The position numbers and the translations under genes were made by a program. From Patescibacteria group bacterium (GTDB lineage Bacteria > Patescibacteriota > Patescibacteriia > 2-12-FULL-60-25): a DNA stretch of 64,000 nt. Below, piece after piece: positions 1-64,000 of this stretch. The DNA is taken from contig JARGGJ010000006.1 in NCBI GenBank assembly GCA_029210915.1, positions 1 through 64,000 on the forward strand. The letters are read 5' to 3'. Position 1 is the first letter of the stretch; the number at the start of each line of letters is the position of its first letter. Below the pieces are notes generated by a model that was not told where the DNA came from, searched no databases, and saw only the letters and a list, made by a program, of their open reading frames with translations.

Positions 1-93
1 TAATCTTGTAGTCTGATATTTTAGCTTTGTTGACGAGCATATCTCTATTTTAGCATAGAGTTTGCTAGTCTAGAGCCTTGTAATTTATTATTT

Positions 94-492
94 ATGAGCG
101 TCGTCAGAGTCGGTCTCGGAGTCATTATCCTCCGCGAAGGAAAAGTCCTTTTGCACAAACGCAAAGGCGCACACGGCTCGGGTCATTGGAGTTTCCCGGG
201 CGGTCACTTGGAGTGGATGGAAACATGGGAAGAGTGCGCGGCGCGTGAAACCAAAGAAGAGTGCGGCTTAGACATAGAGAACATCCGCTTTGCCACAGCC
301 ACCAACGACAAAATGCCGGATGAAGATAAACACTACATCACAATCTACATGCTCGCCGATGCCCCGGCAGGGGAACCGCAAATCATGGAGCCGGATAAAT
401 GCGAGTGCTGGGAATGGCACAATTGGGATAGTCTCCCAGAACCGCTTTTTATTCCGGTACAGAACCTGATTGCGAGTGGCTTTAAGCCTTAG
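94..492 (+). CDS. NUDIX hydrolase, NUDT15/MTH2-like
   Basis: This 132-residue protein carries a complete Nudix box at about residues 38-60: G, five residues, E, seven residues, R-E, then E-E-x-G-L, which binds the divalent metals that drive pyrophosphate hydrolysis. The stretch WSFPGGHLEWMETWEECA and the later ECWEWHNWDSLPE closely resemble the NUDT15/MTH2 branch, which cleaves (modified) nucleoside triphosphates to monophosphates. A cytoplasmic nucleotide-pool cleaning or salvage role is therefore likely, but the substrate cannot be read from the sequence. Length is normal for a single-domain Nudix enzyme. The ATG follows an AT-rich stretch with no visible Shine-Dalgarno site, as in many genes here. 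It stands alone, separated from rplJ by about 570 bases of repeats and leader. Confidence 0.93.
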   Translation: MSVVRVGLGVIILREGKVLLHKRKGAHGSGHWSFPGGHLEWMETWEECAARETKEECGLDIENIRFATATNDKMPDEDKHYITIYMLADAPAGEPQIMEPDKCECWEWHNWDSLPEPLFIPVQNLIASGFKP

Positions 493-499
493 TACAACC

Positions 500-582
500 C
501 ACCCCAAACCCCTCCCTTGTCAAGGAGGGGCTTTAAAAACCAGTTTACAAGTCTCCCTGACAAGGGAGATTTAGAGGGTTAA
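500..582. repeat. Intergenic repeat, 'CCCTCTAAATCTCCCTTGTCAGGGAG' family (F)
   Basis: Two inverted modules, one CCCCTCCCTTGTCAAGGAGG and one TCTCCCTGACAAGGGAGATT, can each fold on themselves or on one another. The same family recurs at 35872-35912 and 46126-46207, and lies in frame inside the recombinase gene near 33228-33285. No coding potential. Confidence 0.75.
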
Positions 583-672
583 TCTATACAGACTTTCGCC
601 TTAAAGGACTTGAGTGTAGTTTTGATTGGTCAACGAGGGACGTAGGACGTGCGACGCGGGACGATCACTGTA

Positions 673-701
673 TTGACATAAATATCTTAGTTATCTATAC
701 T
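673..701 (+). promoter_or_regulatory. Sigma70-type promoter of rplJL
   Basis: TTGACA (673-678), a 17-base spacer and TATACT (696-701): a near-consensus promoter placed just upstream of the L10 leader. Transcription should start near 708. Confidence 0.85.
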
Positions 702-719
702 ACCCCCATCACACATCCA

Positions 720-825
720 AAGACAGCAGGGCTCCGCTTAAAAAGGAGTTAAAAAATCCCCTGCCGAGGCTGTAAATATCGCTCAATTTAGCGATTTTAC
801 CCCACAGGATGCTGTGGGTTTCTTT
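720..825 (+). promoter_or_regulatory. Ribosomal L10 leader RNA
   Basis: The 5' part AGACAGCAGGGCTCC and the later CCCTGCCGAGGCTGT form the long-range helix with internal loop typical of the L10 leader (the L10(L12)4 binding site upstream of rplJ). A small hairpin (ATCGCT...AGCGAT, about 778-796) and then a terminator hairpin follow. In the known mechanism excess L10-L12 complex binds the leader and represses rplJL. Identification rests on the motif and position; a covariance search with the Rfam L10_leader model would settle it. Confidence 0.8.
801..825 (+). terminator. Rho-independent attenuator in the L10 leader
   Basis: Seven-base stem CCCACAG / CTGTGGG with a GATG loop, followed by TTTCTTT. 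It lies before rplJ and so would terminate early, making the leader a transcription attenuator. Confidence 0.8.
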
Positions 826-841
826 AATAACCAATAACTTA

Positions 842-916
842 TCTGGTCCTAGGTACATCGTCCTAAGTCCTGGCTCCGTTCAACGCCAGGACCATGTACG
901 CAGGACCATGTACGAA
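842..916. repeat. Palindromic 'GGACCATGTACG' repeat (family G)
   Basis: TCCTGGC...GCCAGGA forms a hairpin flanked by copies of GGTCCTAGGTAC and GGACCATGTACG. The second copy in the window is at 33966-34024 with a different loop but the same stem. Confidence 0.75.
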
Positions 917-954
917 AGATTATTGGTAATTTATTAGTTAAAGGTCGAATCACA

Positions 955-1055
955 AATAATCGTTCATAACGTTTGTAACGTTCATAACGAGTGGAGCGGT
1001 AGCTTTAGTTAACTTCAAAACTCGTTATAAACGGATTAACGTTATAAACGTAATA
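955..1055. repeat. 'CGTTCATAACGTTTATAACG' inverted repeat before rplJ
   Basis: Copies of CGTTCATAACG on the left (about 960-991) face ACTCGTTATAAACGGATTAA and CGTTATAAACG on the right (about 1020-1050), so the transcript can form a long imperfect hairpin ending just before the rplJ start. It is a variant of the 'TAACGTCATAACGT' family; another part lies at 1755-1790. Confidence 0.65.
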
Positions 1056-1067
1056 CGAATAGTATTT

Positions 1068-1751
1068 ATGCCAAAAACACGTCAAGAAAAAGAAGTGATC
1101 ATAAATTCACTTACTCAGCTCTTCAAAGATAGCCCTTCAGTTGTTTTTGCGAACTACCAAGGTCTTACTGTTCCGCAAGTTGATGAACTTCGCGACAAAA
1201 TGTTCGAAAGTAAGATTCCTTATGTGGTTGCTAAAAAGACTCTCATCAACCGCGCCGCCAAAGAAGCCGGCTTCGAGATCAATTCCAAAGATTTCCCCGG
1301 AATGCTCGGCCTTGCGTTTGGTACTGATGACGAGGTAGCACCTGCAAAGATTTTGGGCGACATGACCAAATCAACAACCTTGCAATTGGTTGGAGGCTTG
1401 TTCAACGGATCGGTTGTAACACAAGATTACGTTGTCTCCCTTTCCAAACTCCCGGGCCGCACTCAACTATATGGCATGTTCCTAAATGTCATCAACGGCC
1501 CAACCTCCGGATTCGTTCGCGCCTTGGACGCAATCCGCGCCAAGAAAGAGGAAGCGGAAGGTGCACCCGCGCCGGCTCCTGAAGCTCCAAAAGCCGAGGC
1601 AGAAGTCGCCGCAGCACCAGCTGAAGAAAAACCTGCCGACTCTCCTTCGCCAGAGGCTACAGAGAGTACGGAAGCTCCTAAAGCAGAGGAAACTCCAGCC
1701 GACCCCCCTACGCCAGAGGCTACGGAGGGTGCAGAAGCTCCGAAAGAATAA
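1068..1751 (+). CDS. rplJ: 50S ribosomal protein L10 with long acidic Ala/Pro tail
   Basis: Residues 1-165 match bacterial L10: the N-terminal RNA-binding region (MPKTRQEKEVIINSLTQLF, then SPSVVFANYQGLTVPQVDEL and VAKKTLINRA) followed by the helical part that carries L12 dimers. L10 anchors the L7/L12 stalk on 23S rRNA. At 227 residues it is some 50-60 longer than usual; the extra C-terminus is low-complexity Ala/Pro/Glu with two imperfect copies of a unit like EAPKAEE-PAD-P-PEATE. Such a disordered acidic tail resembles the hinge of L12 and archaeal/eukaryotic stalk proteins only in composition. Expression is governed by the leader and attenuator upstream; rplL follows 118 bases later. Confidence 0.97.
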   Translation: MPKTRQEKEVIINSLTQLFKDSPSVVFANYQGLTVPQVDELRDKMFESKIPYVVAKKTLINRAAKEAGFEINSKDFPGMLGLAFGTDDEVAPAKILGDMTKSTTLQLVGGLFNGSVVTQDYVVSLSKLPGRTQLYGMFLNVINGPTSGFVRALDAIRAKKEEAEGAPAPAPEAPKAEAEVAAAPAEEKPADSPSPEATESTEAPKAEETPADPPTPEATEGAEAPKE

Positions 1752-1754
1752 GAT

Positions 1755-1832
1755 TGCGCTTGTAACGTTCATAACGTTTATCACGAGTTAAGACGTGGGA
1801 CGTAGGACGTGCGACGAGCGACGAATCTTTAT
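1755..1832. repeat. Mixed repeat: 'GTTCATAACGTTTAT' plus 'GACGTAGGACGTGCGACGAGCGACGA'
   Basis: The rplJ-rplL spacer holds a half-copy of the CGTTCATAACG family followed by family C (GACGTGGGACGTAGGACGTG and GCGACGAGCGACGA). Family C also occurs at 639-664 and 18390-18422, and inside the DUF4012 gene. Confidence 0.7.
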
Positions 1833-1869
1833 TATTTATTATCTATTATTTATTAATTAAAATAAGATT

Positions 1870-2295
1870 ATGTCCGACGAAGCACAAGTTCAGGCAACAG
1901 AGGAGAAAAAAGAGGTTGTAGTGCCTGAAAAATTTAAAACAATCGTAGAAAGCGTAGAGAAACTCTCGGTTCTCGATTTATCCGAACTTGTAAAAGTTCT
2001 CGAAGAAAAATTCGGTGTTAGCGCGGCAGCTCCTGTCATGATGGCCGGTGGTGCAGCGGGCGGTGCCGAAGCAGCAGAAGAAAAATCAGACTTTAACATC
2101 GAGCTTACAGCAGCCGGTGGCAACAAAATTGGTGTCATCAAAGTTGTTCGCGAAGTTACCGGCCTTGGCCTTAAAGAAGCTAAAGATATGGTAGATGGCG
2201 CTCCTAAAGTTATCAAAGAAGGTGTTGCCAAAGCCGAAGCCGAAGAGATCAAGAAAAAGATCGAAGAAGCCGGCGGTTCCTGCGAACTCAATTAA
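1870..2295 (+). CDS. rplL: 50S ribosomal protein L7/L12
   Basis: A 141-residue L12 with the expected order: an N-terminal dimerisation helix pair (about residues 20-50, [20 protein letters not shown]), an Ala/Gly-rich hinge (about 51-70) and the C-terminal factor-binding domain (about 75-141) with [20 protein letters not shown] and the conserved [10 protein letters not shown]. It recruits translation GTPases to the ribosome. A charged N-terminal extension of about 18 residues ([17 protein letters not shown]) makes it slightly longer than the usual 120-128. The ATG is preceded by an AT-rich tract without a Shine-Dalgarno site. A strong terminator follows. Confidence 0.98.
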
Positions 2296-2340
2296 CTATC
2301 TTACTATCGAACATCGAATTTCGAAATTCGCATATCGCAA

Positions 2341-2370
2341 AAACGCTCCGATTAATCGGAGCGTTTTTTG
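2341..2370. terminator. Rho-independent terminator after rplL, probably bidirectional
   Basis: AACGCTCCGATT / AATCGGAGCGTT forms a perfect stem followed by TTTTTT. Because A residues precede the stem it can also serve the convergent gene on the minus strand. A second small hairpin, CCCCGCGAAGGCGGGG (2382-2397), lies just after it. Confidence 0.85.
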
Positions 2371-2406
2371 ATAGTCGTCATCCCCGCGAAGGCGGGGAAC
2401 TAACCG

Positions 2407-4497
2407 TTAAGGCAAAGGTACCAAAAGCAATCTATTATCACTCACTACAAGCGCTTGTTTTGCGTTTAGACGGGAGGAAACATCTCTTAGAGTTCCAAAC
2501 TCATTAGAGGTAAGTTGAGCTGTTAGAAGCCCGTTTTTATCAAATATCAATAATCTCTTTTCTGCCGGGTCGGTAACGATTAATCTTGAATCTTCGGTAT
2601 CTGTCCAAATTGCTGAAATAGACCTGAGCGCCGGGTCTACCGTGCCCAAACCAAAAGCCTCTTGTTCGCCGGATAGAAACTTGGTGATGGTTCCGTTGGA
2701 TCTGGCTATATAAACATTGCTGTCTATTGCCAAGCTTACAGCGCCTTTAGCCAAGTCATTATTTTCTTCAAAATATGTACTTGGTCCGCTGAATCCCGCA
2801 CTTGTGGCGCCGAGCCTGTAGATTTGTCCGGCAACACCATCTAAAACATATGCACGCTTATTATATAGTAAGAAATCGTTGGTGGAGCTTGTGTTGGCAA
2901 AAGAGTTTAAAGGAGTAAAATCATTGTCCGCTACCGTGACGCCGTAAAATTTACCTTTATCATCCATAAATACTACGGATTTATCACCCAAAGAACCTCC
3001 GATTATCTTGCCGGCAGGGTCGGGGAGATTGATTTCGCTTTTTTCTCTGGAGGCCAATGTTATTATAACGATTTTTCGATTTTCATTATCAACAATATAC
3101 GCCTTCTCCTCGGTCATAATCGGAGCGGTTAGCATTCCGTCTTGAGCAACCACGGGCAGAGAATACAATTCTGCTATTCCGCTTACAGCCACGATTTTTC
3201 GCAATCTGTTCTTGAGCTGTTCAAACTCGCTTTGCAATGATTCAATTCTGGTTTTTCTATCGTCTGTTCCCATGTCCAAAGAACTGATTATTTGTTCAGC
3301 TTCGGTAATTTTTGTAGAGGCTTGCGTATCTTTAGCGTATAAAAGATCGTTCTCGGCTCTGTTGCGCAGGTCGGTTACCTCGGCAAAGCTTTGCTCCCAA
3401 GCGGCTTGTTCGGCTGCAATGCGCTTACTTCTTTGCCAGCTTGAAAAGGCTACGACTAAAAGAATCAAAACGACTACAGCAATACCCATCATCACTTTTC
3501 GTTGTGTGGTAAAAAAACTTCCGCGCCCGGCGTGTAAACCGCGTAAAGCGTTTTCCGAGGCCGGAGTGGCCTTTATACGCCTCGTTGTAATTTTGTGTAA
3601 AACTTTTTGCCAAGTTTTTTGCAAAGATGCCACCGGAGAAGGGATTCTTGGTTTGGCGCTGGTTTCGGATTCTTGCTTATGGCCCTTAAGCGGGCTGATG
3701 GAAGGTGCCAAAGTTTGCCTAACATCATCTTCACTTTTCTTTAAATTATTTAAAGATTCCTCGGCCTGCTTTTTAGGCTTTCTATCTACAAAATTAGGAG
3801 CATCATCTTCATTAAGCGAAATGGATAGTGCCACAAAATCATCCAAAATATTCTCTTTTTCCAAATCGCGTTTTACCTCGGTAGCGGCCGAAACCATGGG
3901 CAACTCGGAAAATCTTTCTTTAATTCTTAATTTGTCTTTTGTACGCTCAAAATTGTTGGTACCAATAAAAAAGATATCACCCGCATGCATATCACCGCAG
4001 ATTAGAGATGCAAAAACTTTATTCGGGTCTGTTACCGCGGGCTGTTCGAGAGATCCGCATAGATCAAACGTTTGATACTCATTGCCTTGCTTTTTTAAAA
4101 ACAAATTCATCAGCTTACCGTGGCCGGATAAACACAACTGATCTCCGGAGCATTCCATGATAAAGATATTCAATCGATCCCAATTAATCGGCGTTGGCTC
4201 TTTTTCCTGAAAAACCGTTATTGCTTCGTTCACCCTTTCGATTATCTTTTCAAATCTCGCAAACGGGTCGAGAGCCATACCGGCCATTAGTGTTCGTGAT
4301 TGTTCAACGGTCGAATTGATTGTATCGAGCAATTGCTCATAAGCGTACAAGGCCGAATCTATCTCGGCCACAACGATATGATACGGGCCTTGCCTATTTT
4401 GACGGCCCTGCTCAAAACGAAACACCCCAACGATGTTCTCATTTGTTGGGCTGTTGCCAAATTCAATGTCCGCAAAGCGGAAAAATTTATCAGACAT
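2407..4497 (-). CDS. Single-pass membrane protein: phosphatase-like N-domain, coiled coil, beta-propeller-like C-domain
   Basis: Unnamed protein of 696 residues. Residues 1-230 look like an intracellular alpha/beta domain with GDMHAGDIFFIGTNN and SGHGKLMN; this pattern recalls degenerate PP2C/PPM-like domains, but the metal-binding Asp signature is not obvious, so activity is doubtful. Residues 231-333 are a charged, Pro-rich linker. A single transmembrane helix spans about 334-354 (VMMGIAVVVLILLVVAF). A coiled coil (about 356-435) and a beta-rich region (436-696) with repeated strand patterns suggestive of a propeller follow. The architecture suggests an envelope sensor or scaffold linking cytoplasm to exterior. 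It converges on rplL and diverges from the wHTH gene at 4566. Confidence 0.85.
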   Translation of the reverse strand: MSDKFFRFADIEFGNSPTNENIVGVFRFEQGRQNRQGPYHIVVAEIDSALYAYEQLLDTINSTVEQSRTLMAGMALDPFARFEKIIERVNEAITVFQEKEPTPINWDRLNIFIMECSGDQLCLSGHGKLMNLFLKKQGNEYQTFDLCGSLEQPAVTDPNKVFASLICGDMHAGDIFFIGTNNFERTKDKLRIKERFSELPMVSAATEVKRDLEKENILDDFVALSISLNEDDAPNFVDRKPKKQAEESLNNLKKSEDDVRQTLAPSISPLKGHKQESETSAKPRIPSPVASLQKTWQKVLHKITTRRIKATPASENALRGLHAGRGSFFTTQRKVMMGIAVVVLILLVVAFSSWQRSKRIAAEQAAWEQSFAEVTDLRNRAENDLLYAKDTQASTKITEAEQIISSLDMGTDDRKTRIESLQSEFEQLKNRLRKIVAVSGIAELYSLPVVAQDGMLTAPIMTEEKAYIVDNENRKIVIITLASREKSEINLPDPAGKIIGGSLGDKSVVFMDDKGKFYGVTVADNDFTPLNSFANTSSTNDFLLYNKRAYVLDGVAGQIYRLGATSAGFSGPSTYFEENNDLAKGAVSLAIDSNVYIARSNGTITKFLSGEQEAFGLGTVDPALRSISAIWTDTEDSRLIVTDPAEKRLLIFDKNGLLTAQLTSNEFGTLRDVSSRLNAKQALVVSDNRLLLVPLP

Positions 4498-4565
4498 GTA
4501 TGTTATTTAAAAGTATACGCAATTTATAGCTATTTCGTCTATGGGGGATAGTATCTGAGTACAAA

Positions 4566-5222
4566 ATGGGGCACCTCTTGTCAAGCTCGCTCGAAAAGGG
4601 CAGGATAGTGGAAGATAATATGCTTGAACACCTTTTTGGGTCAAAGACCCGCGTAAAGCTCCTAAATTTGTTCTTAACCAAACCGGATGAGGCTTATTTT
4701 ATCCGTGAGCTTACTCGTGAAATAGATACGCAAATAAACGCGGTGCGCCGTGAAATCGATAATCTTATCAAAGTGGGCTTAATAATCGAAGCCGAGGATA
4801 AAGACGATGACAGCGCAAAAAGACCGGGTTTAAAGCGTAAATACTACATAGTCAACAAAGGCTTCCCACTACTGAAGGAGATGCAATCACTTTTAGGCAA
4901 ATCCCATTTTCTCATGGACCGCAAACTGGATAAAGAAATCTCAGCCTTGGGCGATATCACATATCTTGCTTTTATGGGAACGTTTTTAGGTAAAACAGCG
5001 CCTGTGGATTTGTTCATTATCGGTGAAATCGCAGACAAAGACGAATTGCGCCGTATTGTTCAAAAATCCGAAACCGCTCTTGGCTTTGATATCAACTACA
5101 CCTGCCTCACCCCGGCCGAGTACTCCTACCGCCAAGATATTGCCGACCGTTTCCTTGCATCCGTACTAAATGCCGAGCAACACGTAGCTGTCGATAAACG
5201 AATCAAGAAACCTGTGGCATAA
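4566..5222 (+). CDS. Winged-helix regulator with nucleotidyltransferase-like C-domain
   Basis: The N-terminal part (from MLEHLFGSKTRVKLLNLFL) is a winged helix-turn-helix with recognition-helix region TQINAVRREIDNLIKVGLI. The C-terminal part (ITYLAFMGTFLGK through PVDLFIIGEIADKDELRRIV) resembles MNT-type nucleotidyltransferase-like domains seen fused to such HTHs in CPR genomes. It probably binds DNA as a regulator; targets are unknown. The ATG at 4566 gives 218 residues; family members often start at the equivalent of MLEHLFGS, which would be the in-frame ATG at 4620 (200 residues), so the true start may be there. It diverges from the membrane protein at 4497, sharing a short intergenic space that could hold both promoters. 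Confidence 0.85.
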   Translation: MGHLLSSSLEKGRIVEDNMLEHLFGSKTRVKLLNLFLTKPDEAYFIRELTREIDTQINAVRREIDNLIKVGLIIEAEDKDDDSAKRPGLKRKYYIVNKGFPLLKEMQSLLGKSHFLMDRKLDKEISALGDITYLAFMGTFLGKTAPVDLFIIGEIADKDELRRIVQKSETALGFDINYTCLTPAEYSYRQDIADRFLASVLNAEQHVAVDKRIKKPVA

Positions 5223-5232
5223 TGTAACAACA

Positions 5233-5412
5233 GGAGTCTTAACGTCATAAAGTCCTAACGTCATAACGTACAAACCAAATCCAATCCCGTTAAGACGTTA
5301 CGACGTTAAGACGAGTTCCTTCCCGTTGAATGTCATAAAGTCCTAACGTCTTAAAGTCATAACGCAGCAAACTCAGCAATCCCGTTAAGACGTTACGACG
5401 TTAAGACGTGTC
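5233..5412. repeat. 'TAACGTCATAACGT' inverted-repeat block (family A)
   Basis: Direct copies of CTTAACGTCATAAAGTCC and TAACGTCATAACG face CCGTTAAGACGTTACGACG and CGTTAAGACG, twice over. The transcript can fold into two long imperfect hairpins ending 12 bases before the tsaB-like start. Sister blocks: 15206-15312, 16674-16786, 26412-26492. Confidence 0.85.
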
Positions 5413-5423
5413 CCTAATATATT

Positions 5424-5816
5424 ATGCCTTTGTTCTACATCGATACTCATGCGCGCGCCTTGGCTGACCTGGGTTTTTTAAGTGAACAAAAAAATACAAT
5501 CAAATCTTTCGAGATAAAACCCGGCTCACTCGTGGGCACAATCGCCCGCAAATTCCCCAAAGACAAAATTACTGACGCAGATGGTATAGTGGTTGTGCAA
5601 GGGCCGGGATCATTCTCGGCAATTCGCGCCGGTGTACTCGTTGCCAACTTGCTATCGCGCATTTTCGCAAAACCTCTTTATGGCATAACCGTGGAAGAGT
5701 CGGGGAGTCTGGCCGAAGTCGTCAAAAAGATCTCGTCAGGCAATCTGAAAAAATTAAAATACGCGGATCCTATATACGACGCAGAGCCAAACATAACCAT
5801 GTCCAAAAAAATATGA
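5424..5816 (+). CDS. tsaB: TsaB-like tRNA threonylcarbamoyladenosine protein, short form
   Basis: Matches TsaB (YeaZ), the pseudo-ASKHA partner of TsaD in making t6A37 on ANN-decoding tRNAs: it has the N-terminal strand with IDTHARALADLG, the diagnostic VVVQGPGSFSAIRAGVLVAN loop, and a C-terminus with YADPIYDAEPNIT resembling the family end. It is only 130 residues, against about 210-230 normally; most of the second ASKHA lobe is missing between the IT-VEES segment and the tail. A reduced TsaB retaining the TsaD contact surface is the likely reading; a decayed copy is possible. Its TGA overlaps the next ATG (ATGA), indicating translational coupling to the glycosyltransferase. Confidence 0.8.
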   Translation: MPLFYIDTHARALADLGFLSEQKNTIKSFEIKPGSLVGTIARKFPKDKITDADGIVVVQGPGSFSAIRAGVLVANLLSRIFAKPLYGITVEESGSLAEVVKKISSGNLKKLKYADPIYDAEPNITMSKKI

Positions 5817-7324
5817 ACAAAGAAAGGATAGAGAAAAGATTTTACGAAATAATCCCGGCACTTCTGGTTTGGCTTACAATCATCTTAAGCATCAGCTTAT
5901 CATTCATTCGCCCTCTTTGGGTGGTTTATTTTATCATCATCTACGATTTATACTGGCTCTTCCGCGTTGCCTACTTTTTGCCGTACCTAATTCTCTCCTG
6001 GTTCTCTTACCGCTCGGACATCAAAAAAGATTGGCTTAAAATGGCTCAAGCCTTGCCCGGTTTTAACGAAGTCCACCATCTTGTAATGCTTCCAACATAC
6101 AAAGAGGAGTACGTGGTTTTACGCGACAGCCTTAGGGCTCTGCTGGATTCCAACTACCCCGCCGACCACATGCTGATAGTCTTGGGCGGCGAAGAGCGTG
6201 ACAAAGAAAGATTCGAAGCCAACGCGGAAAAGTTAAAACAAGAGTTCAAAGGCAAATTCAAAGCTTTTTATACTACAATTCACCCCAAAGATCTCCCCGA
6301 AGAAATCCCCGGCAAAGGCTCGAATATGAATTATATGGGCCATCAATTGGTTGCTAAAATCGAAGCTCTGGATATTGACCCCGATAAAATCATGGTCACG
6401 GCATTTGATGTGGATACAATCGCGCACCCACAATATTTTGCCTGCATCACCTACAAATTCCTCACCGTCGACGAGCCTCTGCGCTGTTCTTATCAACCCG
6501 TGGTTCTTTACAACAACAACCTTTGGGAATCACCCGCCGCGGTCCGCGTGGCCATGTTTGGCACAACCTTTTGGCTCATGACCGAGCTTGCCCGCCCCGA
6601 AACAATGATGACCTTCTCCTCTCACAGCATGACCTGGCGCATGCTCTTGGATGTTGGTTTTTGGCAAAAAGACATTGTAAGCGAGGATTCCCGCATTTTC
6701 TTACAAGCTTTTAACCACTATCACGGCGATTACCGGGTCGAACCAATCTATCTACCCGTTTCTATGGACACAGTTATGTCGGGGTCATATACAAACGCGT
6801 TATTCGCCCTTTACAAACAATTGCGCCGTTGGGCTTGGGGAGTGGAAAACTTCCCATTCATGGCCATGAGTTTTTCGCGCGATAAAATCATGCCTCTTGG
6901 CTTAAAGATCCGCTTTTTATTTAAACAACTCGAAGGCATGTACACCTGGGCCACAGTCCCGCTCCTCATCTTCCTACTCGGCCAACTCCCATTTTGGTTC
7001 GCCCCCGAGCAGTTCCGCTCCTATGCAGTATTCCAAAACACTCCATTTACACTGGAGTGGCTAATGCGCTTTGCCATGGTAGGCGTACTCATCTCCGCAG
7101 TACTCTCTGCAACTCTTTTACCCCCGCGCCCCAAATACATCCCACGCTGGCAAACAATCATCGTCGTATTTTTACAATGGGCTTTACTCCCAATCACCTT
7201 CGTCCTCTTCGGCGCAATCCCGGCTATCGATTCGCAGACAAGGTTGATGATAGGGAAGTATTTGGGATTCAATGTTTCGCCAAAGAGGACAACGGAGTTG
7301 GGTGAGGGGAAAGAGAAGGTGTAG
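5813..7324 (+). CDS. Membrane-embedded family 2 glycosyltransferase
   Basis: A 503-residue processive-type GT2. Two or three N-terminal helices (about residues 14-70) precede a cytosolic GT-A domain with LVMLPTYKEE, the metal-binding FDVDT near residue 199, the acceptor-site EDSR near 296 and a QLRRW motif (QxxRW) near 337. C-terminal helices lie at about 375-470. The D, DxD, ED and QxxRW set matches bacterial cellulose/hyaluronan-synthase-like enzymes that polymerise or transfer a sugar from an activated donor and extrude it. The product here is unknown. The start codon overlaps the tsaB-like stop (ATGA). No lipid-carrier or accessory genes lie beside it. Confidence 0.92.
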   Translation: MNKERIEKRFYEIIPALLVWLTIILSISLSFIRPLWVVYFIIIYDLYWLFRVAYFLPYLILSWFSYRSDIKKDWLKMAQALPGFNEVHHLVMLPTYKEEYVVLRDSLRALLDSNYPADHMLIVLGGEERDKERFEANAEKLKQEFKGKFKAFYTTIHPKDLPEEIPGKGSNMNYMGHQLVAKIEALDIDPDKIMVTAFDVDTIAHPQYFACITYKFLTVDEPLRCSYQPVVLYNNNLWESPAAVRVAMFGTTFWLMTELARPETMMTFSSHSMTWRMLLDVGFWQKDIVSEDSRIFLQAFNHYHGDYRVEPIYLPVSMDTVMSGSYTNALFALYKQLRRWAWGVENFPFMAMSFSRDKIMPLGLKIRFLFKQLEGMYTWATVPLLIFLLGQLPFWFAPEQFRSYAVFQNTPFTLEWLMRFAMVGVLISAVLSATLLPPRPKYIPRWQTIIVVFLQWALLPITFVLFGAIPAIDSQTRLMIGKYLGFNVSPKRTTELGEGKEKV

Positions 7325-7347
7325 GTAATAGTTCCTAATTAAAGAAG

Positions 7348-7376
7348 TTGTTTCTATTATAATTCTCATCTATACT
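7348..7376 (+). promoter_or_regulatory. Putative promoter
   Basis: TTGTTT (7348-7353), 17 bases, TATACT (7371-7376), 28 bases before the ATG at 7405. A second TATAAT lies inside the spacer (7358-7363). Confidence 0.55.
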
Positions 7377-7404
7377 GAAAAAATAATCTTTATCCAATCA
7401 ACAT

Positions 7405-7836
7405 ATGACACAAGGAACAAAAATTGCACTCGCCGCAACAATAGCAATTATCATCGTGGTCGGAGGTGTGTATCTTTTACAACAATTTTCTAATAATGAA
7501 GTTCCGGAAAATTCCATACAGCAAACCGGGCTGAAAACATATTCCGGAGATTTTTTCACATTTCAATACCCAAATAATTATACTGTAAGTACGGATACTG
7601 CCGGAGTTGTAACAATCTCTGGAGATAACGGCAAAATTATGGTCGGTAATTTTGAACCAACCGTTGCTCCGGTTCCTACATCAGACATGACACAAGAACA
7701 AATCGACGAGTTTCCCAAAGATACCAAATACCATGGCTACGAAGGAAACATCGCAAGTGGTATTTTCTACAAAACCGGAGACGATGCTACAAAGCAAGAA
7801 TTGGAAGCGATTCAAGCATCAATTGAGGTGAAATAA
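7405..7836 (+). CDS. Small membrane-anchored extracytoplasmic protein
   Basis: A 143-residue protein with one N-terminal hydrophobic helix (about residues 6-26, IALAATIAIIIVVGGVYLL) and a beta-rich outer domain beginning YSGDFFTFQYPNNYTVSTD. That opening is very like the start of the outer domain at 27825 (YSNDTFSIKYPPNYVVNDE), so the two are distant relatives of a common CPR type of anchored, PsbP-like small domain. No catalytic residues are evident and no function is assigned. It stands alone between the GT2 gene and the repeat block at 7968. Confidence 0.8.
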   Translation: MTQGTKIALAATIAIIIVVGGVYLLQQFSNNEVPENSIQQTGLKTYSGDFFTFQYPNNYTVSTDTAGVVTISGDNGKIMVGNFEPTVAPVPTSDMTQEQIDEFPKDTKYHGYEGNIASGIFYKTGDDATKQELEAIQASIEVK

Positions 7837-7967
7837 GAGAAGTTATAAATCATAAGATAAACACAAGCTCTATATTCCATCCGCAAGAATCGACTGAGTT
7901 TGTAAATTTTTCATATTTCGAATTTGTTTTTGATTATGACTAAAAAATTTGTGAATATTTATTTAGT

Positions 7968-8174
7968 TCATAAAGTTAAAAGTTTATAAAGTTTATAAAG
8001 CCATTCATCCCGGTAACCACTTTACAAACTTTACAAACTTTACGAACTGAATTTTTTAGTCATTTGGTCAATATTTATTTAGTTCATAAACTTGAAAGTT
8101 CATAAAGTTCATAAAGTTTATAAAGTCATTCATCCCGCTAACCACTTTACGAACTTTACAAACTTTACAAACTA
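7968..8174. repeat. 'AAAGTTCATAAAGTTTATAAAG' inverted-repeat block (family B)
   Basis: Runs of AGTTTATAAAGTT face runs of AACTTTACAAACTTTAC twice (7968-8055 and 8095-8174), each able to form a long hairpin. The two halves themselves share the flank AATATTTATTTAGTTCATAAA. Sister blocks: 14582-14678, 23087-23184, 35103-35227. Confidence 0.85.
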
Positions 8175-8185
8175 ATGTTTAACAT

Positions 8186-8214
8186 TTGTGAATATTTGGT
8201 TCTTACGTCATAAT
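8186..8214 (+). promoter_or_regulatory. Putative promoter of a leaderless transcript
   Basis: TTGTGA (8186-8191), 17 bases, CATAAT (8209-8214). The ATG at 8223 begins 8 bases after the -10 box, so RNA would start at or within one or two bases of the start codon. Confidence 0.5.
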
Positions 8215-8222
8215 CCCAATCT

Positions 8223-9272
8223 ATGGATAACACCCCCGAAAGATTATCTCTCAACATTGTGAGCTGGAACTCGATGGCTTATTTGCCGGCTCTTTTTGAA
8301 TCATTGGATGAACAGATTATTCCTTTTAGAACAATTGTTGTAGACAACGCCTCAAACGATGGCGCGCCTGCCAAAATCGCATCCGAGCGCCCAACTGTTA
8401 CTGTTTTGCGCAACATGAACAACCAGGGGTTTTGCCGGGCGCACAACCAAGGAATCAGCTTGGCACTTTCGCGTTGGAAGGAGGCGGATCTTTCGACTTG
8501 CTACATAATCATCTGCAACCCCGATACGGAGCTCGACCCGGGTTGCCTGGCAAACCTGCAAGAGTTTATGGATTCTCACCCGGATGTGGATGCTTGCATG
8601 CCCAAACTCCGCCGGGCATATTTGCGCATGACAGAAACCGAGCACATCAAAACCGAGCGATCCAATCTTTTAGACGCTACCGGCCTTGTACTCACAAAAG
8701 CCCGCCGTGCCTATGATAGAGGAGCCGGCGAGCCGGATGAAAATCAATACGACAACGAGCGCGAAATCTTTGGAGTCTGCGGAGCATTCAGTTGCTTTAG
8801 GGCATCCTCACTGGTTCGTGCGCAAGAGGGCGAGCAGTTTTATGATGAAGATTTTTTTGCTTACCAAGAAGATTTGGATGTAGCTTGGCGCTTAAAGAGG
8901 TTGGGTATGAAAAGCGCCTATGTACCGCAGGCTTTGGCATGGCATCACCGCGCGGCTCCATCAACCGCTAAGAACAATTGGCTCACGGCTTTTGCATATC
9001 GCCGTAAAAAACCGGCGCATATCAATTTACTCTCTACCCGCAACCATACTTGGTTGCTGGTAAAACACCTAACTTTAGCGGATATTTTCATTCACGGCCT
9101 CTGGATTTTGCCTTATGAAAGCGCAAAATTGGTGGCATCCCTCTTCTTTTGGGCCAGCATTAAGGGCTATTTCAAAGCATTGGCGGGCTTGCCAAAAATG
9201 TGGAAAAAGCGTAAGAACTTGAAGCAAAAGGAAAAGATTTCTTCTGCACAAATCCGAGGGGTTTTGGTATGA
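8223..9272 (+). CDS. Family 2 glycosyltransferase (rhamnosyltransferase-like)
   Basis: A 349-residue GT2 of the WbbL/rhamnosyltransferase group: N-terminal strand LNIVSWNSMAYLPALFESL, nucleotide-binding VVDNASNDG (about residues 41-49), FCRAHNQGI, the DxD-equivalent NPDTELDPG near residue 100, and FFAYQEDLDVAWRL (about 217-230) as the acceptor-side ED motif. It transfers a sugar from a nucleotide donor, probably onto a lipid-linked envelope glycan at the inner face of the membrane. The next GT2 starts inside its stop codon (ATGA), so the two are translationally coupled. It appears leaderless: the ATG follows a -10-like box by only 8 bases. Confidence 0.92.
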   Translation: MDNTPERLSLNIVSWNSMAYLPALFESLDEQIIPFRTIVVDNASNDGAPAKIASERPTVTVLRNMNNQGFCRAHNQGISLALSRWKEADLSTCYIIICNPDTELDPGCLANLQEFMDSHPDVDACMPKLRRAYLRMTETEHIKTERSNLLDATGLVLTKARRAYDRGAGEPDENQYDNEREIFGVCGAFSCFRASSLVRAQEGEQFYDEDFFAYQEDLDVAWRLKRLGMKSAYVPQALAWHHRAAPSTAKNNWLTAFAYRRKKPAHINLLSTRNHTWLLVKHLTLADIFIHGLWILPYESAKLVASLFFWASIKGYFKALAGLPKMWKKRKNLKQKEKISSAQIRGVLV

Positions 9273-10147
9273 GTAAGGAGAATAATAATAAATACAATCA
9301 AGAAAACATAAAAGCCGGCGACCCCAAGGTCTCTTTTGTGACGGTTTGTTACAAAACACCAAACTTAATCAGATTACTTTTAAAAGGATTTCAAGATGCG
9401 GGTATCGATTTCCCGCATGAATATTTTTTAGTTAACAATGCTCCGGGCGACGAGACAGGGGAGTTGGTTAAATCCAAATATCCATGGGTTGATGTTATCG
9501 ATACTCCCAGAAACGTCGGCTTTGGCGCGGGCAACAACTTTGCTCTGCGTCGCGCACGCGGAGAATACATCATGCTCGTCAATCCTGATCTGGTCATCTT
9601 TCCCGGAGAACTGGAGAAGCTGGTAAAATTCATGGACGAACACCCGGATGTTGGGTTGGTTGGCCCCAAACTTTTAAATCCCGATGGCACCAGGCAAGAT
9701 TCTTGCTATCGTTTCCCCAATCCACTCATTCCAATCTATCGCAGATCTCCACTCGGCTTAACTCCATGGGGGAAGCGTGCCATCCGCCACTACCTAATGA
9801 AAGAGTTGCTCGATCAAAATCGCGCAATCGAAGTTGATGCGCTTATGGGTTCCGCAATTTTGATCAGAAAAAAGGCACTGGACGAGATTGGATTATTTGA
9901 TGAAAACTTTTTCATGTACTTCGAGGAAGTGGATATTTGCAGGCGTGCTTGGAAATATAATTGGCGCGTAGTTTACGCTCCACACGCCAGCTTGGTCCAC
10001 TATCACGCCCGCGAAAGCATGATCACGTGGCCGTGGCAGGTTTTTACCCACAAGTTAACACGCAAACATATAAGAAGTGCGGTATACTATTTCTGGAAGT
10101 ACCGTGGCGTGAAAAATCCTCATATCGAAATACGCCAGGTGCTTTAA
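9269..10147 (+). CDS. Family 2 glycosyltransferase (WbbL-like)
   Basis: A 292-residue GT2 with KVSFVTVCYKTPNLIRLLLKG, RNVGFGAGNNFALRRARG, NPDLVIFPGELEKLV (DxD equivalent), LMGSAILIRKKAL and FFMYFEEVDICRRAWK. This is the standard order of rhamnosyltransferase-type GT2 enzymes acting in cell-surface polysaccharide assembly. One feature is odd: the first nucleotide-binding motif reads FLVNNAPGDE where VVDNxSxD is usual, so the first aspartate is replaced by asparagine. Activity or donor choice may differ from its coupled neighbour upstream. DUF4012 follows after 6 bases, suggesting a three-gene unit. Confidence 0.92.
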   Translation: MSKENNNKYNQENIKAGDPKVSFVTVCYKTPNLIRLLLKGFQDAGIDFPHEYFLVNNAPGDETGELVKSKYPWVDVIDTPRNVGFGAGNNFALRRARGEYIMLVNPDLVIFPGELEKLVKFMDEHPDVGLVGPKLLNPDGTRQDSCYRFPNPLIPIYRRSPLGLTPWGKRAIRHYLMKELLDQNRAIEVDALMGSAILIRKKALDEIGLFDENFFMYFEEVDICRRAWKYNWRVVYAPHASLVHYHARESMITWPWQVFTHKLTRKHIRSAVYYFWKYRGVKNPHIEIRQVL

Positions 10148-10153
10148 AGCAAC

Positions 10154-12406
10154 ATGGTGCAATCACCAAATTTTCTAACATGCCCCAGCGTTCCCGCACT
10201 ACCGCCTCCCCATGAGCCGGATTCTTCGGTTACCAAAGTCGAATCCAACGACGTTAACACAGTGGGTGACGTAGGACGAGCGACGAGCGACGAGCGACGA
10301 GGTGAGCCGAGCAAACCCTTCATCCCCCTCCGCCCCTCCGACGACATCGAACACAACCAAACCGACGTAGGACGAGCGACGTGGGACGCAGGACGTAATA
10401 CAAACGACGTAGGACGAGCGACGAGCGACGAGCGACGAGAGGAAGTTCCTAAGCTTAAACCAAAAAAGAATAGTAAACTCAAGTATACGATTCTTGCAGT
10501 TGCAATAATTTTAGGCATCCTGTTTATCCCGCCGCTTATTGCTTTAAGTCGTGCCGGCTGGTCGGGCTATCAGGCCAAGCTCTCGCTCGAGAGCATGCAA
10601 AATATGCTCGAGGCGGGCGAGTTCGATTCCGCCAAGTCCGAGGCCGGCAGTGCGCAAAAGCAGTTCGATGCCATGCAAGACTATTTAAACGGCGTTGGCT
10701 TTTGGCGCGACATGCCTTATTTGGGTACCCAAATCCGCGGTCTGCAAGACACAGCCCAAGTCAGCGCGCAAACATTGGATGGTGTTCAAGATATTTTAGA
10801 TGTTGCCGGAGCTTTGCAGGATGCTCTGTTTTTAGCCACCAAAACATCGGGCGCGGCACAGGTTGATGTTGATGCATCAAAGCGTTTGCAAGATCTAACC
10901 AAAGAAGAACGCTACGCATTGCTCTCGTCTCTCTACAAATCACTCCCCGAGATCCGCCTGGCACGCGACAAAATCGATATTGCCCTCGCCATGTGGAATG
11001 ATCTCCACAAAGATCAACTCGCCGGCCCAATCCGCGATGCCCTGGAGCCGATGACGGTTTACTTGCCAATACTTCAACAATCTTTAGAGCAAGGTGTTCC
11101 GCTTATCGAAGTATTCGTACCACTACTTGGTTATCCCAACCCTCAAAATTACGTAATAGTTACTCAAAACGCAGATGAGATTAGGCCGGCCGGTGGTTTT
11201 ATTGGAAGTGTAATCACCATGGATATCGACGCGGGTTATTACGACGATTTTGATTTTTATGATGTCTACAGTATAGATAATCCGGCTTCCGGTGTATGGA
11301 GTGAGGTTCCACCGGATCCAATCAAAGAACATCTTGGTGTTACCAAGTGGTTCATGCGTGATGCTAATTGGTCGCCTGATTTTCCTACCTCTGCCGAGCG
11401 TGTCTTGGATTTTTATGAACGAGAGCGAGCCGTCCCGCTGGGAACAGCTCCTCATCAAACAGGATTTATTGCTCTTGAACCCGGGTTCTTTGAGTCGCTC
11501 TTGGCATTTACCGGCCCGGTTATCGTGGATGGCAAAACATTTAATGCGGATAATTTTATGGATCTATTACAGTATGAGGTGGAAATGGCTCCGGGTATTA
11601 CGCAAGAAAACCGGAAAGAGCTTATGGGTTATGTTGCGGAAGAAATTATCGCCAAAATCCAAAACCTACCCAGATCTGATTGGCCAAAAGTATTGGGAAT
11701 TATAACAACCGCGCTCGATCAAAAACAAATCCTTCTCTATAATCGCGATCCTAAAATCCAATCAACCATCGACGCACGAAATTGGAGCGCTCGCGCCAAG
11801 CCCACAAACGGAGATTTTCTTTGGATAATCGATGCCAATTTAGCCGCGTTAAAAACTGATGGCGTAATGTCAAAATCAATCCAGTACACACTCGATGCCC
11901 GCGATCTCGAACATCCTCGCGCAAATGTAACCCTCACTTATCAAAACACAAACAGGCAAATCACTTGGCGCTACACTCGCTACCGCAGTTACACCCGCAT
12001 CTACGTTCCCGAAGGCAGCCAATTCATCTCCTCAACCGGTGCCATGGCGGGCGACCTCACCCAAACCGGCGGCCGTTTTGTTCCCGGTAAAGTTGATATC
12101 ATGAAAGATCTCGGCAAAACGGTTTTTGGCGCTTTTTGGGCAATCGAACCCGGCAAAACAGGCAAGCTTTCTTTTACATACGAACTCCCCAAATCATCCA
12201 TCTCATCAATTTTAGATGGCACCTACCGCCTCGATTGGCCCAAACAACCCGGTGTCGACAACGCGGAATTTAACGTAAAAATCCTGTTCCCTCAAAGCAT
12301 AGCCTCGGCTCAACCACCCGAGCCCGAAGAAAAATGGGGAGATACCAACTACGAAGCACAAGCGGGGTCACTTTATGATCAGGTGTTTAAAGTAGAACTG
12401 GAATAA
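10154..12406 (+). CDS. DUF4012 membrane protein with repeat-derived N-terminal linker
   Basis: Residues from about 110 to the end are a DUF4012 protein: one transmembrane helix (about 110-132, YTILAVAIILGILFIPPLIAL), a helical stalk, and the family core with PQNYVIVTQNADEIRPAGGFIGSV near 325-350 and a beta-rich C-terminus. Such proteins are frequent in CPR and Actinobacteria next to glycan genes; a role in envelope polymer attachment is suspected but not known. The first 100 residues are a cytoplasmic low-complexity linker in which DVGRATSDERRG (39-50) and DVGRAT...NDVGRATSDERR (71-95) are direct translations of the intergenic repeat family C. The ATG at 10154 lies 6 bases after the GT2 gene. 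Confidence 0.9.
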   Translation: MVQSPNFLTCPSVPALPPPHEPDSSVTKVESNDVNTVGDVGRATSDERRGEPSKPFIPLRPSDDIEHNQTDVGRATWDAGRNTNDVGRATSDERREEVPKLKPKKNSKLKYTILAVAIILGILFIPPLIALSRAGWSGYQAKLSLESMQNMLEAGEFDSAKSEAGSAQKQFDAMQDYLNGVGFWRDMPYLGTQIRGLQDTAQVSAQTLDGVQDILDVAGALQDALFLATKTSGAAQVDVDASKRLQDLTKEERYALLSSLYKSLPEIRLARDKIDIALAMWNDLHKDQLAGPIRDALEPMTVYLPILQQSLEQGVPLIEVFVPLLGYPNPQNYVIVTQNADEIRPAGGFIGSVITMDIDAGYYDDFDFYDVYSIDNPASGVWSEVPPDPIKEHLGVTKWFMRDANWSPDFPTSAERVLDFYERERAVPLGTAPHQTGFIALEPGFFESLLAFTGPVIVDGKTFNADNFMDLLQYEVEMAPGITQENRKELMGYVAEEIIAKIQNLPRSDWPKVLGIITTALDQKQILLYNRDPKIQSTIDARNWSARAKPTNGDFLWIIDANLAALKTDGVMSKSIQYTLDARDLEHPRANVTLTYQNTNRQITWRYTRYRSYTRIYVPEGSQFISSTGAMAGDLTQTGGRFVPGKVDIMKDLGKTVFGAFWAIEPGKTGKLSFTYELPKSSISSILDGTYRLDWPKQPGVDNAEFNVKILFPQSIASAQPPEPEEKWGDTNYEAQAGSLYDQVFKVELE
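10262..10442. repeat. Family C repeat arrays inside the DUF4012 coding sequence
   Basis: GACGTAGGACGAGCGACGAG at 10266 onward, and further copies at about 10366-10440, are the same words found between genes at 639-664, 1791-1831 and 18390-18422. Here they are read in frame as D-V-G-R-A-T-S-D-E-R-R. Neither array brings in a stop codon. Confidence 0.85.
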
Positions 12407-12512
12407 CTATATAAACAAATTACGTAGGGATAACCCTTGTGGTTATCCGTGCTTAAATTTACTTGATTAGAATTTTTTTCTCTAATTAAAGCATTATTTT
12501 GTCCCTAAACTC

Positions 12513-12541
12513 TTGACAATAACTGTATTTTGTGTTACAAA
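12513..12541 (+). promoter_or_regulatory. Promoter of the zinc-binding protein gene
   Basis: TTGACA (12513-12518), 17 bases, TACAAA (12536-12541). The preceding region 12407-12512 holds no gene; it includes a GGGATAACCCTTGTGGTTATCC hairpin-like repeat. Confidence 0.6.
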
Positions 12542-12611
12542 CATTTGAATGCTTGATTGATAAACAATAAACAATACCGGCACACGTCGGAGAAATCTCA
12601 GGAGGCATTGA

Positions 12612-13340
12612 ATGGCAAACAGAAAACACAGCAGAAAGTTTACGGTTACGAACGGTCCGGACAAGTTCAACATCATGCTTGCGCTCTTTGATAATGATAA
12701 AGAAATGCGCTCAGTCAATTTTACAATCGAGTGCAATGGTCAGTATACATTGGAGGTTATCGTTTACAGGGTCATGCGTTATAGTGGTGGGGAAAATGAG
12801 TGGATTGTAACCTGTCATGATGACTCTGGTAACGATTATGAAATTGGTTACTGTGCCAGTACTCACCAGGGTGAATTGTGGGTCAAGGAGGAGAATTTTA
12901 AGTGTGAGATTTGTGGCAAAGTCGAGTTTCCGTGGGACGAGCCTCATCCTCATCCCGGAGAAGAATGTGCGTGGTGTCATATGTTTATCTATGATACAGA
13001 GAAAAAGCATAAAACCGCCGACGGTTACACGATCTGTCAAAAATGCTGGGATAAGGATGCTAAAGGTCCGAAGATTGCGCAGCAAAGAAGACGTTGTGAA
13101 CTCGAGGAGGACGAGGAGGACTTTGAATGCGATGAGTCTGCGTGGGATAATGAGGATCCTCTCGAGGGAGCTGTTGACCCCGTGGGTGGCTACCCGGACA
13201 AAGATAAACCTATATACAGCAGGGATGGTACGCTAATTGGCCATGTCCCGATCGAAGAGCCTGACTATGATAATGAGGGCTACGAGGAAGATCTGTATGA
13301 AAAAGAGTTAGAGCTTGCTGGGGACATTCCTTCTGACTAA
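12612..13340 (+). CDS. Cysteine-rich, acidic hypothetical protein (zinc-ribbon type)
   Basis: Unrecognised 242-residue protein. The N-terminal about 95 residues are a beta-rich domain; residues about 97-150 hold three Cys pairs (CEICGK, CAWCHM, CQKC), consistent with one or two bound zinc ions; residues about 163-242 are strongly acidic with runs of Asp/Glu. The ATG is fixed by a consensus Shine-Dalgarno AGGAGG six bases upstream, unusual among the core genes here but shared by the accessory genes at 29265, 31573, 32263 and 29827. It has its own promoter and a terminator, so it is a monocistronic unit. Role unknown; nucleic acid or protein binding is possible. Confidence 0.85.
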   Translation: MANRKHSRKFTVTNGPDKFNIMLALFDNDKEMRSVNFTIECNGQYTLEVIVYRVMRYSGGENEWIVTCHDDSGNDYEIGYCASTHQGELWVKEENFKCEICGKVEFPWDEPHPHPGEECAWCHMFIYDTEKKHKTADGYTICQKCWDKDAKGPKIAQQRRRCELEEDEEDFECDESAWDNEDPLEGAVDPVGGYPDKDKPIYSRDGTLIGHVPIEEPDYDNEGYEEDLYEKELELAGDIPSD

Positions 13341-13385
13341 GAAGCACTTCGATATTTCGACAAGTATTTGTTTGTTAAAAAGCTC

Positions 13386-13418
13386 AGGGGCTGTAACAAT
13401 CTGTTGTGGCCCCTTTTT
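13386..13418 (+). terminator. Rho-independent terminator
   Basis: AGGGGC / GCCCCT (13386-13391 and 13409-13414), extended inward by TGTAACA / TGTTGTG with G-U pairs, then a T tract. Confidence 0.8.
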
Positions 13419-13571
13419 ATTTATTTGTATCAGAGTTTCTTGGTCGAAATAGTACGGATAGACACAAGATCTATCCCTACAAATTAATACAAGGCAGAAA
13501 TTTGAACAATGGTTTTGTTCAACTTGTACCCTTGCGAAAAGTCCGCATTGGTGATGAGATAGGCTGGAATT

Positions 13572-14579
13572 ATGTTTGGAAAAAAGGTGGCTATCGACTT
13601 GGGCACAACAACAGTGCTCGTTTACATCCCTAAAAAAGGGATTGTTATGAATGAGCCTTCGGTTGTTGCAGTGTCTATCGCGGATAAACGCGTTCTTGCT
13701 GTTGGCAAAGAAGCAAAAGATATGATTGGGCGCACTCCGGATACAATAGTTGCCCGCCGTCCGCTTAAAGATGGTGTTATTGCCGATTACCACACAACCG
13801 AGGCCATGCTTCGTTACTTTTTAAACAAAGCCTTGGGCAGTGTCCGCTTTTTCCGCCCCGAGGTTATGGTTGCGGTCCCCGGCGGCATCACATCAACCGA
13901 GCGTCGTGCGGTTATCGACGCAACAATCGCCGCCGGCGCACGTGCAGCTTATATTATTAAAGAGCCAATCGTTGCCGCCATAGGCGCAGACATCCCCATT
14001 GGCTCCGCATCCGGCCACATGATTACCGATATTGGCGGAGGCACATCGGAAATCGCTGTTATTTCTTTGGGTGGTATCGTCTCCTCGGCATCCGTCCGCA
14101 TTGGCGGTACCAAGCTCGACTTGGCAATTCAAGAGCATATCCGCCGTAAATACGGGCTGGCAATCGGTGAGCGCACCGCAGAAGAGGCAAAAATCCGCAT
14201 CGGTTCGGCTCTGTATTTGGAAAATAAATTGGAAATGGAAATCAAGGGCCGTGATATGATTAACGGTCTCCCGCGCGTAGTCTCTATTAATTCCGATGAT
14301 ATTACAGATGCAATTCAGCACGAACTGCAGGGAATCATAGACACAATCAAAGAAGTTTTGCGCAACACCCCTCCAGAACTCTCCGCGGATGTGATGGAAA
14401 AAGGCGTAGTCCTCTCGGGCGGGTCATCACAATTAAGAAACTTAGACCGCATCATCGCCGAAGCCACCGGCATCCCAGCCTTCGTAGCCGACGAACCCCA
14501 ATACTGCGTTGCCAAAGGCACGGGCATCGCGCTTGAAAATCTCGACTCATACAAGAGATCGATTTTGGGGAACTCATAA
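13572..14579 (+). CDS. mreB: Rod-shape protein MreB
   Basis: A full-length 335-residue bacterial actin. Phosphate 1 motif VAIDLGTTTVLVYIPKKG (about 6-23), the hinge region VMVAVPGGITSTERRAV, phosphate 2 ITDIGGGTSEIAVISLGG (about 155-172), and the adenosine motif GVVLSGGSSQLRNLD near 280 are all intact. MreB polymerises under the membrane and directs peptidoglycan synthesis, giving rod shape or guiding septal growth. No mreC, mreD or pbp2 gene follows, so it is detached from the usual cluster. Upstream, TTGAAC...GTTCAA (about 13501-13521) is a possible hairpin in the leader. A family B repeat block follows the stop. Confidence 0.98.
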   Translation: MFGKKVAIDLGTTTVLVYIPKKGIVMNEPSVVAVSIADKRVLAVGKEAKDMIGRTPDTIVARRPLKDGVIADYHTTEAMLRYFLNKALGSVRFFRPEVMVAVPGGITSTERRAVIDATIAAGARAAYIIKEPIVAAIGADIPIGSASGHMITDIGGGTSEIAVISLGGIVSSASVRIGGTKLDLAIQEHIRRKYGLAIGERTAEEAKIRIGSALYLENKLEMEIKGRDMINGLPRVVSINSDDITDAIQHELQGIIDTIKEVLRNTPPELSADVMEKGVVLSGGSSQLRNLDRIIAEATGIPAFVADEPQYCVAKGTGIALENLDSYKRSILGNS

Positions 14580-14581
14580 AT

Positions 14582-14678
14582 AAGTTAAAAGTTCATAAAG
14601 TTCATAAAGTTCGTAAAGTTGAGACATTCGTTATTATCCACTTTATAAACTTTATGAACTTTTAACTTTACGAACTTA
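14582..14678. repeat. Family B inverted repeat between mreB and the kinase gene
   Basis: AAGTTCATAAAGTTCATAAAG faces CTTTATAAACTTTATGAAC; the right arm touches the stop codon of the convergent kinase gene, so this can act as a shared 3' hairpin. Confidence 0.8.
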
Positions 14679-15176
14679 TCTGTTTTTCATTATCAGCACA
14701 TCAATAATCTCCGTAATTATTGCTTCAGTTTCCCGGGTAACATCTATTTTTTTGCCAGCTTCCACGCTCGCCGTTTTTTCATAAACAACTTTCACCGCAT
14801 CAGCTCCAAGCGGATTCTCGCGCTTGCTGTCGCGATTAACACAAACCGGAAGCGGAGCATCCAAAGTAAATATTGCATACGGATAAACGAGTTTGCTCGC
14901 CAAATCCTCAATTTGTGATTTCCAATAAAAATTACCATCGATAATGACTGGTATTTTTTTATCTAAAAACTCTTTAGCTTTTTCTGCCAAATGATCGTTA
15001 GCTTTTTTAAAACTCGCTTGCGAGATAAAACCATCCTCCTTATCGCTATCAAGTTTATATTCATTAATAACTTCATCCACAGATAAATACTCCGCACTCA
15101 ACCGAGCGGAAAGCGCTTTAGCGGTGGTCGTTTTTCCGCAACCAAGTGGTCCGCGGATTATTATGTAGTAACCCAT
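14676..15176 (-). CDS. P-loop nucleoside/nucleotide kinase-like protein
   Basis: A 166-residue single-domain P-loop protein with an excellent Walker A, GPLGCGKTTTAK at residues 9-20, followed by LSVDEVINEY (an acceptor-binding region) and PVIIDGNFYWKSQIEDL as a probable Walker B strand, then FTLDAPLPVCVNRDSKR resembling the lid/arginine region of shikimate/gluconate/chloramphenicol-phosphotransferase-like kinases. It should phosphorylate a small molecule, but the acceptor is not evident. Length fits the family. It converges on mreB and ends in the family B hairpin. No partner gene is adjacent on its strand. Confidence 0.82.
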   Translation of the reverse strand: MGYYIIIRGPLGCGKTTTAKALSARLSAEYLSVDEVINEYKLDSDKEDGFISQASFKKANDHLAEKAKEFLDKKIPVIIDGNFYWKSQIEDLASKLVYPYAIFTLDAPLPVCVNRDSKRENPLGADAVKVVYEKTASVEAGKKIDVTRETEAIITEIIDVLIMKNR

Positions 15177-15205
15177 GCAACCAAGGTTACCATCTCACTT
15201 GGAAA

Positions 15206-15312
15206 GTCGTAAAGTCATAACATGATGAGTCTTAACGTCATAACGTCTTAACGTCATAACGTAACAATCCACAAACCAGTACCGTTACGACGTTAAGATG
15301 TTAGGACTTTTC
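15206..15312. repeat. Family A inverted-repeat block
   Basis: AGTCTTAACGTCATAACGTC and following copies face CCGTTACGACGTTAAGATG. Between 15313 and 15400 the sequence has repeated TATGTTACATA-like words but no gene. Confidence 0.8.
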
Positions 15313-15399
15313 CCTAAATTCTCACTACATGTGTCTGGATATGTACTCTATGTTACCTGTTATGCGCTATATGTTACATACATTGTGATATGTGTTATT

Positions 15400-15485
15400 T
15401 AGTTCCGCTTCCAGCGACAGCACGGGCGAACACCCCACTTCGTCATTCGACTACGAGGGGCACCGCGAGGTTCGCACCCTACGAT
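15400..15485. repeat. 'TTCCGCTTCCAGCG...GGGGCACCGC' repeat (family E)
   Basis: AGTTCCGCTTCCAGCGACAG, ACGGGCGAACACCCCACTTC and GGGGCACCGCGAGGTTCGC in fixed order. Other copies lie at 29053-29143 and 32807-32904; shortened ones at 20811-20911 and inside the tRNA fragment at 47231-47262. Confidence 0.8.
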
Positions 15486-15525
15486 CATTGTTACAGGTTA
15501 AGTGCTACATGCTACATGGAGAATG

Positions 15526-15534
15526 TGTTATAAT
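15526..15534 (+). promoter_or_regulatory. Extended -10 promoter of a leaderless gene
   Basis: TGTTATAAT (TG-n-TATAAT). The last T at 15534 is followed by six bases and then the ATG at 15541, so the expected RNA start is the A of the start codon. No -35 box is evident, as usual with extended -10 promoters. Confidence 0.65.
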
Positions 15535-15540
15535 GTTGAC

Positions 15541-16668
15541 ATGTTAATAGGAATTGATGCTTCACGCGCCAATAAAACCAATAAAACCGGTGTAGAATGG
15601 TATGCGTGGCATGTTATTCAGAATTTAAAAGAGCTTACAAAAGATAGCGAGCATTCTTGGGTTTTGTATTCGAACGAAGTATTGCAAAACGGTTTGGAAA
15701 AACTGCCCAAGAATTGGTACGAGGTACGCGCTCACTGGCCGGTCAAAAAAGGTTGGACCCAAGTCCGCCTTTCCTACGAGCTTTGGTGCCGCCCCACGGA
15801 TGTTTTTTTTGTGCCGGCACATGTTCTGCCCAGGGTCTCTTCTAAAAAATCCGTAGTCACAATCCACGACGTGGGCTTTCGTCGTTTACCGCAGTTGTAC
15901 AAAACCCGCGACCGCAAATTCCACGAGTGGAGTACAAAAGATATCGCCAAACGAGCCGAAAGAGTTATTACTGTATCCGAATTCTCGGGGCGCGAAATCT
16001 CTGAAACATACGGCATCGATCCATCTAAAATCGCCATCACTCCAAATGGCATCGATCACGATCGCTACAGGCCAATCTCTGATCATGCCGAAATCGAGGA
16101 GCGCTTAACACGCTATCGCATTCCCAAGCCGTATTTTGTAACAATCGGCCGTTTGGAGGCTAAAAAAAATATCACAAATTTGGTTAAAGCTTTTACCTTA
16201 TTCAAGGCACGCCGAGGCCTGGGTGATCCAACCAAATTGGTGTTAATCGGCAACCCGGGGTTTGGTTATGAAGAAATTAAGAAAACCATAGCCGAGTCAA
16301 ACGCTAAACAAGATATCTTGCAACTCGGCTACGTCCCCGAGGCTGATAAGCCGGCAATTCTAAACGGCGCCCAAGCGCTTATTCACCCTTCTTGGTACGA
16401 AGGTTTTGGCATTCCGCCTGTCGAGGCCATGGCTTGCGGTTGCCCGGTTCTCTCATCCAACGCCGCCTCACTCCCCGAGATAATCGGCAAAGAAGCCGGC
16501 ATATACTTTACACCCGGTGAACTCGAGAGCATGGCGCATGCAATGGCCAGAATCCAAGACGAATCCGGTTTAGCAAGCCGTCTGCGCACAGCGGGCATTG
16601 CCCAAGCGGCCAAATACACCTGGCGCAACACCGCCGAACTAACCCTTCCTGTACTAACACAATGGTAA
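15541..16668 (+). CDS. Family 4 glycosyltransferase
   Basis: A GT-B fold GT4 of 375 residues from the ATG at 15541 (MLIGIDASRANKTNKTGVEWY). An in-frame ATG at 15502 lies upstream of the extended -10 box and is unlikely to be used. Motifs: N-terminal G-rich acceptor region, VVTIHDVGFRRLPQLY, ITVSEFSGREISETYG, ITPNGID, the donor-domain strand PYFVTIGRLEAKKNITNLV, and the E-x7-E site HPSWYEGFGIPPVEAMACGCP. Retaining transfer of a sugar (mannose, glucose or similar) from a nucleotide donor in surface glycan synthesis is likely. Flanked by family A repeat blocks on both sides. Confidence 0.93.
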   Translation: MLIGIDASRANKTNKTGVEWYAWHVIQNLKELTKDSEHSWVLYSNEVLQNGLEKLPKNWYEVRAHWPVKKGWTQVRLSYELWCRPTDVFFVPAHVLPRVSSKKSVVTIHDVGFRRLPQLYKTRDRKFHEWSTKDIAKRAERVITVSEFSGREISETYGIDPSKIAITPNGIDHDRYRPISDHAEIEERLTRYRIPKPYFVTIGRLEAKKNITNLVKAFTLFKARRGLGDPTKLVLIGNPGFGYEEIKKTIAESNAKQDILQLGYVPEADKPAILNGAQALIHPSWYEGFGIPPVEAMACGCPVLSSNAASLPEIIGKEAGIYFTPGELESMAHAMARIQDESGLASRLRTAGIAQAAKYTWRNTAELTLPVLTQW

Positions 16669-16673
16669 CTACA

Positions 16674-16786
16674 ATAGTCTTAACGTCCTAACGTCTTAAC
16701 GTCCTAACGTACGAACCAAAACCAACCCCGTTAAGACGTTATGACGTTAAGACGTTTCCCTAAAATCGTTAAGACGTTTCCCTAAA
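16674..16786. repeat. Family A inverted-repeat block
   Basis: CTTAACGTCCTAACGTC copies face CCGTTAAGACGTTATGACG, followed by a short tandem CGTTAAGACGTTTCCCTAAA repeated with one gap. It ends seven bases before the TrmB gene start. Confidence 0.85.
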
Positions 16787-16792
16787 GTAAAT

Positions 16793-17548
16793 ATGAAAGA
16801 CTTAAAAGAATGCTTGGCCGAGTACGGCCTCTCCGACAAGGAATCCCTGGTATATTTATCGATGCTCGAGCTGGGCCCGGCTTCGGTTCAAGATATTGCC
16901 AAAAAATCGGGGGTTAACCGCGCTACAACATACGTGATGATCGAATCGCTTAAGCGACGCGGTTTAATGTCCACTTTCGACCAAGGTAAAAAAACCATGT
17001 TCGTCGCCGAGTCGCCCGAGCGCTTAAAACGCCTTATCGAAAAAGATGTACGGCTCATCCAAGAAAAAGAAGATAGGTTAAAAGAAGCGTTGCCATCTTT
17101 TTTAGCTTTGTATAACTCATCAACACAAGAAAAACCAATTGTTAAATTCTTTGAAGGAGAAGAAGGTGTTAGAAGTGCGCGTGAGATAATGATGCAAACC
17201 AGAGGCGAGATGCTAAATTTTGTTGCTATAAATGAAGAAACTTTATCCATATCAAAGATCGACGAACGTCAAAGGGTGGAGGCCGGTAAACGTATCCATG
17301 GTAAAATTATTATGGCAATTAAAGAAGGGTTAAAATCACCTTATTTTGATCGTACAAATTGGGAGGTTAAGCATATAGCATACGAATCTTATCCCTTTAC
17401 AGGTGATTTGCATCTTTTTGACAACAAAGTTTTGTACATAATCATGAAGGCTAAGCCGATTGCTTTTTTATTGGAAAGTCCGGAAGTTTATGCATTGACG
17501 CGTGCAATGTACGAAGCGGTGTGGAGGTGTGCAAGATCCAGCGAATAA
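16793..17548 (+). CDS. TrmB-family transcriptional regulator
   Basis: A 251-residue protein with an N-terminal TrmB-type winged HTH (LAEYGLSDKESLVYLSMLEL, then SVQDIAKKSGVNRATTYVMI as the HTH and LKRRGLMSTFDQGKKTMFVA as the wing), a coiled-coil linker (about 78-105) and a C-terminal effector-like domain (PIVKFFEGEEGVRSAREIMM). In archaea TrmB proteins are sugar-responsive regulators; in CPR the ligand is unknown. It is homologous in architecture to the minus-strand gene at 30674. The upstream repeat hairpin, not a Shine-Dalgarno site, precedes the ATG. Its stop codon sits in the A tract of the terminator that ends the minus-strand RNA at 17547-18172. Confidence 0.9.
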   Translation: MKDLKECLAEYGLSDKESLVYLSMLELGPASVQDIAKKSGVNRATTYVMIESLKRRGLMSTFDQGKKTMFVAESPERLKRLIEKDVRLIQEKEDRLKEALPSFLALYNSSTQEKPIVKFFEGEEGVRSAREIMMQTRGEMLNFVAINEETLSISKIDERQRVEAGKRIHGKIIMAIKEGLKSPYFDRTNWEVKHIAYESYPFTGDLHLFDNKVLYIIMKAKPIAFLLESPEVYALTRAMYEAVWRCARSSE

Positions 17549-17571
17549 AAAAAGCACGCAAGTAACGCGTG
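17547..17571 (-). terminator. Rho-independent terminator of the large minus-strand RNA
   Basis: On the minus strand CACGC and GCGTG form the stem core (plus positions 567-571 and 555-559 within 17 kb), followed by seven T residues (17553-17547). Just upstream lies a second hairpin, AACAAGCG / CGCTTGTT (about 17592-17617). Confidence 0.8.
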
Positions 17572-18172
17572 ATCATTTTATAGAATCAATCAACAAGCGG
17601 AGTAAGTCGACGCTTGTTTTAATGTACGAATTCTATGGGTAGTATCCCCATAGCAACCGTAGACAGTGCGATGCAAGAGCAATTGTTGCTTGCGTTGTGC
17701 GAGCTTGCACTTGCATTGGGAATGGCCGAATCAGTAGACTCGATCCATGCGAGTTTAGCGTGTCAGCTACATCTTACCATCAAGTTTTCAATTTCAGTCT
17801 CGGAATTGGCAAGCGGCATATCATCGGTGCTTGCTGTCTTACTGTGTACGGATAATATATGGGCTCAGAGGCCCACAGTTACCCGCACGCAGGGCAATGC
17901 ATGTGCGGCTGCAGCTCGAGAGCTGTAAACCTGCGCTTGCACTCTGAAGGTCCGATTCCGTTAGTACGAGTATCCGCATCGGTGCGCATGTTCATGGCAC
18001 AAATTCCTATATATACACAAGGTTTACGGCGTGGGCTCCTGGAGCCTCACAGACCCTGTGCTACATAATAATAATGGCCATGATCAAGTAGTTTGGTACG
18101 CATTTCCTTGCTCCTATTGCTTGGAGTTTGGCAACCTGCGTCCTTCTTCTTTAGCGCGCTGTCGATTAGGAC
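17547..18172 (-). ncRNA. Large structured RNA candidate, about 626 nt, family unknown
   Basis: Between a TTGACA-17-TACAGT promoter and an intrinsic terminator, both on the minus strand, lies sequence with no credible protein but many helices. Read on the minus strand these include CTCC...GGAG, GGCTCC...GGAGCC within GTG/CAC, a long-range GTAAACCT / AGGTTTAC pairing that encloses CCGAT...ATCGG, CAGCTCTCGAGCTG, CCGCAC...GTGCGG, GGGCCTCTGAGCCC, and CTATGGG...CCCATAG. I looked for tmRNA, RNase P, SRP and 6S signatures and did not find them. The size is like the large ornate bacterial RNAs (OLE, ROOL, GOLLD), but I cannot assign it to any of them. It stands alone between the TrmB gene and the lipoprotein gene. 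Confidence 0.6.
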
Positions 18173-18178
18173 ATTTCG

Positions 18179-18207
18179 ACTGTACCAATATTTAGCTAAG
18201 TTGTCAA
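18179..18207 (-). promoter_or_regulatory. Minus-strand promoter of the large RNA
   Basis: Read on the minus strand: TTGACA (18207-18202), 17 bases, TACAGT (18184-18179). Start expected near 18172. Confidence 0.75.
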
Positions 18208-18313
18208 TAGTTTGTATCAATCCACAGTTTGATTATTTTTAGCTTTGTTAAGCTAATAATTAAGGTATTTCCAATTTTATTTAATTCTAGATAAAAACTC
18301 TGTCCAGCTACCA

Positions 18314-18342
18314 TTGACAAAATGGCTTTTTTGTGCTATATT
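18314..18342 (+). promoter_or_regulatory. Promoter of the Gly-rich lipoprotein gene
   Basis: TTGACA (18314-18319), 17 bases ending TGC, TATATT (18337-18342): both consensus -35 and extended -10. A leader of about 120 bases follows. Confidence 0.8.
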
Positions 18343-18389
18343 GATATGTTTTCCAATGGAGGAAAACGCCTACTGATCCTCGAAAAACG

Positions 18390-18422
18390 TCCCACGTCGC
18401 TCGTCTTACGTCCCACGTCTTC
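18390..18422. repeat. Family C repeat in the leader
   Basis: Reverse-oriented ACGTCCCACGTCGCTCGTC and ACGTCCCACGTC, i.e. the complement of GACGTGGGACG and GACGAGCGACG. Confidence 0.75.
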
Positions 18423-18472
18423 GGACAACGGATTGTAGACTTCGACCTGGGCAAAAGACATAGGAGAAAACC

Positions 18473-20752
18473 ATGGAATTCCGGAAATGTTTGTATCTTG
18501 TATCTTGTATCTTGTATCTTGCAGTTTTCAGCTCCGCCTGTGTAGGCGAGAGCGGACCCGAGAAAACCGGTTCGCCTTCCGAGGCGGCCGGCTCTGCGGG
18601 AGCGTCCGGAGAAGCCGGTTCAGCCGGCGAATCCGGCTCCGCGGGAGCAGAAGTCGACCCCAACCATTGCAACCCTCCGGGTGCATGGAAGTGGTGCGAC
18701 TGTGCCGATGGTGCGGATGGGCAAAAATTTTGTCTGGACACGAATACTTGGTCCAGCGAATGCAAGTGCCCCGAACCCCAAGGCACCGGCGGAACCGCAG
18801 GAGCCTCCGGCTCCGGTGGAACATCCGGTGCAGGCGGAACCGCGGGAACCGGTGGAACTTCGGGTACGGGCGGAACATCCGGAACCGGAGGAACATCGGG
18901 AACCGGTGGAACTGCCGGCACGGGCGGAAGCTCGGGCACAGGTGGAACATCGGGAACGGGCGGAACTGCTGGCTCCGGCGGCACGGGCGGAAGCTCGAAC
19001 GCCTGTACCGCGGACGCCGACTGCTCATATCGCTGTGGCGCCGACTTCGTGGGTACGCAAGAGTGCGTAGGCGGACAGTTGTCCGAATTGTGCACTTGCA
19101 AACCCACACAAATCTGCAACTCCGGCGATATGCGACCTTGCCCATGTGAGACCGGCTACTCTTGCACCGAAGAGTGTACAGATGGCCAATGGTCAAACTT
19201 GTGCAAATGGGTATGGGATGGTACAGCCGGATCGGCTGGCGCATCCGGAACTGGTGGAACTGCCGGCACCGGCGGCGTCGCGGGTTCAGGTGGAACTGCC
19301 GGCACGGGCGGAAGCTCGGGCACAGGTGGTACCGCAGGAACAGGCGGAGTTGCCGGGTCCGGTGGAACGGCGGGAACTGGTGGAACCTCGGGATCAGGCG
19401 GAACGTCTGGCACCGGCGGAACATCAGGAACTGGCGGGACTGCCGGAACAGGTGGTACTTCTGGAACCGGTGGATCGGGTGGCGGAGTTGTGGAAGATGT
19501 TGATGGGGACGGAGTCACAGTCGCAGAAGGCGATTGTAACGACCAGAACTTCAACGTCCATCCAAACGCCACCGAAGTCTGCGACGGATACGACAATGAC
19601 TGCGACGGCCAAATCGACGAAGGTGTCAAAACCACCTTCTACCGCGATGCTGACGGCGATGGTTACGGCGTTGAAGAAGTCACCACCGCGGCCTGCGAGA
19701 AGCCTTCGAGCTACGCAGTGCAAGCCGGTGACTGCAACGATGCACGCTCCGACATCAACCCTGGTGCTCAAGAAGTGCCCGACAACGATGTCGACGAAAA
19801 CTGCGACGGAAACATTCAAGACCCGCCGCAACCCTTGGCCGATGAAGCTCTGCTCACGTGCTTCCTGCGCCATCCGGATGGGCTGGCTCACGATTATTAC
19901 ATCCTCGGAAAGGATGTGGATCACGAGTCACAAAATCCGGTTGAATGGGGAGATTTCCTTGGTGAGTACAACAATACTCACGCTGTACACTGGGCTAAGT
20001 TCAGTGTTCAAATCAAGGAAGGAAGCGCCTTCGAATGGAACGCGGCAGCGGACCCCGCGAATTACGACCCGAACACAAACGAGTTCTGGTCGTTCTCAGC
20101 CGTCTCCGCCACCGAGCAGTACGGTGCCCCCATCTACAAGATGAACACCTACTGCTATGTCGAGATCGACGGTATTGTCAGTTGGACTGTGCCGCCTTAC
20201 GCCAAGGATAATGGCGGAGGCTGGTACAACCTCGAGGTGATTGCGGAGCCTTCACATCTTATCACTTCAAGTGATGTTGATGGCGATGGCTACACGGTTA
20301 CCGAAGGTGACTGCTTGGACTCCGACCCCCGCGTCCGCCCCAATGCAGTAGAAGTGTGGGGCGACGGTGAGGACCAAGATTGCAACGGTAAAGACCCGTT
20401 TGCAACCGTGGTCGTCACCCTCTGTGGCCCCTCGGAGTACGTGCACCCCAAGCCCACCTTGTGGGAAGTAGCCCCGAAATGGCAGCCTCACACCATGAGC
20501 TACATTAGCTCATGCTTTGAGAAGTCATTCACCGGCTACTACGCCCCGAGGGAGTTCTACTTCGAGTGGGGTAGCCCCACCGAGTGGGATAACTCCTACT
20601 GGGGCGGAACCTGCCACGAGCTGAGTAACATCAGCGCCCGTGGTTACGGCTTCGGCCAATCAACTTCCACACCCATCCCAGTCAGTCTTTCCAAGGTGCC
20701 GACGCAGGATTCCTGCCATCGGTACATCAGCGAGAGTAAGCTGACAAACTAG
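18473..20752 (+). CDS. Secreted lipoprotein with GTGGTSGTGG repeats and MopE-like Ca-binding motifs
   Basis: A 759-residue exported protein. Residues 1-22 are a signal peptide ending SSA-C (lipidation at Cys23 likely, though the -3 residue is unusual). Gly/Thr/Ser repeats of GTGGTSGTGG type fill about 102-176 and 251-338, separated by Cys-rich modules (CSYRCGADFVGTQECVGG and others). Three metal-binding motifs follow: DVDGDGVTVAEGDCND (about 343), DADGDGYG with GDCNDARSDINPGAQE (about 392) and DVDGDGYTVTEGDC (about 600), as in MopE-type proteins and Myxococcota surface lipoproteins. The C-terminal 130 residues contain more Cys. It is markedly GC-richer than its neighbours. The hydrophobic signal core is encoded by a TATCTTG tandem repeat that also occurs between genes. 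The start is fixed by TAGGAG nine bases upstream. Confidence 0.9.
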   Translation: MEFRKCLYLVSCILYLAVFSSACVGESGPEKTGSPSEAAGSAGASGEAGSAGESGSAGAEVDPNHCNPPGAWKWCDCADGADGQKFCLDTNTWSSECKCPEPQGTGGTAGASGSGGTSGAGGTAGTGGTSGTGGTSGTGGTSGTGGTAGTGGSSGTGGTSGTGGTAGSGGTGGSSNACTADADCSYRCGADFVGTQECVGGQLSELCTCKPTQICNSGDMRPCPCETGYSCTEECTDGQWSNLCKWVWDGTAGSAGASGTGGTAGTGGVAGSGGTAGTGGSSGTGGTAGTGGVAGSGGTAGTGGTSGSGGTSGTGGTSGTGGTAGTGGTSGTGGSGGGVVEDVDGDGVTVAEGDCNDQNFNVHPNATEVCDGYDNDCDGQIDEGVKTTFYRDADGDGYGVEEVTTAACEKPSSYAVQAGDCNDARSDINPGAQEVPDNDVDENCDGNIQDPPQPLADEALLTCFLRHPDGLAHDYYILGKDVDHESQNPVEWGDFLGEYNNTHAVHWAKFSVQIKEGSAFEWNAAADPANYDPNTNEFWSFSAVSATEQYGAPIYKMNTYCYVEIDGIVSWTVPPYAKDNGGGWYNLEVIAEPSHLITSSDVDGDGYTVTEGDCLDSDPRVRPNAVEVWGDGEDQDCNGKDPFATVVVTLCGPSEYVHPKPTLWEVAPKWQPHTMSYISSCFEKSFTGYYAPREFYFEWGSPTEWDNSYWGGTCHELSNISARGYGFGQSTSTPIPVSLSKVPTQDSCHRYISESKLTN

Positions 20753-20772
20753 CTCTTTAACTACAACCCTAA

Positions 20773-20806
20773 CCCGCCCCGATAATTATCGGGGCGGTTT
20801 TCTTTT
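20773..20806 (+). terminator. Rho-independent terminator
   Basis: CCGCCCCGAT / ATCGGGGCGG with an AATT loop, then TTTTCTTTTT. Confidence 0.88.
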
Positions 20807-20810
20807 TGTC

Positions 20811-20998
20811 TTCGTAGGGGCGTATCCTTGTGATCGCCCGCACTTATGCTACAGCTATTTAAGTTACGCCCTTGGCGACAGAACGGGCGAACACGAGGTT
20901 AGCCCCTACATATTTTTTAAAATAATAGATAATAATCCTGTTAATCAGTGGGTTTTAATCCCGGTAAATCCTGTTAATCCTGTAAATCAAGGTAAAAG
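20811..20998. repeat. Family E remnant followed by family D ('AATCCTGTTAATCC')
   Basis: GTAGGGGCGTATCC ... GAACGGGCGAACACGAGG ... AGCCCCTAC (20812-20909) is a shortened family E unit. From about 20931 come CCTGTTAATC and CCTGTAAATCAAGGTAA, the family D words also found at 28524, 29693, 47816 and 55347. No gene. Confidence 0.7.
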
Positions 20999-21025
20999 AA
21001 AACCGAGGCAAGAATTGCCTCGGTC
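20995..21025 (-). terminator. Terminator of the minus-strand lipoprotein gene
   Basis: CCGAGGCA / TGCCTCGG (21003-21023); on the minus strand it is followed by TTTTCTTT. Confidence 0.85.
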
Positions 21026-21050
21026 AAGGTAGGAAGGAACGGTTACCGAA

Positions 21051-22859
21051 TCACGGTGTCCAGAGGACTCCCATGTGAACGCGATAACTTGTGAATGAAG
21101 CGTCAGGATTTCCAGGATCTTTGTAGACCTTCTGGAAATAGGATCCTGCCACGGGTGTGAGGCCGGGTGCATCGACGTATTCGTCGATCATGACGCCGTT
21201 TTGGTAGAGGCGCCAGGTGCCGGCGCAGTAGAGCTGATCCTTATCAGCTTCCGTGTCGACAGCATTGCACCAGTACAAAGCCGCACTGTCATGGTACACC
21301 GAGCAATCGTTCACCGTTTCCGGCAGAACGATCTTCGGCATGATTTCCATGAGATAGGTGACCGCAGTTTCCATGGGACAGATGAACGGCGACTGTTGCG
21401 AAGAGTCGGTCACGCAACGAAGCTGCCAGTCGGTGTCGAAGTATCCGGAGTAACCCCCGGGTCCATTGGCACCGAAGTCCGTCCAGTCATAGAGCCCGCC
21501 ATGAAGCGGGTCTGGGTAGGCGGGGGGCATGTACATGAGGTACAGCCCTGTCGAAGGCACTGCTGTGAGTGACGTTGTGTAAACTTCGCTCTGCTCACAG
21601 GCTACTTGGGTTTCCCCGCCGTAGCCACCGGTGCCTGCACTGCCCGCGCTCCCTGCGGAGCCGGCCGTGCCTGCTGAACCTGCCGTGCCCGAGCTTCCGC
21701 CCGCGCCGCCTGTTCCCGCGGTTCCCGCCGAACCGGCTGTTCCGGCACTGCCCGCACTCCCTGCGGAGCCGGCACTGCCAGCTGATCCTGCCGAACCGCC
21801 CGCGCCGCCATCGGTGTCGGGGCACATGGGCACGCCGGTGATTACCATATCCGGACGGAACAAGTATCCACCACGACATTGGAAGGTTTCGGTTTCACCG
21901 ATCACGCCTCCCAATGCGGGGCCAACGCATGTTGCGCATTCTTGCGTGCATGGGTTGGACCACTGGCATTCACCCAAGCATTCCCAGATGCCCGTGGCTG
22001 TTGGGTCTGACCAGACACTCTGGTAGATCTCCCCGGCATCGTCATTGGACAGGTCGAGGACGCAACTGCATCGCAGTGTGTCATTGCAAGCATATTCACC
22101 GGGCGGTGAACAGTACGCGCCCTGTGTTTCGGGGCAAAGTGGAGCATCCACGCCGGCATCAACTTCTGCATCCGGTTCCGCATCGGGCATCGCATCCACG
22201 CCGGCATCCATGCCAGCACTTCCGGCCGATCCGGCGCTTCCTGCACTGCCAGCCGAACCCGCGCTCCCTGCGGAGCCCGCTGATCCTGCCGAACCTGCGC
22301 TTCCCGCACTCCCGGCCGAACCCGCACTGCCAGCCGCTCCGGCTCCGCCATCCGCACCCCAAGGGACACAGACACAAGCGCCGAATGCGTTGTTGGAACA
22401 GGTTTTTGCACCGGTGTGTTCGGCGGGGCATTCGTTGGTGCAATTGAGCGTGTCGCCGTCGTTACAAACGAAGGCATCCACTCCCGCATCACCACCAACT
22501 CCGCCAACTCCGGCCGTGCCTCCACTCCCTGCGGAGCCCGCTGCACCGGAAGAACCGGCGGTACCGCTATCCGGCTGTGCACAATTGTCGAAATCCGGAT
22601 ATTGGGCTTCGAGCCCGGGGATCTCGGTATTGGGCACGAACAAGCACCTCCAACACGTGAGTATTGTCTGCGAGGCGTTGTTGTAGCAGGTTTCGTTGAT
22701 TCCTGCTTGCTCCGGCGTGCAGTAACCGCTTGTTACGCACAGTGCTTCCTGCTTCTGTTTCACAGGCTCTTGCCCGGGGTCATTCATGCCCCCGCAACCG
22801 GCGACGATGGCCGTCACCAGCAAAAACAAGAGAAAGCGTACGCTGATATATTGTCGCAT
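21051..22859 (-). CDS. Secreted lipoprotein with AGSAGSAG repeats and Cys-rich modules
   Basis: From the ATG at 22859 the protein is about 602 residues and opens [22 protein letters not shown], a classical lipoprotein signal (VAGC, Cys22). It continues with Cys-rich segments, then long AGS repeats (two tracts), Asp/Ala/Val-rich [15 protein letters not shown], another Cys-rich region and a C-terminal beta-rich domain. Earlier in-frame ATGs exist up to 22970, but 22970 lies upstream of the predicted transcription start; GAGGAG seven bases before 22859 supports that start. DAGVDA and SAGSAG tracts are typical of Myxococcota lipoproteins. It is tail-to-tail with the Gly-rich lipoprotein gene and shares its high GC content, so the pair probably arrived or functions together at the cell surface. 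Confidence 0.87.
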
Positions 22860-22962
22860 GTTCATTCTCCTCATCTCCTCCCGATTGTTGGTAGAAACAC
22901 GCTGAAACACTTGTGAAAAGTCCGTGTTTTCGGTGCACAAAAGTGTGCACAGATACGTGCTT

Positions 22963-22990
22963 CTTATCACTAAAATGAGCTTTTTGTCAA
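22963..22990 (-). promoter_or_regulatory. Promoter of the minus-strand lipoprotein gene
   Basis: On the minus strand TTGACA (22990-22985), 16 bases, GATAAG (22968-22963). Like the promoter at 18314 it begins TTGACAAAA. A GTGCACACTTTTGTGCAC palindrome lies in the leader just downstream. Confidence 0.6.
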
Positions 22991-23074
22991 GGGATGACGG
23001 AGCGAAATATCAATCACTATCGAGAATAAGGCAAAATTTCCCTTGATTGTGCACTTTTTTGCTATTCTCGCATA

Positions 23075-23083
23075 TGCTATAAT
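23075..23083 (+). promoter_or_regulatory. Extended -10 promoter before the O-antigen ligase gene
   Basis: TGCTATAAT (23075-23083). RNA would start near 23090, so the whole family B repeat block is the 5' leader of the transcript. Confidence 0.6.
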
Positions 23084-23086
23084 GGA

Positions 23087-23184
23087 GTTCGTAAAGTTTA
23101 TAAAGTTTATAAAGTTTATAAAGTTCGTAAAGTTTTAAGTAACTGACTTTATTAACTTTACGAACTTTCAACTTTATAAACTAT
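23087..23184. repeat. Family B inverted repeat forming the 5' leader
   Basis: GTTTATAAAGTTTATAAAG (left) faces TTAACTTTACGAACTTTC and CTTTATAAAC (right) around AAGTAACTGAC. Confidence 0.8.
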
Positions 23185-23191
23185 TAAATGC

Positions 23192-24670
23192 ATGGAGGGT
23201 AAACATAAGGCTCAAAATCATCAAAAGCCGGAAAAAAGCGCCTCAAGTTGGCCAATATTATCCTGGGGTCTTTTTCTTTTGCTTTTTGTTGGCACAATTT
23301 TGGTGGTTTTTGGTATCCCTTTTGGCCCTATCGCCATAACTATCGCGATAATACTTTTGGTCTTTGCTTATAGAGCAACCTATACAACATTTTATACGGC
23401 CATTTTCTTCTCTCTCTTTTTGGGTCTGACCGTTTCATTAGATACCGGCGCGTTAAACATTGGCGAGCGTGCTTTTGGAGGTTCTATCGATATCTTTTTG
23501 GGAGATGTTATTTTGATGGCGCTCATCACCGCCTGGGCTGTAAAAGTTATTTTACTTTGGTTTAAGCGCCACGATTTAAACTGGCGCCCGGTTCTACCTG
23601 TTTGGAAATCATATGCTGTTTTGGCTTTTGCGCATTTGGTAACAATTCTAAGCTCTTACGGCCCCGACCCGGTTTTGGTTGGCAAGTTTGTTTTGCGCCC
23701 TGTTATTTTTTGCTATGTCGCTTTTATCGCGTTGCCAGCCAACCTCATCCGCTCCGAACGTCGTTTGCGCGCGGTATTTGGCGTGATTACATTGGTGGGG
23801 GTTTTGGCTGCCATAAACGCATACTTTTCCTTGTTATCCATCGAGCCATACGCGTGGGCTGTACGACGCGCGCACCCAATCCCCATGTTCGGCATCAACG
23901 CAATAGGTGATAACCATAATCTATTAGCCGAGCTTTTAATGTTAGCCGCGCCCGCAACCCTTGCTTTGGCATTCCTTTCCAAAAAAACCCGGATGTTTAA
24001 AATCCTCATTGTTCTGAGTTCGGCACAAGTATTGGCGGGTTTGCTCACTTTTGCGCGTTCGGCCTGGATAGTATTTATTATTCAACTTGGTTTTTTACTC
24101 ATCACGATTTGGCGTCCGCTTATAAAAAAATATTTAAGCGTAATAATCGGTTTGGTTATAGTAATGATCCCGCTGGCACTTTATCAATTGCAGTTCAGTT
24201 TCTCGCCAACCGCCGAAAGCTCCAATACTACCCGATGGATGCTAACCGAAATAGCCTGGACGGCTTTTACCGAACACCCAATCATAGGCTCCGGCGCCGG
24301 TACGTATATCTGGAGAGTGGGCAATGCAAGTGTATTCGTTATGGAATTTGGCGCCCCGCTCGACGCGCATGGTTTTATCCAAAAACTTATTGCCGAGGTT
24401 GGATCGTTTGGGCTTTTATCTTACGTACTCGTCTTAATCATGGCCGGCAGATATGCCTGGTCGCGCATGAAAGATCTAAACGGCAAACCGTTAATCGTTT
24501 GCTACTTGCTGGCCGCCTCGGCCTCGGGCGCGGTTGTTTACCAACTTTTTAACACCGCTTACTGGACGTCGCATCTCTGGTTGCCAATCGGTTTGCTCTT
24601 GGCCGCTTCAGAAATGTATCACATCCGCGAAAAACGCAATCAAAAAGAAAACCTGTTTGGAATCACATAG
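23192..24670 (+). CDS. O-antigen ligase / polymerase-like membrane protein
   Basis: A 492-residue polytopic protein with about 11-12 hydrophobic helices from residue 20 on. The large periplasmic loop and conserved HPIIGSGAGTYIW followed by PLDAHGFIQKLIAEVGSFGLL (about 365-410) are the Wzy_C/WaaL signature, in which Arg/His/Gly residues act on undecaprenyl-linked sugar chains. In CPR it probably polymerises or ligates a surface glycan. The gene begins with an ATG four bases after an out-of-frame ATG and has no good Shine-Dalgarno site. The downstream glycosyltransferase starts two bases after its stop, forming an operon for glycan assembly. Confidence 0.92.
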   Translation: MEGKHKAQNHQKPEKSASSWPILSWGLFLLLFVGTILVVFGIPFGPIAITIAIILLVFAYRATYTTFYTAIFFSLFLGLTVSLDTGALNIGERAFGGSIDIFLGDVILMALITAWAVKVILLWFKRHDLNWRPVLPVWKSYAVLAFAHLVTILSSYGPDPVLVGKFVLRPVIFCYVAFIALPANLIRSERRLRAVFGVITLVGVLAAINAYFSLLSIEPYAWAVRRAHPIPMFGINAIGDNHNLLAELLMLAAPATLALAFLSKKTRMFKILIVLSSAQVLAGLLTFARSAWIVFIIQLGFLLITIWRPLIKKYLSVIIGLVIVMIPLALYQLQFSFSPTAESSNTTRWMLTEIAWTAFTEHPIIGSGAGTYIWRVGNASVFVMEFGAPLDAHGFIQKLIAEVGSFGLLSYVLVLIMAGRYAWSRMKDLNGKPLIVCYLLAASASGAVVYQLFNTAYWTSHLWLPIGLLLAASEMYHIREKRNQKENLFGIT

Positions 24671-24672
24671 TT

Positions 24673-26415
24673 ATGAAACCCAGCTTGCCTCATCACGCCA
24701 CTACAACTTTGCACCGTACCGCGGGCGGGCTTCGTGCTCTTGATTTGTTTATAGAAAGAATCGCTTCATATTCAGATCAATACCCGGGCAAAGAGCTTAA
24801 TATTCTTGTGGTTGGCGATGAAAATGCGAATTTTGCAATCCCCATTGCCGCCTTGGGTTATCAAATTACAAATCTGCATTTATCGGAAACATCCGCCCTA
24901 AAAGCTCAAAAACTGTCGCAAGAATTGGGGATTCCCATCAATGCAAAAACCACACGGCTAATGGAGGAACCCACCGGTAAATACGATATTGTTTTAAATG
25001 CCCTATCCGGCCCCACGGAAGAAATCACGGATACCTGCCAAACAATGCTGGATAAACTAAAAACCCACGGTATCATCCTCTTTGGCGTTACCAAACAAAA
25101 ATCAACCTATGCCAAAATTCGCGATAATATTAAAGATGCAAACTTGCGCATTTTTTCATCCGTGGCATCCTGCAGTTTCTTGAATGGAGTTTGCGCCAAA
25201 TATTCAAATCGCATTAAAAAAGGCAGTTCACTTTTTCATTTTTTAGATGGGTTGGATGGACTTTTAGCCGTTCATCTTCCGCGTAAAAGATCATCGGCAT
25301 GGGTATTTGAATGCCGTAAAAAAATATCACCAAAGCTTGTGGCGTATGTTTTGCCAACCCTCTCTGCCGGAGGAGGCGCCGAGCGCTTGGTGATGCAACT
25401 GGCAGCTCGCGTGCCCGATTCGGGTTATGAGGCGCACATAATTGCCAATGTTCGCGGAGGCGGGCTCGAGGAATCGCTTCGCGACCAGAACATTCCGTTT
25501 ACCATTCTTGCGCGCAAGGGTATCTTTGGCAGATTAAGAAACATAAATATTCTTAAAAATCTGTTGCGCGATTTGGAGCCCGATATAGTTCATACCAATC
25601 TTTTCGCCGCGGATTTTTGGGGGCGTATCTCGGCACGCATGGCGGGCTGTAAAAATATTATTACAACAATCCACAACGTTCAGAATGATTACGGTAAACT
25701 GGGAATTTTTGTGATGCGCGGGCTCAAATCTTTTTCTAAAATTTACATAGCGATTTCGTCCGATGTCGCGGAATATCTTAAAAATACACTACGCGTACCT
25801 TCGGCAAAAATTACAACAATCCACAATGGCATAGAAATTCCCAAAATCATCAAACGTCAAAACCGGCCTTTTCACGATGTCCCGCGCTTGCTTTTTATTG
25901 GCCGGTTAGAGCCTCAAAAAAATCCCGATATCTTTTTGCGCGCACTTGCCGAGGTTCGGGGCCGCTTTGAATGCTCGATCTACGGTGAAGGTACAATGGA
26001 GCACGAGCTCAAGCACTTGGCCGATGAACTGGGTATCTTGCCCCGCATTTTTTGGCAAGGCGTTGTCCCAAGCACGCACGATGTTTACGCGGATCACGAT
26101 ATTTTTATACTGCCCTCGGCTTGGGAGGGTTTTGGCTTGGTGGCTGTCGAAGCCGCTGTTGCCGGTATCCCGATGGTTGTATCCGACTTGCCGGTTATGC
26201 GTGAGCTCTTCAATGAAAAAGTAAAAATGGTTAAACCCGGCAGTATTCTAGATTTAACGCAAGCTATCGAAGATATCCTAAGCCGCCCGGGCGACGCAAT
26301 CAACCAAGCGCAATACTTATCAAACCAAGATTTCTCCAGATACTCCATCGATAAAATGGCCTCGGATCACGTGGAGCTATATAACTTATTGATCGATCCA
26401 GGGGCAAAGTCCTAA
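24673..26415 (+). CDS. Fusion: SAM-methyltransferase-like domain and GT4 glycosyltransferase
   Basis: A 580-residue protein with two parts. Residues about 20-210 form a Rossmann-like domain (ELNILVVGDENANFAIPIAA, YDIVLNALSGPTEEI, KTHGIILFGVTK) similar to class I methyltransferases, though the canonical GxGxG loop is modified to VGDENANF, so activity is uncertain. Residues about 215-580 are a GT4: AYVLPTLSAGGGAERLVMQL, IVHTNLFAADFWGRIS, ITTIHNGIEI, PRLLFIGRLEPQKNPDIFL and the donor site PSAWEGFGLVAVEAAVAGIP. It sits in an operon with the O-antigen ligase-like gene (two-base gap). The fusion could make a sugar-modifying and sugar-adding enzyme. Confidence 0.9.
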   Translation: MKPSLPHHATTTLHRTAGGLRALDLFIERIASYSDQYPGKELNILVVGDENANFAIPIAALGYQITNLHLSETSALKAQKLSQELGIPINAKTTRLMEEPTGKYDIVLNALSGPTEEITDTCQTMLDKLKTHGIILFGVTKQKSTYAKIRDNIKDANLRIFSSVASCSFLNGVCAKYSNRIKKGSSLFHFLDGLDGLLAVHLPRKRSSAWVFECRKKISPKLVAYVLPTLSAGGGAERLVMQLAARVPDSGYEAHIIANVRGGGLEESLRDQNIPFTILARKGIFGRLRNINILKNLLRDLEPDIVHTNLFAADFWGRISARMAGCKNIITTIHNVQNDYGKLGIFVMRGLKSFSKIYIAISSDVAEYLKNTLRVPSAKITTIHNGIEIPKIIKRQNRPFHDVPRLLFIGRLEPQKNPDIFLRALAEVRGRFECSIYGEGTMEHELKHLADELGILPRIFWQGVVPSTHDVYADHDIFILPSAWEGFGLVAVEAAVAGIPMVVSDLPVMRELFNEKVKMVKPGSILDLTQAIEDILSRPGDAINQAQYLSNQDFSRYSIDKMASDHVELYNLLIDPGAKS

Positions 26416-26492
26416 CGTCCTAACGTCATAATGTAGTTACCAAGTTTGCCTCGTTATGACGTTATGACGATTCCCGTTATGACTATACGTTC
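26412..26492. repeat. Family A inverted repeat
   Basis: GTCCTAACGTCCTAACGTC faces CGTTATGACGTTATGACG; it links two glycosyltransferase genes. Confidence 0.8.
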
Positions 26493-26494
26493 TT

Positions 26495-27709
26495 ATGAAA
26501 ATCCTCCAAATAAATAAATTCTTTGATCTTCGCGGCGGAGCCGAAGTTTACATGCACGAACTCTCGCGCAGGCTTACCGAGCGAGGCCATGAGGTTCATA
26601 CCTTCTCCACCAAGTCGCCTAAAAACCTCCAATCCGCAGATAGGGATTATTTTGTGCATCGCTATAATTACGATCGTAAAGAGGGGATGAGTAAAGATGC
26701 CAAAAAAGCCATCAACTTTATCTGGAACAAAGAAGCAAAACAGAGTTTGGATTCACAGCTTACGGATCTTAAACCGGATGTCATCCACCTGCACAACATC
26801 TATCACCATCTCTCATCCAGCATTCTCTCCGTAATCCGCAAGCATAAAATCCCATGCGTTCAAACTCTCCACGATTACAAACTCGCTTGCCCAAATTACA
26901 AAATGTACACGCAAGGAAAAGTCTGCGAGCGTTGTAAAGGAGGTAAATACTACAATGCGATTTTACACAAATGCCTATTCCCGGGGCTGGCTCCAAACAT
27001 TCTCGCCGCAACAGAAATGAGCCTCACCAAAATCACTCACTCTTACGAGCGCACTGTAAAAACTTTTATCTGCCCATCAAAATTCATGATGGAAAAGATG
27101 GTGGATTGGGGAGAACCGCCGGGTAAACTGGCTTATCTACCTAATCCGGTTGAAATTCCCTCACAAACATCACCCCAGCGCGGTCATGGTAATTATGTAT
27201 TTATCGGTCGCCTATATCCCGAAAAAGGAATCGAAACCCTCATCCGCGCCGTAGCTCGGGTCCCTTCCGCAAAGCTCAACATAGTTGGCGAAGGCCCCGA
27301 CCGTAACAGGCTGGAGGTGCTCGCAAATCAAATCGCGCAAGGCCGTATAAACTTTTTAGGATTCCAAACCGGCGAAGAATTAAACAGAATCCGCCGCGAA
27401 GCCAAAGCGCTTTGCATTCCTTCCGTTTGGTACGAAAACGCACCGCTCACCGCCCTCGAAGCCATGGCCGAGGGAATCCCGCTTATCGCATCAAGCATCG
27501 GCGGTTTGCCCGAGCTGATTACAGATGGAGTCAGCGGATTCCTCGCCAAACCCGATTCCATCGAATCTTGGATCGAGGCTCTAAGCCAAATGGAAACATT
27601 CACCGGCGAGCAACGAGCTGAACTTGGTGATTACGGCCGAGATCAAGCTGTGAAATATTTTGGCTGGGAAAGTCATCTTGAAGCGCTCGAAAAAATCTAT
27701 ATTGTCTGA
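26495..27709 (+). CDS. Family 4 glycosyltransferase
   Basis: A 404-residue GT4. N-terminal ILQINKFFDLRGGAEVYMHEL (acceptor-side Gly-rich loop), then DVIHLHNIYHHLSSSIL, PCVQTLHDYKLACPNY, a four-Cys insert (CPNY...CERCKGG...HKC, about residues 130-160) common in this subgroup and possibly metal-binding, YLPNPVEIP, YVFIGRLYPEKGIETLIRAV, and the E-x7-E donor site PSVWYENAPLTALEAMAEGIP. It probably adds a hexose to a lipid-linked surface glycan. The ATG follows the family A hairpin by two bases. Belongs with the preceding ligase and fusion genes as a glycan block. Confidence 0.93.
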   Translation: MKILQINKFFDLRGGAEVYMHELSRRLTERGHEVHTFSTKSPKNLQSADRDYFVHRYNYDRKEGMSKDAKKAINFIWNKEAKQSLDSQLTDLKPDVIHLHNIYHHLSSSILSVIRKHKIPCVQTLHDYKLACPNYKMYTQGKVCERCKGGKYYNAILHKCLFPGLAPNILAATEMSLTKITHSYERTVKTFICPSKFMMEKMVDWGEPPGKLAYLPNPVEIPSQTSPQRGHGNYVFIGRLYPEKGIETLIRAVARVPSAKLNIVGEGPDRNRLEVLANQIAQGRINFLGFQTGEELNRIRREAKALCIPSVWYENAPLTALEAMAEGIPLIASSIGGLPELITDGVSGFLAKPDSIESWIEALSQMETFTGEQRAELGDYGRDQAVKYFGWESHLEALEKIYIV

Positions 27710-27750
27710 ACCTTGATTTACTTATTGTCTGAACCTTGATTCACAAGCCG
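27700..27750. repeat. 'TTGTCTGAACCTTGATT' tandem (family D)
   Basis: ATTGTCTGAACCTTGATT occurs twice; the first copy reaches into the 3' end of the GT4 gene, so its last codons (I-V-stop) are repeat-derived. The same words recur at 34405-34560. Confidence 0.75.
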
Positions 27751-27824
27751 ATTCTCGCTCAAATTATCTTGATTACTTTAAGTGTGGATTATCTTATTCT
27801 TAATACTCGGTTAATAAAAATTTT

Positions 27825-28523
27825 ATGAAAAAATATTTACCCATCGTAGTATTGCTTTTGGTTTGTTCTGTTGCACTTTTCTTCTATCTCGAAAATAATA
27901 AAACTGAGAAAAGAGAGATTAGTAAAATATCAAATGCTAGATATCTTGTTTCCACATCCGGGTGGAAAGAATATTCAAACGATACATTCTCGATAAAGTA
28001 TCCACCTAACTATGTTGTTAATGACGAGCTCTACAAAAGTATGTATCCAGAATTTCAGAACGATGACGAGAATGTAATTACAATTACAGAAGCACCCGAC
28101 AACGAAATTTTAGAGGGTGGTGCATATATGCCGGGCGCTTGGGCGGGTATAGATATTTTTTCACCTGTAGAATTTATCTGCGATGGTAGATTCTTATGTG
28201 GTGTTAAGGATGATTCTGCAATACCGCACTTGGATTTCCTCTCCACAGAGTGGAGCGATTTATTAAATGAATTAAATAGCGCAGATGGCAATTCCCCCAA
28301 AAAATCCGGAACTTCTATATTAACTTTAAATGGCAAACAAGTTGTAAATAGATGGTTCCTAGATGCTCGTGGTGCAGAGGGTCTTCCTCTAAGCGAAAAT
28401 AATTTATATATCAAAATTGATGATAATCACATTTTGCCCATCAGAGGTATAGCAAGAAAAAATGGAGAAGAAAATCTCGCCATCATAGAAACAATGTATT
28501 CAACGATCGTATTTAAAAAATAA
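27825..28523 (+). CDS. Membrane-anchored extracytoplasmic protein, unknown function
   Basis: A 232-residue protein with an N-terminal anchor or uncleaved signal (about residues 4-23, YLPIVVLLLVCSVALFFYL) and a beta-rich domain that begins WKEYSNDTFSIKYPPNYVV. It continues through a Cys pair (CDGRFLCG, perhaps a disulphide) to ENLAIIETMYSTIVFK, a typical ending of this small CPR domain family. It resembles the 143-residue protein at 7405 in its opening strand pattern. No enzymatic signature. It is monocistronic with its own terminator. Confidence 0.82.
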   Translation: MKKYLPIVVLLLVCSVALFFYLENNKTEKREISKISNARYLVSTSGWKEYSNDTFSIKYPPNYVVNDELYKSMYPEFQNDDENVITITEAPDNEILEGGAYMPGAWAGIDIFSPVEFICDGRFLCGVKDDSAIPHLDFLSTEWSDLLNELNSADGNSPKKSGTSILTLNGKQVVNRWFLDARGAEGLPLSENNLYIKIDDNHILPIRGIARKNGEENLAIIETMYSTIVFKK

Positions 28524-28576
28524 TCCTGTAAATCGTTCTTCAAAAAATCCCGGTTAATCCTGGTTCGAAATTTAAA

Positions 28577-28608
28577 ACTCCCGAAACGCGCTCGGGAGTC
28601 TTTTATTT
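28577..28608 (+). terminator. Rho-independent terminator
   Basis: ACTCCCGA / TCGGGAGT with a seven-base loop, then CTTTTATTT. It follows a family D remnant (28524-28567). Confidence 0.85.
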
Positions 28609-28611
28609 ACC

Positions 28612-29052
28612 AGATAAACCACCGGCGAAAGCCAGTGTGTACCCTGTCATACAACCGGGTAATCTGTTTAATAGCGTAGCTCGTGGGGAAGTTGCGAAGC
28701 TTCACAATTCTACTCACTACCTCTATTTATCCAAGTACCTTCTTTTTGATGATGGTTTTGCCTTCGGCGACTCACTTTTGACAGCAAAAGTAAGCAAAAC
28801 TGCTGGGGTCCGCGATGCCCTCTCATTTACATGGGTTGCTTAATCTCTTTTACCGACCACGGTTACGCTACCCCCAGACCCCTTGGAGATTTAAATTGAT
28901 TTATTACTTAATAATCCAATAAATTAAAAACAGTGTCTGCGGACAAAAGTCCGCATGATAAAAGCCACCGGCGTTCTAGCCGGTGGTTATTACTTACCTA
29001 TCCGCTCCTAATGCTCGATTCTGCCGTCAGCATATATACGGTGGTTTATGTT
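28612..29052. other. Gene-poor region with GC-rich hairpins
   Basis: No convincing gene. It holds CCACCGGCGAAAGCCAGTG (28619), a back-to-back pair TGCGGACAAAAGTCCGCA and CCACCGGC...GCCGGTGG (about 28939-28988), and a middle stretch around 28740-28885 with CCTTCGGCGACTCAC and AAAGTAAGCAAAACTGC that looks like another dispersed element. The 68-codon frame at 28637 is not supported by a ribosome site or recognisable protein. Confidence 0.5.
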
Positions 29053-29143
29053 TTTAGTTCCGCTTTCAGCGTTAGAACGGGCGAACACCCCACTTCGTCA
29101 TCCGACTTCGAGGGGCACCGCCAGGTTCGCACCCTACGAGATA
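29053..29143. repeat. Family E repeat
   Basis: TTCCGCTTTCAGCG, AACGGGCGAACACCCCACTTC-type core and GAGGGGCACCGCCAGG in the same order as at 15400-15485; then a run of GCTATCTGCTATCAGC words to 29200. Confidence 0.8.
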
Positions 29144-29213
29144 TTGTGCTATCAGCTCGTACCGATCTAATCTGCTATCCGCTATCTGCTATCAGCTATT
29201 AGATCCGCCCCGG

Positions 29214-29242
29214 TTGACAAAAATCCGAAAAGAAGCTTTAAT
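29214..29242 (+). promoter_or_regulatory. Promoter
   Basis: TTGACA (29214-29219), 17 bases, TTTAAT (29237-29242), directly before the Shine-Dalgarno site of the gene at 29265. Confidence 0.75.
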
Positions 29243-29264
29243 TTACATAGCCAAGGAGGCAATC

Positions 29265-29624
29265 ATGGGAGTATCTTTCCAAGAAGTCGCCAATATCAAA
29301 ATCATCATTAGTGATTGCAGGAGTTGCCAAGCTTGGGATCAAATTAAACCCCTGCTTTACAGGCTTTATGAGCACGTGAAGGTGTACAATCAAGCACGTC
29401 ACGAGATCATGGAACCCGCCGATATTACTGTAAGCGGCATCCATCTTGCGGAACCAACCAATGTTCTACTGCACCTCAAAAAAGTCAGGGAAGTCATCGT
29501 CAAGCTTCACGGCAAGGGTGTCCATTTCATGGATCTCGACTCACTGGATATTTTTTGTGAGGCATATGAGCTTGCCATGGTAAACGAGTTCGGCGAAGAT
29601 GAGATGAAAGTTTCCGCTTACTGA
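29265..29624 (+). CDS. Small hypothetical protein
   Basis: A 119-residue protein of unknown function. The start at 29265 is set by AAGGAGG seven bases upstream, and because the predicted -10 box lies downstream of the earlier in-frame start at 29214. It is predicted mostly alpha-helical with some strands (IKIIISDCRSCQAWDQIKPLL, CxxC near residue 17-20) and an Asp/Glu-rich C-terminus. The CRSC pair could bind metal or form a disulphide. It has its own promoter and terminator. It belongs to the accessory cohort with strong ribosome sites. Confidence 0.8.
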   Translation: MGVSFQEVANIKIIISDCRSCQAWDQIKPLLYRLYEHVKVYNQARHEIMEPADITVSGIHLAEPTNVLLHLKKVREVIVKLHGKGVHFMDLDSLDIFCEAYELAMVNEFGEDEMKVSAY

Positions 29625-29666
29625 TCTTTGTCATGTATAAAAAATATCTAAAACAAAATCCTCCTC

Positions 29667-29692
29667 GAGCACAATTCTGTGCTCTTTTATTT
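29667..29692 (+). terminator. Rho-independent terminator
   Basis: GAGCACA / TGTGCTC with an ATTC loop, then TTTTATTT. Confidence 0.88.
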
Positions 29693-29790
29693 ACCTTGAT
29701 TTACAGGATGCACAGGATTAATAGGATTGATGCCTAAGTAACAATCTTGTAAATCCTGGAAATCCTGTAGATCAAGGTAAAATCAAGGTA
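29693..29790. repeat. Family D repeat ('GTAAATCCTGGAAATCCTGT')
   Basis: TTGATTTACAGGATGCACAGG faces AATCCTGTAGATCAAGG; an inverted pair able to form a hairpin between two convergent genes. Confidence 0.75.
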
Positions 29791-29818
29791 AAAAAAGAAC
29801 CCGCTGTAAAACGGGGGA
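29791..29818 (-). terminator. Probable terminator of the minus-strand zinc-knuckle gene
   Basis: CCCG / CGGG around CTGTAAAA, followed on the minus strand by TTCTTTTTTT. Confidence 0.6.
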
Positions 29819-29826
29819 GGGGAACA

Positions 29827-30252
29827 TTAGGAAGGTTTGGAACCTTGCTTCAATCTCTTGCGCCGCGCGCGTTGATAGCAAAGATTGCACTGACCTTTTT
29901 TGTGCCTGTTGCCATCGAGCCACTTCACAATCTTTCCCGGCTGTTTGCATGTCCAACAAATCTCATCAGGCCGGACTCGTTGGTAGCACTTGTGGCAAAT
30001 CGCGCCGCCATTTTCATCACGCATGCGTACGGTTTTTAATTCTCCGCAGACAGAACAGGTTTCCACATTGATAAATTTTTGGTAGCAAACAATGCAAACC
30101 GGCTGTGTCGGCGATTTCCAAAAATGAACTCGCTTGGGAATTTTGCAATAACAACATTTTCTCGGCTGTTGTTTTTCGCCATCTCTTCTTGGCTTCCGCC
30201 TAAAAGATCCTCTCCTTGGCGGCGGCACGGTTGAAGGTGCGGTTTCTGTCAT
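29827..30252 (-). CDS. Protein with three tandem zinc-knuckle-like modules
   Basis: A 141-residue, Arg/Lys-rich protein. After a basic Pro-rich tail (1-30) come six Cys pairs in regular order: CCYC and CIVC, CSVC and CHKC, CWTC and CNLC. Each pair of CxxC motifs (the second usually followed by Y-Q, as in CYQKF, CYQRV and CYQRA) forms one probable zinc module of about 35 residues, repeated three times. The C-terminus is again basic (RARRKRLKQGSK). This suggests nucleic acid binding. GGAGG eight bases upstream fixes the start. No family name is claimed. Confidence 0.85.
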   Translation of the reverse strand: MTETAPSTVPPPRRGSFRRKPRRDGEKQQPRKCCYCKIPKRVHFWKSPTQPVCIVCYQKFINVETCSVCGELKTVRMRDENGGAICHKCYQRVRPDEICWTCKQPGKIVKWLDGNRHKKGQCNLCYQRARRKRLKQGSKPS

Positions 30253-30376
30253 CTTTTACCTCCAGATACTACATAATAAGCAGATATAGCGGGAAAAGTC
30301 AACAGCAAAAGTCCGATTCACACATTTTTACCAAATTGTCCGCACTGCACGTATCGCAACAATTAATTCATAAAAA

Positions 30377-30406
30377 CAAAAAACCTCTGGTATCAACCAA
30401 GAGGCT
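30377..30406 (-). terminator. Terminator downstream of tRNA-Arg
   Basis: CCTCTTGGT / ACCAGAGG on the minus strand followed by TTTTTTG; also T-rich on the plus side, so it may work both ways. A second hairpin-like GCCG...CGGC motif lies at 30416-30490. Confidence 0.75.
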
Positions 30407-30491
30407 TTTTACGCGGCGGTGCCACGTGAAGCCGTTACTAAAAAATTTAATCAACTAAAAAACCGGCTTTTTGCAAAGACGGCTTTTTACG

Positions 30492-30568
30492 TGGCGTGCC
30501 CTGTTGGATTCGAACCAACGACCTACAGCTTAGAAGGCTGTTGCTCTATCCGGCTGAGCTAAGGGCAC
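30492..30568 (-). tRNA. tRNA-Arg (anticodon TCT), CCA encoded
   Basis: On the minus strand the sequence opens GTGCCCTTAGCTCAGCCGG and ends ACAGGGCACGCCA; the acceptor arms GTGCCCT / AGGGCAC pair fully. The anticodon loop CTTCTAA contains TCT, the T-arm has GGTTCGAATCC, and the 3' CCA is encoded (77 nt in all). It reads AGA/AGG codons. It lies downstream of the TrmB gene on the same strand. Confidence 0.97.
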
Positions 30569-30571
30569 AGA

Positions 30572-30617
30572 ACTCAATTACCAATTAACAATTACCAATT
30601 AACAATTACCAATTACC
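30572..30617. repeat. 'AATTACCAATTAACAATTACC' tandem (family I)
   Basis: CAATTACCAATTAA is repeated about three times immediately 5' of the tRNA-Arg gene on its strand. The complementary word TTGGTTATTGGT fills 35920-36078. Confidence 0.75.
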
Positions 30618-30673
30618 GATCAAGACTTGTGTGGCTAAATATAGTCAATTTTTGCGAAAGAGTCAACCGGAGG

Positions 30674-31411
30674 TTACATTTTTCTCCAGTTTTGCTCGAA
30701 AAGCAATTTCATTGTATCGGCGACTGCTTGATTTTTTATCAAAGTTGCAAAAACAGGTTCATCCAGCGACATAAGCGCTACGTAATCATCCCATATCAAA
30801 ATATCGGATGGTAGATCGCCGGCAGAAGGAGGTAGTGACTTAAAGTTGTAATAATCATTAAAATTACTTTTAGCAAAATCTGCCGATTCCATAGATGACT
30901 CGTGCGAAATAATATCATTTAATTTGATACCGGCTTTTTGCATGTTTTTGCCCCAAACTCTAAAAAAATCGCGACCCATAACATCAAACAACTTTTTTGT
31001 AGACGCCACGCCAAACACTTTTTTATCTTTTGATTTCAACACCTCATTAAACAAAACCTTAAACTGCTCTACACCTTCATAAAACTTGATACTCGGCTTA
31101 TTAGCCTGGCTTGCAAACATCATCCTTAAATCCGGCAAAGCACTCTCTAGCGATTTCTTCTTTTCTTCTAAAGACGCAACCAAAGCCGCCGGGTCATTTG
31201 CCAAATAAACCTTCCTCTTACCTTGCAACCTATCCGTAATTAATCCACGGCCTTCCAATGATTGCAAAACCGCATAGCAGTTTGGACGAGAAATTTTTGT
31301 AGCACTTGCTATTGCAGGAGGGGTTGCTTGGCCCTGGCTAAGTAAATACAAATAGATCTTAGTCTCCGACTCAGTTAGCCCAAAATCTTTAAGTAATTCA
31401 TTTATCTCCAT
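30674..31411 (-). CDS. TrmB-family transcriptional regulator
   Basis: A 245-residue protein with the TrmB winged HTH (LKDFGLTESETKIYLYLLSQ, TPPAIASATKISRPNCYAVL, GRGLITDRLQGKRKVYLAND), a coiled-coil (about 78-98) and an effector-like domain (PSIKFYEGVEQFKVLFNEVL, then VFGVASTKKLFDVMGRD). It parallels the regulator at 16793. Its promoter, TTGACA-17-TATACT, is covered by two inverted repeats, which strongly suggests self-repression. The ATG is only about eight bases from the predicted RNA start, so the message is nearly leaderless. It is divergent from the paralogous pair at 31573-32748, the most obvious candidates for co-regulation. Confidence 0.92.
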   Translation of the reverse strand: MEINELLKDFGLTESETKIYLYLLSQGQATPPAIASATKISRPNCYAVLQSLEGRGLITDRLQGKRKVYLANDPAALVASLEEKKKSLESALPDLRMMFASQANKPSIKFYEGVEQFKVLFNEVLKSKDKKVFGVASTKKLFDVMGRDFFRVWGKNMQKAGIKLNDIISHESSMESADFAKSNFNDYYNFKSLPPSAGDLPSDILIWDDYVALMSLDEPVFATLIKNQAVADTMKLLFEQNWRKM

Positions 31412-31414
31412 ATT

Positions 31415-31468
31415 GATATATCACAAGTATATCATTTATTTAGCTATTTGTCAATAAAATAGCTAAAT
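31415..31468 (-). promoter_or_regulatory. Promoter with two operator-like inverted repeats
   Basis: Minus-strand promoter TTGACA (31454-31449), 17 bases, TATACT (31431-31426). ATTTAGCTATTT and AAATAGCTAAAT (31438-31449 and 31457-31468) form a perfect inverted repeat across the -35 region; GATATA / TATATC (31415-31420 and 31428-31433) overlaps the -10 region. Likely binding sites for the adjacent regulator. Confidence 0.75.
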
Positions 31469-31494
31469 AGACTAATTAATAGCTTAGTTTACAA

Positions 31495-31523
31495 TTGACA
31501 TTTAGCAAAATTCATGATATTGT
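31495..31523 (+). promoter_or_regulatory. Divergent promoter of the CGCC-motif gene pair
   Basis: TTGACA (31495-31500), 17 bases, TATTGT (31518-31523). It begins about 27 bases from the operator. Confidence 0.65.
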
Positions 31524-31572
31524 GTTCAGTCAACATAAAAGACACGCACATTCGAAAATTAAGGAGATTACA

Positions 31573-32250
31573 ATGCAATTCGAAAAACTCGTGATTCATG
31601 AGGTAGAAGGTTTCTCACACAAGATCGTTACTTCAGCCGAGTGTCCGGAGTTCGGGTTCTTGGCCTGGGCTGCCAAACCCAATCAAGCGGGTATCAATAT
31701 AGAGGTCTCAATTCCAGGCCTTGACAATGTGCGCCTCCGTATTATTTGCGGCTGCTGCCAGCACTATCGGACCCCGAACGGTCAATGGCGGGAGGATAAG
31801 AAAGCCTTTATCAAGGCTGTACGAACAGCTTGTAAGAGAGTCGGTATCAAAAAGCTCTGCTTCCAGAACTCTCTGTACAACTCAAGCGAATCCGCAACTC
31901 TTATAGAGATGGGTACCAAGGAGCTTGAGCTACTTGATCCATTGCGGAGCGATTTCGATCGCGTTCGTTTGGAGGAGGAGTTCAGTGAAGTTGTTAACTT
32001 GGAATTTCGCTTGAACTTCTTCGAGAGCTACTATGTGCACGAAAAAGCCATCCGACAAGCACAAGACGGCCTGCGTAAACTTCGCGCAAGACGAGACGGT
32101 TTGGATGCTGCCTGGGGTTGGAGCAGTAGGGTGCAGTGGCATGAGATTCCAGATCATATCGAGAATATTCGAATGGCTATCGAGCAAACCCCGCTCACAT
32201 GGGAAGACCTGAAGACTTCGGAATGGGAGCTTCAGACTTTTCTCAAGTAA
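31573..32250 (+). CDS. Hypothetical protein, FEKLVIHEV / CGCC family, long paralogue
   Basis: A 225-residue protein from the ATG at 31573, chosen for AAGGAG seven bases upstream; an earlier in-frame ATG at 31495 lies on the -35 box. Residues 1-155 align with the next gene: FEKLVIHEV at the start, PEFGFLAW, a central CGCC, a helix KAFIKAVRTACKRVGIKKL, and a final ELLDP...F. Residues 156-225 are an extra helical region absent from the paralogue. No known domain is recognised. The two Cys pairs might bind metal. It forms a two-gene operon divergent from the TrmB regulator. Confidence 0.82.
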   Translation: MQFEKLVIHEVEGFSHKIVTSAECPEFGFLAWAAKPNQAGINIEVSIPGLDNVRLRIICGCCQHYRTPNGQWREDKKAFIKAVRTACKRVGIKKLCFQNSLYNSSESATLIEMGTKELELLDPLRSDFDRVRLEEEFSEVVNLEFRLNFFESYYVHEKAIRQAQDGLRKLRARRDGLDAAWGWSSRVQWHEIPDHIENIRMAIEQTPLTWEDLKTSEWELQTFLK

Positions 32251-32262
32251 GGAAGGATTACC

Positions 32263-32748
32263 ATGAGGTTTGAAAAACTTGTTATTCACGAGGTCGATTG
32301 GCCTCACACGAACCTAATCATCATCTCCTCTTCCAGATATCCCGAGTTGGGAATCTTGGCATATGGAGAACAAAAAAGAGGTGGCGAGATCAAAATTTTG
32401 CTTCCTGGTTTCATCAAAGGACTCGAAATCTCCAAGCCGTGCGGGTGTTGTGCACCGCACCTCATTGGCTCGGACGACGCATGGGAGGATCTTGAATTGC
32501 GTCAGCGATTACGCCGCAGTTTCATCGCGGCGCTGCGGAGCTGTTGCAAAAAGAATGGAGTCACCACATTGATCTTCCAGGAATTTGATGGCGATGAACT
32601 CTGGATGGAGCAAGATGTGGATGGCTTACACCTTGTTGACCCCAACAGCCAACCGGATGAAATCGACTACACGCGATTCAAGATTGCTTTCTCCGAAATG
32701 CGACTGAACATCCCGGGCTTCGGGCCTGAAGATCTCAAAGAATACTAA
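32263..32748 (+). CDS. Hypothetical protein, FEKLVIHEV / CGCC family, short paralogue
   Basis: A 161-residue protein beginning MRFEKLVIHEVDWPH, with YPELGILAYG, KPCGCCAPH, FIAALRSCCKKNGVTTLIF and LHLVDPNSQP at the same places as in the upstream gene. The pair therefore arose by duplication and then diverged; only the core domain is shared. GGAAGG seven bases before the ATG is its ribosome site; the gap to the upstream gene is 12 bases. A terminator follows. Function unknown. Confidence 0.82.
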   Translation: MRFEKLVIHEVDWPHTNLIIISSSRYPELGILAYGEQKRGGEIKILLPGFIKGLEISKPCGCCAPHLIGSDDAWEDLELRQRLRRSFIAALRSCCKKNGVTTLIFQEFDGDELWMEQDVDGLHLVDPNSQPDEIDYTRFKIAFSEMRLNIPGFGPEDLKEY

Positions 32749-32759
32749 CACTCACAACA

Positions 32760-32788
32760 AACCCGCCAATTTACTCGGCGGGTTTTCT
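32760..32788 (+). terminator. Rho-independent terminator
   Basis: AACCCGCC / GGCGGGTT around AATTTACTC, then TTTTCT. Confidence 0.85.
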
Positions 32789-32806
32789 AATTCAGTTTCT
32801 TTAGCA

Positions 32807-32904
32807 TGTAACTCAAGTTCCGCTTTCAGCGTCAGCGCGGGCGATCACCACACTACACTCTTCGAGTTTCGAGTGGCACGGCAAGGATGCGCCCCTACGA
32901 AATT
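32807..32904. repeat. Family E repeat
   Basis: AGTTCCGCTTTCAGCGTCAG, GCGGGCGATCACCACACTAC and GAGTGGCACGGCAAGGATGC, a diverged full-length copy. Confidence 0.78.
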
Positions 32905-32957
32905 ATTGTTCAACGTTCGTAACTCGTGGTTGAATATTATTCATTATGCATCATGCA

Positions 32958-33932
32958 TTATTCATTGTTATTATCGCGTCGTGTTCCATGAAACGCCTGA
33001 TGCACATCACGTAGTTGTTTATTCGTCACATGCGTATAAACCTGCGTAGTCGTAATCGACGAATGACCGAGCATTACTTGCACACTGCGTAGATCTGCTC
33101 CATTCATCAACAAATCTGTCGCAAAGCTGTGGCGCAAACTGTGCGGTGAAATATCTTTGGGAATTCCTGCCATAAGCGCATATCTTTTTACCAACCTCTC
33201 TATCGAGCGGGGAGTGAGCGCCCCCGCAACTTTCCCTCCCCCTGACAAGGGGGAGCTGGAGGGGGTTTGCCCGGCAGCTCTATCATGCCTGATAAACATA
33301 AATTCCGATTCATCATCCCTCGCTTCTAAATATTTCTTCAACCAATGCCGCGCCTGATTGGAAACGAAAACCACGCGCGTCTTATCTCCTTTACCTCTTA
33401 CCGTAAACTCATCACGATTCAAGTTGATCTGATCTCTTTTTAAATTCGCAAGCTCACTCACGCGCATTCCCGTCGAAAAAAACAACTCAAGAATCGCTTT
33501 ATCCCGCGCCTGCAAAATATCCGCGTCTCCACTCTTTGTTGGCGCTTCAAGCAACCTCTCTATATCCTCGGCTTCCAAAAACACCGGCTCGCGCGATCCT
33601 TGCTTAGCCAGTTCAATCTTCTCCGGCGCCAGGGTTTTAATGTTTTTCTTCGCTAGATATTTGAGAAATGATCTGAGAGCTATCAAATGATAATTCTGCG
33701 TATTCTTCTTCAAAGTCCCGCGAGTTTTATCCTCCAATCGATTCAACCACAATCTATAATTCGTTACCGTCTCATCCATCACATCCTCCGGATTAGGATC
33801 CGCCGCCCATTCAATAAATCGCGATAGATAAAAATCATAATTCGCAATCGTCATGGAAGATCTGCCCTTCTCGATCTCCATGTATGTCAAAAAGTTTCGT
33901 AAATGCCTTGATAGTTTCATAATACTCACCAT
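32958..33932 (-). CDS. Tyrosine recombinase (XerC/XerD-like) with repeat-derived insert
   Basis: A 324-residue tyrosine recombinase: SAM-like core-binding domain (about 8-100) and catalytic domain with Arg157 (STGMRVSEL), the beta-hairpin Lys (RGKGDKTR, 181-184), His264/Arg267 (SPHSLRHSF), His290 (MLGHSSI) and nucleophile Tyr299 (TTTQVYTHV). All catalytic residues are present. It most resembles chromosomal XerC/D, which resolve dimers at dif; an integrase role cannot be excluded. Residues about 219-238 (AAGQTPSSSPLSGGGKVAGA) are an extra loop coded by an intergenic-type palindromic repeat, placed between the Lys hairpin and the HxxR box. No att site or cargo genes are evident. Confidence 0.93.
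   Translation of the reverse strand: MVSIMKLSRHLRNFLTYMEIEKGRSSMTIANYDFYLSRFIEWAADPNPEDVMDETVTNYRLWLNRLEDKTRGTLKKNTQNYHLIALRSFLKYLAKKNIKTLAPEKIELAKQGSREPVFLEAEDIERLLEAPTKSGDADILQARDKAILELFFSTGMRVSELANLKRDQINLNRDEFTVRGKGDKTRVVFVSNQARHWLKKYLEARDDESEFMFIRHDRAAGQTPSSSPLSGGGKVAGALTPRSIERLVKRYALMAGIPKDISPHSLRHSFATDLLMNGADLRSVQVMLGHSSITTTQVYTHVTNKQLRDVHQAFHGTRRDNNNE
33228..33285. repeat. Family F palindrome inside the recombinase gene
   Basis: CCCTCCCCCTGACAAGGGGG followed by AGCTGGAGGGGGTTTG: the same word order as the intergenic copies at 553-582 and 46126-46207, here read in frame. Confidence 0.85.
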
Positions 33933-33965
33933 TATAGATGAACATTATACGACGCACAACACTCA

Positions 33966-34024
33966 AGGGTCCTGTGTACATGGTCCTAGGTCCTGGCTTC
34001 GATCAGAGCCAGGACCATGTACGT
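33966..34024. repeat. Family G palindrome
   Basis: GGTCCTGTGTACATGGTCC, then TCCTGGC / GCCAGGA hairpin and CCATGTACG; sister of 842-916. Confidence 0.75.
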
Positions 34025-34107
34025 TATTATCAGTATATGCGCGATTGACAGTCTGCAAAATGTCGGTTAGTGTTATCAAAGTATTTCGCAGAAGTAGAGG
34101 AGAGGAG

Positions 34108-34320
34108 ATGGCAAAAAATCTAATGCAAACAAAAAGTATCCGTAAGAAAATCCAAAAGTTTGCGATAGTCAGTGCAATTATTACACTGATATTTGCAACG
34201 CTAAACCTACTGGAGGTTGCTCCCAAATACAATCAAATCTTCTTGGTTATAGTCTTAATCTCCTGCGTACTGTCTATCGTTTCCGGGCTCTTACTATACG
34301 TCCATCCCGATACCGATTGA
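34108..34320 (+). CDS. Small two-helix membrane protein
   Basis: A 70-residue protein starting at 34108 behind a purine-rich AGAGGAGAGGAG ribosome site. Two hydrophobic helices (about residues 17-35, FAIVSAIITLIFATLNLL, and 43-62, IFLVIVLISCVLSIVSGLLL) are joined by a short polar turn; the N-terminus is basic and should lie inside. The longer frame from 33853 runs through a repeat and is not credible. TTGACA at 34045 with a weak TAGTGT box 17 bases on may be its promoter. Function unknown. Confidence 0.7.
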   Translation: MAKNLMQTKSIRKKIQKFAIVSAIITLIFATLNLLEVAPKYNQIFLVIVLISCVLSIVSGLLLYVHPDTD

Positions 34321-34404
34321 AACCATGACGGCATTTGATTCTAACCACCCAAAATCCACTCTACCTACCAGAATTTCCTCTGAACCCAAATATGGGTTCT
34401 TTTT

Positions 34405-34560
34405 TTGTCTGAACCTTGATTACCATTGTCTGAACCTTGATTCACTTGATTAACGGATTCACATGATTATAATCTTATACAGATATCCGAAATATAATAA
34501 ATAATCGTGATAATCGAAATAATCATGCAAATCAAGGTTCAGACAATATGGTTCAGACAG
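34405..34560. repeat. Family D tandem ('TCTGAACCTTGATT')
   Basis: TTGTCTGAACCTTGATTACC and a second copy face ATCAAGGTTCAGACAATATG and GGTTCAGACA, making a large inverted repeat whose right arm abuts the rpsO promoter. Confidence 0.78.
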
Positions 34561-34589
34561 TTGACACAAAACCCTGTATTTGCTATTCT
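34561..34589 (+). promoter_or_regulatory. Promoter of rpsO
   Basis: TTGACA (34561-34566), 17 bases ending TGC, TATTCT (34584-34589). Confidence 0.8.
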
Positions 34590-34595
34590 CTGCTT

Positions 34596-34708
34596 ACTTA
34601 TAAATCAATACGCTTTTTGGGCCAAGGCTCAAAAACGCGCGAATCTGGCCACTTTGCCATCTGTTCGATTGTTATCGATCGCTCACATGCCACAGTTGCC
34701 AACGATCT
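34596..34708 (+). promoter_or_regulatory. rpsO 5' leader, possible S15 autoregulatory RNA
   Basis: About 113 bases of leader precede the start codon. TTGGGC / GCTCAA (about 34617-34632) and further GC-rich segments (GCGCGAATCTGGCC, CGATTGTTATCGATCG) can fold. S15 represses its own message through leader structures in several phyla; whether this one binds S15 is an inference from position. Confidence 0.45.
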
Positions 34709-34969
34709 ATGTTGGATCCAAAACGCAAGCAGAACGTCATTAATAAATTTAAGACCCACGCTACCGATACAGGTTCCCCGCAAGTTCAAATTGCCATCCT
34801 CACCGAGGAGGTAAAAGAACTTACCGGCCACCTCCGCTCGCACAAAAAGGATTTCTCCTCACGCCGTGGTCTTATCAAAAAAGTCAGCGAACGCCGCCGT
34901 CTCATGAAATACCTAAAGCGCGAAGACGCCAAAGCCTACGACGAACTCATGAGCAAACTAAAAATCTAA
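34709..34969 (+). CDS. rpsO: 30S ribosomal protein S15
   Basis: An 86-residue S15 with all family landmarks: helix 1 (KQNVINKFKTHATDTGSPQV), the conserved DTGSPQVQIA, helix 2 with LTGHLRSHKKDFSSRRGLIK and the C-terminal RRRLMKYLKREDAKAYDELM. S15 binds the 20-21-22 three-way junction of 16S rRNA and nucleates the platform. It is transcribed alone from its own promoter; pnp, which often follows rpsO, is absent. Confidence 0.98.
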   Translation: MLDPKRKQNVINKFKTHATDTGSPQVQIAILTEEVKELTGHLRSHKKDFSSRRGLIKKVSERRRLMKYLKREDAKAYDELMSKLKI

Positions 34970-34980
34970 GACACAAACCA

Positions 34981-35005
34981 AGGACAGCTTAAGAGCTGTC
35001 CTTTT
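34981..35005 (+). terminator. Rho-independent terminator of rpsO
   Basis: AGGACAGCT / AGCTGTCCT with a TAAG loop, then TTT. Confidence 0.88.
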
Positions 35006-35102
35006 AAATATGCTGCTTAAAAACCAGCAAATTGCCACGTCGTCACATCACGAGTAACATAACACTAAACAACGCTTATAAATAACAAAGAATTTTTAAG
35101 AT

Positions 35103-35227
35103 CTAGTTTATAAAGTTGAAAGTTCATAAAGTTCATGAAGTTCATAAAGTTTGTAAAGTTTGTAAAGAGGTCGTCGGGTTGATCGGCTTTACAAACTTTA
35201 CAAACTTTACAAACTTTAAAAACTATA
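35103..35227. repeat. Family B inverted repeat
   Basis: AGTTCATAAAGTTCATGAAG and on to GTTTGTAAAG faces CTTTACAAACTTTACAAAC; it ends seven bases before the next start codon. Confidence 0.82.
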
Positions 35228-35233
35228 TTTGAT

Positions 35234-35782
35234 ATGATCAAACGCCCATCACAACGCGTCGCCGTGCTCATCGACGCGCAAAACATGTATCACTCCGCCA
35301 AGCATCTCTACGATGCCAAGCTTAATTTCCCGGCCGTAGTCCGCGCCGCAGTGGAAGATCGCCAACTAATTCGTGCCATCGCTTACGTTGCCAAATCCAA
35401 AACCGGCGATGAAATGGCCTTTTTCGAAGCGCTCGTCGAGGGTGGTATCGAACTCCGTGTCAAAGACGTTCTCGAATTCTCGAGCGGTATGAAAAAAGCC
35501 GATTGGGATGTGGGCATGACAATCGACGCGGTAAAACTCGCCGAAAAAGTTGATGCCCTTATTTTAATGACAGGGGATGGCGACTTTGTGCCTTGTGTGG
35601 AATATCTCCAAGCCCGTGGAGTTATCGTGGAAGTAATCGCCTTTGCCAAATCCTCCAGCTCCGAGCTAAAAGGCGCCTGCGACATGTTCTACGACCTCTC
35701 CGAAGAAACCGACCAATTCCTCCTCCGCGCCCCAATCCGCAAACCCGCAAGACGCCCAATAACTAGAAAAAACTCAAAATAA
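35234..35782 (+). CDS. NYN-domain (LabA/DUF88-type) protein
   Basis: A 182-residue NYN (PIN-like) protein. The metal-binding acidic residues are visible: VAVLIDAQNMYHSAK (Asp and Asn near residue 14-17), KADWDVGMTIDAVKLAE (about 88-104) and LILMTGDGDFVPCVEYLQ (about 108-125). Such folds are putative RNases; LabA relatives also act in regulation. The C-terminus after about residue 160 is basic (RKPARRPITRKNSK), consistent with RNA binding. The ATG follows the family B hairpin. A terminator follows the stop after some 50 bases. Confidence 0.9.
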   Translation: MIKRPSQRVAVLIDAQNMYHSAKHLYDAKLNFPAVVRAAVEDRQLIRAIAYVAKSKTGDEMAFFEALVEGGIELRVKDVLEFSSGMKKADWDVGMTIDAVKLAEKVDALILMTGDGDFVPCVEYLQARGVIVEVIAFAKSSSSELKGACDMFYDLSEETDQFLLRAPIRKPARRPITRKNSK

Positions 35783-35835
35783 TCTCCAAATTCCAATCTC
35801 CAAACAAATTCTAAATCACAAATCACATGAGTAAG

Positions 35836-35858
35836 GACGGGCCACGGCCTGTCTTTTT
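35836..35858 (+). terminator. Rho-independent terminator
   Basis: GACGGGCC / GGCCTGTC (one G-U pair) followed by TTTTT. Confidence 0.75.
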
Positions 35859-35871
35859 GCTAATGACCAGC

Positions 35872-36078
35872 ACAACCCCTCTAAATCTCCCCTTGTCATG
35901 GGAGACTTCGGAAAAAGGTTATTATTTGGTTATTGATTGCAGTTTGATAAATATTTGTATCTTGGTAAGTATTTGGTAAATATTTATTTAGTTATTGGTG
36001 ATTGGAATTTGGTTATTGGTTATTTGATAAGGGTTATTGATTGGATATTGGAATTTGGTCATTGGTTATTACTTTTAT
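35872..36078. repeat. Family F copy followed by 'TTGGTTATTGG' microsatellite (family I)
   Basis: ACCCCTCTAAATCTCCCCTT and CATGGGAGACTT (35875-35907), then about 160 bases of TTGGTTATTGGTTATT, TGGTAAATATTTATTTAG and ATTGGAATTTGG words, including one TTTGTATCTTGG. No gene in these 300 bases. Confidence 0.75.
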
Positions 36079-36086
36079 GTTATAAT
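36078..36086 (+). promoter_or_regulatory. Extended -10 promoter
   Basis: TGTTATAAT (36078-36086); the ATG at 36098 lies 11 bases downstream, giving a leader of about five bases. Confidence 0.6.
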
Positions 36087-36097
36087 GAATAAGATTT

Positions 36098-37018
36098 ATG
36101 TTACGAGCCTATTTTGGAGTATTTCTCCTAATCGCATTCTCCATTACAAATGGTGTAAGCGCGGCAATGAACAGTACAAACTATCAAATTAATTTTGATT
36201 CCATCAACAGCGGTGGAACGGATTTTAGTTCATCTACCAATTTCCAAATGAGTGATACATTGGGAGAGCAGGGCACCGGCTACACCTCCAGTACAAACTA
36301 CGTATTACACGCCGGCTACCGCCAATACGATGAACAAATAGATCCTCCAACCTTGGAATTCATTTTAGGCGCTCAAGAAAACGATACTCAAACAGCCTAC
36401 ACAGCATTTTCCATTGCCGGCAAAACCGTAACCGTTGCCGATGCTTCCGACTTTGCCTCAGGTACAAGAATCGGCGTTGTCGAAAACCAAGGCCTAGCGG
36501 AGAGCTTTGTTGTTGGCAGAGTAATCGATGTTACCGGTTTGGTTTTAACAGTTGATAAATGGGATGGAATGACAGGTACAATCACCGAGTCCCCATCCGG
36601 AGGAAATGATTTTGTTTACCGCCTCGAGGGCCACACTATTGCCTTCGGCACAATCGATACCTTGGGCGCAGCCGGAATAGTTCATACAGAAGTCAGCACC
36701 AATGCAGCCAATGGTTATACATTACAAATTCAATCCGACGGCTACCTTGAAGCAGATCCAACACACCGCATTAATGATGTGGCCGATGGCACAGTTACAG
36801 CGGGTTCAAATGAATACGGCGCCAGGGTTTACGGCACAACCGCAACCAGCACAGGTTACGATTTCCCCGTAACAACAAGCTATTTAGATATACAAAAAAG
36901 TACCACAACCGCAGTAGCCGATAGAGTAGGTATGATCTATAAAGTCAGTATGGATTATACTGTTGCGGCAGGCAACTATCAGCAAACAGTTGCCTACTTA
37001 TTAACACCCAACTTTTAA
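36098..37018 (+). CDS. Secreted CPR surface protein (WxL-like ending), paralogue 1
   Basis: A 306-residue exported protein: signal peptide (about 1-23, cut near VSAA), then NSTNYQINFDSINSGGTDFS and MSDTLGEQGTGYTSSTNYVL, a module I recognise as widespread in CPR secreted proteins. The second half has HTEVSTNAANGYTLQIQSDG and ends in a strand-rich AAGNYQQTVAYLLTPNF. The next protein shares RVSTNAANGFSVSISSN and ends GFYQQTVTYTVSPTF, so the C-terminal domains are homologous. This ending recalls WxL domains of Firmicutes, which bind the cell wall, but the WxL residues themselves are not evident. Likely a surface-associated protein. Confidence 0.85.
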   Translation: MLRAYFGVFLLIAFSITNGVSAAMNSTNYQINFDSINSGGTDFSSSTNFQMSDTLGEQGTGYTSSTNYVLHAGYRQYDEQIDPPTLEFILGAQENDTQTAYTAFSIAGKTVTVADASDFASGTRIGVVENQGLAESFVVGRVIDVTGLVLTVDKWDGMTGTITESPSGGNDFVYRLEGHTIAFGTIDTLGAAGIVHTEVSTNAANGYTLQIQSDGYLEADPTHRINDVADGTVTAGSNEYGARVYGTTATSTGYDFPVTTSYLDIQKSTTTAVADRVGMIYKVSMDYTVAAGNYQQTVAYLLTPNF

Positions 37019-37043
37019 CAGTTGTCCAAAATTGGTGTACAAT
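37015..37043 (+). promoter_or_regulatory. Promoter of the long-leader transcript
   Basis: TTAACA (37015-37020, overlapping the upstream stop codon), 17 bases, TACAAT (37038-37043). Confidence 0.6.
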
Positions 37044-37049
37044 GTTCAC

Positions 37050-37338
37050 AAGTTAGATTTGTTTGAGTGTAAGGCACGTATCTTTTGCAAAACAAATCTC
37101 AAGGATCAATGTTTATCCGGATGACAGGACTGGGTAATCATGGTTCCTTGAAAGGTCGAAGTATCCAAGTATCATTAAGATGCTGGGAACAAATTTAATT
37201 TGTAATTCGAAGCGTATATCGATGTGTTTTTCACCATGAGGGGGGAAAACATGGGTATATTTAATTTGCATATGCTCATGGCGTGCAATAGCTTCGATGC
37301 ATTGAACAAAAAGTTCAAAAAAAAAGTTAACAAAATAT
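37050..37338 (+). promoter_or_regulatory. Long structured 5' leader
   Basis: About 290 bases. AGATTTGTTT (37055-37064) and AAACAAATCT (37090-37099) form a perfect ten-base stem; CAAGGA / TCCTTG, GGAT / ATCC and ACAAAT / ATTTGT pairings follow, then TTGAAC / GTTCAA just before the next gene. The arrangement is that of a cis-regulatory RNA; I cannot match it to a known riboswitch. Confidence 0.5.
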
Positions 37339-37346
37339 ATGAATAA
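37251..37346 (+). CDS. Putative 31-residue leader peptide
   Basis: A short frame beginning MGIFNLHMLMACNSF and ending with a Lys-rich tail (NKKFKKKVNKIYE). It has a purine-rich GAGGGGGGAAAAC directly before the ATG, the only good ribosome site in this region, and its stop overlaps the start of the downstream surface-protein gene by eight bases. Ribosomes finishing it could restart on the next gene and would melt the TTGAAC / GTTCAA hairpin inside it. Real translation is inferred from these signals only. Confidence 0.4.
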   Translation: MGIFNLHMLMACNSFDALNKKFKKKVNKIYE

Positions 37347-38364
37347 ATATTATTTAAAAGTGTCCTCCTTCGTTGCATTGTTCGCAATGTGCGTAGCACT
37401 CTTGCCAGCAAGCGCTGCCGGTGTAACCTTAACAGCCGCTAGCCCTGAAATAGATTCAGCTACTGGAGGTTTCGCAGATGCTTCAGTATCCTGGACAACT
37501 GCTTCTGATTACGCGATAGGTGATACTATCAGAGTAACAATCACTTGGAGCGATACAACCGGTACGCCGCAGCACGGCTCGTCCACTGCTATAGCTGGTT
37601 GTACAACTCCATCTACAAATTTATCCGGTACATTCGGATCATTAACTGACACATCAGCTGTATTCACCCTTGATACTGCAAGGGGAAGTGGTCTAGCCGC
37701 AGATCTCTGCGTATCCGTACCGGTTGAAGATGCTGGCGTTCTTTATGATGGTAACTTCTCCTTAGCTATCATCACATCCAATGTTGGTGCTGACTATGGC
37801 GCAGCTGAATTCTATGTAAATGGTGGCAACGACGTTTTAGTTGACGCTTCCGTACAACCAACACTAGAATTCGCAGTAGTTAGCTCAACCGACGTAGGTG
37901 TAGAACAACACGAATGTCACATGGGCACACTAACCCTAACAGATGTAGGTAGATGTGATTATCGCTTACGCGTTTCTACCAACGCTGCCAATGGTTTTAG
38001 TGTTTCCATTAGCTCAAACAAGGAATTTTCTACTGCCGCTTATGCTACATTAACGAATGTCACAAATGGTACATATGTAACAGCGGGTACAGAAGGTTAT
38101 GGCATTTCTGTCACAGGTACAACCATTGGAGGTAACAACGGTTCAGGCAGTTATGTTAATCCTATAGTTGAGACGGCTCCGTTTAATGCTGATGACGTAA
38201 CCGTACCACAAGCTTCTACCCCATTCTTGTCATACGGCAACAGTTTTCTTGGCACAAGTACTTTATCAACTACCTTGGTAGAACATAGAGCTGCTATTGA
38301 TGCTGCAACTGTTGTGGGTTTCTATCAACAAACAGTTACTTATACAGTTTCACCAACATTCTAA
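37339..38364 (+). CDS. Secreted CPR surface protein (WxL-like ending), paralogue 2
   Basis: A 341-residue exported protein with a signal peptide (about 1-26, cut near ASAA). A beta-rich N-terminal domain (TLTAASPEIDSATGGFADAS) with a pair of Cys (AGCTTPST and LCVSVP) is followed by a linker and the C-terminal domain shared with the preceding protein (CDYRLRVSTNAANGFSVSIS, and GFYQQTVTYTVSPTF at the end). Two Cys (HECHMG, GRCDYR) may form a disulphide. Its start overlaps the leader-peptide frame. A 3' hairpin (CCACTCC / GGAGTGG) follows. It is part of the surface locus with the DUF916-like protein next door. Confidence 0.85.
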   Translation: MNKYYLKVSSFVALFAMCVALLPASAAGVTLTAASPEIDSATGGFADASVSWTTASDYAIGDTIRVTITWSDTTGTPQHGSSTAIAGCTTPSTNLSGTFGSLTDTSAVFTLDTARGSGLAADLCVSVPVEDAGVLYDGNFSLAIITSNVGADYGAAEFYVNGGNDVLVDASVQPTLEFAVVSSTDVGVEQHECHMGTLTLTDVGRCDYRLRVSTNAANGFSVSISSNKEFSTAAYATLTNVTNGTYVTAGTEGYGISVTGTTIGGNNGSGSYVNPIVETAPFNADDVTVPQASTPFLSYGNSFLGTSTLSTTLVEHRAAIDAATVVGFYQQTVTYTVSPTF

Positions 38365-38487
38365 AGTTGGGTTATATTTACCACTCCTCAATTATTGGGG
38401 AGTGGGATAATAAAACTCACGGTTACTCTTCCTAAATTCATGCACACAGTTTAAAATGTATTCGCTTTTAATTCATTAGATTTTTTT

Positions 38488-39489
38488 ATGGCAAAAAACA
38501 AATTACTATTATTATTTTTAATTCTGGCAGGGTCTTTATTTGGTATTGCGGGCAACGCGGGCAATGCAAACGCAATCGCAGTTTCTCCGGTTGTTATCGA
38601 GCACGAATTGGCACCGGGCATGAGTGCATCGGGCAAAATAAGGTTAAGTAACTTGGCCAACGAAACACAAAAGTATTATGTAGATGCCTTGCGTTTTGTA
38701 CCTGTTGGTGAAGAGGGAAGGCAAGAATATATCAATAAAAATAATGATATCACTGGTTTTTCCAAGTGGTTCTCTTTTGGTCAAACCGCTTATGATATAG
38801 ATGGAATGACAACAATAGAAACCGACTACACAATTACAGCACCTCTCGATGCTGAACCGGGCGGCCACTATGGTGCGGTTTTTTACTCTCTCGAACCACC
38901 GGAAACCGACGAAGATTTTGTTGGTTCCAGCATTGCATCAAAAACCGGAGTCCTTTTTCTCATCAAAGTAGCCGGCGATATTGTAGAAAGTGCGAATATC
39001 GAATCTTTCACATCCGATAAGAAAGTCTATAGCCACTTACCATCTAAATTCGACATTCGTATCCGCAATAACGGCAATGTTCACTTTAGGCCTCAAGGAA
39101 CAGTTGAAATCAGAAACATGTGGGGTGCTGTTGTAGCCAAAGTCCCTGCAAACCCAAGTAATTCCGCGGTTTTGCCAAACAGTATAAGAAAAGTAAACAC
39201 ATGGTGGACCAAATCAGATCAATTGGCTGTTGGTGGTTTCTTTGCGGGCGTATCTAATGAATGGAATAATTTTGCTCTGGGGCGTTATACTGCCACAGTC
39301 AATGCCACATACGGTTCACAAAACACCGCATTCGAGCAAAAAGCAGTAACATTTTGGGCAATACCTTGGCGTTTAACACTAATCCTCATCATCCTCATCA
39401 TCGCTTTGTACATCGCCATGTCAATTTACAACAAGGCAATAGTATCTTCCGCTATAAACAAATCAAATCAGGCTAAAAAGAAAAAATAG
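38488..39489 (+). CDS. DUF916/WxLIP-like membrane-anchored surface protein
   Basis: A 333-residue protein with an N-terminal signal (about 1-30, cut near ANA), an Ig-like domain starting IAVSPVVIEHELAPGMSASG and containing NLANETQKYYVDA (about 40-160), a second Ig-like domain (about 165-285: KFDIRIRNNGNVHFRPQGTVEI), a transmembrane helix (about 292-312, LTLILIILIIALYIAM) and a short basic tail. This order (PAG-type first domain, second beta domain, TM, basic tail) is that of DUF916/DUF3324 WxL-interacting proteins, which in Firmicutes anchor WxL proteins. Identification is by architecture. A terminator follows. Confidence 0.8.
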   Translation: MAKNKLLLLFLILAGSLFGIAGNAGNANAIAVSPVVIEHELAPGMSASGKIRLSNLANETQKYYVDALRFVPVGEEGRQEYINKNNDITGFSKWFSFGQTAYDIDGMTTIETDYTITAPLDAEPGGHYGAVFYSLEPPETDEDFVGSSIASKTGVLFLIKVAGDIVESANIESFTSDKKVYSHLPSKFDIRIRNNGNVHFRPQGTVEIRNMWGAVVAKVPANPSNSAVLPNSIRKVNTWWTKSDQLAVGGFFAGVSNEWNNFALGRYTATVNATYGSQNTAFEQKAVTFWAIPWRLTLILIILIIALYIAMSIYNKAIVSSAINKSNQAKKKK

Positions 39490-39510
39490 TTATAGCTGTA
39501 AATAATAATT

Positions 39511-39537
39511 CCCCGTCCACAAGGCGGGGTTTTTTTA
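39511..39537 (+). terminator. Rho-independent terminator
   Basis: CCCCG...CGGGG stem followed by TTTTTTT. Confidence 0.85.
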
Positions 39538-39562
39538 TCTGGTTAAACCATACAAATTAGGG

Positions 39563-39568
39563 TATAAT
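39563..39568 (+). promoter_or_regulatory. -10 box of the large surface protein gene
   Basis: GGTATAAT; no clear -35. AAAGG lies midway between it and the ATG at 39596. Confidence 0.45.
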
Positions 39569-39595
39569 ATTATAGTAAGTAAAGGCACAAACAAA

Positions 39596-42500
39596 ATGAC
39601 AACTCGGTTAAAAAAACACTTACAAAGGTTTAATGCCATCAGTCTTATGGTAGTGATGGTTTTTAGCGTATTTGCAAACAAAGTTTCGGGCGCAAGCATA
39701 CCCTCTGTAACGGCTAGCCTTTCCAATCACACCAAATCCGCACCCGCAAATCACACTTATAAATTCCAAACACCTTCAGGAGTCGATTCACCTGCCGATA
39801 CCATCACAATAGATTTATCATCCTGGGCAACCGGCGCGGTAAGTAGCGCAGATATCGATCTGCTCCACGGCCCTGTTACCGGCCTCGAAAATGTAAACAC
39901 AGTTTCCGCACTGCCCGGCATCAACACATGGGGCGCAAGCTTTGCCGGAGGTATCTTAACCTTAACTCCACCTATCAATGCCCTTCCCGGTACCATCGCT
40001 CCAAACGATATTGTAAACGTTTACATTGGCACCAATGCGGTTGGCGGTACCAACCAACTCACCAACCCGGCCACAGCCGGCAGTTATCCAATCACAATCG
40101 GAGGCGGGTTTGGCGATATCGCTTACTTTGCCCAAGCAATAATGAACAGCGGTAGTGTAAGTATTGATGCTCAGGTAGGTACTACACTGCAAATCACAAA
40201 CATTAACCCAAGTTCCGTGCTAGCATCCTCGGGCGCTTTTAACATGACAATTACCGGTTTTGGTTTTGTCGCAAATTCCGTTGGTCAAATAAGCGGAGCC
40301 GACAGGCCTACAATTTTTGTCGGCTCGACAGAGCTTATTGTCTCTATTTTAGCATCCGATGTTCTTACAGCCGGCACCAAGCAAATAACAGTTTATAATC
40401 CAACTCCGGGCATAACCTCAAATCAACTCCCTCTAACCATATCATCAGGTGTAACCGGAGGTGGTACCGCGGATACAACTCCGCCGGTTATATTAAATCC
40501 GCAAGCCATCAACATCACACAAACAAGCGCCAGAATAATTTGGGATACGGACGAAGCTGCAACCTCAATAGTAAATTACGGCTTAACAAATAGTTACGGT
40601 GAAACTGTTTCCAACGGCTCACTCGTCATCTCTCACGGCATCGACCTTACCGGCCTTTCGCCAAGTACAACTTACCACTTTCGCGTACAATCCGCCGATC
40701 AATACGGCAACAATGCTGTTAGCGCCGATTACACATTCACCACATTGCCATGGCCTCCGTTGCAAATCTACAATGTTACCAGCACCAGCATTGCCGACAC
40801 TTCGGCCATAATAGTTTGGGATACAAATCGCCCGGCAAATTCCCGGGTCGAGTATGGCCTAACAACATCTTTGGGATCTTTTATTAATCAATCGGCTTTT
40901 GTCTCCAACCACGCAACTCCGCTCTCGGCTTTAACTCCAAATACTTCGTACTTTTATCGTGTTATCTCTTACGATGTAAACGGCATCGGTGCCACATCAA
41001 CAATTTACACATTCACAACAACCGGTGATGTTACTCCGCCAACCAACATAACCTTAAATGCGGAGCCGGGTGATACTGTCGTTTATCTCTCCTGGACCCA
41101 ACCCCCCGAACCGGATTTTGCCGGCGTTCGCCTAATCCAAAAACTTGGCGGTTTCCCAACCGGCCCATTCGACGGCACTTTGGTTTACGATGGTTTGGCT
41201 ACAACAACCATCGATACAGGCCTAACAAATGGAACAACATATTACTACGGCGCATACCCCTACGACACAAACGGAAACTTTGCCTCGGGCGCCCTAGACG
41301 ATGCAACTCCTTTTGCGGACATCATTCCCCCAACACCAACCTCAACCACCACAACTCCGCCTCTACCCCCCACCCCAACAACAACTACAACAACCCCGCC
41401 GTTACCCCCGGGCCCAACGGTTACAACAACTCCAACAGTGCCTCCTACGGCAACATCAACACCAACTACTCCCACAACCATTCAAATAACTCCCATCTAC
41501 TATGGCGCCAACGGCACGCTTTTACTCGAGCCCGATACTCAAGGAGTCCGCGGTGTTATTGCAAGTGAAACTGTTTTTGTTCGCGTGCCCACAGTAAACA
41601 TTGGCGAACAAGCGCAGTCGGTAACAATCAATGTTGCGGGGCAACTTTATTCGCTAACTCTCTCCAGTGATGGAACTGAGTTTACAGGTACATTCCCGGC
41701 TCCCGCTTCCGGAGTATTTTTAGCTGATGTTAAGGTAACCACAGTCAGCGGTGCATCGGCAGAAAAATCGGATGATTTCTCGGTTCAAGATCCGGGCGAA
41801 GTTATCGAAGCCAGAATAATCTCGGGCACAACACCAATTCCCAACGCAACAGTTACCTTGTATCAAGTAATAGACGGCCTATCAACCATCTGGAACGGCG
41901 CACCATACGGCCAACCCAACCCAACCACATCCGATGATGAAGGTAAATTTGTTTTCCGCGTACCCAACGGAGAATATTATGTTGAAGTAGGCAAAGTTGG
42001 CTATCGCCCGCAGCGCTCTACTGTAACCAATATCGAACGTAATGTTTTTGGAGATAAAATCAAGTTAATTTACATCCCCGAACCGCTGTTCATCACATTC
42101 TGTAAAGTTGATTGTTCCAAAATCAGCTATGAATTATATCTTGTAAATCCCGATGGATCTGTAAGTTACTCAAACTCCGGCGCCGGCAGTACACTCGACC
42201 AAGGCTCGGGCACGGTTTTATATAGTTTTGGCAACAGCGAAGTTTTAATCCAAGCAGACGAGTCGGATTGCGAACATGTTAAATTTTCTTTAGTGGGATT
42301 AAATACTTCTATAAATCAAACCGCTCACGTAAAAGTTTTTTACGAAGGCGAGTTAAACCGTGATGCCGTAATCTTTAGCGATACGCAACAATCTTACGGG
42401 CAAACAATAACTTTAAATCTCGCCGACGATGAAACGCTTTGCGAAGAAGAAGTTGAAGAAGTGATCCAAATCGAAACCATACCCGAAAAAATCGAATTCA

Positions 42501-43468
42501 CCGCTCTAACCAGCCTCGATATAATCCGAGAACCCGAAATAATTACAGCCACGAATGATTTTATTATTCCAACTGTAACTTTGGTATCGTTAATTAATTT
42601 AGGGTCAGCTCTTAGCTTATTCAACCTTTTGGCATATCTGCAATATCTTTTTGCTCAGCCAATTTTATTATTTGGCCGTTTAAGGAAGCGCCGTTATGGT
42701 GTGGTTTATAATTCTTTAAATAAACAACCCATTGAAATGGCTGTTATTAGGCTTTTACATGCCGAAACCGGCCTTGTTGTACAAACCAAAGTTACCGATA
42801 AACAGGGCAGATATTTATTTAATGTTAAAGAAGGCGATTATATTCTCGAAGTTGTTAAACCCGAGTATGATTTCCCAACACAATATTTAGCCAATAAAAA
42901 AGCCGATTCCGTTTACCCCGATCTTTACCACGGCGAATCAATTTCTTTAAAAGAAGATGGTATTATCGCGCTTAATGTTCCTTTGGATCCAAATAAACCC
43001 GTAGAAGCACCGCGCAAAGTTATTTATCGTCGCTTCTTAAAGCGCGTGCAACACGGTATAGCCATCTCGGGAATCATTTTAGCCGGTATATCTTTGGTAA
43101 TCTCACCAAGCTGGTTTATAGCCGCTGTTTTAATTATCCAAGTTGGTTTTTACTTCTTATTCCGTCAACTTGCCCTGCCGGCCAAATCACAATCCTGGGG
43201 CAAAATATTCGATGAGGATACCAAAAAACCAATCTCGGATGCCGTGGTTCGCATATTCGATAAACAATTCAACAAATTACTCGAGACACAACTTTCATCA
43301 AGAAAAGGCAGTTACGGTTTCTTTGCGGAACACAATGTTTATTACATAACCATAGAAAAAGAGGGTTATCAAAAATACACTTCCAAGGATCTGGATCTGG
43401 GCTCACAAGAAGATACAACCATCGATCTAAACGTTGCGCTAAAGCGAATCTCTCCACCTAAAAAGTAA
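39596..43468 (+). CDS. Large multi-domain surface/membrane protein (IPT, FN3, CarboxypepD_reg)
   Basis: A 1290-residue protein. Signal peptide to about residue 33; a beta domain; an IPT/TIG domain (about 198-285, INPSSVLASSGAFNMTITGF); three fibronectin type III domains (about 290-575: each with ITQTSARIIWDTDE, TSAIIVWDTNR or VYLSWTQPPE strands and PSTTYHFRV-type endings); a Pro/Thr stalk (about 578-640); then carboxypeptidase-regulatory-like beta domains (about 745-830). A helix near 991-1015 crosses the membrane; further regulatory-like domains (about 1033-1100 and 1200-1275) lie on either side of two more helices (about 1150-1190). It probably displays adhesive Ig-like domains on the cell and has cytoplasmic beta domains, an unusual topology. 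Confidence 0.87.
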   Translation: MTTRLKKHLQRFNAISLMVVMVFSVFANKVSGASIPSVTASLSNHTKSAPANHTYKFQTPSGVDSPADTITIDLSSWATGAVSSADIDLLHGPVTGLENVNTVSALPGINTWGASFAGGILTLTPPINALPGTIAPNDIVNVYIGTNAVGGTNQLTNPATAGSYPITIGGGFGDIAYFAQAIMNSGSVSIDAQVGTTLQITNINPSSVLASSGAFNMTITGFGFVANSVGQISGADRPTIFVGSTELIVSILASDVLTAGTKQITVYNPTPGITSNQLPLTISSGVTGGGTADTTPPVILNPQAINITQTSARIIWDTDEAATSIVNYGLTNSYGETVSNGSLVISHGIDLTGLSPSTTYHFRVQSADQYGNNAVSADYTFTTLPWPPLQIYNVTSTSIADTSAIIVWDTNRPANSRVEYGLTTSLGSFINQSAFVSNHATPLSALTPNTSYFYRVISYDVNGIGATSTIYTFTTTGDVTPPTNITLNAEPGDTVVYLSWTQPPEPDFAGVRLIQKLGGFPTGPFDGTLVYDGLATTTIDTGLTNGTTYYYGAYPYDTNGNFASGALDDATPFADIIPPTPTSTTTTPPLPPTPTTTTTTPPLPPGPTVTTTPTVPPTATSTPTTPTTIQITPIYYGANGTLLLEPDTQGVRGVIASETVFVRVPTVNIGEQAQSVTINVAGQLYSLTLSSDGTEFTGTFPAPASGVFLADVKVTTVSGASAEKSDDFSVQDPGEVIEARIISGTTPIPNATVTLYQVIDGLSTIWNGAPYGQPNPTTSDDEGKFVFRVPNGEYYVEVGKVGYRPQRSTVTNIERNVFGDKIKLIYIPEPLFITFCKVDCSKISYELYLVNPDGSVSYSNSGAGSTLDQGSGTVLYSFGNSEVLIQADESDCEHVKFSLVGLNTSINQTAHVKVFYEGELNRDAVIFSDTQQSYGQTITLNLADDETLCEEEVEEVIQIETIPEKIEFTALTSLDIIREPEIITATNDFIIPTVTLVSLINLGSALSLFNLLAYLQYLFAQPILLFGRLRKRRYGVVYNSLNKQPIEMAVIRLLHAETGLVVQTKVTDKQGRYLFNVKEGDYILEVVKPEYDFPTQYLANKKADSVYPDLYHGESISLKEDGIIALNVPLDPNKPVEAPRKVIYRRFLKRVQHGIAISGIILAGISLVISPSWFIAAVLIIQVGFYFLFRQLALPAKSQSWGKIFDEDTKKPISDAVVRIFDKQFNKLLETQLSSRKGSYGFFAEHNVYYITIEKEGYQKYTSKDLDLGSQEDTTIDLNVALKRISPPKK

Positions 43469-43491
43469 AAGGTATTTGTATACAACTTTCT

Positions 43492-43520
43492 TTGTATGGC
43501 ATGTTCAAATATGCTATACT
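43492..43520 (+). promoter_or_regulatory. Promoter
   Basis: TTGTAT (43492-43497), 17 bases ending TGC, TATACT (43515-43520): extended -10. Confidence 0.7.
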
Positions 43521-43579
43521 TTCCATAATAAAATTCTTTTTTATAATTAAATTTTATCAATTACTAATTTTGTTTTTTT

Positions 43580-46072
43580 ATGCTGAATCAGCAAACAGTG
43601 GACATTACCACATCATCAGGGAGGGGTGCTGAAACACTTCCCAAGGTATCCAAGGCCCTAGGCTGGATAATCGAGATTTGCCTTAAGGCAATCGTCATCC
43701 TTACTCCTTTATTTTTCTTGCCAATTACGCTCGATGTTTTGGAGCTAAACAAGCAAACCTTGTTTATAGTTCTCATTCTCGTAGCCACCACGGCTTGGTT
43801 TGGCAAAGCTTTGGCCGACAGAAAATTTGTAATGGCCAGATCCTGGTTTAACATAGTCATCGGATTATTCCTTGTAGGGTGGTTCGTTACAGCAGCTTTT
43901 TCCAAAGACATTTATTTATCGATGTTTGGCAACTTTGGCCAAATGCAAATGTCGTTTGTAACAATTGCCGGATTAGTAATATTTTACTTCCTAATCATCA
44001 ACCACCTCACATCCACAAAAAAGCTATACTCTTACTTGGTGGGCTTTTTGGTCTCTGGTTTAATTGCCGGCGCATTTGGCTTGCTCCAACTGTTCGGAAT
44101 CTTCTCTCTCGGTTGGCTGGCGGATTTTTCCAAAGTAAACACTTTCAACACAATCGGTACCATAAACGCTTTAGCTGTTTACATGGTTATTCCTTTGGTT
44201 CTTTCCGCCTCACTCACTGTATTCGGTTGCAAAGACGGCGAATGTAAATTGGATAAAGCCACAAAAGGCAGTATGGCAATTAACTTGGTTGTCTGGCTTT
44301 CCATGGTTGTATCACTCTTGGTTTTAATCATTGTGGATTTTTGGGTAGCTTGGGCGGCCGCTTTGTTTGGCTTGGTCTTGCTTGTTGTTTTGCCTCTTAT
44401 TCGCTCATCAAAAATCAATCATCCAATTCGCATTGCCGTACCGGTTGTTCTTGCGTGTATCGCCATTGCACTTCTGGTATTTAAAACTCCAATCAAACTC
44501 AACCTTCCTGCCGAGGTGGCACCATCAATGACAGCTTCCTGGAACATCGCCAAAAGCACTCTAAACGAAAACCCGCTTTTTGGAACCGGCCCCGGCACCT
44601 GGATCTACGATTATGCCAAATTCCGATCCCCGGCTGTTAATTTGTCACAATTCTGGACAATCCGTTTCGAACGCGGATTATCTACCGCGCTCACACTATT
44701 GCCTACAATCGGTATAGTTGGAATCGCTCTTTTACTGATGATTATAATTTCAGCATTGGTAAAAAGCGCAACACACTTAATTAAAGAAAAAGATGATAAT
44801 AAATGGCAACTATATCTTACGATTTTTGTAAGCTGGGCAACTATTGTCTTTATCGCTTTCCTGTACAACTATAATTTTGCTCATGTAATCGCTTTTGGTT
44901 TCTTCTTATCCCTGCTTGTTGCCCTTATCGCCAACAAAGCCTATGTTTGGGAAGCTCGCAAAGGCTCTGTAAGCTCGGTAGTAATCTCCATTGTCTTTGC
45001 TGTACTTTGCGTTTCCGCTCTATCCGGCACCTGGGTCATTGGCCAGCGCTTAGCCGCCGATGCCGCCTACTCCGACGCAGTCATGTCTTACCGCGGCGGA
45101 GAATCTATCGACTCTGCAATCGATTCACTAAACAGCGCCGTTGCCATGAATCGCTGGAACGATATCTACTACCGCAACCTTTCACAAGCTTATCTAATCA
45201 AAGCCGGCCAAGAATTTGAAACACTTTCCAAAGATCAAGACGGCGCCGGAAAAATTAACCAAATCATAGCCGCCGCAATTGATACCGGTAAAAAAGCAAC
45301 AGAGATCAATCCAATGAATATTGATAACTGGGAAAACTTGGCAATTATCTATCAATCAATCGCATCATTCACCCAGGGCGCCGATGAGTTTGCTATCGAT
45401 AATTTCGTTTCCGCATTAGAGCGCGAACCAAATAACCCTGTCTACAGCAACGAAATCGGCAAAATTCACATATTGCGCGCAGATGCCATGCAAACCCTGC
45501 TCCAATCCGAAGACGAGCAAACCAAACTGGATGCCGAGCAAAAGATTAAAGATGAATTGGATAAAGCCGCCGAATGGTTCAATCGCTCAATCCAAGCCAA
45601 GCCCGATTTTGCTCCGGCGCACTACTTCTTGGGATTGGTTTACGAACGCCAAGGCAGAATCCCCGAAGCAATCACCAAGTTAGAGCAAGTGCTAAGTGTA
45701 AACGATAAAGATGTCGGTGTTGCTTTCCAATTGGCCATCCTCTACTACCGCAACAACGAAAAAGATAAATCGCGTACAATGTTTGAACAAATCGTAGCTT
45801 TTGCGCCCGAATACGCCAACGCTCGCTGGTACCTCTCTGCACTTTACGAAGAACAAGGCGAAAACGCCAAGGCATTGGAACAAGTCAAAATTGTCGCCGA
45901 GACAAATAAGGACAATCAAAATGTGAACGATCGCATCAGTTACTTGGAAGGTTTGATCAGTAAAAATTCCGCACCCGCCGCCAACCCGGAACCACTCCCC
46001 GAGCCCGTAGCGGATGAAATAGTAACAAACCCCGAGGTAGACACAAACCCCTTCGAACTACCCGCTGAATAG
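43580..46072 (+). CDS. O-antigen ligase/polymerase-like protein with TPR tail
   Basis: An 830-residue protein. The first 490 residues hold about 12 hydrophobic helices and the Wzy/WaaL-type features: GNFGQMQMSF and GLLQLFGIFSLGWL near 110-190, ENPLFGTGPGTWIYDYAKFR (about 334-353) and a periplasmic loop before GLSTALTLLPTIGIVG. The remainder (about 500-800) is extracytoplasmic tetratricopeptide repeats, clearest at YFLGLVYERQGRIPEAITKL and ARWYLSALYEEQGENAKALE. The last 30 residues are Pro/Glu-rich. Such fusions are common in CPR; the TPRs may hold acceptors or partners during polymerisation. The gene is monocistronic, with a strong terminator. Confidence 0.92.
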   Translation: MLNQQTVDITTSSGRGAETLPKVSKALGWIIEICLKAIVILTPLFFLPITLDVLELNKQTLFIVLILVATTAWFGKALADRKFVMARSWFNIVIGLFLVGWFVTAAFSKDIYLSMFGNFGQMQMSFVTIAGLVIFYFLIINHLTSTKKLYSYLVGFLVSGLIAGAFGLLQLFGIFSLGWLADFSKVNTFNTIGTINALAVYMVIPLVLSASLTVFGCKDGECKLDKATKGSMAINLVVWLSMVVSLLVLIIVDFWVAWAAALFGLVLLVVLPLIRSSKINHPIRIAVPVVLACIAIALLVFKTPIKLNLPAEVAPSMTASWNIAKSTLNENPLFGTGPGTWIYDYAKFRSPAVNLSQFWTIRFERGLSTALTLLPTIGIVGIALLLMIIISALVKSATHLIKEKDDNKWQLYLTIFVSWATIVFIAFLYNYNFAHVIAFGFFLSLLVALIANKAYVWEARKGSVSSVVISIVFAVLCVSALSGTWVIGQRLAADAAYSDAVMSYRGGESIDSAIDSLNSAVAMNRWNDIYYRNLSQAYLIKAGQEFETLSKDQDGAGKINQIIAAAIDTGKKATEINPMNIDNWENLAIIYQSIASFTQGADEFAIDNFVSALEREPNNPVYSNEIGKIHILRADAMQTLLQSEDEQTKLDAEQKIKDELDKAAEWFNRSIQAKPDFAPAHYFLGLVYERQGRIPEAITKLEQVLSVNDKDVGVAFQLAILYYRNNEKDKSRTMFEQIVAFAPEYANARWYLSALYEEQGENAKALEQVKIVAETNKDNQNVNDRISYLEGLISKNSAPAANPEPLPEPVADEIVTNPEVDTNPFELPAE

Positions 46073-46085
46073 TAACATTCCCCCG

Positions 46086-46125
46086 GATTATTAAAAAAAG
46101 ACCCATGGGTCTTTTTTTAATAATC
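46086..46125. terminator. 40-base perfect palindrome, bidirectional terminator
   Basis: GATTATTAAAAAAAGACCC and its exact complement meet at ATG-type centre CCCATGGG; the inner stem GACCCATGGGTC is followed by seven T on either strand. Confidence 0.85.
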
Positions 46126-46207
46126 GTCTCCCTTTCATAAAGGGGGCTTTTCGGAAATCCCCCGAATTACACTTTGTGTAATTATCCCCCTTTGACAAGG
46201 GGGTCTT
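46126..46207. repeat. Family F repeat, two hairpins
   Basis: CTCCCTTTCATAAAGGGGG, TCCCCCGAATTACAC / GTGTAATTATCCCCC and CCCTTTGACAAGGGGG. The remaining bases to 46300 include GAAATTCG / CGAAATTC words but no gene. Confidence 0.7.
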
Positions 46208-46300
46208 TGTTTAGTGTTCATTATGTTTTTGCGAAATTCGAAATACGCCCGTACGCCGTAGCTTCAGCGAAGGAGGGAAATACGAAATTCGTTCTCGATA

Positions 46301-46309
46301 TGATATAAT
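46301..46309 (+). promoter_or_regulatory. Extended -10 promoter of a leaderless gene
   Basis: TGATATAAT (TG-n-TATAAT); six bases separate its last T from the ATG at 46316, exactly as at 15534/15541. Confidence 0.65.
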
Positions 46310-46315
46310 GTTTTC

Positions 46316-47107
46316 ATGGTGGTTTTGAATTGGATAAAAGAAACTCTCGACAGCGGGCACAAGCTCGTTTTAAGGCCGTTTACGGGCTCTTTTGGTATTC
46401 AATCCAAACAAAAACAGCGCATAATCTCTGAGCAACGCGCATTGGCCGATCACTTTCAAAAATGCTCTGTGCAATTTATCGATAAGCTGGAGCAACTGAC
46501 AGAAAAAATTGCTTCTCTGGAGAACGGCAATCAACAAACCGCAAATTACATCAAGCAAAGGCAACAGGCACTTTTTTTTGCCTGCTTACGAATGGAGACT
46601 GCACTAAAAACCAATGCCGAGCTTCGCCGTGAACGAAAAGAATGGGAACGCCGCCTGCCTTCCCCCACTCCAATAGACGCATACCACCCGCTAGTCAGGC
46701 TCGAAGTAATAGATTCCGAACTCCGCATTAGAGAAGAAAATTTAATCTCTAAATCAGATTCCGAGCAGGTTCATGATAACGCACCAAGCACACCAACCTA
46801 TCTCGAAATTAATCCGGCAAACGAGCCTGTCGCAGTAAAGGATACTGTTACGGCATCCATCTCGCATGGGTTTTGCACTTCAGACGAGCTCAAACCTCTT
46901 TCCGAAGAGCTTATTATTAAGCGCGCCGAGGGTTTATTGATAGAGATATCTTCACAGCATAACAACATGGGCAACAGTGATGAATATTTGGAGAAAACTC
47001 AAGAATTACGCGATATTCACAATACCCTGCGCCAACTGCAACGAAAAAATCGCCACCAAAGCTACCGCCTGCGCCTGCGCGAGCGCATGAGCCAACTCTT
47101 TTCCTAA
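46316..47107 (+). CDS. Coiled-coil hypothetical protein
   Basis: A 263-residue, Glu/Gln/Arg-rich soluble protein without recognised domains. Helical coiled-coil segments are likely at about 28-75 (QKQRIISEQRALADHFQKCS and on to QTANYIKQRQQAL) and 200-260 (YLEKTQELRDIHNTLRQLQR). The middle (about 110-190) is Pro-rich and probably disordered. The start is supported by an extended -10 box six bases upstream, with no room for a Shine-Dalgarno site. It lies just before the tRNA-Ala region. Function unknown. Confidence 0.75.
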   Translation: MVVLNWIKETLDSGHKLVLRPFTGSFGIQSKQKQRIISEQRALADHFQKCSVQFIDKLEQLTEKIASLENGNQQTANYIKQRQQALFFACLRMETALKTNAELRRERKEWERRLPSPTPIDAYHPLVRLEVIDSELRIREENLISKSDSEQVHDNAPSTPTYLEINPANEPVAVKDTVTASISHGFCTSDELKPLSEELIIKRAEGLLIEISSQHNNMGNSDEYLEKTQELRDIHNTLRQLQRKNRHQSYRLRLRERMSQLFS

Positions 47108-47218
47108 CATTGACATCACCATAAAAACCAGATATTCTCTACCTCACAAGCACATTTCCTGATTCGTTCAGAAGTTTGTATCTTGTATCTTGGTAAAGTT
47201 TGGAAATTTTAATGTTTG

Positions 47219-47276
47219 GGCCTTTAGCTCCACCCTACGCATAAAGCTTCGGGTGGCACGCAGCTGGCTCTGGCAT
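47219..47276 (+). pseudogene. Broken tRNA-Ala duplicate interrupted by a family E hairpin
   Basis: GGGCCTTTAGCTC, the first 13 bases of the intact tRNA-Ala 108 bases downstream, is followed by a CCACCC...GGGTGG hairpin of family E type and then CAGCTGGCT, which again matches the tRNA D-arm. The upstream flank (TTTGTATCTTG, AAGTTT, ATTTT) is also shared with the flank of the intact gene (47284-47326). It cannot form a tRNA. Confidence 0.7.
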
Positions 47277-47326
47277 GTCAGTTGTTTGTATCTTGTTTCT
47301 TGAAAGAAGTTTAGAGATTTTATTTA

Positions 47327-47403
47327 GGGCCTTTAGCTCAGCTGGCTAGAGTGCTTCCATGGCATGGAAGAAGTCGAGGGTTCGAATCCCTCAAGGTCCA
47401 CCA
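47327..47403 (+). tRNA. tRNA-Ala (anticodon GGC), CCA encoded
   Basis: GGGCCTTTAGCTCAGCTGG opens the gene; acceptor arms GGGCCTT / AAGGTCC pair with G3-U70, the alanine identity element. The anticodon stem CTTCC / GGAAG encloses ATGGCAT (GGC), and the T-arm is GGGTTCGAATCCC. CCA is encoded. It reads GCC/GCU. Confidence 0.97.
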
Positions 47404-47486
47404 CCCCCCGTCGCTCGACTGACGTCGAGCTATGGGGGGTGCTCCCCGTAGCTCCGGAGCTATATGGCGAAGGAGCGAAGGGGAGC
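47402..47486. repeat. GC-rich nested palindromes after tRNA-Ala
   Basis: CACCCCCC / GGGGGGTG (47402-47441) and GCTCCCC / GGGGAGC (47441-47486) around AGCTCCGGAGCT. They could aid 3' processing or are another mobile palindrome. Confidence 0.6.
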
Positions 47487-47494
47487 GTTAACTC

Positions 47495-47521
47495 AAAATC
47501 CGCTCAAGCGGATTTTGTTTT
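47495..47521 (+). terminator. Rho-independent terminator of tRNA-Ala
   Basis: AAAATCCGC / GCGGATTTT with a TCAA loop, then GTTTT. Confidence 0.85.
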
Positions 47522-47639
47522 ACCTTTAAATATATACTCCCACGGCATCCACAAGTGCATAAGTATAAGCCTTGCAAAAATCATGGCTAGCTACAGCAAA
47601 AATTGCTTGTGACTTTATCCGGTCGCATATTCGAGGTAA

Positions 47640-47806
47640 AGTATATCTGTCATAAGGAAACTTATGCTTTGTAGGCATTCAGCCTGCACAAAAACAAAAA
47701 CAAAAGCAGGATCACCAAAATAGTGGTGCTGCAAAATATACGAACCTCTGTATTGGCGGGGATTCGATGAGCTGCATAGGAGTCTTGGCGACGTGTGCAG
47801 CTTTTT
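47640..47806 (+). ncRNA. Small structured RNA candidate
   Basis: TGTAGGC / GCCTGCA hairpin (about 47675-47694), an A-rich linker, GCAG-CACCA / TGGTG-CTGC hairpin (about 47706-47735), and finally AGCTGCA / TGCAGCT (47770-47776 and 47796-47802) followed by TTTTTATTTTT, an intrinsic terminator with no gene before it. This layout is that of an independent small RNA. The promoter is not clear (TATATC at 47642 is the only candidate). No known family is recognised. Confidence 0.4.
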
Positions 47807-47815
47807 ATTTTTCTG

Positions 47816-47870
47816 AAAGAACAAGGATTTAAGAGGATTAATCCCAAAGATTTACAGGATTATTTTTTAT
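47816..47870. repeat. Family D remnant
   Basis: AACAAGGATTTAAGAGGATTAATCC and TTTACAGGATTATTT. The following bases to 48010 contain GAGACG / CGTCTC (about 47962-47986) but no gene. Confidence 0.6.
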
Positions 47871-48039
47871 AAGGTTTTTATAGTAGTCACCCTGAGTCTA
47901 AACGTAATAGAATGGTTCGCATCTTCGTAATTCCTTTAACGATGCCAAGTCAACAGTGTAGAGACGCTGTTTCAAACACGTCTCCTCTGGCATTGAAAAG
48001 ACAATTTAATTGGTAGATTGTATTTATAATTTCCAATAA

Positions 48040-48394
48040 ATTAACTATGTGGATATGTAGATAAACATGTTGATAAGTGGCAATTTTTGAATCAACAAAG
48101 CTATTATTACAAAACATCTATCAGCAAAGTATTCACAGGATAAATAAAAAAAGTAGACATCAAAAAAAGCTCTGTTAAGGTAAAAAACAAACTTTGCATA
48201 TATAAGCTATTATTTAATTAAGCGCAAAAAGCTCATATGTTGGCTTAGGTATTGGTAAACGCCATGCCCTTTCCAACAGATCTTTTAGTGTGAATATCAC
48301 CCCAACAAAAAAACAAAATAAAGGGGCGCGGTTCACAAGGCGCTAAAAACAAAAAGCCGGGAAAATAACGGCTCAATAAAAATAAAAAACCAAT
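48040..48394 (+). promoter_or_regulatory. AT-rich leader of giant protein 1 with DnaA-box-like cluster
   Basis: TGTGGATAT (48048-48056), TGTAGATAA (48056-48064) and TGTTGATAA (48068-48076) are three close DnaA-box-like 9-mers (complement TTATCNACA). Downstream a TTGCATATATAAG box could be a promoter near 48200. TGTTGG / CCAACA (about 48238-48277), GCGC...GCGC (about 48327-48343) and AGCCG / CGGCT (about 48355-48373) can pair in the transcript. A comparable region precedes the second giant gene. Confidence 0.4.
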
Positions 48395-51300
48395 ATGCCA
48401 AATCCCCAAAATAGGGTAGGCAAAAACCCAAATACATATTTAAAATATTTTGGTATCGCACCGTGTGCGAGGTTTTTTGTTTGTGGGTCGATGATTTGTT
48501 TGCAGGTAATCGGCGGGATATTTGGCTTTGGTTCGGTTTCTATCTCGGAGATGTTTACTATTCGAGCTGCGGAAGCGGCCGAGGGTATCAACCAAGCAAT
48601 TAATTACCAGGGTAAACTCATGGATTCTACCGGCAACCCGGTTGCAGATGGAAGTTATGACATTAAGTTTACGCTTTACACAGCAGAAAGTGGTGGTACC
48701 CAGCTCTGGACAGCCTCATCCACAAACGGTTTACCCGTGGGCGCGCCAGTATCCATTAGCGTTTCCGTTGTCTCAGGCTTGTTCAGCCTGCTCTTGGGTG
48801 ATGTTGGCAACAATCAAGTAGCCTTTCCTGAGGGATTATTCAAAAACGACAACCTTTTTCTTGGCGTAACTATCGGCACAGATTCGGAAATGACTCCCCG
48901 AAAACGCTTATCAGCAGTCCCCTACGCCTTTAATTCCGAAACTCTTCAGGGCCAATACGCCTCCAACACCGTGGCCAACACGGGCGGAGACTTATTTGCC
49001 TTGCACCAAGGATCCGCTGATGCGGCCACCGCCGCCAGAACTACGCTCTATATAGAGACAAAAGGCACCTCCAACCTAAACGATTTCTTGATCCGCGCCA
49101 GTGATTCCGTCTCGGATGTCTTTTCCGTATCCAGACAAGGAAATGTTACCACCACCGGAAACCTCGTGGTTGAAGGTGAGACGGATTTAAATAACACTCT
49201 AAACGTCTCCGCCACCTCAACTTTGGCGGATTTAGCTTTAACCGGGCGAGTCAACTCCAATTTGTTGCCCTACATCACAGACGCCTACACTCTTGGCAAC
49301 TCAACCTACAGATGGCTGGCGGTAACAGCTCAAAACATCAGCGCAGTAAACGTCAGCTCAACTAACATCGACGCTCTTGGCTACGTTTCAACAACGAATT
49401 TATACTCCGACACTGCTTTCTTGGGCAATGCTACAACAACAAACATCTACAACTCGGGCGTTGTCTCAACCACTCAACTCTACGTCAACGGCGTAGCTGT
49501 AACCGGAGCAGGACCAACAGCTACTTTGCAACAAGTTACAGATGCCGGTGCCGCAACAAACCATTGGATCCAATTTGACGGTGCAACATCCACAGACAAT
49601 ATTGTTCCAAGCTTAACCAACTCGTTAACTCTGGGAACAGAGAACTATCAATGGTTGGGAATTTTTGCTCAAAATGCTGATTTCACAAATGTTTCAAGCA
49701 CAAATTTAGATGCAAGTGGTTATATTGTAACCAACAATTTAACTGCTACTACAGCCGATTTAACATTTGTCAGCTCCACAAACATCGATGCATCAGGCTA
49801 CGTTTCCGCAGACACTTTAATTTCAAACTCAGCCAATCTTGGCAACGCCACTACAACCAACCTCTACAGCTCCGGCACAGTTTCAACAACAAATCTCTAC
49901 GTAAACGGCACGCAAATCACAGGCATCGAATCTCAAGATCTGCAAGATGTAACAGACTTGAGCTCTGTCACAACCAATTGGCTCCAATTTGCCGGTGCAA
50001 CATCAACTAATAACTTCTTGCCAGGCACCAACAATTTATATAATTTAGGATCTCTCGCCTATCGTTGGGCCAACCTCTTTGCGGTCAACGGCAACTTCAC
50101 AGGCACAGTCACCACGACTAATCTTTTTGCTTCTGGCTATGTCTCTACCACCAACCTCTACGTCAACGGTACACAAATCACAGGCGCAACTCCAAATCTT
50201 CAAGACGTCACGGACGAAGGCTATGTCACCACCAACCCGGTTCGCGTAGCGGGTGTAACATCAACGGGTCACATATTGCCGGCAACTAACATCAGCTATG
50301 ATTTAGGATCGTCTGCGAATCGTTGGAACAATATTTGGGGCGCAGAAGTTCATGTTGGCACATCAACCTGGGATTTGGCTCAAGCTAATAACGGCAGATT
50401 TACTTTAAGTAATTCGGGCAACGAAAGATTTACGATTCTCTCCACGGGCAATGTTGGTATTAATGATACAAATCCCGCCGAAAGACTTGTTGTTGGAGGT
50501 AATATCCGTTTGCAAGCGGGTGGAAACATCGATACCAGTGCGGCCGGTACTCTCACTATTGGTGGTACAACTCAAACAGGCTTAACCATGGGCAGAACAG
50601 GCGCAGCTACTACTCTAACAGGTTCCAACTTCACCAATGGAGGCTTAGCTTACGGCGCTTCCAATCAACTTACATTCACATCCGCAGGCACAGCCGGCAT
50701 GGCGGTTATCTCCGGAGGTACAGGAGCGCCAACCATGGGCACCCTCGGCTTAACCTATGGAGGTACCAATGCCAACTTATCCGGTGTAGCCACCGGAGGC
50801 ATCCTCTATAAAGGTGCTACAGCCATTGCCGGTACAGGTGCGCTAACCGGTGTACTTAAAGGTAATGGATCCGGCGCGCCTTCGGCCATGACAGGTACAG
50901 CCAACAGAGTTTCTTATTGGTCTGATGCCAATACACTTGGCACTTCCAACCTCGTACTTTCGGGCAACAACGTCTATCCAAACGCAGCCGGTTCCCTTGG
51001 TTTAACCGGCAGTAGATTCTCTGACGCCTACCTCTCGGGCAACGTATATGCCACAGGCACAATCCAAGGTGGAACCATGAGATCATACGGCAACTTGCGA
51101 GTCGACGGCACAACAACTTTCAATACAGTTGAATATACTTGGCCGGGCGCATCAAGCAACGGTTTATTGCGCAACACCGGCGGTACACTAACTTGGGACA
51201 ATACAACATACTTAACAGCAGTCGCAAATACTTCCTTAGCCTCAACAAATCTCTGGGTCGGCAACGCCTCAAACCAAGCAACCGCAGTAGCCATGTCGGG

Positions 51301-54300
51301 CGATGCCACTATGTCTAACACGGGTGCGGTAACTGTGGTTAATGATAGTCATGCTCACACCGCCTCAACAATCTCCGGCTTAAGCCCGGCAGACTTTACC
51401 TCCAATGCTGTTTCTCAATGGAACAACGACGCGGGGTATATCACAGGCGTGGCCGGTCAATCACTAACTTCTGCTAATCTCTGGATAGGTAATGCTTCTA
51501 ACTTAGCCGCGGCGGTTGCCATGAGCGGCGACGGCTCAATCTCTAATACGGGTGTATTGACGGTTAATAACGATAGTCATACTCACACCGCCTCGACTAT
51601 CTCGGGTCTGTCCGTAGCTGATTTCACTTCTTCAAACATTTCAAACTGGACCAATGATGCCGGTTATTTAACATCAGCTAATGCTTTTGTTCAAGGGGGA
51701 AACAGCTTTACGACGGGGGCGGTTTTGGGAACTAATGATGCTTATAGTTTGAGTTTTGAAACAGCTGGTACATCCAGAATGGAACTGACCACTTCAGGAG
51801 CATTGGTATTAAATGGAACCACTAATGGCATACAACTAGCGGTTAAGGCTAATGTCTCGCAGTCCAATGTTAATCCACTGGTTCTTTTAACAGACTCATC
51901 CGGTGCAGGATTGGTATCCTTACATTCGGATAACGCTTCCAATGTTTTTCTGGGTATAAATACGGGTCGTTCTAATACTATAGGCAGTGGAGTATACAAC
52001 AGTTTCTTGGGCAGTTCGGCAGGTTATGGTAACAGTGTAGGTGATGGTAATACCGCGGTTGGTTACCAGGCGTCACAACATAATCAAAGCGGCAATTATA
52101 ATACTTCGATGGGCTATCTATCCATGGTGGGTACGTTATTAAACAATCATAGCGGTAATACCGCAGTAGGCTCCTATACTTTGCAGGATATTACCACCGG
52201 TAATTATAATTCGGCTTTTGGTTATTATGCAGCCAATGATAATTTAAGCGGTACGTTTAATGTTGCGGTTGGCCCATTCGCTTTATATCAAAATACAGCC
52301 GATCACAATAATACGGCTGTCGGTGCGTATTCATTGATGGCTTCCAATGGTGGTGACTCTAACGTGGCTGTTGGTTATTACTCTGCCGGTGCTTTAACGA
52401 CGGCCGTACAAGTGACCGCTGTTGGTTATGAGGCGTTACTCAATAATAACGCCAGTTATCAAACGGCTTTTGGTGCGAACGCTTTATACAACAATACATC
52501 GGGTGCTTATAATACTGCTTTAGGCGTTAATACGCTGTACAGCAATCAAACAACTCCTTACAACGTAGCAATCGGTGCCAATGCACTTAGATATATAACG
52601 GCAGGTGGCAGCAATGTTGCCATTGGGGTAAATTCAGCGGGAGGTAGCACGGCATCAACCATAGCTAATTCAACTTTTGTCGGTCATGAATCCGGATATA
52701 CCATTAATACATCCGTAACTGATGACACGGGTATTGGTTATCGGTCTTTAAGAAGTTTAGACAGTGGAAGTTATAACACAGCTTTAGGTTCAGGTTCTTT
52801 GTATACCTTGACTAACGGAAATTACAACACGGCCGTTGGATACAATGCCGGTTATAGTAATACGGGTGATTTAAATGTAATAATTGGCGCTACGGCCATG
52901 AATGCAGCAAGTTCAGCAGGATATAATGTAGCTGTCGGTTATGCCGCAATGACAAATTTTACAGGAACCGTTGGTCAAAACACGGCCGTCGGTTATAGCG
53001 CGATGGGCGCGCTAACTAGTGGTACTCTTAATACAGGCATAGGCGAGAGTGTTTTTGTAAATTTAACAAGCGGAGATTACAATACCGCTGTAGGTAATGG
53101 AGCCGGTTCAGGTATTACAACAACTAATTATAATACTTTTCTTGGCTATTTATCTCGTGCATCCGGAGCGTATACCAATGCAATGGCCTTGGGTTACAAT
53201 GCTAATGTAATAGGTTCAAACAGGGTTCATGTTGGTAATACAAGTGTTACTTGGATCGGAGGACAGGTTTCATTTTTAACTTATTCAGATGTCAGAATTA
53301 AAGAAAATATTAACGATACAAATTTAGGATTGTCATTTATCAATAAATTAAGACCCGTTAAATATACATATAAAGCATCCCACAGCCCCACTGCCGGAGA
53401 TAAGGTTTATGATGGATTAATCGCGGATGAGGTTAAAGCAACCATGGACGACATGGGGGTTACTTTTAGTGGGTATAATGATCCGGCTGAAGATGGTGGT
53501 GATCCAGATGGCTTAAAAAGTATTGCTTACGGTGCATTAACAGTTCCTCTTATTCGTGCCACTCAAGAACTCTACGCCTCCTCCTCACCTCTGTGGAACG
53601 GTGTATCAATTGATCCAAACTTTACAGCCTTGGATGAACCTTTCATGCAAGTTGACCAAGATGGCAACATCGCATACAAAGGCGTATCCATCACATCGCA
53701 AGGCATCGCCACATCTTCGACACAAGCTTTTGATTCATTCACATTTAGCTATAAAGGATCAGCTTGGAACACAGATACGGCTCAAGAAATCACAACATCA
53801 TTTGATGTCTTTAACAACACAATCAGCGCAACATCTTCAGAACTCAAATTCATCTACACAACCGGAACCGGTTTTACAAAAGACTTACTCACCATCTCAA
53901 ACTCCGGCGATGTCCGCGTTTCCGGCGATCTTCACGTAGGTCGTAGATTATACCTTGGTTCCAAGGTCAACGGAGAAGCCTCAACCTCAACCTACATCTT
54001 TGTAGACGACACCTTGTCACCAACATCATCTTACATCGCAACCAATGCCGACGGTTGGCAAACAGAAACTACATACGATTACGCCGAGCGTTATGAATCG
54101 AGTGAAGATTTGATTCCCGGTGATCTTGTAACCGTAGACACTACCGGAATCAACAAAGTTAAGCGGGCCACATCGCCGGCAGATCCGCTTATGGGTATCG
54201 TTTCCACCAAACCGGGTTTCGTTACCGGCCGGCACTACGAAGGTTGGTATCCTGTTGCGCTGGCTGGCCGTGTTCCTACTCGCGTATCAACAAAAAACGG

Positions 54301-54967
54301 CGCAATCCAAGCCGGTGATTACATTACGGCATCAGATATCCCCGGTGTTGGCGTTAAAACCGAGGATCGATCCAACGTTATTGGTATTGCTCTGGAACCA
54401 TATTCATCATCAGAAGAGGGTTTGATTAGCGTTTTTGTAAAGAGTGTTGGCACAAGCCAAGAATCAAATACAACTATAGTTTATGGTCCGGAACAGCCTC
54501 TTGCCGAAGTAAACATTAAAGGTTTTGCGGTAATCACTGCCGGTTCCAAGGAAGTAAAAGTAACTTTTGCAAGCATTAATGCATTCCCGCTTGTCAAACT
54601 AACTCCGTACGGAAGCATGGACGGTTCATATTGGTTATCGGAAGTTAAGGATACCGGGTTCACTATCGTACTTTCGAACGAGCAAGCGCATGACCTCATG
54701 ATCTCGTACGAAGTAACCCTGCCTACAACTTTAGATGTAAACCTCTCCAGCGGTGAAACAGGACAAATGGATGAGCTTACCGGTACAGTTGTTTATCCCG
54801 AAACCCAAGAACCGGAACCAACTATTGAACCCGACTCTGCCCCAATCGAAGAACCCGAAACACCGGCCGAAGAACCCACTGAACCTGTCGAAAACCCGGC
54901 TCCGGATGAGCAAACACAACCTGAAAATCTAAATATAGATTTATCCACAACAACGGCAAACATGTAA
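48395..54967 (+). CDS. Giant adhesin/tail-fibre-like surface protein 1 with S74 chaperone domain
   Basis: A 2190-residue exported protein. A long hydrophobic signal (about 18-47) leads to a conserved head (about 66-190: AINYQGKLMDSTG, SDIKFTLYTAES-like strand, TPRKRLSAVPYAFNSE). Repeats of VSSTNIDALGYVSTTNLY and LYVNGTQITG type follow (about 300-650), then tail-fibre motifs (GNVGINDTNPAERL). Residues about 1198-1615 are YadA-head-like repeats (GNYNTAVGYNAG). A Peptidase_S74 (intramolecular chaperone of endosialidase) domain lies at about 1631-1722 (SDVRIKENINDTNLGLSFIN, DGLIADEVKATMDDM). About 470 residues follow it, ending in a Pro/Glu tail. S74 domains normally trimerise and cleave themselves off at the C-terminus; here it is internal. 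Probably an attachment fibre. Confidence 0.93.
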   Translation: MPNPQNRVGKNPNTYLKYFGIAPCARFFVCGSMICLQVIGGIFGFGSVSISEMFTIRAAEAAEGINQAINYQGKLMDSTGNPVADGSYDIKFTLYTAESGGTQLWTASSTNGLPVGAPVSISVSVVSGLFSLLLGDVGNNQVAFPEGLFKNDNLFLGVTIGTDSEMTPRKRLSAVPYAFNSETLQGQYASNTVANTGGDLFALHQGSADAATAARTTLYIETKGTSNLNDFLIRASDSVSDVFSVSRQGNVTTTGNLVVEGETDLNNTLNVSATSTLADLALTGRVNSNLLPYITDAYTLGNSTYRWLAVTAQNISAVNVSSTNIDALGYVSTTNLYSDTAFLGNATTTNIYNSGVVSTTQLYVNGVAVTGAGPTATLQQVTDAGAATNHWIQFDGATSTDNIVPSLTNSLTLGTENYQWLGIFAQNADFTNVSSTNLDASGYIVTNNLTATTADLTFVSSTNIDASGYVSADTLISNSANLGNATTTNLYSSGTVSTTNLYVNGTQITGIESQDLQDVTDLSSVTTNWLQFAGATSTNNFLPGTNNLYNLGSLAYRWANLFAVNGNFTGTVTTTNLFASGYVSTTNLYVNGTQITGATPNLQDVTDEGYVTTNPVRVAGVTSTGHILPATNISYDLGSSANRWNNIWGAEVHVGTSTWDLAQANNGRFTLSNSGNERFTILSTGNVGINDTNPAERLVVGGNIRLQAGGNIDTSAAGTLTIGGTTQTGLTMGRTGAATTLTGSNFTNGGLAYGASNQLTFTSAGTAGMAVISGGTGAPTMGTLGLTYGGTNANLSGVATGGILYKGATAIAGTGALTGVLKGNGSGAPSAMTGTANRVSYWSDANTLGTSNLVLSGNNVYPNAAGSLGLTGSRFSDAYLSGNVYATGTIQGGTMRSYGNLRVDGTTTFNTVEYTWPGASSNGLLRNTGGTLTWDNTTYLTAVANTSLASTNLWVGNASNQATAVAMSGDATMSNTGAVTVVNDSHAHTASTISGLSPADFTSNAVSQWNNDAGYITGVAGQSLTSANLWIGNASNLAAAVAMSGDGSISNTGVLTVNNDSHTHTASTISGLSVADFTSSNISNWTNDAGYLTSANAFVQGGNSFTTGAVLGTNDAYSLSFETAGTSRMELTTSGALVLNGTTNGIQLAVKANVSQSNVNPLVLLTDSSGAGLVSLHSDNASNVFLGINTGRSNTIGSGVYNSFLGSSAGYGNSVGDGNTAVGYQASQHNQSGNYNTSMGYLSMVGTLLNNHSGNTAVGSYTLQDITTGNYNSAFGYYAANDNLSGTFNVAVGPFALYQNTADHNNTAVGAYSLMASNGGDSNVAVGYYSAGALTTAVQVTAVGYEALLNNNASYQTAFGANALYNNTSGAYNTALGVNTLYSNQTTPYNVAIGANALRYITAGGSNVAIGVNSAGGSTASTIANSTFVGHESGYTINTSVTDDTGIGYRSLRSLDSGSYNTALGSGSLYTLTNGNYNTAVGYNAGYSNTGDLNVIIGATAMNAASSAGYNVAVGYAAMTNFTGTVGQNTAVGYSAMGALTSGTLNTGIGESVFVNLTSGDYNTAVGNGAGSGITTTNYNTFLGYLSRASGAYTNAMALGYNANVIGSNRVHVGNTSVTWIGGQVSFLTYSDVRIKENINDTNLGLSFINKLRPVKYTYKASHSPTAGDKVYDGLIADEVKATMDDMGVTFSGYNDPAEDGGDPDGLKSIAYGALTVPLIRATQELYASSSPLWNGVSIDPNFTALDEPFMQVDQDGNIAYKGVSITSQGIATSSTQAFDSFTFSYKGSAWNTDTAQEITTSFDVFNNTISATSSELKFIYTTGTGFTKDLLTISNSGDVRVSGDLHVGRRLYLGSKVNGEASTSTYIFVDDTLSPTSSYIATNADGWQTETTYDYAERYESSEDLIPGDLVTVDTTGINKVKRATSPADPLMGIVSTKPGFVTGRHYEGWYPVALAGRVPTRVSTKNGAIQAGDYITASDIPGVGVKTEDRSNVIGIALEPYSSSEEGLISVFVKSVGTSQESNTTIVYGPEQPLAEVNIKGFAVITAGSKEVKVTFASINAFPLVKLTPYGSMDGSYWLSEVKDTGFTIVLSNEQAHDLMISYEVTLPTTLDVNLSSGETGQMDELTGTVVYPETQEPEPTIEPDSAPIEEPETPAEEPTEPVENPAPDEQTQPENLNIDLSTTTANM

Positions 54968-54974
54968 CAAAAAC

Positions 54975-55537
54975 AGCTAAACAAAAACAAAAAACCATAA
55001 AATCATAAGCCTGTGCATAACCTGTGTATTTTGTGTATAAGTAAAAAATATTAAACAGAGATCAAAAACAGCTGTTCGAGATTTTGTATATATAAAACAT
55101 TTTGTTCACAGATGCTTTTTTTTATATCCACAAACTTTTTCTCTTTCTTTAGCTAAAAAAACAAAGCCGTATATATGAGTTAGTATTTATATATCGCAAA
55201 GGAGAACAGGCCTAAGCGTAGAAAGCTTTGTTTAGACACAGCAAATCTTTCCACGAATACCTGTTCTTTTTCTTTCAACACAAATAAAAAAAATCAATTT
55301 TCTCAAATACCTCGTCAATTCTATGAATTCAGTTAAACGGGGTAAACAATCCTGGAAATCCTTGAGCCAAAATCAAGGTAATCCTGGTAAAAAACGGCAA
55401 AAACAAAAATCAACGATCCTAAAAATCCTAAAATCCTGTTAATCAGGGTACGCATTGGCAAACCAAACTGACAGGTAAACCAATGAAACCAAATCGCGTG
55501 GGCAACAAAAATTAGAAATCTGCCCAGCTAAACCAAC
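54975..55537 (+). promoter_or_regulatory. Leader region of giant protein 2 with DnaA-box-like words and a hairpin/T-tract
   Basis: TGTGCATAA (55012-55020), TGTGTATTT and TGTGTATAA (55031-55039) plus ATATCCACA (about 55124) resemble DnaA boxes. TTTTGTATATATAAAAC (about 55082-55099) may hold a promoter. GAACAGG / CCTGTTC (about 55203 and 55259) encloses about 50 bases and is followed by TTTTTCTTT, so it may attenuate transcription. Family D words (AATCCTGG, AATCAAGGTAATCC) occupy 55347-55450. There is no gene in this 560-base gap. Confidence 0.4.
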
Positions 55538-58500
55538 ATGCCGTTAAACACCAAGTCCCAAAAGGGAAACAAAAACTTTACAGACAGACTACGCTCCGCG
55601 ATGAACGCGAGGCTTTTTATTTACGCCACGATGGTTATGGCGCAAGTACTTGGCTCACTTTTTGGCTTCGGATCAGTCACTGTCAACGAACTGTTTGGTG
55701 TTAACGCAGCCTATGCCGCCGAGGGCATCAGTCACGCAATCAACTACCAAGGAAAATTAATGGACGCGGATGGTAAATTAGTTGCAGACGGTGATTATGA
55801 CATTATTTTTAGTCTTTACGATACCGCATCAGCTGGTACTCGTTTATGGACAGCAAATGGAACTACCGGTTCGCCGAGCGCTGTTTCAGTTTCTGTTCAA
55901 AGTGGTTTATTTTCAATTTTACTGGGTGATGTTGGAGCTGGTATGAACGAATTTTCAGATGGATTTTTTAATAATGATTCTTTGTATTTAGGCATCACTG
56001 TCGGCGCAGACACTGAAATGACTCCTCGCAAACGCTTATCTGCCGTACCTTACGCTTATAATTCCGAAATGCTTCAGGGCCAATATGCTTCCAATACTGT
56101 TGCTACAACAGGTGGAGACCTATTTGCCTTACATCAAGGGGGGAATAATTCAGCCAGTGCAGTTAGAACAGTCCTAGGTGTTTACACATCCGGTACATCT
56201 GATACAAATGATTATTTAATTCGTGCTAACTCCGGATCAGACGTTTTTTCAGTTAATCGCGAAGGCAACACAAATATAGCAGGTACACTAAATGCATCCG
56301 CGACCTCTACCTTTACTGATATCTCCCTTTCCGGACGTGTCGATTCAGATTTACTTCCTTATATCACGGATACTTATAACCTAGGCAACTCCTCATATCG
56401 CTGGCTCGGTTTAAATGTAGCTAACGTCTCCTCAACCAACATTGATGCCTTGGGTTATGTCTCCACCACCAACCTTTACGTTGATGGAGTTCAAATAACC
56501 GGTGCCACACCAAACCTCGACCAAGTCACAACCGAGGGTAACATCACAAGTAATGCAATCGGCGTCGCCGGAGTTTCTTCGACCGGAAATATCTTGCCAA
56601 CAGCATCACTAACATATGATTTAGGCTCAACCTCAAGAAGATGGAATGATGTATATTTAGGAGATCTATATGCCACAGGCACGGTTCAAGGTGGCAGTAT
56701 GAGGTCATATGGAGCACTGCAAGTTGATGGTGCAACTACACTAAATGGCACAGTTGGCTTAGGTAATGCAGTGGGTGACATCATCACAGCTACGGGTCGC
56801 TTTGGTTCCGCATTAGTTCCAAACGCAAATACTTATAATCTGGGTTTAGTTACAACAGCAAATCGTTGGGGCACTGCATATTTGAATGGTGCTTTATACG
56901 CAACTGGTACAGTTCAAGGTGGCAGTATGAGGTCATATGGAGCATTACAAGTTGATGGTGCAACTACACTAAATGGCACCGTTGGCTTAGGTAACTCAAC
57001 AGGAGATACAATTACTGCTACTGGTTACTTTGGCTCCGGTTTAATACCGTCTCTTGATAATACGTATTCACTGGGTTCTTCCGCATTGCGCTGGAAAAAT
57101 ATTTACGCAGTAAACGTCTCCTCAACCAACATTGATGCTTTAAACTACGTATCAACTACAAATTTATATGTAGACGGAGTACAAATAACCGGAGCAACCC
57201 CAAACCTCGACCAAGTCACAACCGAGGGTAACATCACAAGCAATGAAATCGGTGTTGGTGGTGTTTCTTCTACGGGTAATATCTTACCAACAACATCATT
57301 AACCTATGATTTAGGCTCAACCTCAAGAAGATGGAATGATGCATATTTAGGAGATCTATACGCCACAGGCACCATCCAAGGTGGAACCATGAGGTCATAT
57401 GGAGCACTACAAGTTGATGGTGCAACTACACTAAATGGCACAGTTGGCTTAGGTAATGCAGTAGGTGACATCATCACAGCTACGGGTCGCTTTGGTTCCG
57501 CATTAGTTCCAAACGCAAATACATATAATCTGGGTTTAACTGCCACGGCAAATCGTTGGGGTAGTGCGTATCTAAATGGTGCTTTATACGCAACTGGTAC
57601 AGTTCAAGGTGGAACCATGAGATCATATGGCAACTTGCGTGTTGATGGAACAACAACTTTAAATACAGTGGAATATACTTGGCCGGGCGCATCAAGCAAC
57701 GGTTTATTGCGCAACACCGGCGGTACACTAACTTGGGATCCGGCAACATATTTAACAGCGGTAGCGGGCACTTCCTTAGACTCAACCAAATTCTGGGTGG
57801 GTAATGCCTCAAACCAAGCAACCGCAGTAGCCATGTCGGGCGATGCCACCATGTCCAACACGGGTGAGGTAGCTGTGGTTAACGATAGTCACAACCATAC
57901 CGGCACTACATTATCCATCCCGGGTACTTCTCTAACAGATGCCAGACTCTGGGTAGGTAATGTATCCGGTGCAGCAGCAGAAGTCCTCATGAGCGGTGAT
58001 GGTACATTATCAAACGCAGGTGTTTTGGATGTTTCAGGATTAGATACCGGTGACTTTGCATCAGCTAATATCTCTCAATGGACAAATAATGCAGGGTATT
58101 TAACTTCACTTGGAAATGCCTTTGTTGATGGAGGTAACACATTTGGCAACACGGGAGACCTTGGTACCAATGATGGTTTTGCTTTGAATTTCAGAACAAA
58201 TAACGCGACTCGTGTAGTATTGGATACAACCGGTAACCTTTATCCATTAGCAAACAATGCTTATGATTTAGGCAAAGCATCCAATTCCTGGAACAACCTC
58301 TACGTATCATCAACCGCATATTTTGGCGGTGTCGGAGGTACATCAATCAACTTTGCAACATCTGCCGTAATGACAGCAACACCGGGATCTTATCCTGCAT
58401 TCACGTTCTATCCCACAGCCAAGGCCAACAGTCTGTTTTTCGTAGGTGACGATTCACTGAATACCGCATTATTGATTAAAAACGCAACACACACGGCTAT

Positions 58501-61500
58501 AGCAGCTGATTGGCTTCAAGATTTTGCCTTAACCGTTGGCGGTAATGTAGGCCCATATACAAACTTGGCATACGACCTCGGTTCTTCATCTAATCGTTGG
58601 AAAGATATTTGGGCAAGCTCTACATACATAGGCGCATCAACCTGGAATTTACGTCAAAACGCCAGCGGGTACTTTACGATTGCGGATGTTGGAGGAAGTG
58701 AAAAGGTAACAGTTGATACAAGCGGTAAAGTTGGTATTGGCACAAGCGCGCCCGCAAGAGAATTGCATATTGCCGATGGTATTATCCGTGTGGATCGTTC
58801 CTCTGATTCAGCCTCGTTCATGTTGCATCGATACGACGGTGTTGATCCCTGGAAAACCTTCTTCTTTGGTGTAAACGCTACCGGTACAAATGATGGTTAC
58901 TTCTTTATCAGTGATTTAGGCTCGGCAGTTACCGGTGGAGGTGCTCAACGTTTTGTGATCGATAATACAGGCAATGTTGGTATTGGGACATCAACACCGA
59001 ATTCGAAATTACACATTTATAATAATCAAATTGATAATGTCGTCGAAGACATGTTAACACTGGAGACTTATCGAGGTGATTTTGGAAGTATAGAGGGTAA
59101 TGCAATACTTTTTAAAAATTTAGACTCCAATAATGGTATCAATGAGGCACGTATTAAAGTTGTAACGGAAAATGATGGTTCTTTAGGCATTAACAATGAA
59201 AGTTCATCAAGTTTTATATTTAACATGACCAATTCCGGTGCTCCTACAGACCGGGTTATCTTTAGAGGAGATGGAAGAGTTGGTATTGGTACTCTTCTAC
59301 CCGAAAGAACTTTGCATATTTCCGGAACACAAAAAATTTCTGGAGTCACTCCATTCATTGAACTCGAAGATACAGGGACATCAAAGAAGTGGTACTACGG
59401 TCTAGATGATGCTAATTTCTGGGTTAGAGAAGATAGTACAGCTGGTGTCAATGAACGTTTTACCGTTGCAGCGGGTGGTAACGTTGGAATAGGTAACACT
59501 TCTCCGGCTTCATTACTTACAGTTGGCAGCGGGGGTACTTTCCAGGTCAACACCAGTGGTGACATTGTAAAAATCAAAGATGTTACTTACACTTGGCCCG
59601 ACGCGAATGCATCCGGAATATTAAGAAATAGTGGCACCGGCACGCTAACTTGGGATACTACAACATATTTAACATCAGCTATGGCATTTATGCAGGGGGG
59701 TAATAGTTTTGGTACGGCAGCAGTACTAGGTACAAACGATAACAATACGCTATCTTTTGAGACTAATGGGACTTCAAGAGCTACTCTGGGGACTGATGGA
59801 GGTTTAACGTTGCTAGGCACTGCTAATACCGAACAACTAACCGTAAAAGCATATTCTTCACAAAGCAATGTTAATCCGCTTATAGTTTTTCAAAATTCGG
59901 CAGGTTCTGTGATTGGTCAAATTCATACGGATCATGACGCAAATGTTTTTATGGGTGTGCAAAGCGGTATACTAAACTCGGGTACACAAAACAGCTTCAT
60001 CGGCAGCAGGGCTGGTTATAGAAACACAAGCGGCAACGGTAATACAGGTTTAGGTTACTACGCATTATATGCACCTCAAACCGGAGATTATAACGTTGCT
60101 ATTGGCGCTTTAGCAGGTAGAGGAACCGGTGGTGACGAGAATACCTTTGTAGGTGCCTGGACAGGTTTTGCCGGTGGCCCGGGTGTACCTTACGTTAGTA
60201 ATTACAATACCGCTTTAGGCTCCCGTTCAATGCAGAACACGCAAACAGGTAGTTACAATACCTCGCTTGGTTCTTCTGTTATGTATTCCAATACTACAGG
60301 CGCTTCGAATACAGCCATTGGTTTTGAGAGCATGTACACTAATCAAATAGGTACTAGGAATGTAGCCGTGGGTACATACGCAATGAGGAATCAAAGTGGA
60401 GTTGTAGATGAAGCCGTTGCTGTTGGCTATAAAGCGCTATACTCAATTGCAAATACAAATGGCGTAGCGATAGGTGCGCATAGTTTTGAGAACGCTTGGG
60501 CTTCACCCGGAACAGCTGTTGGTGATCATGCATTTTACAGTCTTACGAGTGGTCACCATAACACTGGCTTGGGTGGTTCCGCGGGTTACTATGCTGGTGG
60601 AAGTTACAATACTGCCATTGGTGATAGCAGCTTATTTGCCTTAAGTGGAAGCACAGGAAGTTATAACACTGCAGTTGGTGCATCTTCAATGATAACTCTA
60701 ACATCAGGAGCTTCTAACACCGCCTTGGGTTACAAAAGTTTATATGAAAATTCCATAGGTTATAGAAATACAGGTGTTGGTGCAGAAAGCATGTACGGGA
60801 ATAATGACGGATTTGCAAATACAGCTATAGGCAACAGATCTTTATATGGCAATTCTCATGGAGATCATAACTCAATCATGGGTGATTCAGCGGCTTATAG
60901 TTTGGAAGGTAGCTATAACACAATTAACGGGTCAGCTGCTGGATATCAATTATTGGCAGGTAATCACAATACGGCAATGGGATACAGAAGTATGCTGGCT
61001 GGCGCAAGTGCTGATGCTTCATTTAATGTCGCGATAGGAAATTTCTCTTTACAAGCCATAACTAGCGGTGCTTCTAATACTGCAGTTGGTTATTATAGTT
61101 TAAAAAATAATACAACAGGGTTTTCGAATACAGCTGTTGGTTTGAATGCGCTTCAAAGCAATATAGGTGGTTTTCAAAATGTAGCTTTAGGTAACGCTAG
61201 TCTAGGTAGTGCAACCAATGGCTTAAACAACAACGCCATAGGGTCCGGTGCTTTAGGTAAGCTAACTTCTGGTAATTACAATTCTGTATTAGGTGGCTTA
61301 GCTGGATATAGGTTAGATACTGGCAGTTATAACGTTGGTGTGGGATATCGCTCTTTGAGCGCCAATACTATTGGAGGAACCTATGAGTTTAATTATAATT
61401 CCGCAATTGGCGCTTACGCGCTTGGCAAACTAACAACCGGCGCTAGTAATACAGCTGTAGGATATGAAGCTTTGTTTAGTTTAACCACCGGTTATAATAA

Positions 61501-64000
61501 TATTGCGTTGGGTAACAATGCGGCCGGGTCAATAACAGGCAGTACTTATAACATCGCAATAGGCGATGATGCATTGGGTAACGCTACTGTTTCAGCAGGA
61601 AATATCGCAATGGGCAGTGCATCCATGAGGGATATCTCTGGCACGGCGTCGAACAATGTTTCGATTGGTAATTATTCTATGATGTCTGCAACAGACGCTG
61701 ATTTCACTGTAGCCATTGGTTACTATGCAGCTGCTAGTTCTACTGGCAACAGTAATGTCGCTATCGGTCAAAATGCTTTAGCAAATGATACCGCGGGTAA
61801 TAACGTGGCCATCGGAAGTGGAGCGGGGTCATTAAATACAGGTGGAATTGAATTAACTGCCATTGGCTATAATGCAGCTGATGCCAATGTTACCGGTTAT
61901 TATAATACTGCCTTGGGATCTTCCGCTTTAACCGCTAGCCAATATGGTGATAATAATACAGCGGTTGGTGCTGATACGCTTTATCTCATGAATGGAGGAT
62001 TTGGTAACACAGCAGTGGGGAGTCAGTCATCATATCGCTTGGGAAGCACGGCAGATAATAATACTTCACTTGGTTATAATGCACTCTACGGAACTTCAGC
62101 TTCATATTCAACCGGTGATGATAATACCGCGATAGGTCAGAGTACTTTATATAGTAATTCAACCGGCTATCAGAACACCGCAATTGGTAGCAGTGCATTG
62201 TATTTAAATTCTTCGGGTATTCGTAATGTAGGATTGGGATCTAATTCCGTTGCTAGAAACACAACCGGTGATTACAACATCGGTATAGGTTATTCTGCAT
62301 TATATTATAGCCAAACCGGAACTGATAACATTGCCATTGGTCGTAATGCACTGGCCGGTACAGCTGATTATGCTTCTTATTATAACATTGCTATTGGTAC
62401 ATATTCGCTGGATGCGATTGGCTCTTCGTCATATGGCAATGTTGGTATTGGCTATGGTACTTTAAGTGCGTTAACCACACCAAATTACAATACCGCCGTT
62501 GGATATAATGCCTCTACAAACCTAACCCTTGGCACGGCCAATGTCTCATTAGGTGCAAACTCAATGAATTATAACCAAACCGGTAATTATAATGTTTATT
62601 TAGGGCATTATGCAGGCTACGGTGTAGCAAATAACTCGAATAGTTCAAACGTCGGTATCGGTTATTATGCGATGTCCGGTATCACCACAGGTAATGATAA
62701 TGTTGCAATCGGTGATGATTCATCACGAGATATCACAACAGGGTCATATAATACGTTGATTGGTGGTAGATCCGGTTATTATACAGAAGGCAGTACATAT
62801 AATACCGCAGTTGGTTATAATGCTCTTAATGGCACAAATGGTTCAACTGATTCATATAATACCGCCATAGGTTCATATGCTTTGGATGGATTATCCGGCG
62901 GAGGTCATTATAACACCGCATTAGGCTATGGTGCCGGTGGTTCAATTACTTCGGGCGATTATAATGTTGCTATTGGGTATGCAGCCCTAGATTCACAAAC
63001 GACCGCTGGTGAAAATATAGCCATTGGTTATAACGCTTTGGGTGTTGCAAACTCCACCGGTTTAGAAAATTTGGCTATCGGTACCCGTGCCGGGGATGTA
63101 ATCTCCTCTGGTGATTGGAATGTTATGATTGGTAACGATGCGGGTGATTTATTACAAACGGGGAGTGCTAACACGTTTGTTGGTTATCATGCGGGTAATG
63201 ATACCGGAACCTATACTGGAAATAGTACACTAGTTGGATATGGTTCTGATGTTACGGGAAATTATACCAATGCCAGTGCTTTTGGAAGTTTTGCTACAGT
63301 AAGCGCTTCAGATAGAGCAATGATCGGAAATGGTCAAACTGTTGGTGGATCAAGTGGTTGGAATAATTGGTCTGATTCAAGATTGAAATACGATATCAAC
63401 GACAGTAATCTGGGTCTTGACTTTATAAATAAACTTCGAGTAAGAACTTTCAGATATACTACAACTTCTAACATGGCTCATGCGGGAGTGCTGGAAGATG
63501 GTTTTGTGGCGCAGGAAGTTGAGGCAGCTATGAATGATTTGAGTGTAAACTTTAGCGGTTTAGGTTATCCGGAAAATCCAAATGATTATTATAGACTTGA
63601 TTACGCTAAATTCACAGTTCCTCTAGTCAACGCAACTCAAGAACTCTACGCCTCCTCCTCACCTCTTTGGAACGGCATAGCCATAGATCCAAACTTTGCA
63701 ACAACCTCAGAACCCTTCATGCAAGTTGATATGGACGGCAACATTGCCTACAAAGGCGTATCCATCACATCACAAGGCATCGCCACATCTTCAACTCAAG
63801 CTTTTGATTCATTCACATTTAGCTACAAAGGATCAGCTTGGAACACAGATACGGCTCAAGAAATCACAACATCATTTGATGCCTTTAACAATACAATCAG
63901 CGCAACATCTTCAGAACTCAAATTCATCTACACAACCGGAACCGGCTTTACAAAAGACTTACTCACCATCTCAAACTCCGGCGATGTCCGCGTATCCGGC
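55538..64000 (+). CDS. Giant adhesin/tail-fibre-like surface protein 2, 3'-truncated by window end
   Basis: An open frame of at least 2821 codons from ATG 55538 (MPLNTKSQKGNKNF) with no stop before the window end. It parallels giant protein 1: hydrophobic signal (about 25-55), head AINYQGKLMDADGKLVADGDYD and TPRKRLSAVPYAYNSE, TNLYVDGVQITG repeats with a 690-base in-frame duplication, several GNVGIGTS tail-fibre motifs (about 1060-1330), very long YadA-head-like repeats (about 1480-2590, GNYNTAVGY type) and an S74 domain (about 2611-2701, SDSRLKYDINDSNLGLDFIN and EDGFVAQEVEAAMNDL). The segment after S74 is almost identical in DNA to that of protein 1. It is probably a longer alternative fibre. 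Confidence 0.93.
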   Translation, partial: MPLNTKSQKGNKNFTDRLRSAMNARLFIYATMVMAQVLGSLFGFGSVTVNELFGVNAAYAAEGISHAINYQGKLMDADGKLVADGDYDIIFSLYDTASAGTRLWTANGTTGSPSAVSVSVQSGLFSILLGDVGAGMNEFSDGFFNNDSLYLGITVGADTEMTPRKRLSAVPYAYNSEMLQGQYASNTVATTGGDLFALHQGGNNSASAVRTVLGVYTSGTSDTNDYLIRANSGSDVFSVNREGNTNIAGTLNASATSTFTDISLSGRVDSDLLPYITDTYNLGNSSYRWLGLNVANVSSTNIDALGYVSTTNLYVDGVQITGATPNLDQVTTEGNITSNAIGVAGVSSTGNILPTASLTYDLGSTSRRWNDVYLGDLYATGTVQGGSMRSYGALQVDGATTLNGTVGLGNAVGDIITATGRFGSALVPNANTYNLGLVTTANRWGTAYLNGALYATGTVQGGSMRSYGALQVDGATTLNGTVGLGNSTGDTITATGYFGSGLIPSLDNTYSLGSSALRWKNIYAVNVSSTNIDALNYVSTTNLYVDGVQITGATPNLDQVTTEGNITSNEIGVGGVSSTGNILPTTSLTYDLGSTSRRWNDAYLGDLYATGTIQGGTMRSYGALQVDGATTLNGTVGLGNAVGDIITATGRFGSALVPNANTYNLGLTATANRWGSAYLNGALYATGTVQGGTMRSYGNLRVDGTTTLNTVEYTWPGASSNGLLRNTGGTLTWDPATYLTAVAGTSLDSTKFWVGNASNQATAVAMSGDATMSNTGEVAVVNDSHNHTGTTLSIPGTSLTDARLWVGNVSGAAAEVLMSGDGTLSNAGVLDVSGLDTGDFASANISQWTNNAGYLTSLGNAFVDGGNTFGNTGDLGTNDGFALNFRTNNATRVVLDTTGNLYPLANNAYDLGKASNSWNNLYVSSTAYFGGVGGTSINFATSAVMTATPGSYPAFTFYPTAKANSLFFVGDDSLNTALLIKNATHTAIAADWLQDFALTVGGNVGPYTNLAYDLGSSSNRWKDIWASSTYIGASTWNLRQNASGYFTIADVGGSEKVTVDTSGKVGIGTSAPARELHIADGIIRVDRSSDSASFMLHRYDGVDPWKTFFFGVNATGTNDGYFFISDLGSAVTGGGAQRFVIDNTGNVGIGTSTPNSKLHIYNNQIDNVVEDMLTLETYRGDFGSIEGNAILFKNLDSNNGINEARIKVVTENDGSLGINNESSSSFIFNMTNSGAPTDRVIFRGDGRVGIGTLLPERTLHISGTQKISGVTPFIELEDTGTSKKWYYGLDDANFWVREDSTAGVNERFTVAAGGNVGIGNTSPASLLTVGSGGTFQVNTSGDIVKIKDVTYTWPDANASGILRNSGTGTLTWDTTTYLTSAMAFMQGGNSFGTAAVLGTNDNNTLSFETNGTSRATLGTDGGLTLLGTANTEQLTVKAYSSQSNVNPLIVFQNSAGSVIGQIHTDHDANVFMGVQSGILNSGTQNSFIGSRAGYRNTSGNGNTGLGYYALYAPQTGDYNVAIGALAGRGTGGDENTFVGAWTGFAGGPGVPYVSNYNTALGSRSMQNTQTGSYNTSLGSSVMYSNTTGASNTAIGFESMYTNQIGTRNVAVGTYAMRNQSGVVDEAVAVGYKALYSIANTNGVAIGAHSFENAWASPGTAVGDHAFYSLTSGHHNTGLGGSAGYYAGGSYNTAIGDSSLFALSGSTGSYNTAVGASSMITLTSGASNTALGYKSLYENSIGYRNTGVGAESMYGNNDGFANTAIGNRSLYGNSHGDHNSIMGDSAAYSLEGSYNTINGSAAGYQLLAGNHNTAMGYRSMLAGASADASFNVAIGNFSLQAITSGASNTAVGYYSLKNNTTGFSNTAVGLNALQSNIGGFQNVALGNASLGSATNGLNNNAIGSGALGKLTSGNYNSVLGGLAGYRLDTGSYNVGVGYRSLSANTIGGTYEFNYNSAIGAYALGKLTTGASNTAVGYEALFSLTTGYNNIALGNNAAGSITGSTYNIAIGDDALGNATVSAGNIAMGSASMRDISGTASNNVSIGNYSMMSATDADFTVAIGYYAAASSTGNSNVAIGQNALANDTAGNNVAIGSGAGSLNTGGIELTAIGYNAADANVTGYYNTALGSSALTASQYGDNNTAVGADTLYLMNGGFGNTAVGSQSSYRLGSTADNNTSLGYNALYGTSASYSTGDDNTAIGQSTLYSNSTGYQNTAIGSSALYLNSSGIRNVGLGSNSVARNTTGDYNIGIGYSALYYSQTGTDNIAIGRNALAGTADYASYYNIAIGTYSLDAIGSSSYGNVGIGYGTLSALTTPNYNTAVGYNASTNLTLGTANVSLGANSMNYNQTGNYNVYLGHYAGYGVANNSNSSNVGIGYYAMSGITTGNDNVAIGDDSSRDITTGSYNTLIGGRSGYYTEGSTYNTAVGYNALNGTNGSTDSYNTAIGSYALDGLSGGGHYNTALGYGAGGSITSGDYNVAIGYAALDSQTTAGENIAIGYNALGVANSTGLENLAIGTRAGDVISSGDWNVMIGNDAGDLLQTGSANTFVGYHAGNDTGTYTGNSTLVGYGSDVTGNYTNASAFGSFATVSASDRAMIGNGQTVGGSSGWNNWSDSRLKYDINDSNLGLDFINKLRVRTFRYTTTSNMAHAGVLEDGFVAQEVEAAMNDLSVNFSGLGYPENPNDYYRLDYAKFTVPLVNATQELYASSSPLWNGIAIDPNFATTSEPFMQVDMDGNIAYKGVSITSQGIATSSTQAFDSFTFSYKGSAWNTDTAQEITTSFDAFNNTISATSSELKFIYTTGTGFTKDLLTISNSGDVRVSG
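56423..57640 (+). repeat. 690-base in-frame duplication within giant gene 2
   Basis: AACGTCTCCTCAACCAACAT occurs at 56423 and again at 57113, exactly 690 bases (230 codons) apart, and the following several hundred bases match closely, including ACACCAAACCTCGACCAAG-type and GGTCATATGGAGCACTACAAG words. A shorter third copy of the latter lies at about 56905-57000. Confidence 0.85.

Follow-up and report, generated by a model that had tools for sequence, protein, structure and literature searches.

In-frame heptamer arrays in protein loops of Patescibacteria and their changing flavours among related species

Described repeats that enter genes or fill loops

The RPE-1, RPE-4 and RPE-6 elements of Rickettsia and the CGTC/GTAG REPs are dispersed repeats, found between genes and also, in frame, inside core genes, among them genes for DNA repair; in R. 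conorii the TruB protein is interrupted by RPE-1 (PMC3733652). Heptamer repeats form another group, with GGGAATC described in Xanthomonas, GGGGAYT in Nostoc and TAACTGA in Beggiatoaceae; in the described cases they lie mainly between genes or are depleted from coding regions (PMC4692102, PMC4679880). Degenerate heptanucleotide repeats, with motifs of two classes (1 and 2), occupy the P6b loop of the tRNA-Leu intron of Nostoc (PMC3488679). Substitution by short heterologous DNA segments has been described in Acinetobacter baylyi (Harms et al. 2016, as cited in PMC8116780). We found nothing in the open-access literature on heptamers inside genes of Patescibacteria.

Here we describe heptamer arrays in the genome of a Candidatus Uhrbacteria, phylum Patescibacteria (G000, 1.46 Mb in 49 contigs), starting from a stretch of 64,000 bases referred to as the window (contig C46, bases 1-64000). 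As with the Rickettsia RPEs and in-gene REPs, the arrays are dispersed and are both intergenic and in frame in core genes, and TruB is a target in R. conorii and here. RPEs and REPs are, however, palindromes of fixed type, whereas the repeats here are direct heptamers in variable number, a genome has several flavours, and overwriting can leave the length of a loop unchanged. The DNA form resembles that of the cyanobacterial STRR heptamers, because the unit is a heptamer and because those also form dispersed short tandem arrays within one genome. The Nostoc tRNA-Leu intron is the nearest analogue of a single loop with alternative heptamer classes: the variable loop of a functional molecule is filled by different classes in related strains, although that case concerns an RNA hairpin at one locus and ours concerns many protein loops genome-wide. 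The A. baylyi substitutions are alike in replacing short tracts, and are invoked below as a possible copying route.

Heptamer arrays in the window and across the genome

Three arrays of the unit GACGNNS lie in the N-terminal linker of a gene encoding a DUF4012 membrane protein (Table 1), which has orthologues in all eight congeneric genomes and whose closest named relatives are from Candidatus Uhrbacteria and other Patescibacteria. The exact sequence GACGTAGGACGAGCGACG occurs at the start of each array and all three occurrences are within this ORF; with up to three mismatches it has 12 matches in the window, against 0.03 expected from shuffles. The first-pass annotation had placed arrays in this linker and had counted two, but the heptamer forms three runs and hence three arrays. 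It was right that they keep the frame open and that they sit where extra residues are tolerated; all three start in the same codon phase within the 750-aa ORF. The array-bearing segment is predicted to be disordered, and the first long helix in the AlphaFold2 model begins at residue 108 and is likely the membrane segment.

The same annotation reported related words between genes near 639, 1791 and 18390, and we found an intergenic array at each of these places. They are one-mismatch variants, for example GACGTAGGACGTGCGACG. The possibility that they are decayed fragments of the DUF4012 gene was ruled out, because a search of the genome with its own DUF4012 protein gave no such fragments. A second flavour, TTGTATC, has 48 genome-wide matches (one for the control). 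Its array in the window codes for LYLVSCILYL, the hydrophobic core of the putative signal peptide of a lipoprotein (ORF 18473-20752). Long, glycine-rich tandem repeats of 18/54 bases lie inside the MopE-type lipoprotein gene of the window (18790-19478).

Table 1. Repeat arrays and associated features in the window, and stretches that contain the 27-base palindrome
Feature	Position	Strand	Details
Intergenic array	639-663	+	GACGTAG GACGTGC GACGCGG GACG
Intergenic array	1792-1823	+	GACGTGG GACGTAG GACGTGC GACGAGC GACG; a run of TTTATTA heptamers comes immediately after (1828-1859)
Intergenic array	18388-18419	-	Upstream of lipoprotein ORF 18473-20752
TTGTATC array (x4.4)	18491-18521	+	In frame, signal-peptide region of ORF 18473-20752
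DUF4012 membrane-protein gene	10154-12406	+	750 aa; PF13196, E 1.3e-21; carries the three arrays below
DUF4012 N-terminal linker	10154-10477	+	Residues 1-108; pLDDT < 50 (AlphaFold2 on alignment)
Heptamer array 1	10268-10302	+	GACGTAG, three GACGAGC, GACGAG; codes DVGRATSDERR, residues 39-49
Heptamer array 2	10364-10395	+	GACGTAG GACGAGC GACGTGG GACGCAG GACG; codes DVGRATWDAGR, residues 71-81
Heptamer array 3	10406-10440	+	Units as in array 1; codes DVGRATSDERR, residues 85-95
CTCCCTCCTTTCGCGAAAGGAGGGATC stretches, G000	L061, L055, L068, L072, L281, L286		Six sites
CTCCCTCCTTTCGCGAAAGGAGGGATC stretches, G007	L276, L278, L280, L282, L284		Five sites

Across the genome, the pattern GACGHRSGACG has 147 matches and GACGTAGGACG has 30 exact matches, compared with 2 and 1 for the reversed controls. 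The arrays are runs of 2-6 units of variable order and number; in the sampled stretches GACGAGC was counted 40 times, GACGTGG and GACGTAG 30 times each, GACGTGC 20 times and GACGCGG 10 times. Among the first 100 matches listed and those from earlier searches, 28 of 46 array clusters lie within ORFs of 120 aa or more and in frame, 14 are intergenic and 4 overlap an ORF edge, which agrees with the proposal that the repeat enters genes and differs from the described STRR-type heptamers, which are mainly intergenic. These clusters derive from the window and 32 stretches around listed matches (contigs C1-C33 as listed, and places on later contigs chosen via GACGTAG) and represent part of the catalogue. 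The repeat is read in sense in 17 of the 28 coding clusters, in antisense in 9 and in both orientations in 2.

Based on NCBIfam and Pfam annotations, the hosts include TsaD, TsaE, MnmA, TruB, RsmI, DnaX, LigA, RadA, PolX, DinB (two sites), and a PcrA/UvrD-type helicase (two sites). Further hosts are EpmA/GenX, MetG, PepA, PEP synthase (two sites), phosphomannomutase/phosphoglucomutase, a ClpA/ClpB-type ATPase, glycosyltransferases, and an O-antigen ligase (two sites). The array-carrying proteins are full-length conserved proteins, and the inserts in TruB, MnmA, and LigA fall in gapped or unaligned stretches of alignments to solved structures. No clear case of a conserved gene disrupted by an array was seen among the clusters examined, as expected if selection removes such events.

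Repeat periods were surveyed in 461 kb, comprising the window and 397 kb of congeneric stretches that were not selected for repeats. Period-7 arrays are the main class (19 coding and 24 non-coding), and period 14, a multiple of seven, accounts for 7 coding and 10 non-coding arrays. Periods 4-6, 8, 10-13, and 15 have at most 3 coding arrays; of the period-9 arrays, 1 is coding and 21 are non-coding. Intergenic 8-mer arrays of the GTCATAAC type (5235-5409, 15206-15262, and 16677-16786) and 9-mer arrays of the AGTTTATAA type (7965-8173, 14588-14677, 23086-23135, and 35105-35224) are present in the window; arrays of these two periods are almost never coding in the survey.

The same loops in related species

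Searches with concatenated protein pieces yielded orthologues in the other eight congeneric genomes (G001-G008). The DUF4012 linker is without an array in G003, G004, G006, and G007, carries CCCCGAA-type heptamers in G001 and GTCACAA/GTCACGA heptamers in G005, and has partial GACG or mixed words only in G002 and G008. The segments are thus missing or variable among orthologues, as the first-pass annotation had anticipated.

In the orthologues of the core enzymes, the loops are likewise either without arrays or filled with different heptamers. The TruB loop holds GACG heptamers in G000 and G007, CAATTAA in G002, ATTCGAG in G006 and GTTACAA-type units in G005. The TsaD loop holds CAAAAAT in G007, GTCACRA in G005, GACGCGC in G006 and a CCCCCTTGATAAAGGGGGG element in G001. 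The LigA segment is exactly 36 residues long in all eight species for which it was obtained; it consists of GACGAGC-type heptamers in G000 and G007, GTACAAC in G001, TTTCGAG in G006 and GGTACGM in G008, while in G002 and G003 it is not repetitive. Four flavours are thus found in five species at constant length. The abundant flavours also differ between species genome-wide. Another in-frame element, of the CCCCCTTnnnnAAGGGGG type, fills the same loops in TsaD, EpmA, and PolX of G001, in PEP synthase of G002, in phosphomannomutase of G003 and G005, and in DnaX of G008.

The loops defined by the G000 arrays are reused in other species. The count was limited to the other eight species because the loops had been chosen by G000; a period-7 array is present there at 30 of 123 species-sites. 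These loops contain 32 period-7 arrays where the remainder of the genes would lead one to expect 2.0, and this ~16-fold figure is an enrichment rather than a probability because related species are not fully independent. Periods other than 7 give 0 or 1 arrays in the same loops. The arrays in the other species are ~10 aa long, and the net length difference from array-less orthologues has a median of +3 aa (n=30) and is within one residue in 9 of 30 cases (zero in all cases for LigA). Those of G000 mostly add residues (median +8 aa, n=13), which fits insertion as well as replacement. From these net changes, the arrays both insert and replace. The phenomenon is wider than the first-pass annotation held, in that it involves several heptamer flavours, core enzymes, and replacement besides insertion. 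With close relatives using other 7-base repeats in these loops, it seems that repetitive DNA rewrites loops of proteins.

The closest genomes are only ~67-87% identical at the protein level, and donor and target arrays therefore cannot be paired. In-register homology between arrays of sister species looked plausible for RsmI and unconvincing for LigA, and was dropped. Heptamer arrays were also found beyond the genus, in further genera and families of its class, so the genus is probably not alone in having them. A CCCTAAA run in a related bacterium (L327, 10683-10715) has the same unit as the plant telomere, probably by coincidence.

Composite blocks, copying and alternative readings

A composite of heptamers, GACGTRG-GACGATTRG-GACGNGC-GACGTRG (34-39 bases, with small variations), is present at 10 loci of G000, 5 of which are in genes (TsaD, MnmA, DnaX, and twice in the O-antigen ligase). 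Copies of its core, GACGATTRGGACG, number 10 in G000, 8 in G007 and 7 in G001, and none of the other relatives tested has more than 2; in G001 the composite is located in RsmA, PheT, ComF, and IleRS. That one composite sits in different genes from species to species suggests that whole blocks are copied, beyond local slippage alone.

The composite folds as an imperfect hairpin (z -3.35 compared with shuffles), whereas for two stretches of DUF4012 arrays folding does not exceed that of shuffles (z +0.28 and +0.59). Distinct from these is a 27-base palindrome, CTCCCTCCTTTCGCGAAAGGAGGGATC (z -3.79), which is found in G000 and G007 (Table 1) and was not found in other genomes of the genus. It sits between heptamers in TruB, phosphomannomutase, MetG, and TsaE, often adjoins CGTC, and keeps the reading frame because it is 27 bases long. 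Palindromic cores are present in 20 of 33 heptamer units against 14.1 +/- 2.4 in shuffles, which is suggestive only; a hand-picked unit set that gave a stronger result was discounted. Both GTAG and GACG, which is CGTC on the opposite strand, are contained in the heptamer, but the arrays as such are not palindromic. The parallel with RPEs that the first-pass annotation drew is thus right for behaviour and wrong for the type of element: the same repeat lies between genes and in frame inside many genes and is absent or variable in orthologues, whereas a hairpin-forming unit is confined to the composite and the 27-base palindrome, and the arrays have no fixed length.

Two loci of another kind were observed. 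At L057 (2849-3283), downstream of an rnpA-like ORF, a gene for a 23S rRNA-intervening-sequence protein has heptamer arrays on either side that are oppositely oriented, and L080 (3029-3172) holds an apparent internally deleted copy of this unit. The array-flanked gene could be a carrier cassette.

Searches for enzymes that might move the arrays returned no Y1/RAYT transposase (PF01797) in G000 or in G002-G006, with matches only in G001, G007, and G008, and no reverse transcriptase (PF00078) in G000. Spread driven by RAYT/Y1, and templating by a reverse transcriptase or diversity-generating system, were rejected for G000 on these grounds. ComEC is present in all nine genomes. Given these results, we favour spread by slippage and templated copying: the dispersed arrays are probably selfish or neutral DNA, propagated by slippage and templated recombination and kept where the frame and the loop tolerate them. 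We infer that arrays are copied between sites, with new copies arising from other arrays by templated recombination. This could proceed by template switching or by microhomology-based replacement of short segments, by analogy with heterologous DNA in Acinetobacter; in A. baylyi, short tracts are reportedly replaced by copies from elsewhere that share little homology. Slippage of the heptamer would lengthen or shorten the arrays, and selection would retain only the events that preserve reading frame and fold. A dedicated transposase would not be needed, and a mobilising enzyme besides those sought may act on the arrays. Of the common units, most are free of stop codons in all frames of both strands; GACGTAG has one, on the forward strand only. 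Empty sites show no clear excess of GACG/CGTC seeds (0.0135 vs 0.0103 per base, 1.3-fold). Within the host protein, the arrays probably serve no purpose.

The composite could instead be a REP/MITE-like mobile unit moved by a transposase in trans, with the arrays as its decayed or multimerised forms, as is thought for the Rickettsia RPEs. The conserved unit order of the composite in different genes of several species and its folding point this way, as does the 27-base palindrome, which adjoins CGTC inside arrays and is missing from the orthologous arrays of phosphomannomutase in G008 and TruB in G007; CGTC-tagged REPs and RPEs are also without a known dedicated transposase (PMC3733652). We nevertheless regard this explanation as unlikely given the genomes without Y1/RAYT, the lack of visible fixed ends, the DUF4012 arrays that do not fold, and the unrelated heptamers in the same loops of other species. 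Purely local growth, in which each array starts when a heptamer is duplicated by chance within a weakly constrained loop, agrees with the position of the arrays in variable loops and with reports that heptamers are the commonest repeats of 5-11 bases in many bacteria, for which an origin by polymerase slippage was proposed (PMC4679880). It would yield a different unit at each site, and is very improbable because GACG units and the composite recur unchanged in kind at dozens of unlinked sites and species differ in which flavours abound genome-wide.

Only slightly less improbable is that the arrays are functional, as flexible regulated linkers, DNA-uptake words or protein-binding sites, the flavours being species dialects like the Neisseria uptake sequences. 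The ubiquity of ComEC, the variation of flavours between species and the reuse of loops are consistent with such a role; several flavours coexist in one genome, however, the peptide at a given site changes with strand and flavour, and many orthologues carry no array. Tandem arrays are also unlike known uptake words. An artefact of assembly or binning has to be considered for a genome in 49 contigs whose named relatives are metagenome-assembled genomes; it is refuted for practical purposes, as the same loops carry arrays in several separately assembled genomes and the arrays keep the frame within full-length conserved proteins.

A bolder form of spread by templated copying is conceivable, though we hold it only tentatively. 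Self-propagating heptamer DNA would overwrite loops, with array templates patching genes while keeping the frame and often the length, and the current flavour of a species would supplant the previous one at the same loops. If this is true, a genome-wide repeat and not point mutation sets the loop sequence in essential enzymes.

In-frame invasion of core proteins by repeats was previously known for palindromes, in Rickettsia and some REP-bearing bacteria; the arrays would show that it also occurs with heptamers, in Patescibacteria. The enzymes affected act in tRNA modification, DNA repair, and translation, and within a single genus the flavour changes from one species to the next, a scale and a turnover that would surprise a specialist. 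The arrays provide a natural experiment on the tolerance of protein loops and on the spread of short repeats without an evident transposase, and odd insertions in Patescibacteria proteins become interpretable.

Follow-up and report, generated by a model that had tools for sequence, protein, structure and literature searches.

Tandem genes for predicted giant surface fibres in a Patescibacteria genome and the probable homogenisation of their constant modules by ectopic gene conversion

The pilE/pilS and vlsE loci are antigenic-variation systems with gene conversion among surface-protein paralogues, and Peptidase_G2 (PF11962) is the autoproteolytic chaperone of Bacillus-phage appendages. The two tandem giant genes described here, designated G1 and G2, resemble pilE/pilS and vlsE in the apparent gene conversion among surface-protein paralogues, but two probes found no silent cassettes and the conversion lies in the constant, not the variable, part. 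As in the phage appendages, Peptidase_G2 is present: all six constant modules of the relatives match PF11962 at E<0.01, and that of G1 scores above the curated cut-off of 25 (31.4-32.2 bits); however, the match is partial (only model positions 45-104 of 228 are aligned), the domain often occurs in two tandem copies, and the genes are cellular rather than phage. The giants also have arrays of NTAxG-like repeats, as YadA-type trimeric autotransporters do, and a sequence-only reading of this DNA had called these arrays YadA-like. However, Pfam gave no YadA head, stalk or membrane-anchor match in either protein, and the array instead has its matches among phage tail-spike families (E about 1e-47).

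Two further systems are close. In phage tail fibres and receptor-binding proteins, the modules that are shuffled are fibre bodies, intramolecular chaperones and lectin-like tips (PMC10684548), much as seems to be the case here, except that the giants are cellular tandem genes of Patescibacteria and that their copies of the chaperone block have been homogenised within one genome. The intramolecular chaperone autocleavage domain of endosialidase, T5 fibre and MyRF (PMC8326128) resembles a domain of the giants in its PF13884 (Peptidase_S74) match, its Ser-Lys spacing and its place after a trimeric-fibre-like array; in the giants, however, this domain is internal, and about 500 aa containing Peptidase_G2 and a beta domain come after it. 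No paper describing gene conversion in surface fibres of Patescibacteria turned up in a literature search of partial coverage, and for that reason the absence is weak evidence of novelty.

The locus and the parts of the two giant genes

The source genome is a 1.455-Mb draft in 49 contigs, and the window, by which we mean the whole stretch of DNA analysed, comprises the first 64 kb of the 68.8-kb contig C46. All features of G1 and G2 lie on the plus strand. G1 (48395-54967) is a single open frame for a giant fibre-like protein of 2190 aa, predicted to be secreted; its hydrophobic N-terminal stretch, ending in RAAEAAEG, is a putative signal peptide. Its tandem paralogue G2 (3183 aa) is an open frame that occupies 55538-64000 of the window and runs on to C46:65089. 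A third relative in the same genome, P3, takes up the whole of contig C29 (8649 bp, L007); contig C27 (L062) carries the 5' part of P3 or of a further giant gene; since C27 and C29 are unjoined, with no overlap, the 5' part of P3 is not proven. A fourth, more distant family member lies on contig C17. The gene order of TPR membrane gene, coiled-coil gene, first giant and second giant is kept in genome G007, which belongs to the same genus but another species. The membrane gene has the look of an O-antigen ligase, a name that was dropped because Pfam gives TPR repeats alone. The G007 giants include R1, R1b and R2, of which the last two are probably the two ends of one gene, with no overlap between them. 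In G007 and G001, too, giant genes run up to the edge of a contig. As judged by eye, minus-strand lipoprotein-like genes lie downstream of G2, of R2 and of the G001 giant S1 alike.

Two other sets of tandem paralogues were observed around these loci. Just beyond the window, L006 2400-3971 and 4144-5676 (C46 65400-68676) are minus-strand lipoprotein-like paralogues with a common signal peptide and 112/120 common upstream bases, whose bodies have diverged to silent-site saturation; this pair repeats, in another family, the shared-5'-end pattern of the giants. In G001, three tandem secreted paralogues (L077 4115-9810) lie between the coiled-coil gene and S1, alike in their first 40 aa (65-90%, silent-site divergence, pS, 0.27-0.50) and diverged, with saturated silent sites, in the remainder.

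Each giant starts with an N-terminal head, which is followed by a long repetitive body and then by the chaperone slot; a constant Peptidase_G2 module comes next, and a C-terminal beta domain closes the protein. The G1 head (INYQGKL...PRKRLSAVPYA; 48578-49099) belongs to no Pfam or PHROG family, and the G2 head (55718-56227) is near-identical to contig C27 in patches. In the body of G1, a stretch at 49112-50284 is for the most part closest to R1 (65-96% aa, versus 26-66% to G2), and the stretch at 51392-51784 is again nearest to R1 (80% aa, pS 0.64, versus 60% and 0.79 for G2). Between them lies a tract in common with G2, block C (50996-51319), whose counterpart in G2 lies at 57530-57859. The sequence-only reading had pointed to a 20-mer recurring in both genes, and ACTTGGCCGGGCGCATCAAG indeed occurs exactly twice, at 51137 and at 57677, nine bases from the second position it gave (57668); it sits in a 307-bp block (51045-51351 versus 57585-57891) that is 88% identical. 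G2 also has stretches in common with P3 and not with G1, one at 58121-58597 (79% aa, pS 0.49) and one within its array at 61145-61462 (84% aa, pS 0.42). A tandem duplication of 553 bp within G2 was also noted (56423-56974 and 57113-57664, 87% identical). The NTAxG repeat array of G1 (51977-53269) is tail-spike-like (phrog_4636, E=9e-48), and that of G2 (59945-63337) is 2.6 times as long, close to the 2.7-fold difference given before, with limits set by eye at aa 1195-1625 (~430 aa) in G1 and aa 1470-2600 (~1130 aa) in G2.

The Peptidase_S74 chaperone (PF13884) follows at 53285-53464 in G1, with SDVRIK at aa 1631, and at 63371-63550 in G2, with SDSRLK at aa 2612. After it comes the constant module, which in G1 (53525-54349) contains a tract in common with G2 and P3 and a Peptidase_G2 match (54062-54247; E=1.6e-7), and which in G2 begins at 63602 and runs on beyond the end of the window at 64000. 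The DNA after S74 had been described as almost identical between the genes; it is alike, but to a lesser degree, being 87.5% identical over 810 blastn columns (53523-54327 versus C46:63597-64401, a block of 805 bp) and 90% identical over the part inside the window (53523-53926 versus 63597-64000). The C-terminal beta domain of G1 (54509-54781) has pS 0.83 against G2 and is not homogenised.

Silent sites and trees of the shared tracts

All silent-site comparisons rest on metagenome-type draft genomes, and between G1 and G2 they gave pS values of 0.73 in the head, 0.77-0.86 in the fibre, 0.77 in S74 and 0.83-0.88 in the C-terminal parts. Lower values were obtained for block C (0.42), the post-S74 block (0.27) and the Peptidase_G2 part (0.53). 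Four-fold sites were changed at 18/84 positions in the post-S74 block versus 30/43 in the flanks (Fisher p=2e-7), and in 3/20000 permutations a window of 40 codons had as few as 2 silent changes. As a control, the neighbouring TPR membrane gene compared between the two species (G000 versus G007) was uniformly saturated, with pS 0.70-0.91 per 60-codon window; since this single-copy gene is saturated throughout, the tracts are far younger than the species split. The identity scan along both genes, which had been set as a check, thus gave divergence far from uniform, and not the uniform divergence that had been named as counter-evidence to a mosaic. In addition, the claim that the two genes have near-identical ends failed: the heads are 68% identical in aa and the last ~200 aa 58-60% or unalignable, silent sites being saturated in both, and the shared post-S74 block is internal rather than an end of the gene.

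One could suppose that G1 and G2 are ancient duplicates without recombination, with blocks alike merely through strong protein constraint on the chaperone module, and Peptidase_G2 is in fact the most conserved protein part across the relatives. We consider this highly improbable. Silent divergence drops in the blocks and is at saturation almost everywhere else, and constraint on the protein cannot produce such islands. Between genomes, these same codons are saturated, and a synonymous constraint, which should hold across species too, does not. The trees of neighbouring blocks, whose limits were chosen after the identity scan, also conflict with each other. In the constant-module tree, G1, G2 and P3 form one clade (100/98), and AU tests rejected the groupings G1+G2+R1 (p=3e-4) and P3+R2+S1 (p=0.003). 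About 55 codons downstream, in the C-terminal-domain tree, G1 and G2 group instead with R1 (97/97), P3 falls within the R2/S1/L050 group (100/99), and the AU test rejected G1+G2+P3 (p=7e-5).

The nearest relative of G1 likewise switches along the gene, being R1 (up to 96%) for much of aa 240-630 and for aa 1000-1130, and the neighbour G2 for aa 870-990 and 1711-1950; P3 shows such switches too. In the G1/R1 fibre stretches at 49562-50194 (G1 aa 390-600), pS was 0.62-0.66, under the lowest window of the control gene (0.70), a slight difference that might possibly hint at exchange between species.

Shared tracts were also found between G2 and the contigs C27 and C29. Non-coding DNA upstream of G2 (55148-55290) matches the first 141 bases of C27 at 91.6% identity, and the upstream edge of G2 with its first ~89 codons (55452-55803) is 90% identical; sharing is thus partial in the upstream DNA and reaches ~98% over the start codon and initial ~180 coding nt. 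From the start codon, 119 nt are perfect, then the sequences diverge and the similarity returns, with a 36-codon silent-identical run that was reached in 2/20000 permutations. The last 154 nt of G2 are 95% identical to C29, with 1/34 four-fold sites changed. At the very end of C29 (L007 8573-8649), 77 bases are identical to the G2 tail, as happens where a repeat breaks an assembly.

The mosaic pattern recurs in two other genomes, G007 and G034. The head of the G007 tandem pair R1/R1b has a 49-codon silent-identical run that was reached in 0/20000 permutations. In G034, from another genus, three tandem giants have heads and constant modules that are mostly 81-100% identical in aa, with pS down to 0.09-0.11, around middles that are mostly unrelated. 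Assembly chimera was considered as a source of the tracts and rejected, given the 10-20% difference between copies and the recurrence of the pattern in genomes that were assembled independently.

Taken together, these comparisons show tracts of ~0.1-0.8 kb (head, one body linker, constant module, extreme 5' and 3' ends) that were copied from one paralogue of the genome to another well after the two species had separated, and bodies, S74 and C-terminal domains that by the same measures have kept older and partly different ancestries. Conversion within the cell is one candidate source of the tracts, and uptake of DNA from other strains is another. The gene conversion proposed by the sequence-only reading is supported for the shared blocks by three independent lines: the tract-wise drops at silent sites, the trees that contradict each other in both directions under AU tests, and the recurrence in other genomes.

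The chaperone slot and the C-terminal domain

PF13884 matches G1 and G2 at 32.8 and 35 bits (cut-off 22), and a Ser-Lys pair is kept in the S74 domains (SDVRIK, SDSRLK, SDARLK and SDVRAK); in endoNF, the dyad S911/K916 has a spacing of 5 (PMC8326128). As the earlier reading held, the S74 domains of G1 and G2 have diverged, with 46% aa identity and saturated silent sites. By profiles built in this analysis, the slot upstream of the constant module is occupied by S74 in 4 genes (G1, G2, P3 and R1, all from one genus), by a second Peptidase_G2 in 32 and by both in none, which suggests that each fibre body moves together with its own folding helper. More distant family members have a single Peptidase_G2, without S74. 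Two tandem Peptidase_G2 domains, as in R2 (L040, protein residues 4013-4404), are the commonest arrangement of the family. A separate S74 protein of ~865 aa (L008 8274-10871) has the usual layout, with S74 at its C-terminal end, and similar S74 frames of about 700-1000 aa were seen in many genomes of the family. A tblastn search for the constant module in viral contigs found none, a scan of the genome-contig collection found one relative only, and a PDB sequence search with the same module gave chance-level matches only. The predicted structure of the post-S74 region, from a three-sequence input, reached pLDDT 37.

The C-terminal domain of G1 has no Pfam match and a predicted H-type-lectin-like fold (pLDDT 82), weakly resembling Helix pomatia agglutinin, the R2-pyocin fibre (foot) and phage tail-spike domains; Foldseek gave E 0.015-0.07 and TM 0.5-0.57 against PDB, and E 3e-4 against viral models (phage proteins). 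The giants are most likely trimeric surface fibres, presumably used in attachment, with a predicted fibre and adhesin function and the C-terminal domain as a putative sugar-binding tip. If S74 does cut itself, the cleavage would release the constant module and the lectin-like domain from the mature fibre unless they stay attached, which weakens the tip role of that domain.

Fibre bodies, possible cassette exchange and a possible role in host specificity

We considered whether a recent whole-gene duplication came first and foreign cassettes then took the place of the middle between fixed ends, with no conversion of those ends. G2 and C27/C29 do have 5' and 3' ends in common around different bodies. 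The second giant in G007, in the position of G2, starts with an LVIVD-type body related to P3 and not to G2, in which no LVIVD was reported, and sister genomes thus have different bodies at the same place in the locus; S74 and a second Peptidase_G2 are, moreover, alternative occupants of one slot. However, the tracts are of different ages (pS 0.12, 0.27, 0.42 and 0.53) and include internal blocks, and the body of G1 is closest to its positional orthologue R1 in two stretches. These flank the G2-like tract, which indicates that ends or linkers moved, not the body. We therefore regard this history as unlikely. The swapping of a specificity-bearing part, which the sequence-only reading had proposed, stands on an evolutionary time scale only, through the LVIVD body at the same locus position and the alternation of S74 and Peptidase_G2 in the slot; in G1 itself the constant blocks moved instead.

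The reading had further likened the locus to antigen variation. If programmed antigenic or host-range variation switched rapidly in the population, C27/C29 could be an alternative allele of the G2 locus: the exact match at the end of C29 is what an assembly bubble would give, and C27 and G2 have upstream DNA and start in common. The start of C27 has no exact match to C46, however, and the two probes (constant module and head) found no silent partial donor cassettes in the genome: the constant module occurs at four places and the head at five, all in long open frames, copies elsewhere in the genome being another check that had been set. The lack of donor cassettes leaves programmed variation unsupported, and the saturated silent sites of the bodies make the variants old, so that rapid switching seems very improbable to us. 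A related proposal is a cellular host-range system in which body-plus-chaperone cassettes (array and S74, or LVIVD-type body and second Peptidase_G2) are exchanged between homogenised flanks and alternative bodies coexist at one locus in the living population, with C27/C29 as an allele of G2. This we hold to be quite doubtful.

Overall, we think it probable that these are tandem Patescibacteria genes for giant surface fibres whose constant modules are homogenised by ectopic gene conversion and whose bodies and tips diverge or are exchanged as body-plus-chaperone cassettes. Ectopic homologous recombination, mostly gene conversion, would act between tandem and dispersed copies, and would be tolerated in the modules for the secretion start and for the folding and trimerisation chaperone, where copying may be harmless because these serve every fibre equally. 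Selection or lack of homology would keep the bodies and lectin-like tips distinct. In the longer term, a body and its adjacent chaperone may be exchanged as one cassette between constant flanks, changing binding with assembly kept, in what looks like fibre diversification without breaking assembly.

Because the arrays break assemblies in several genomes, their diversity is under-recorded. Attachment to other cells is the way of life of some Patescibacteria (PMC10936435). In related genomes, a locus kept beside the same membrane gene, in which giant fibres would diversify by recombination with a common chaperone module, offers concrete candidate genes for host specificity.
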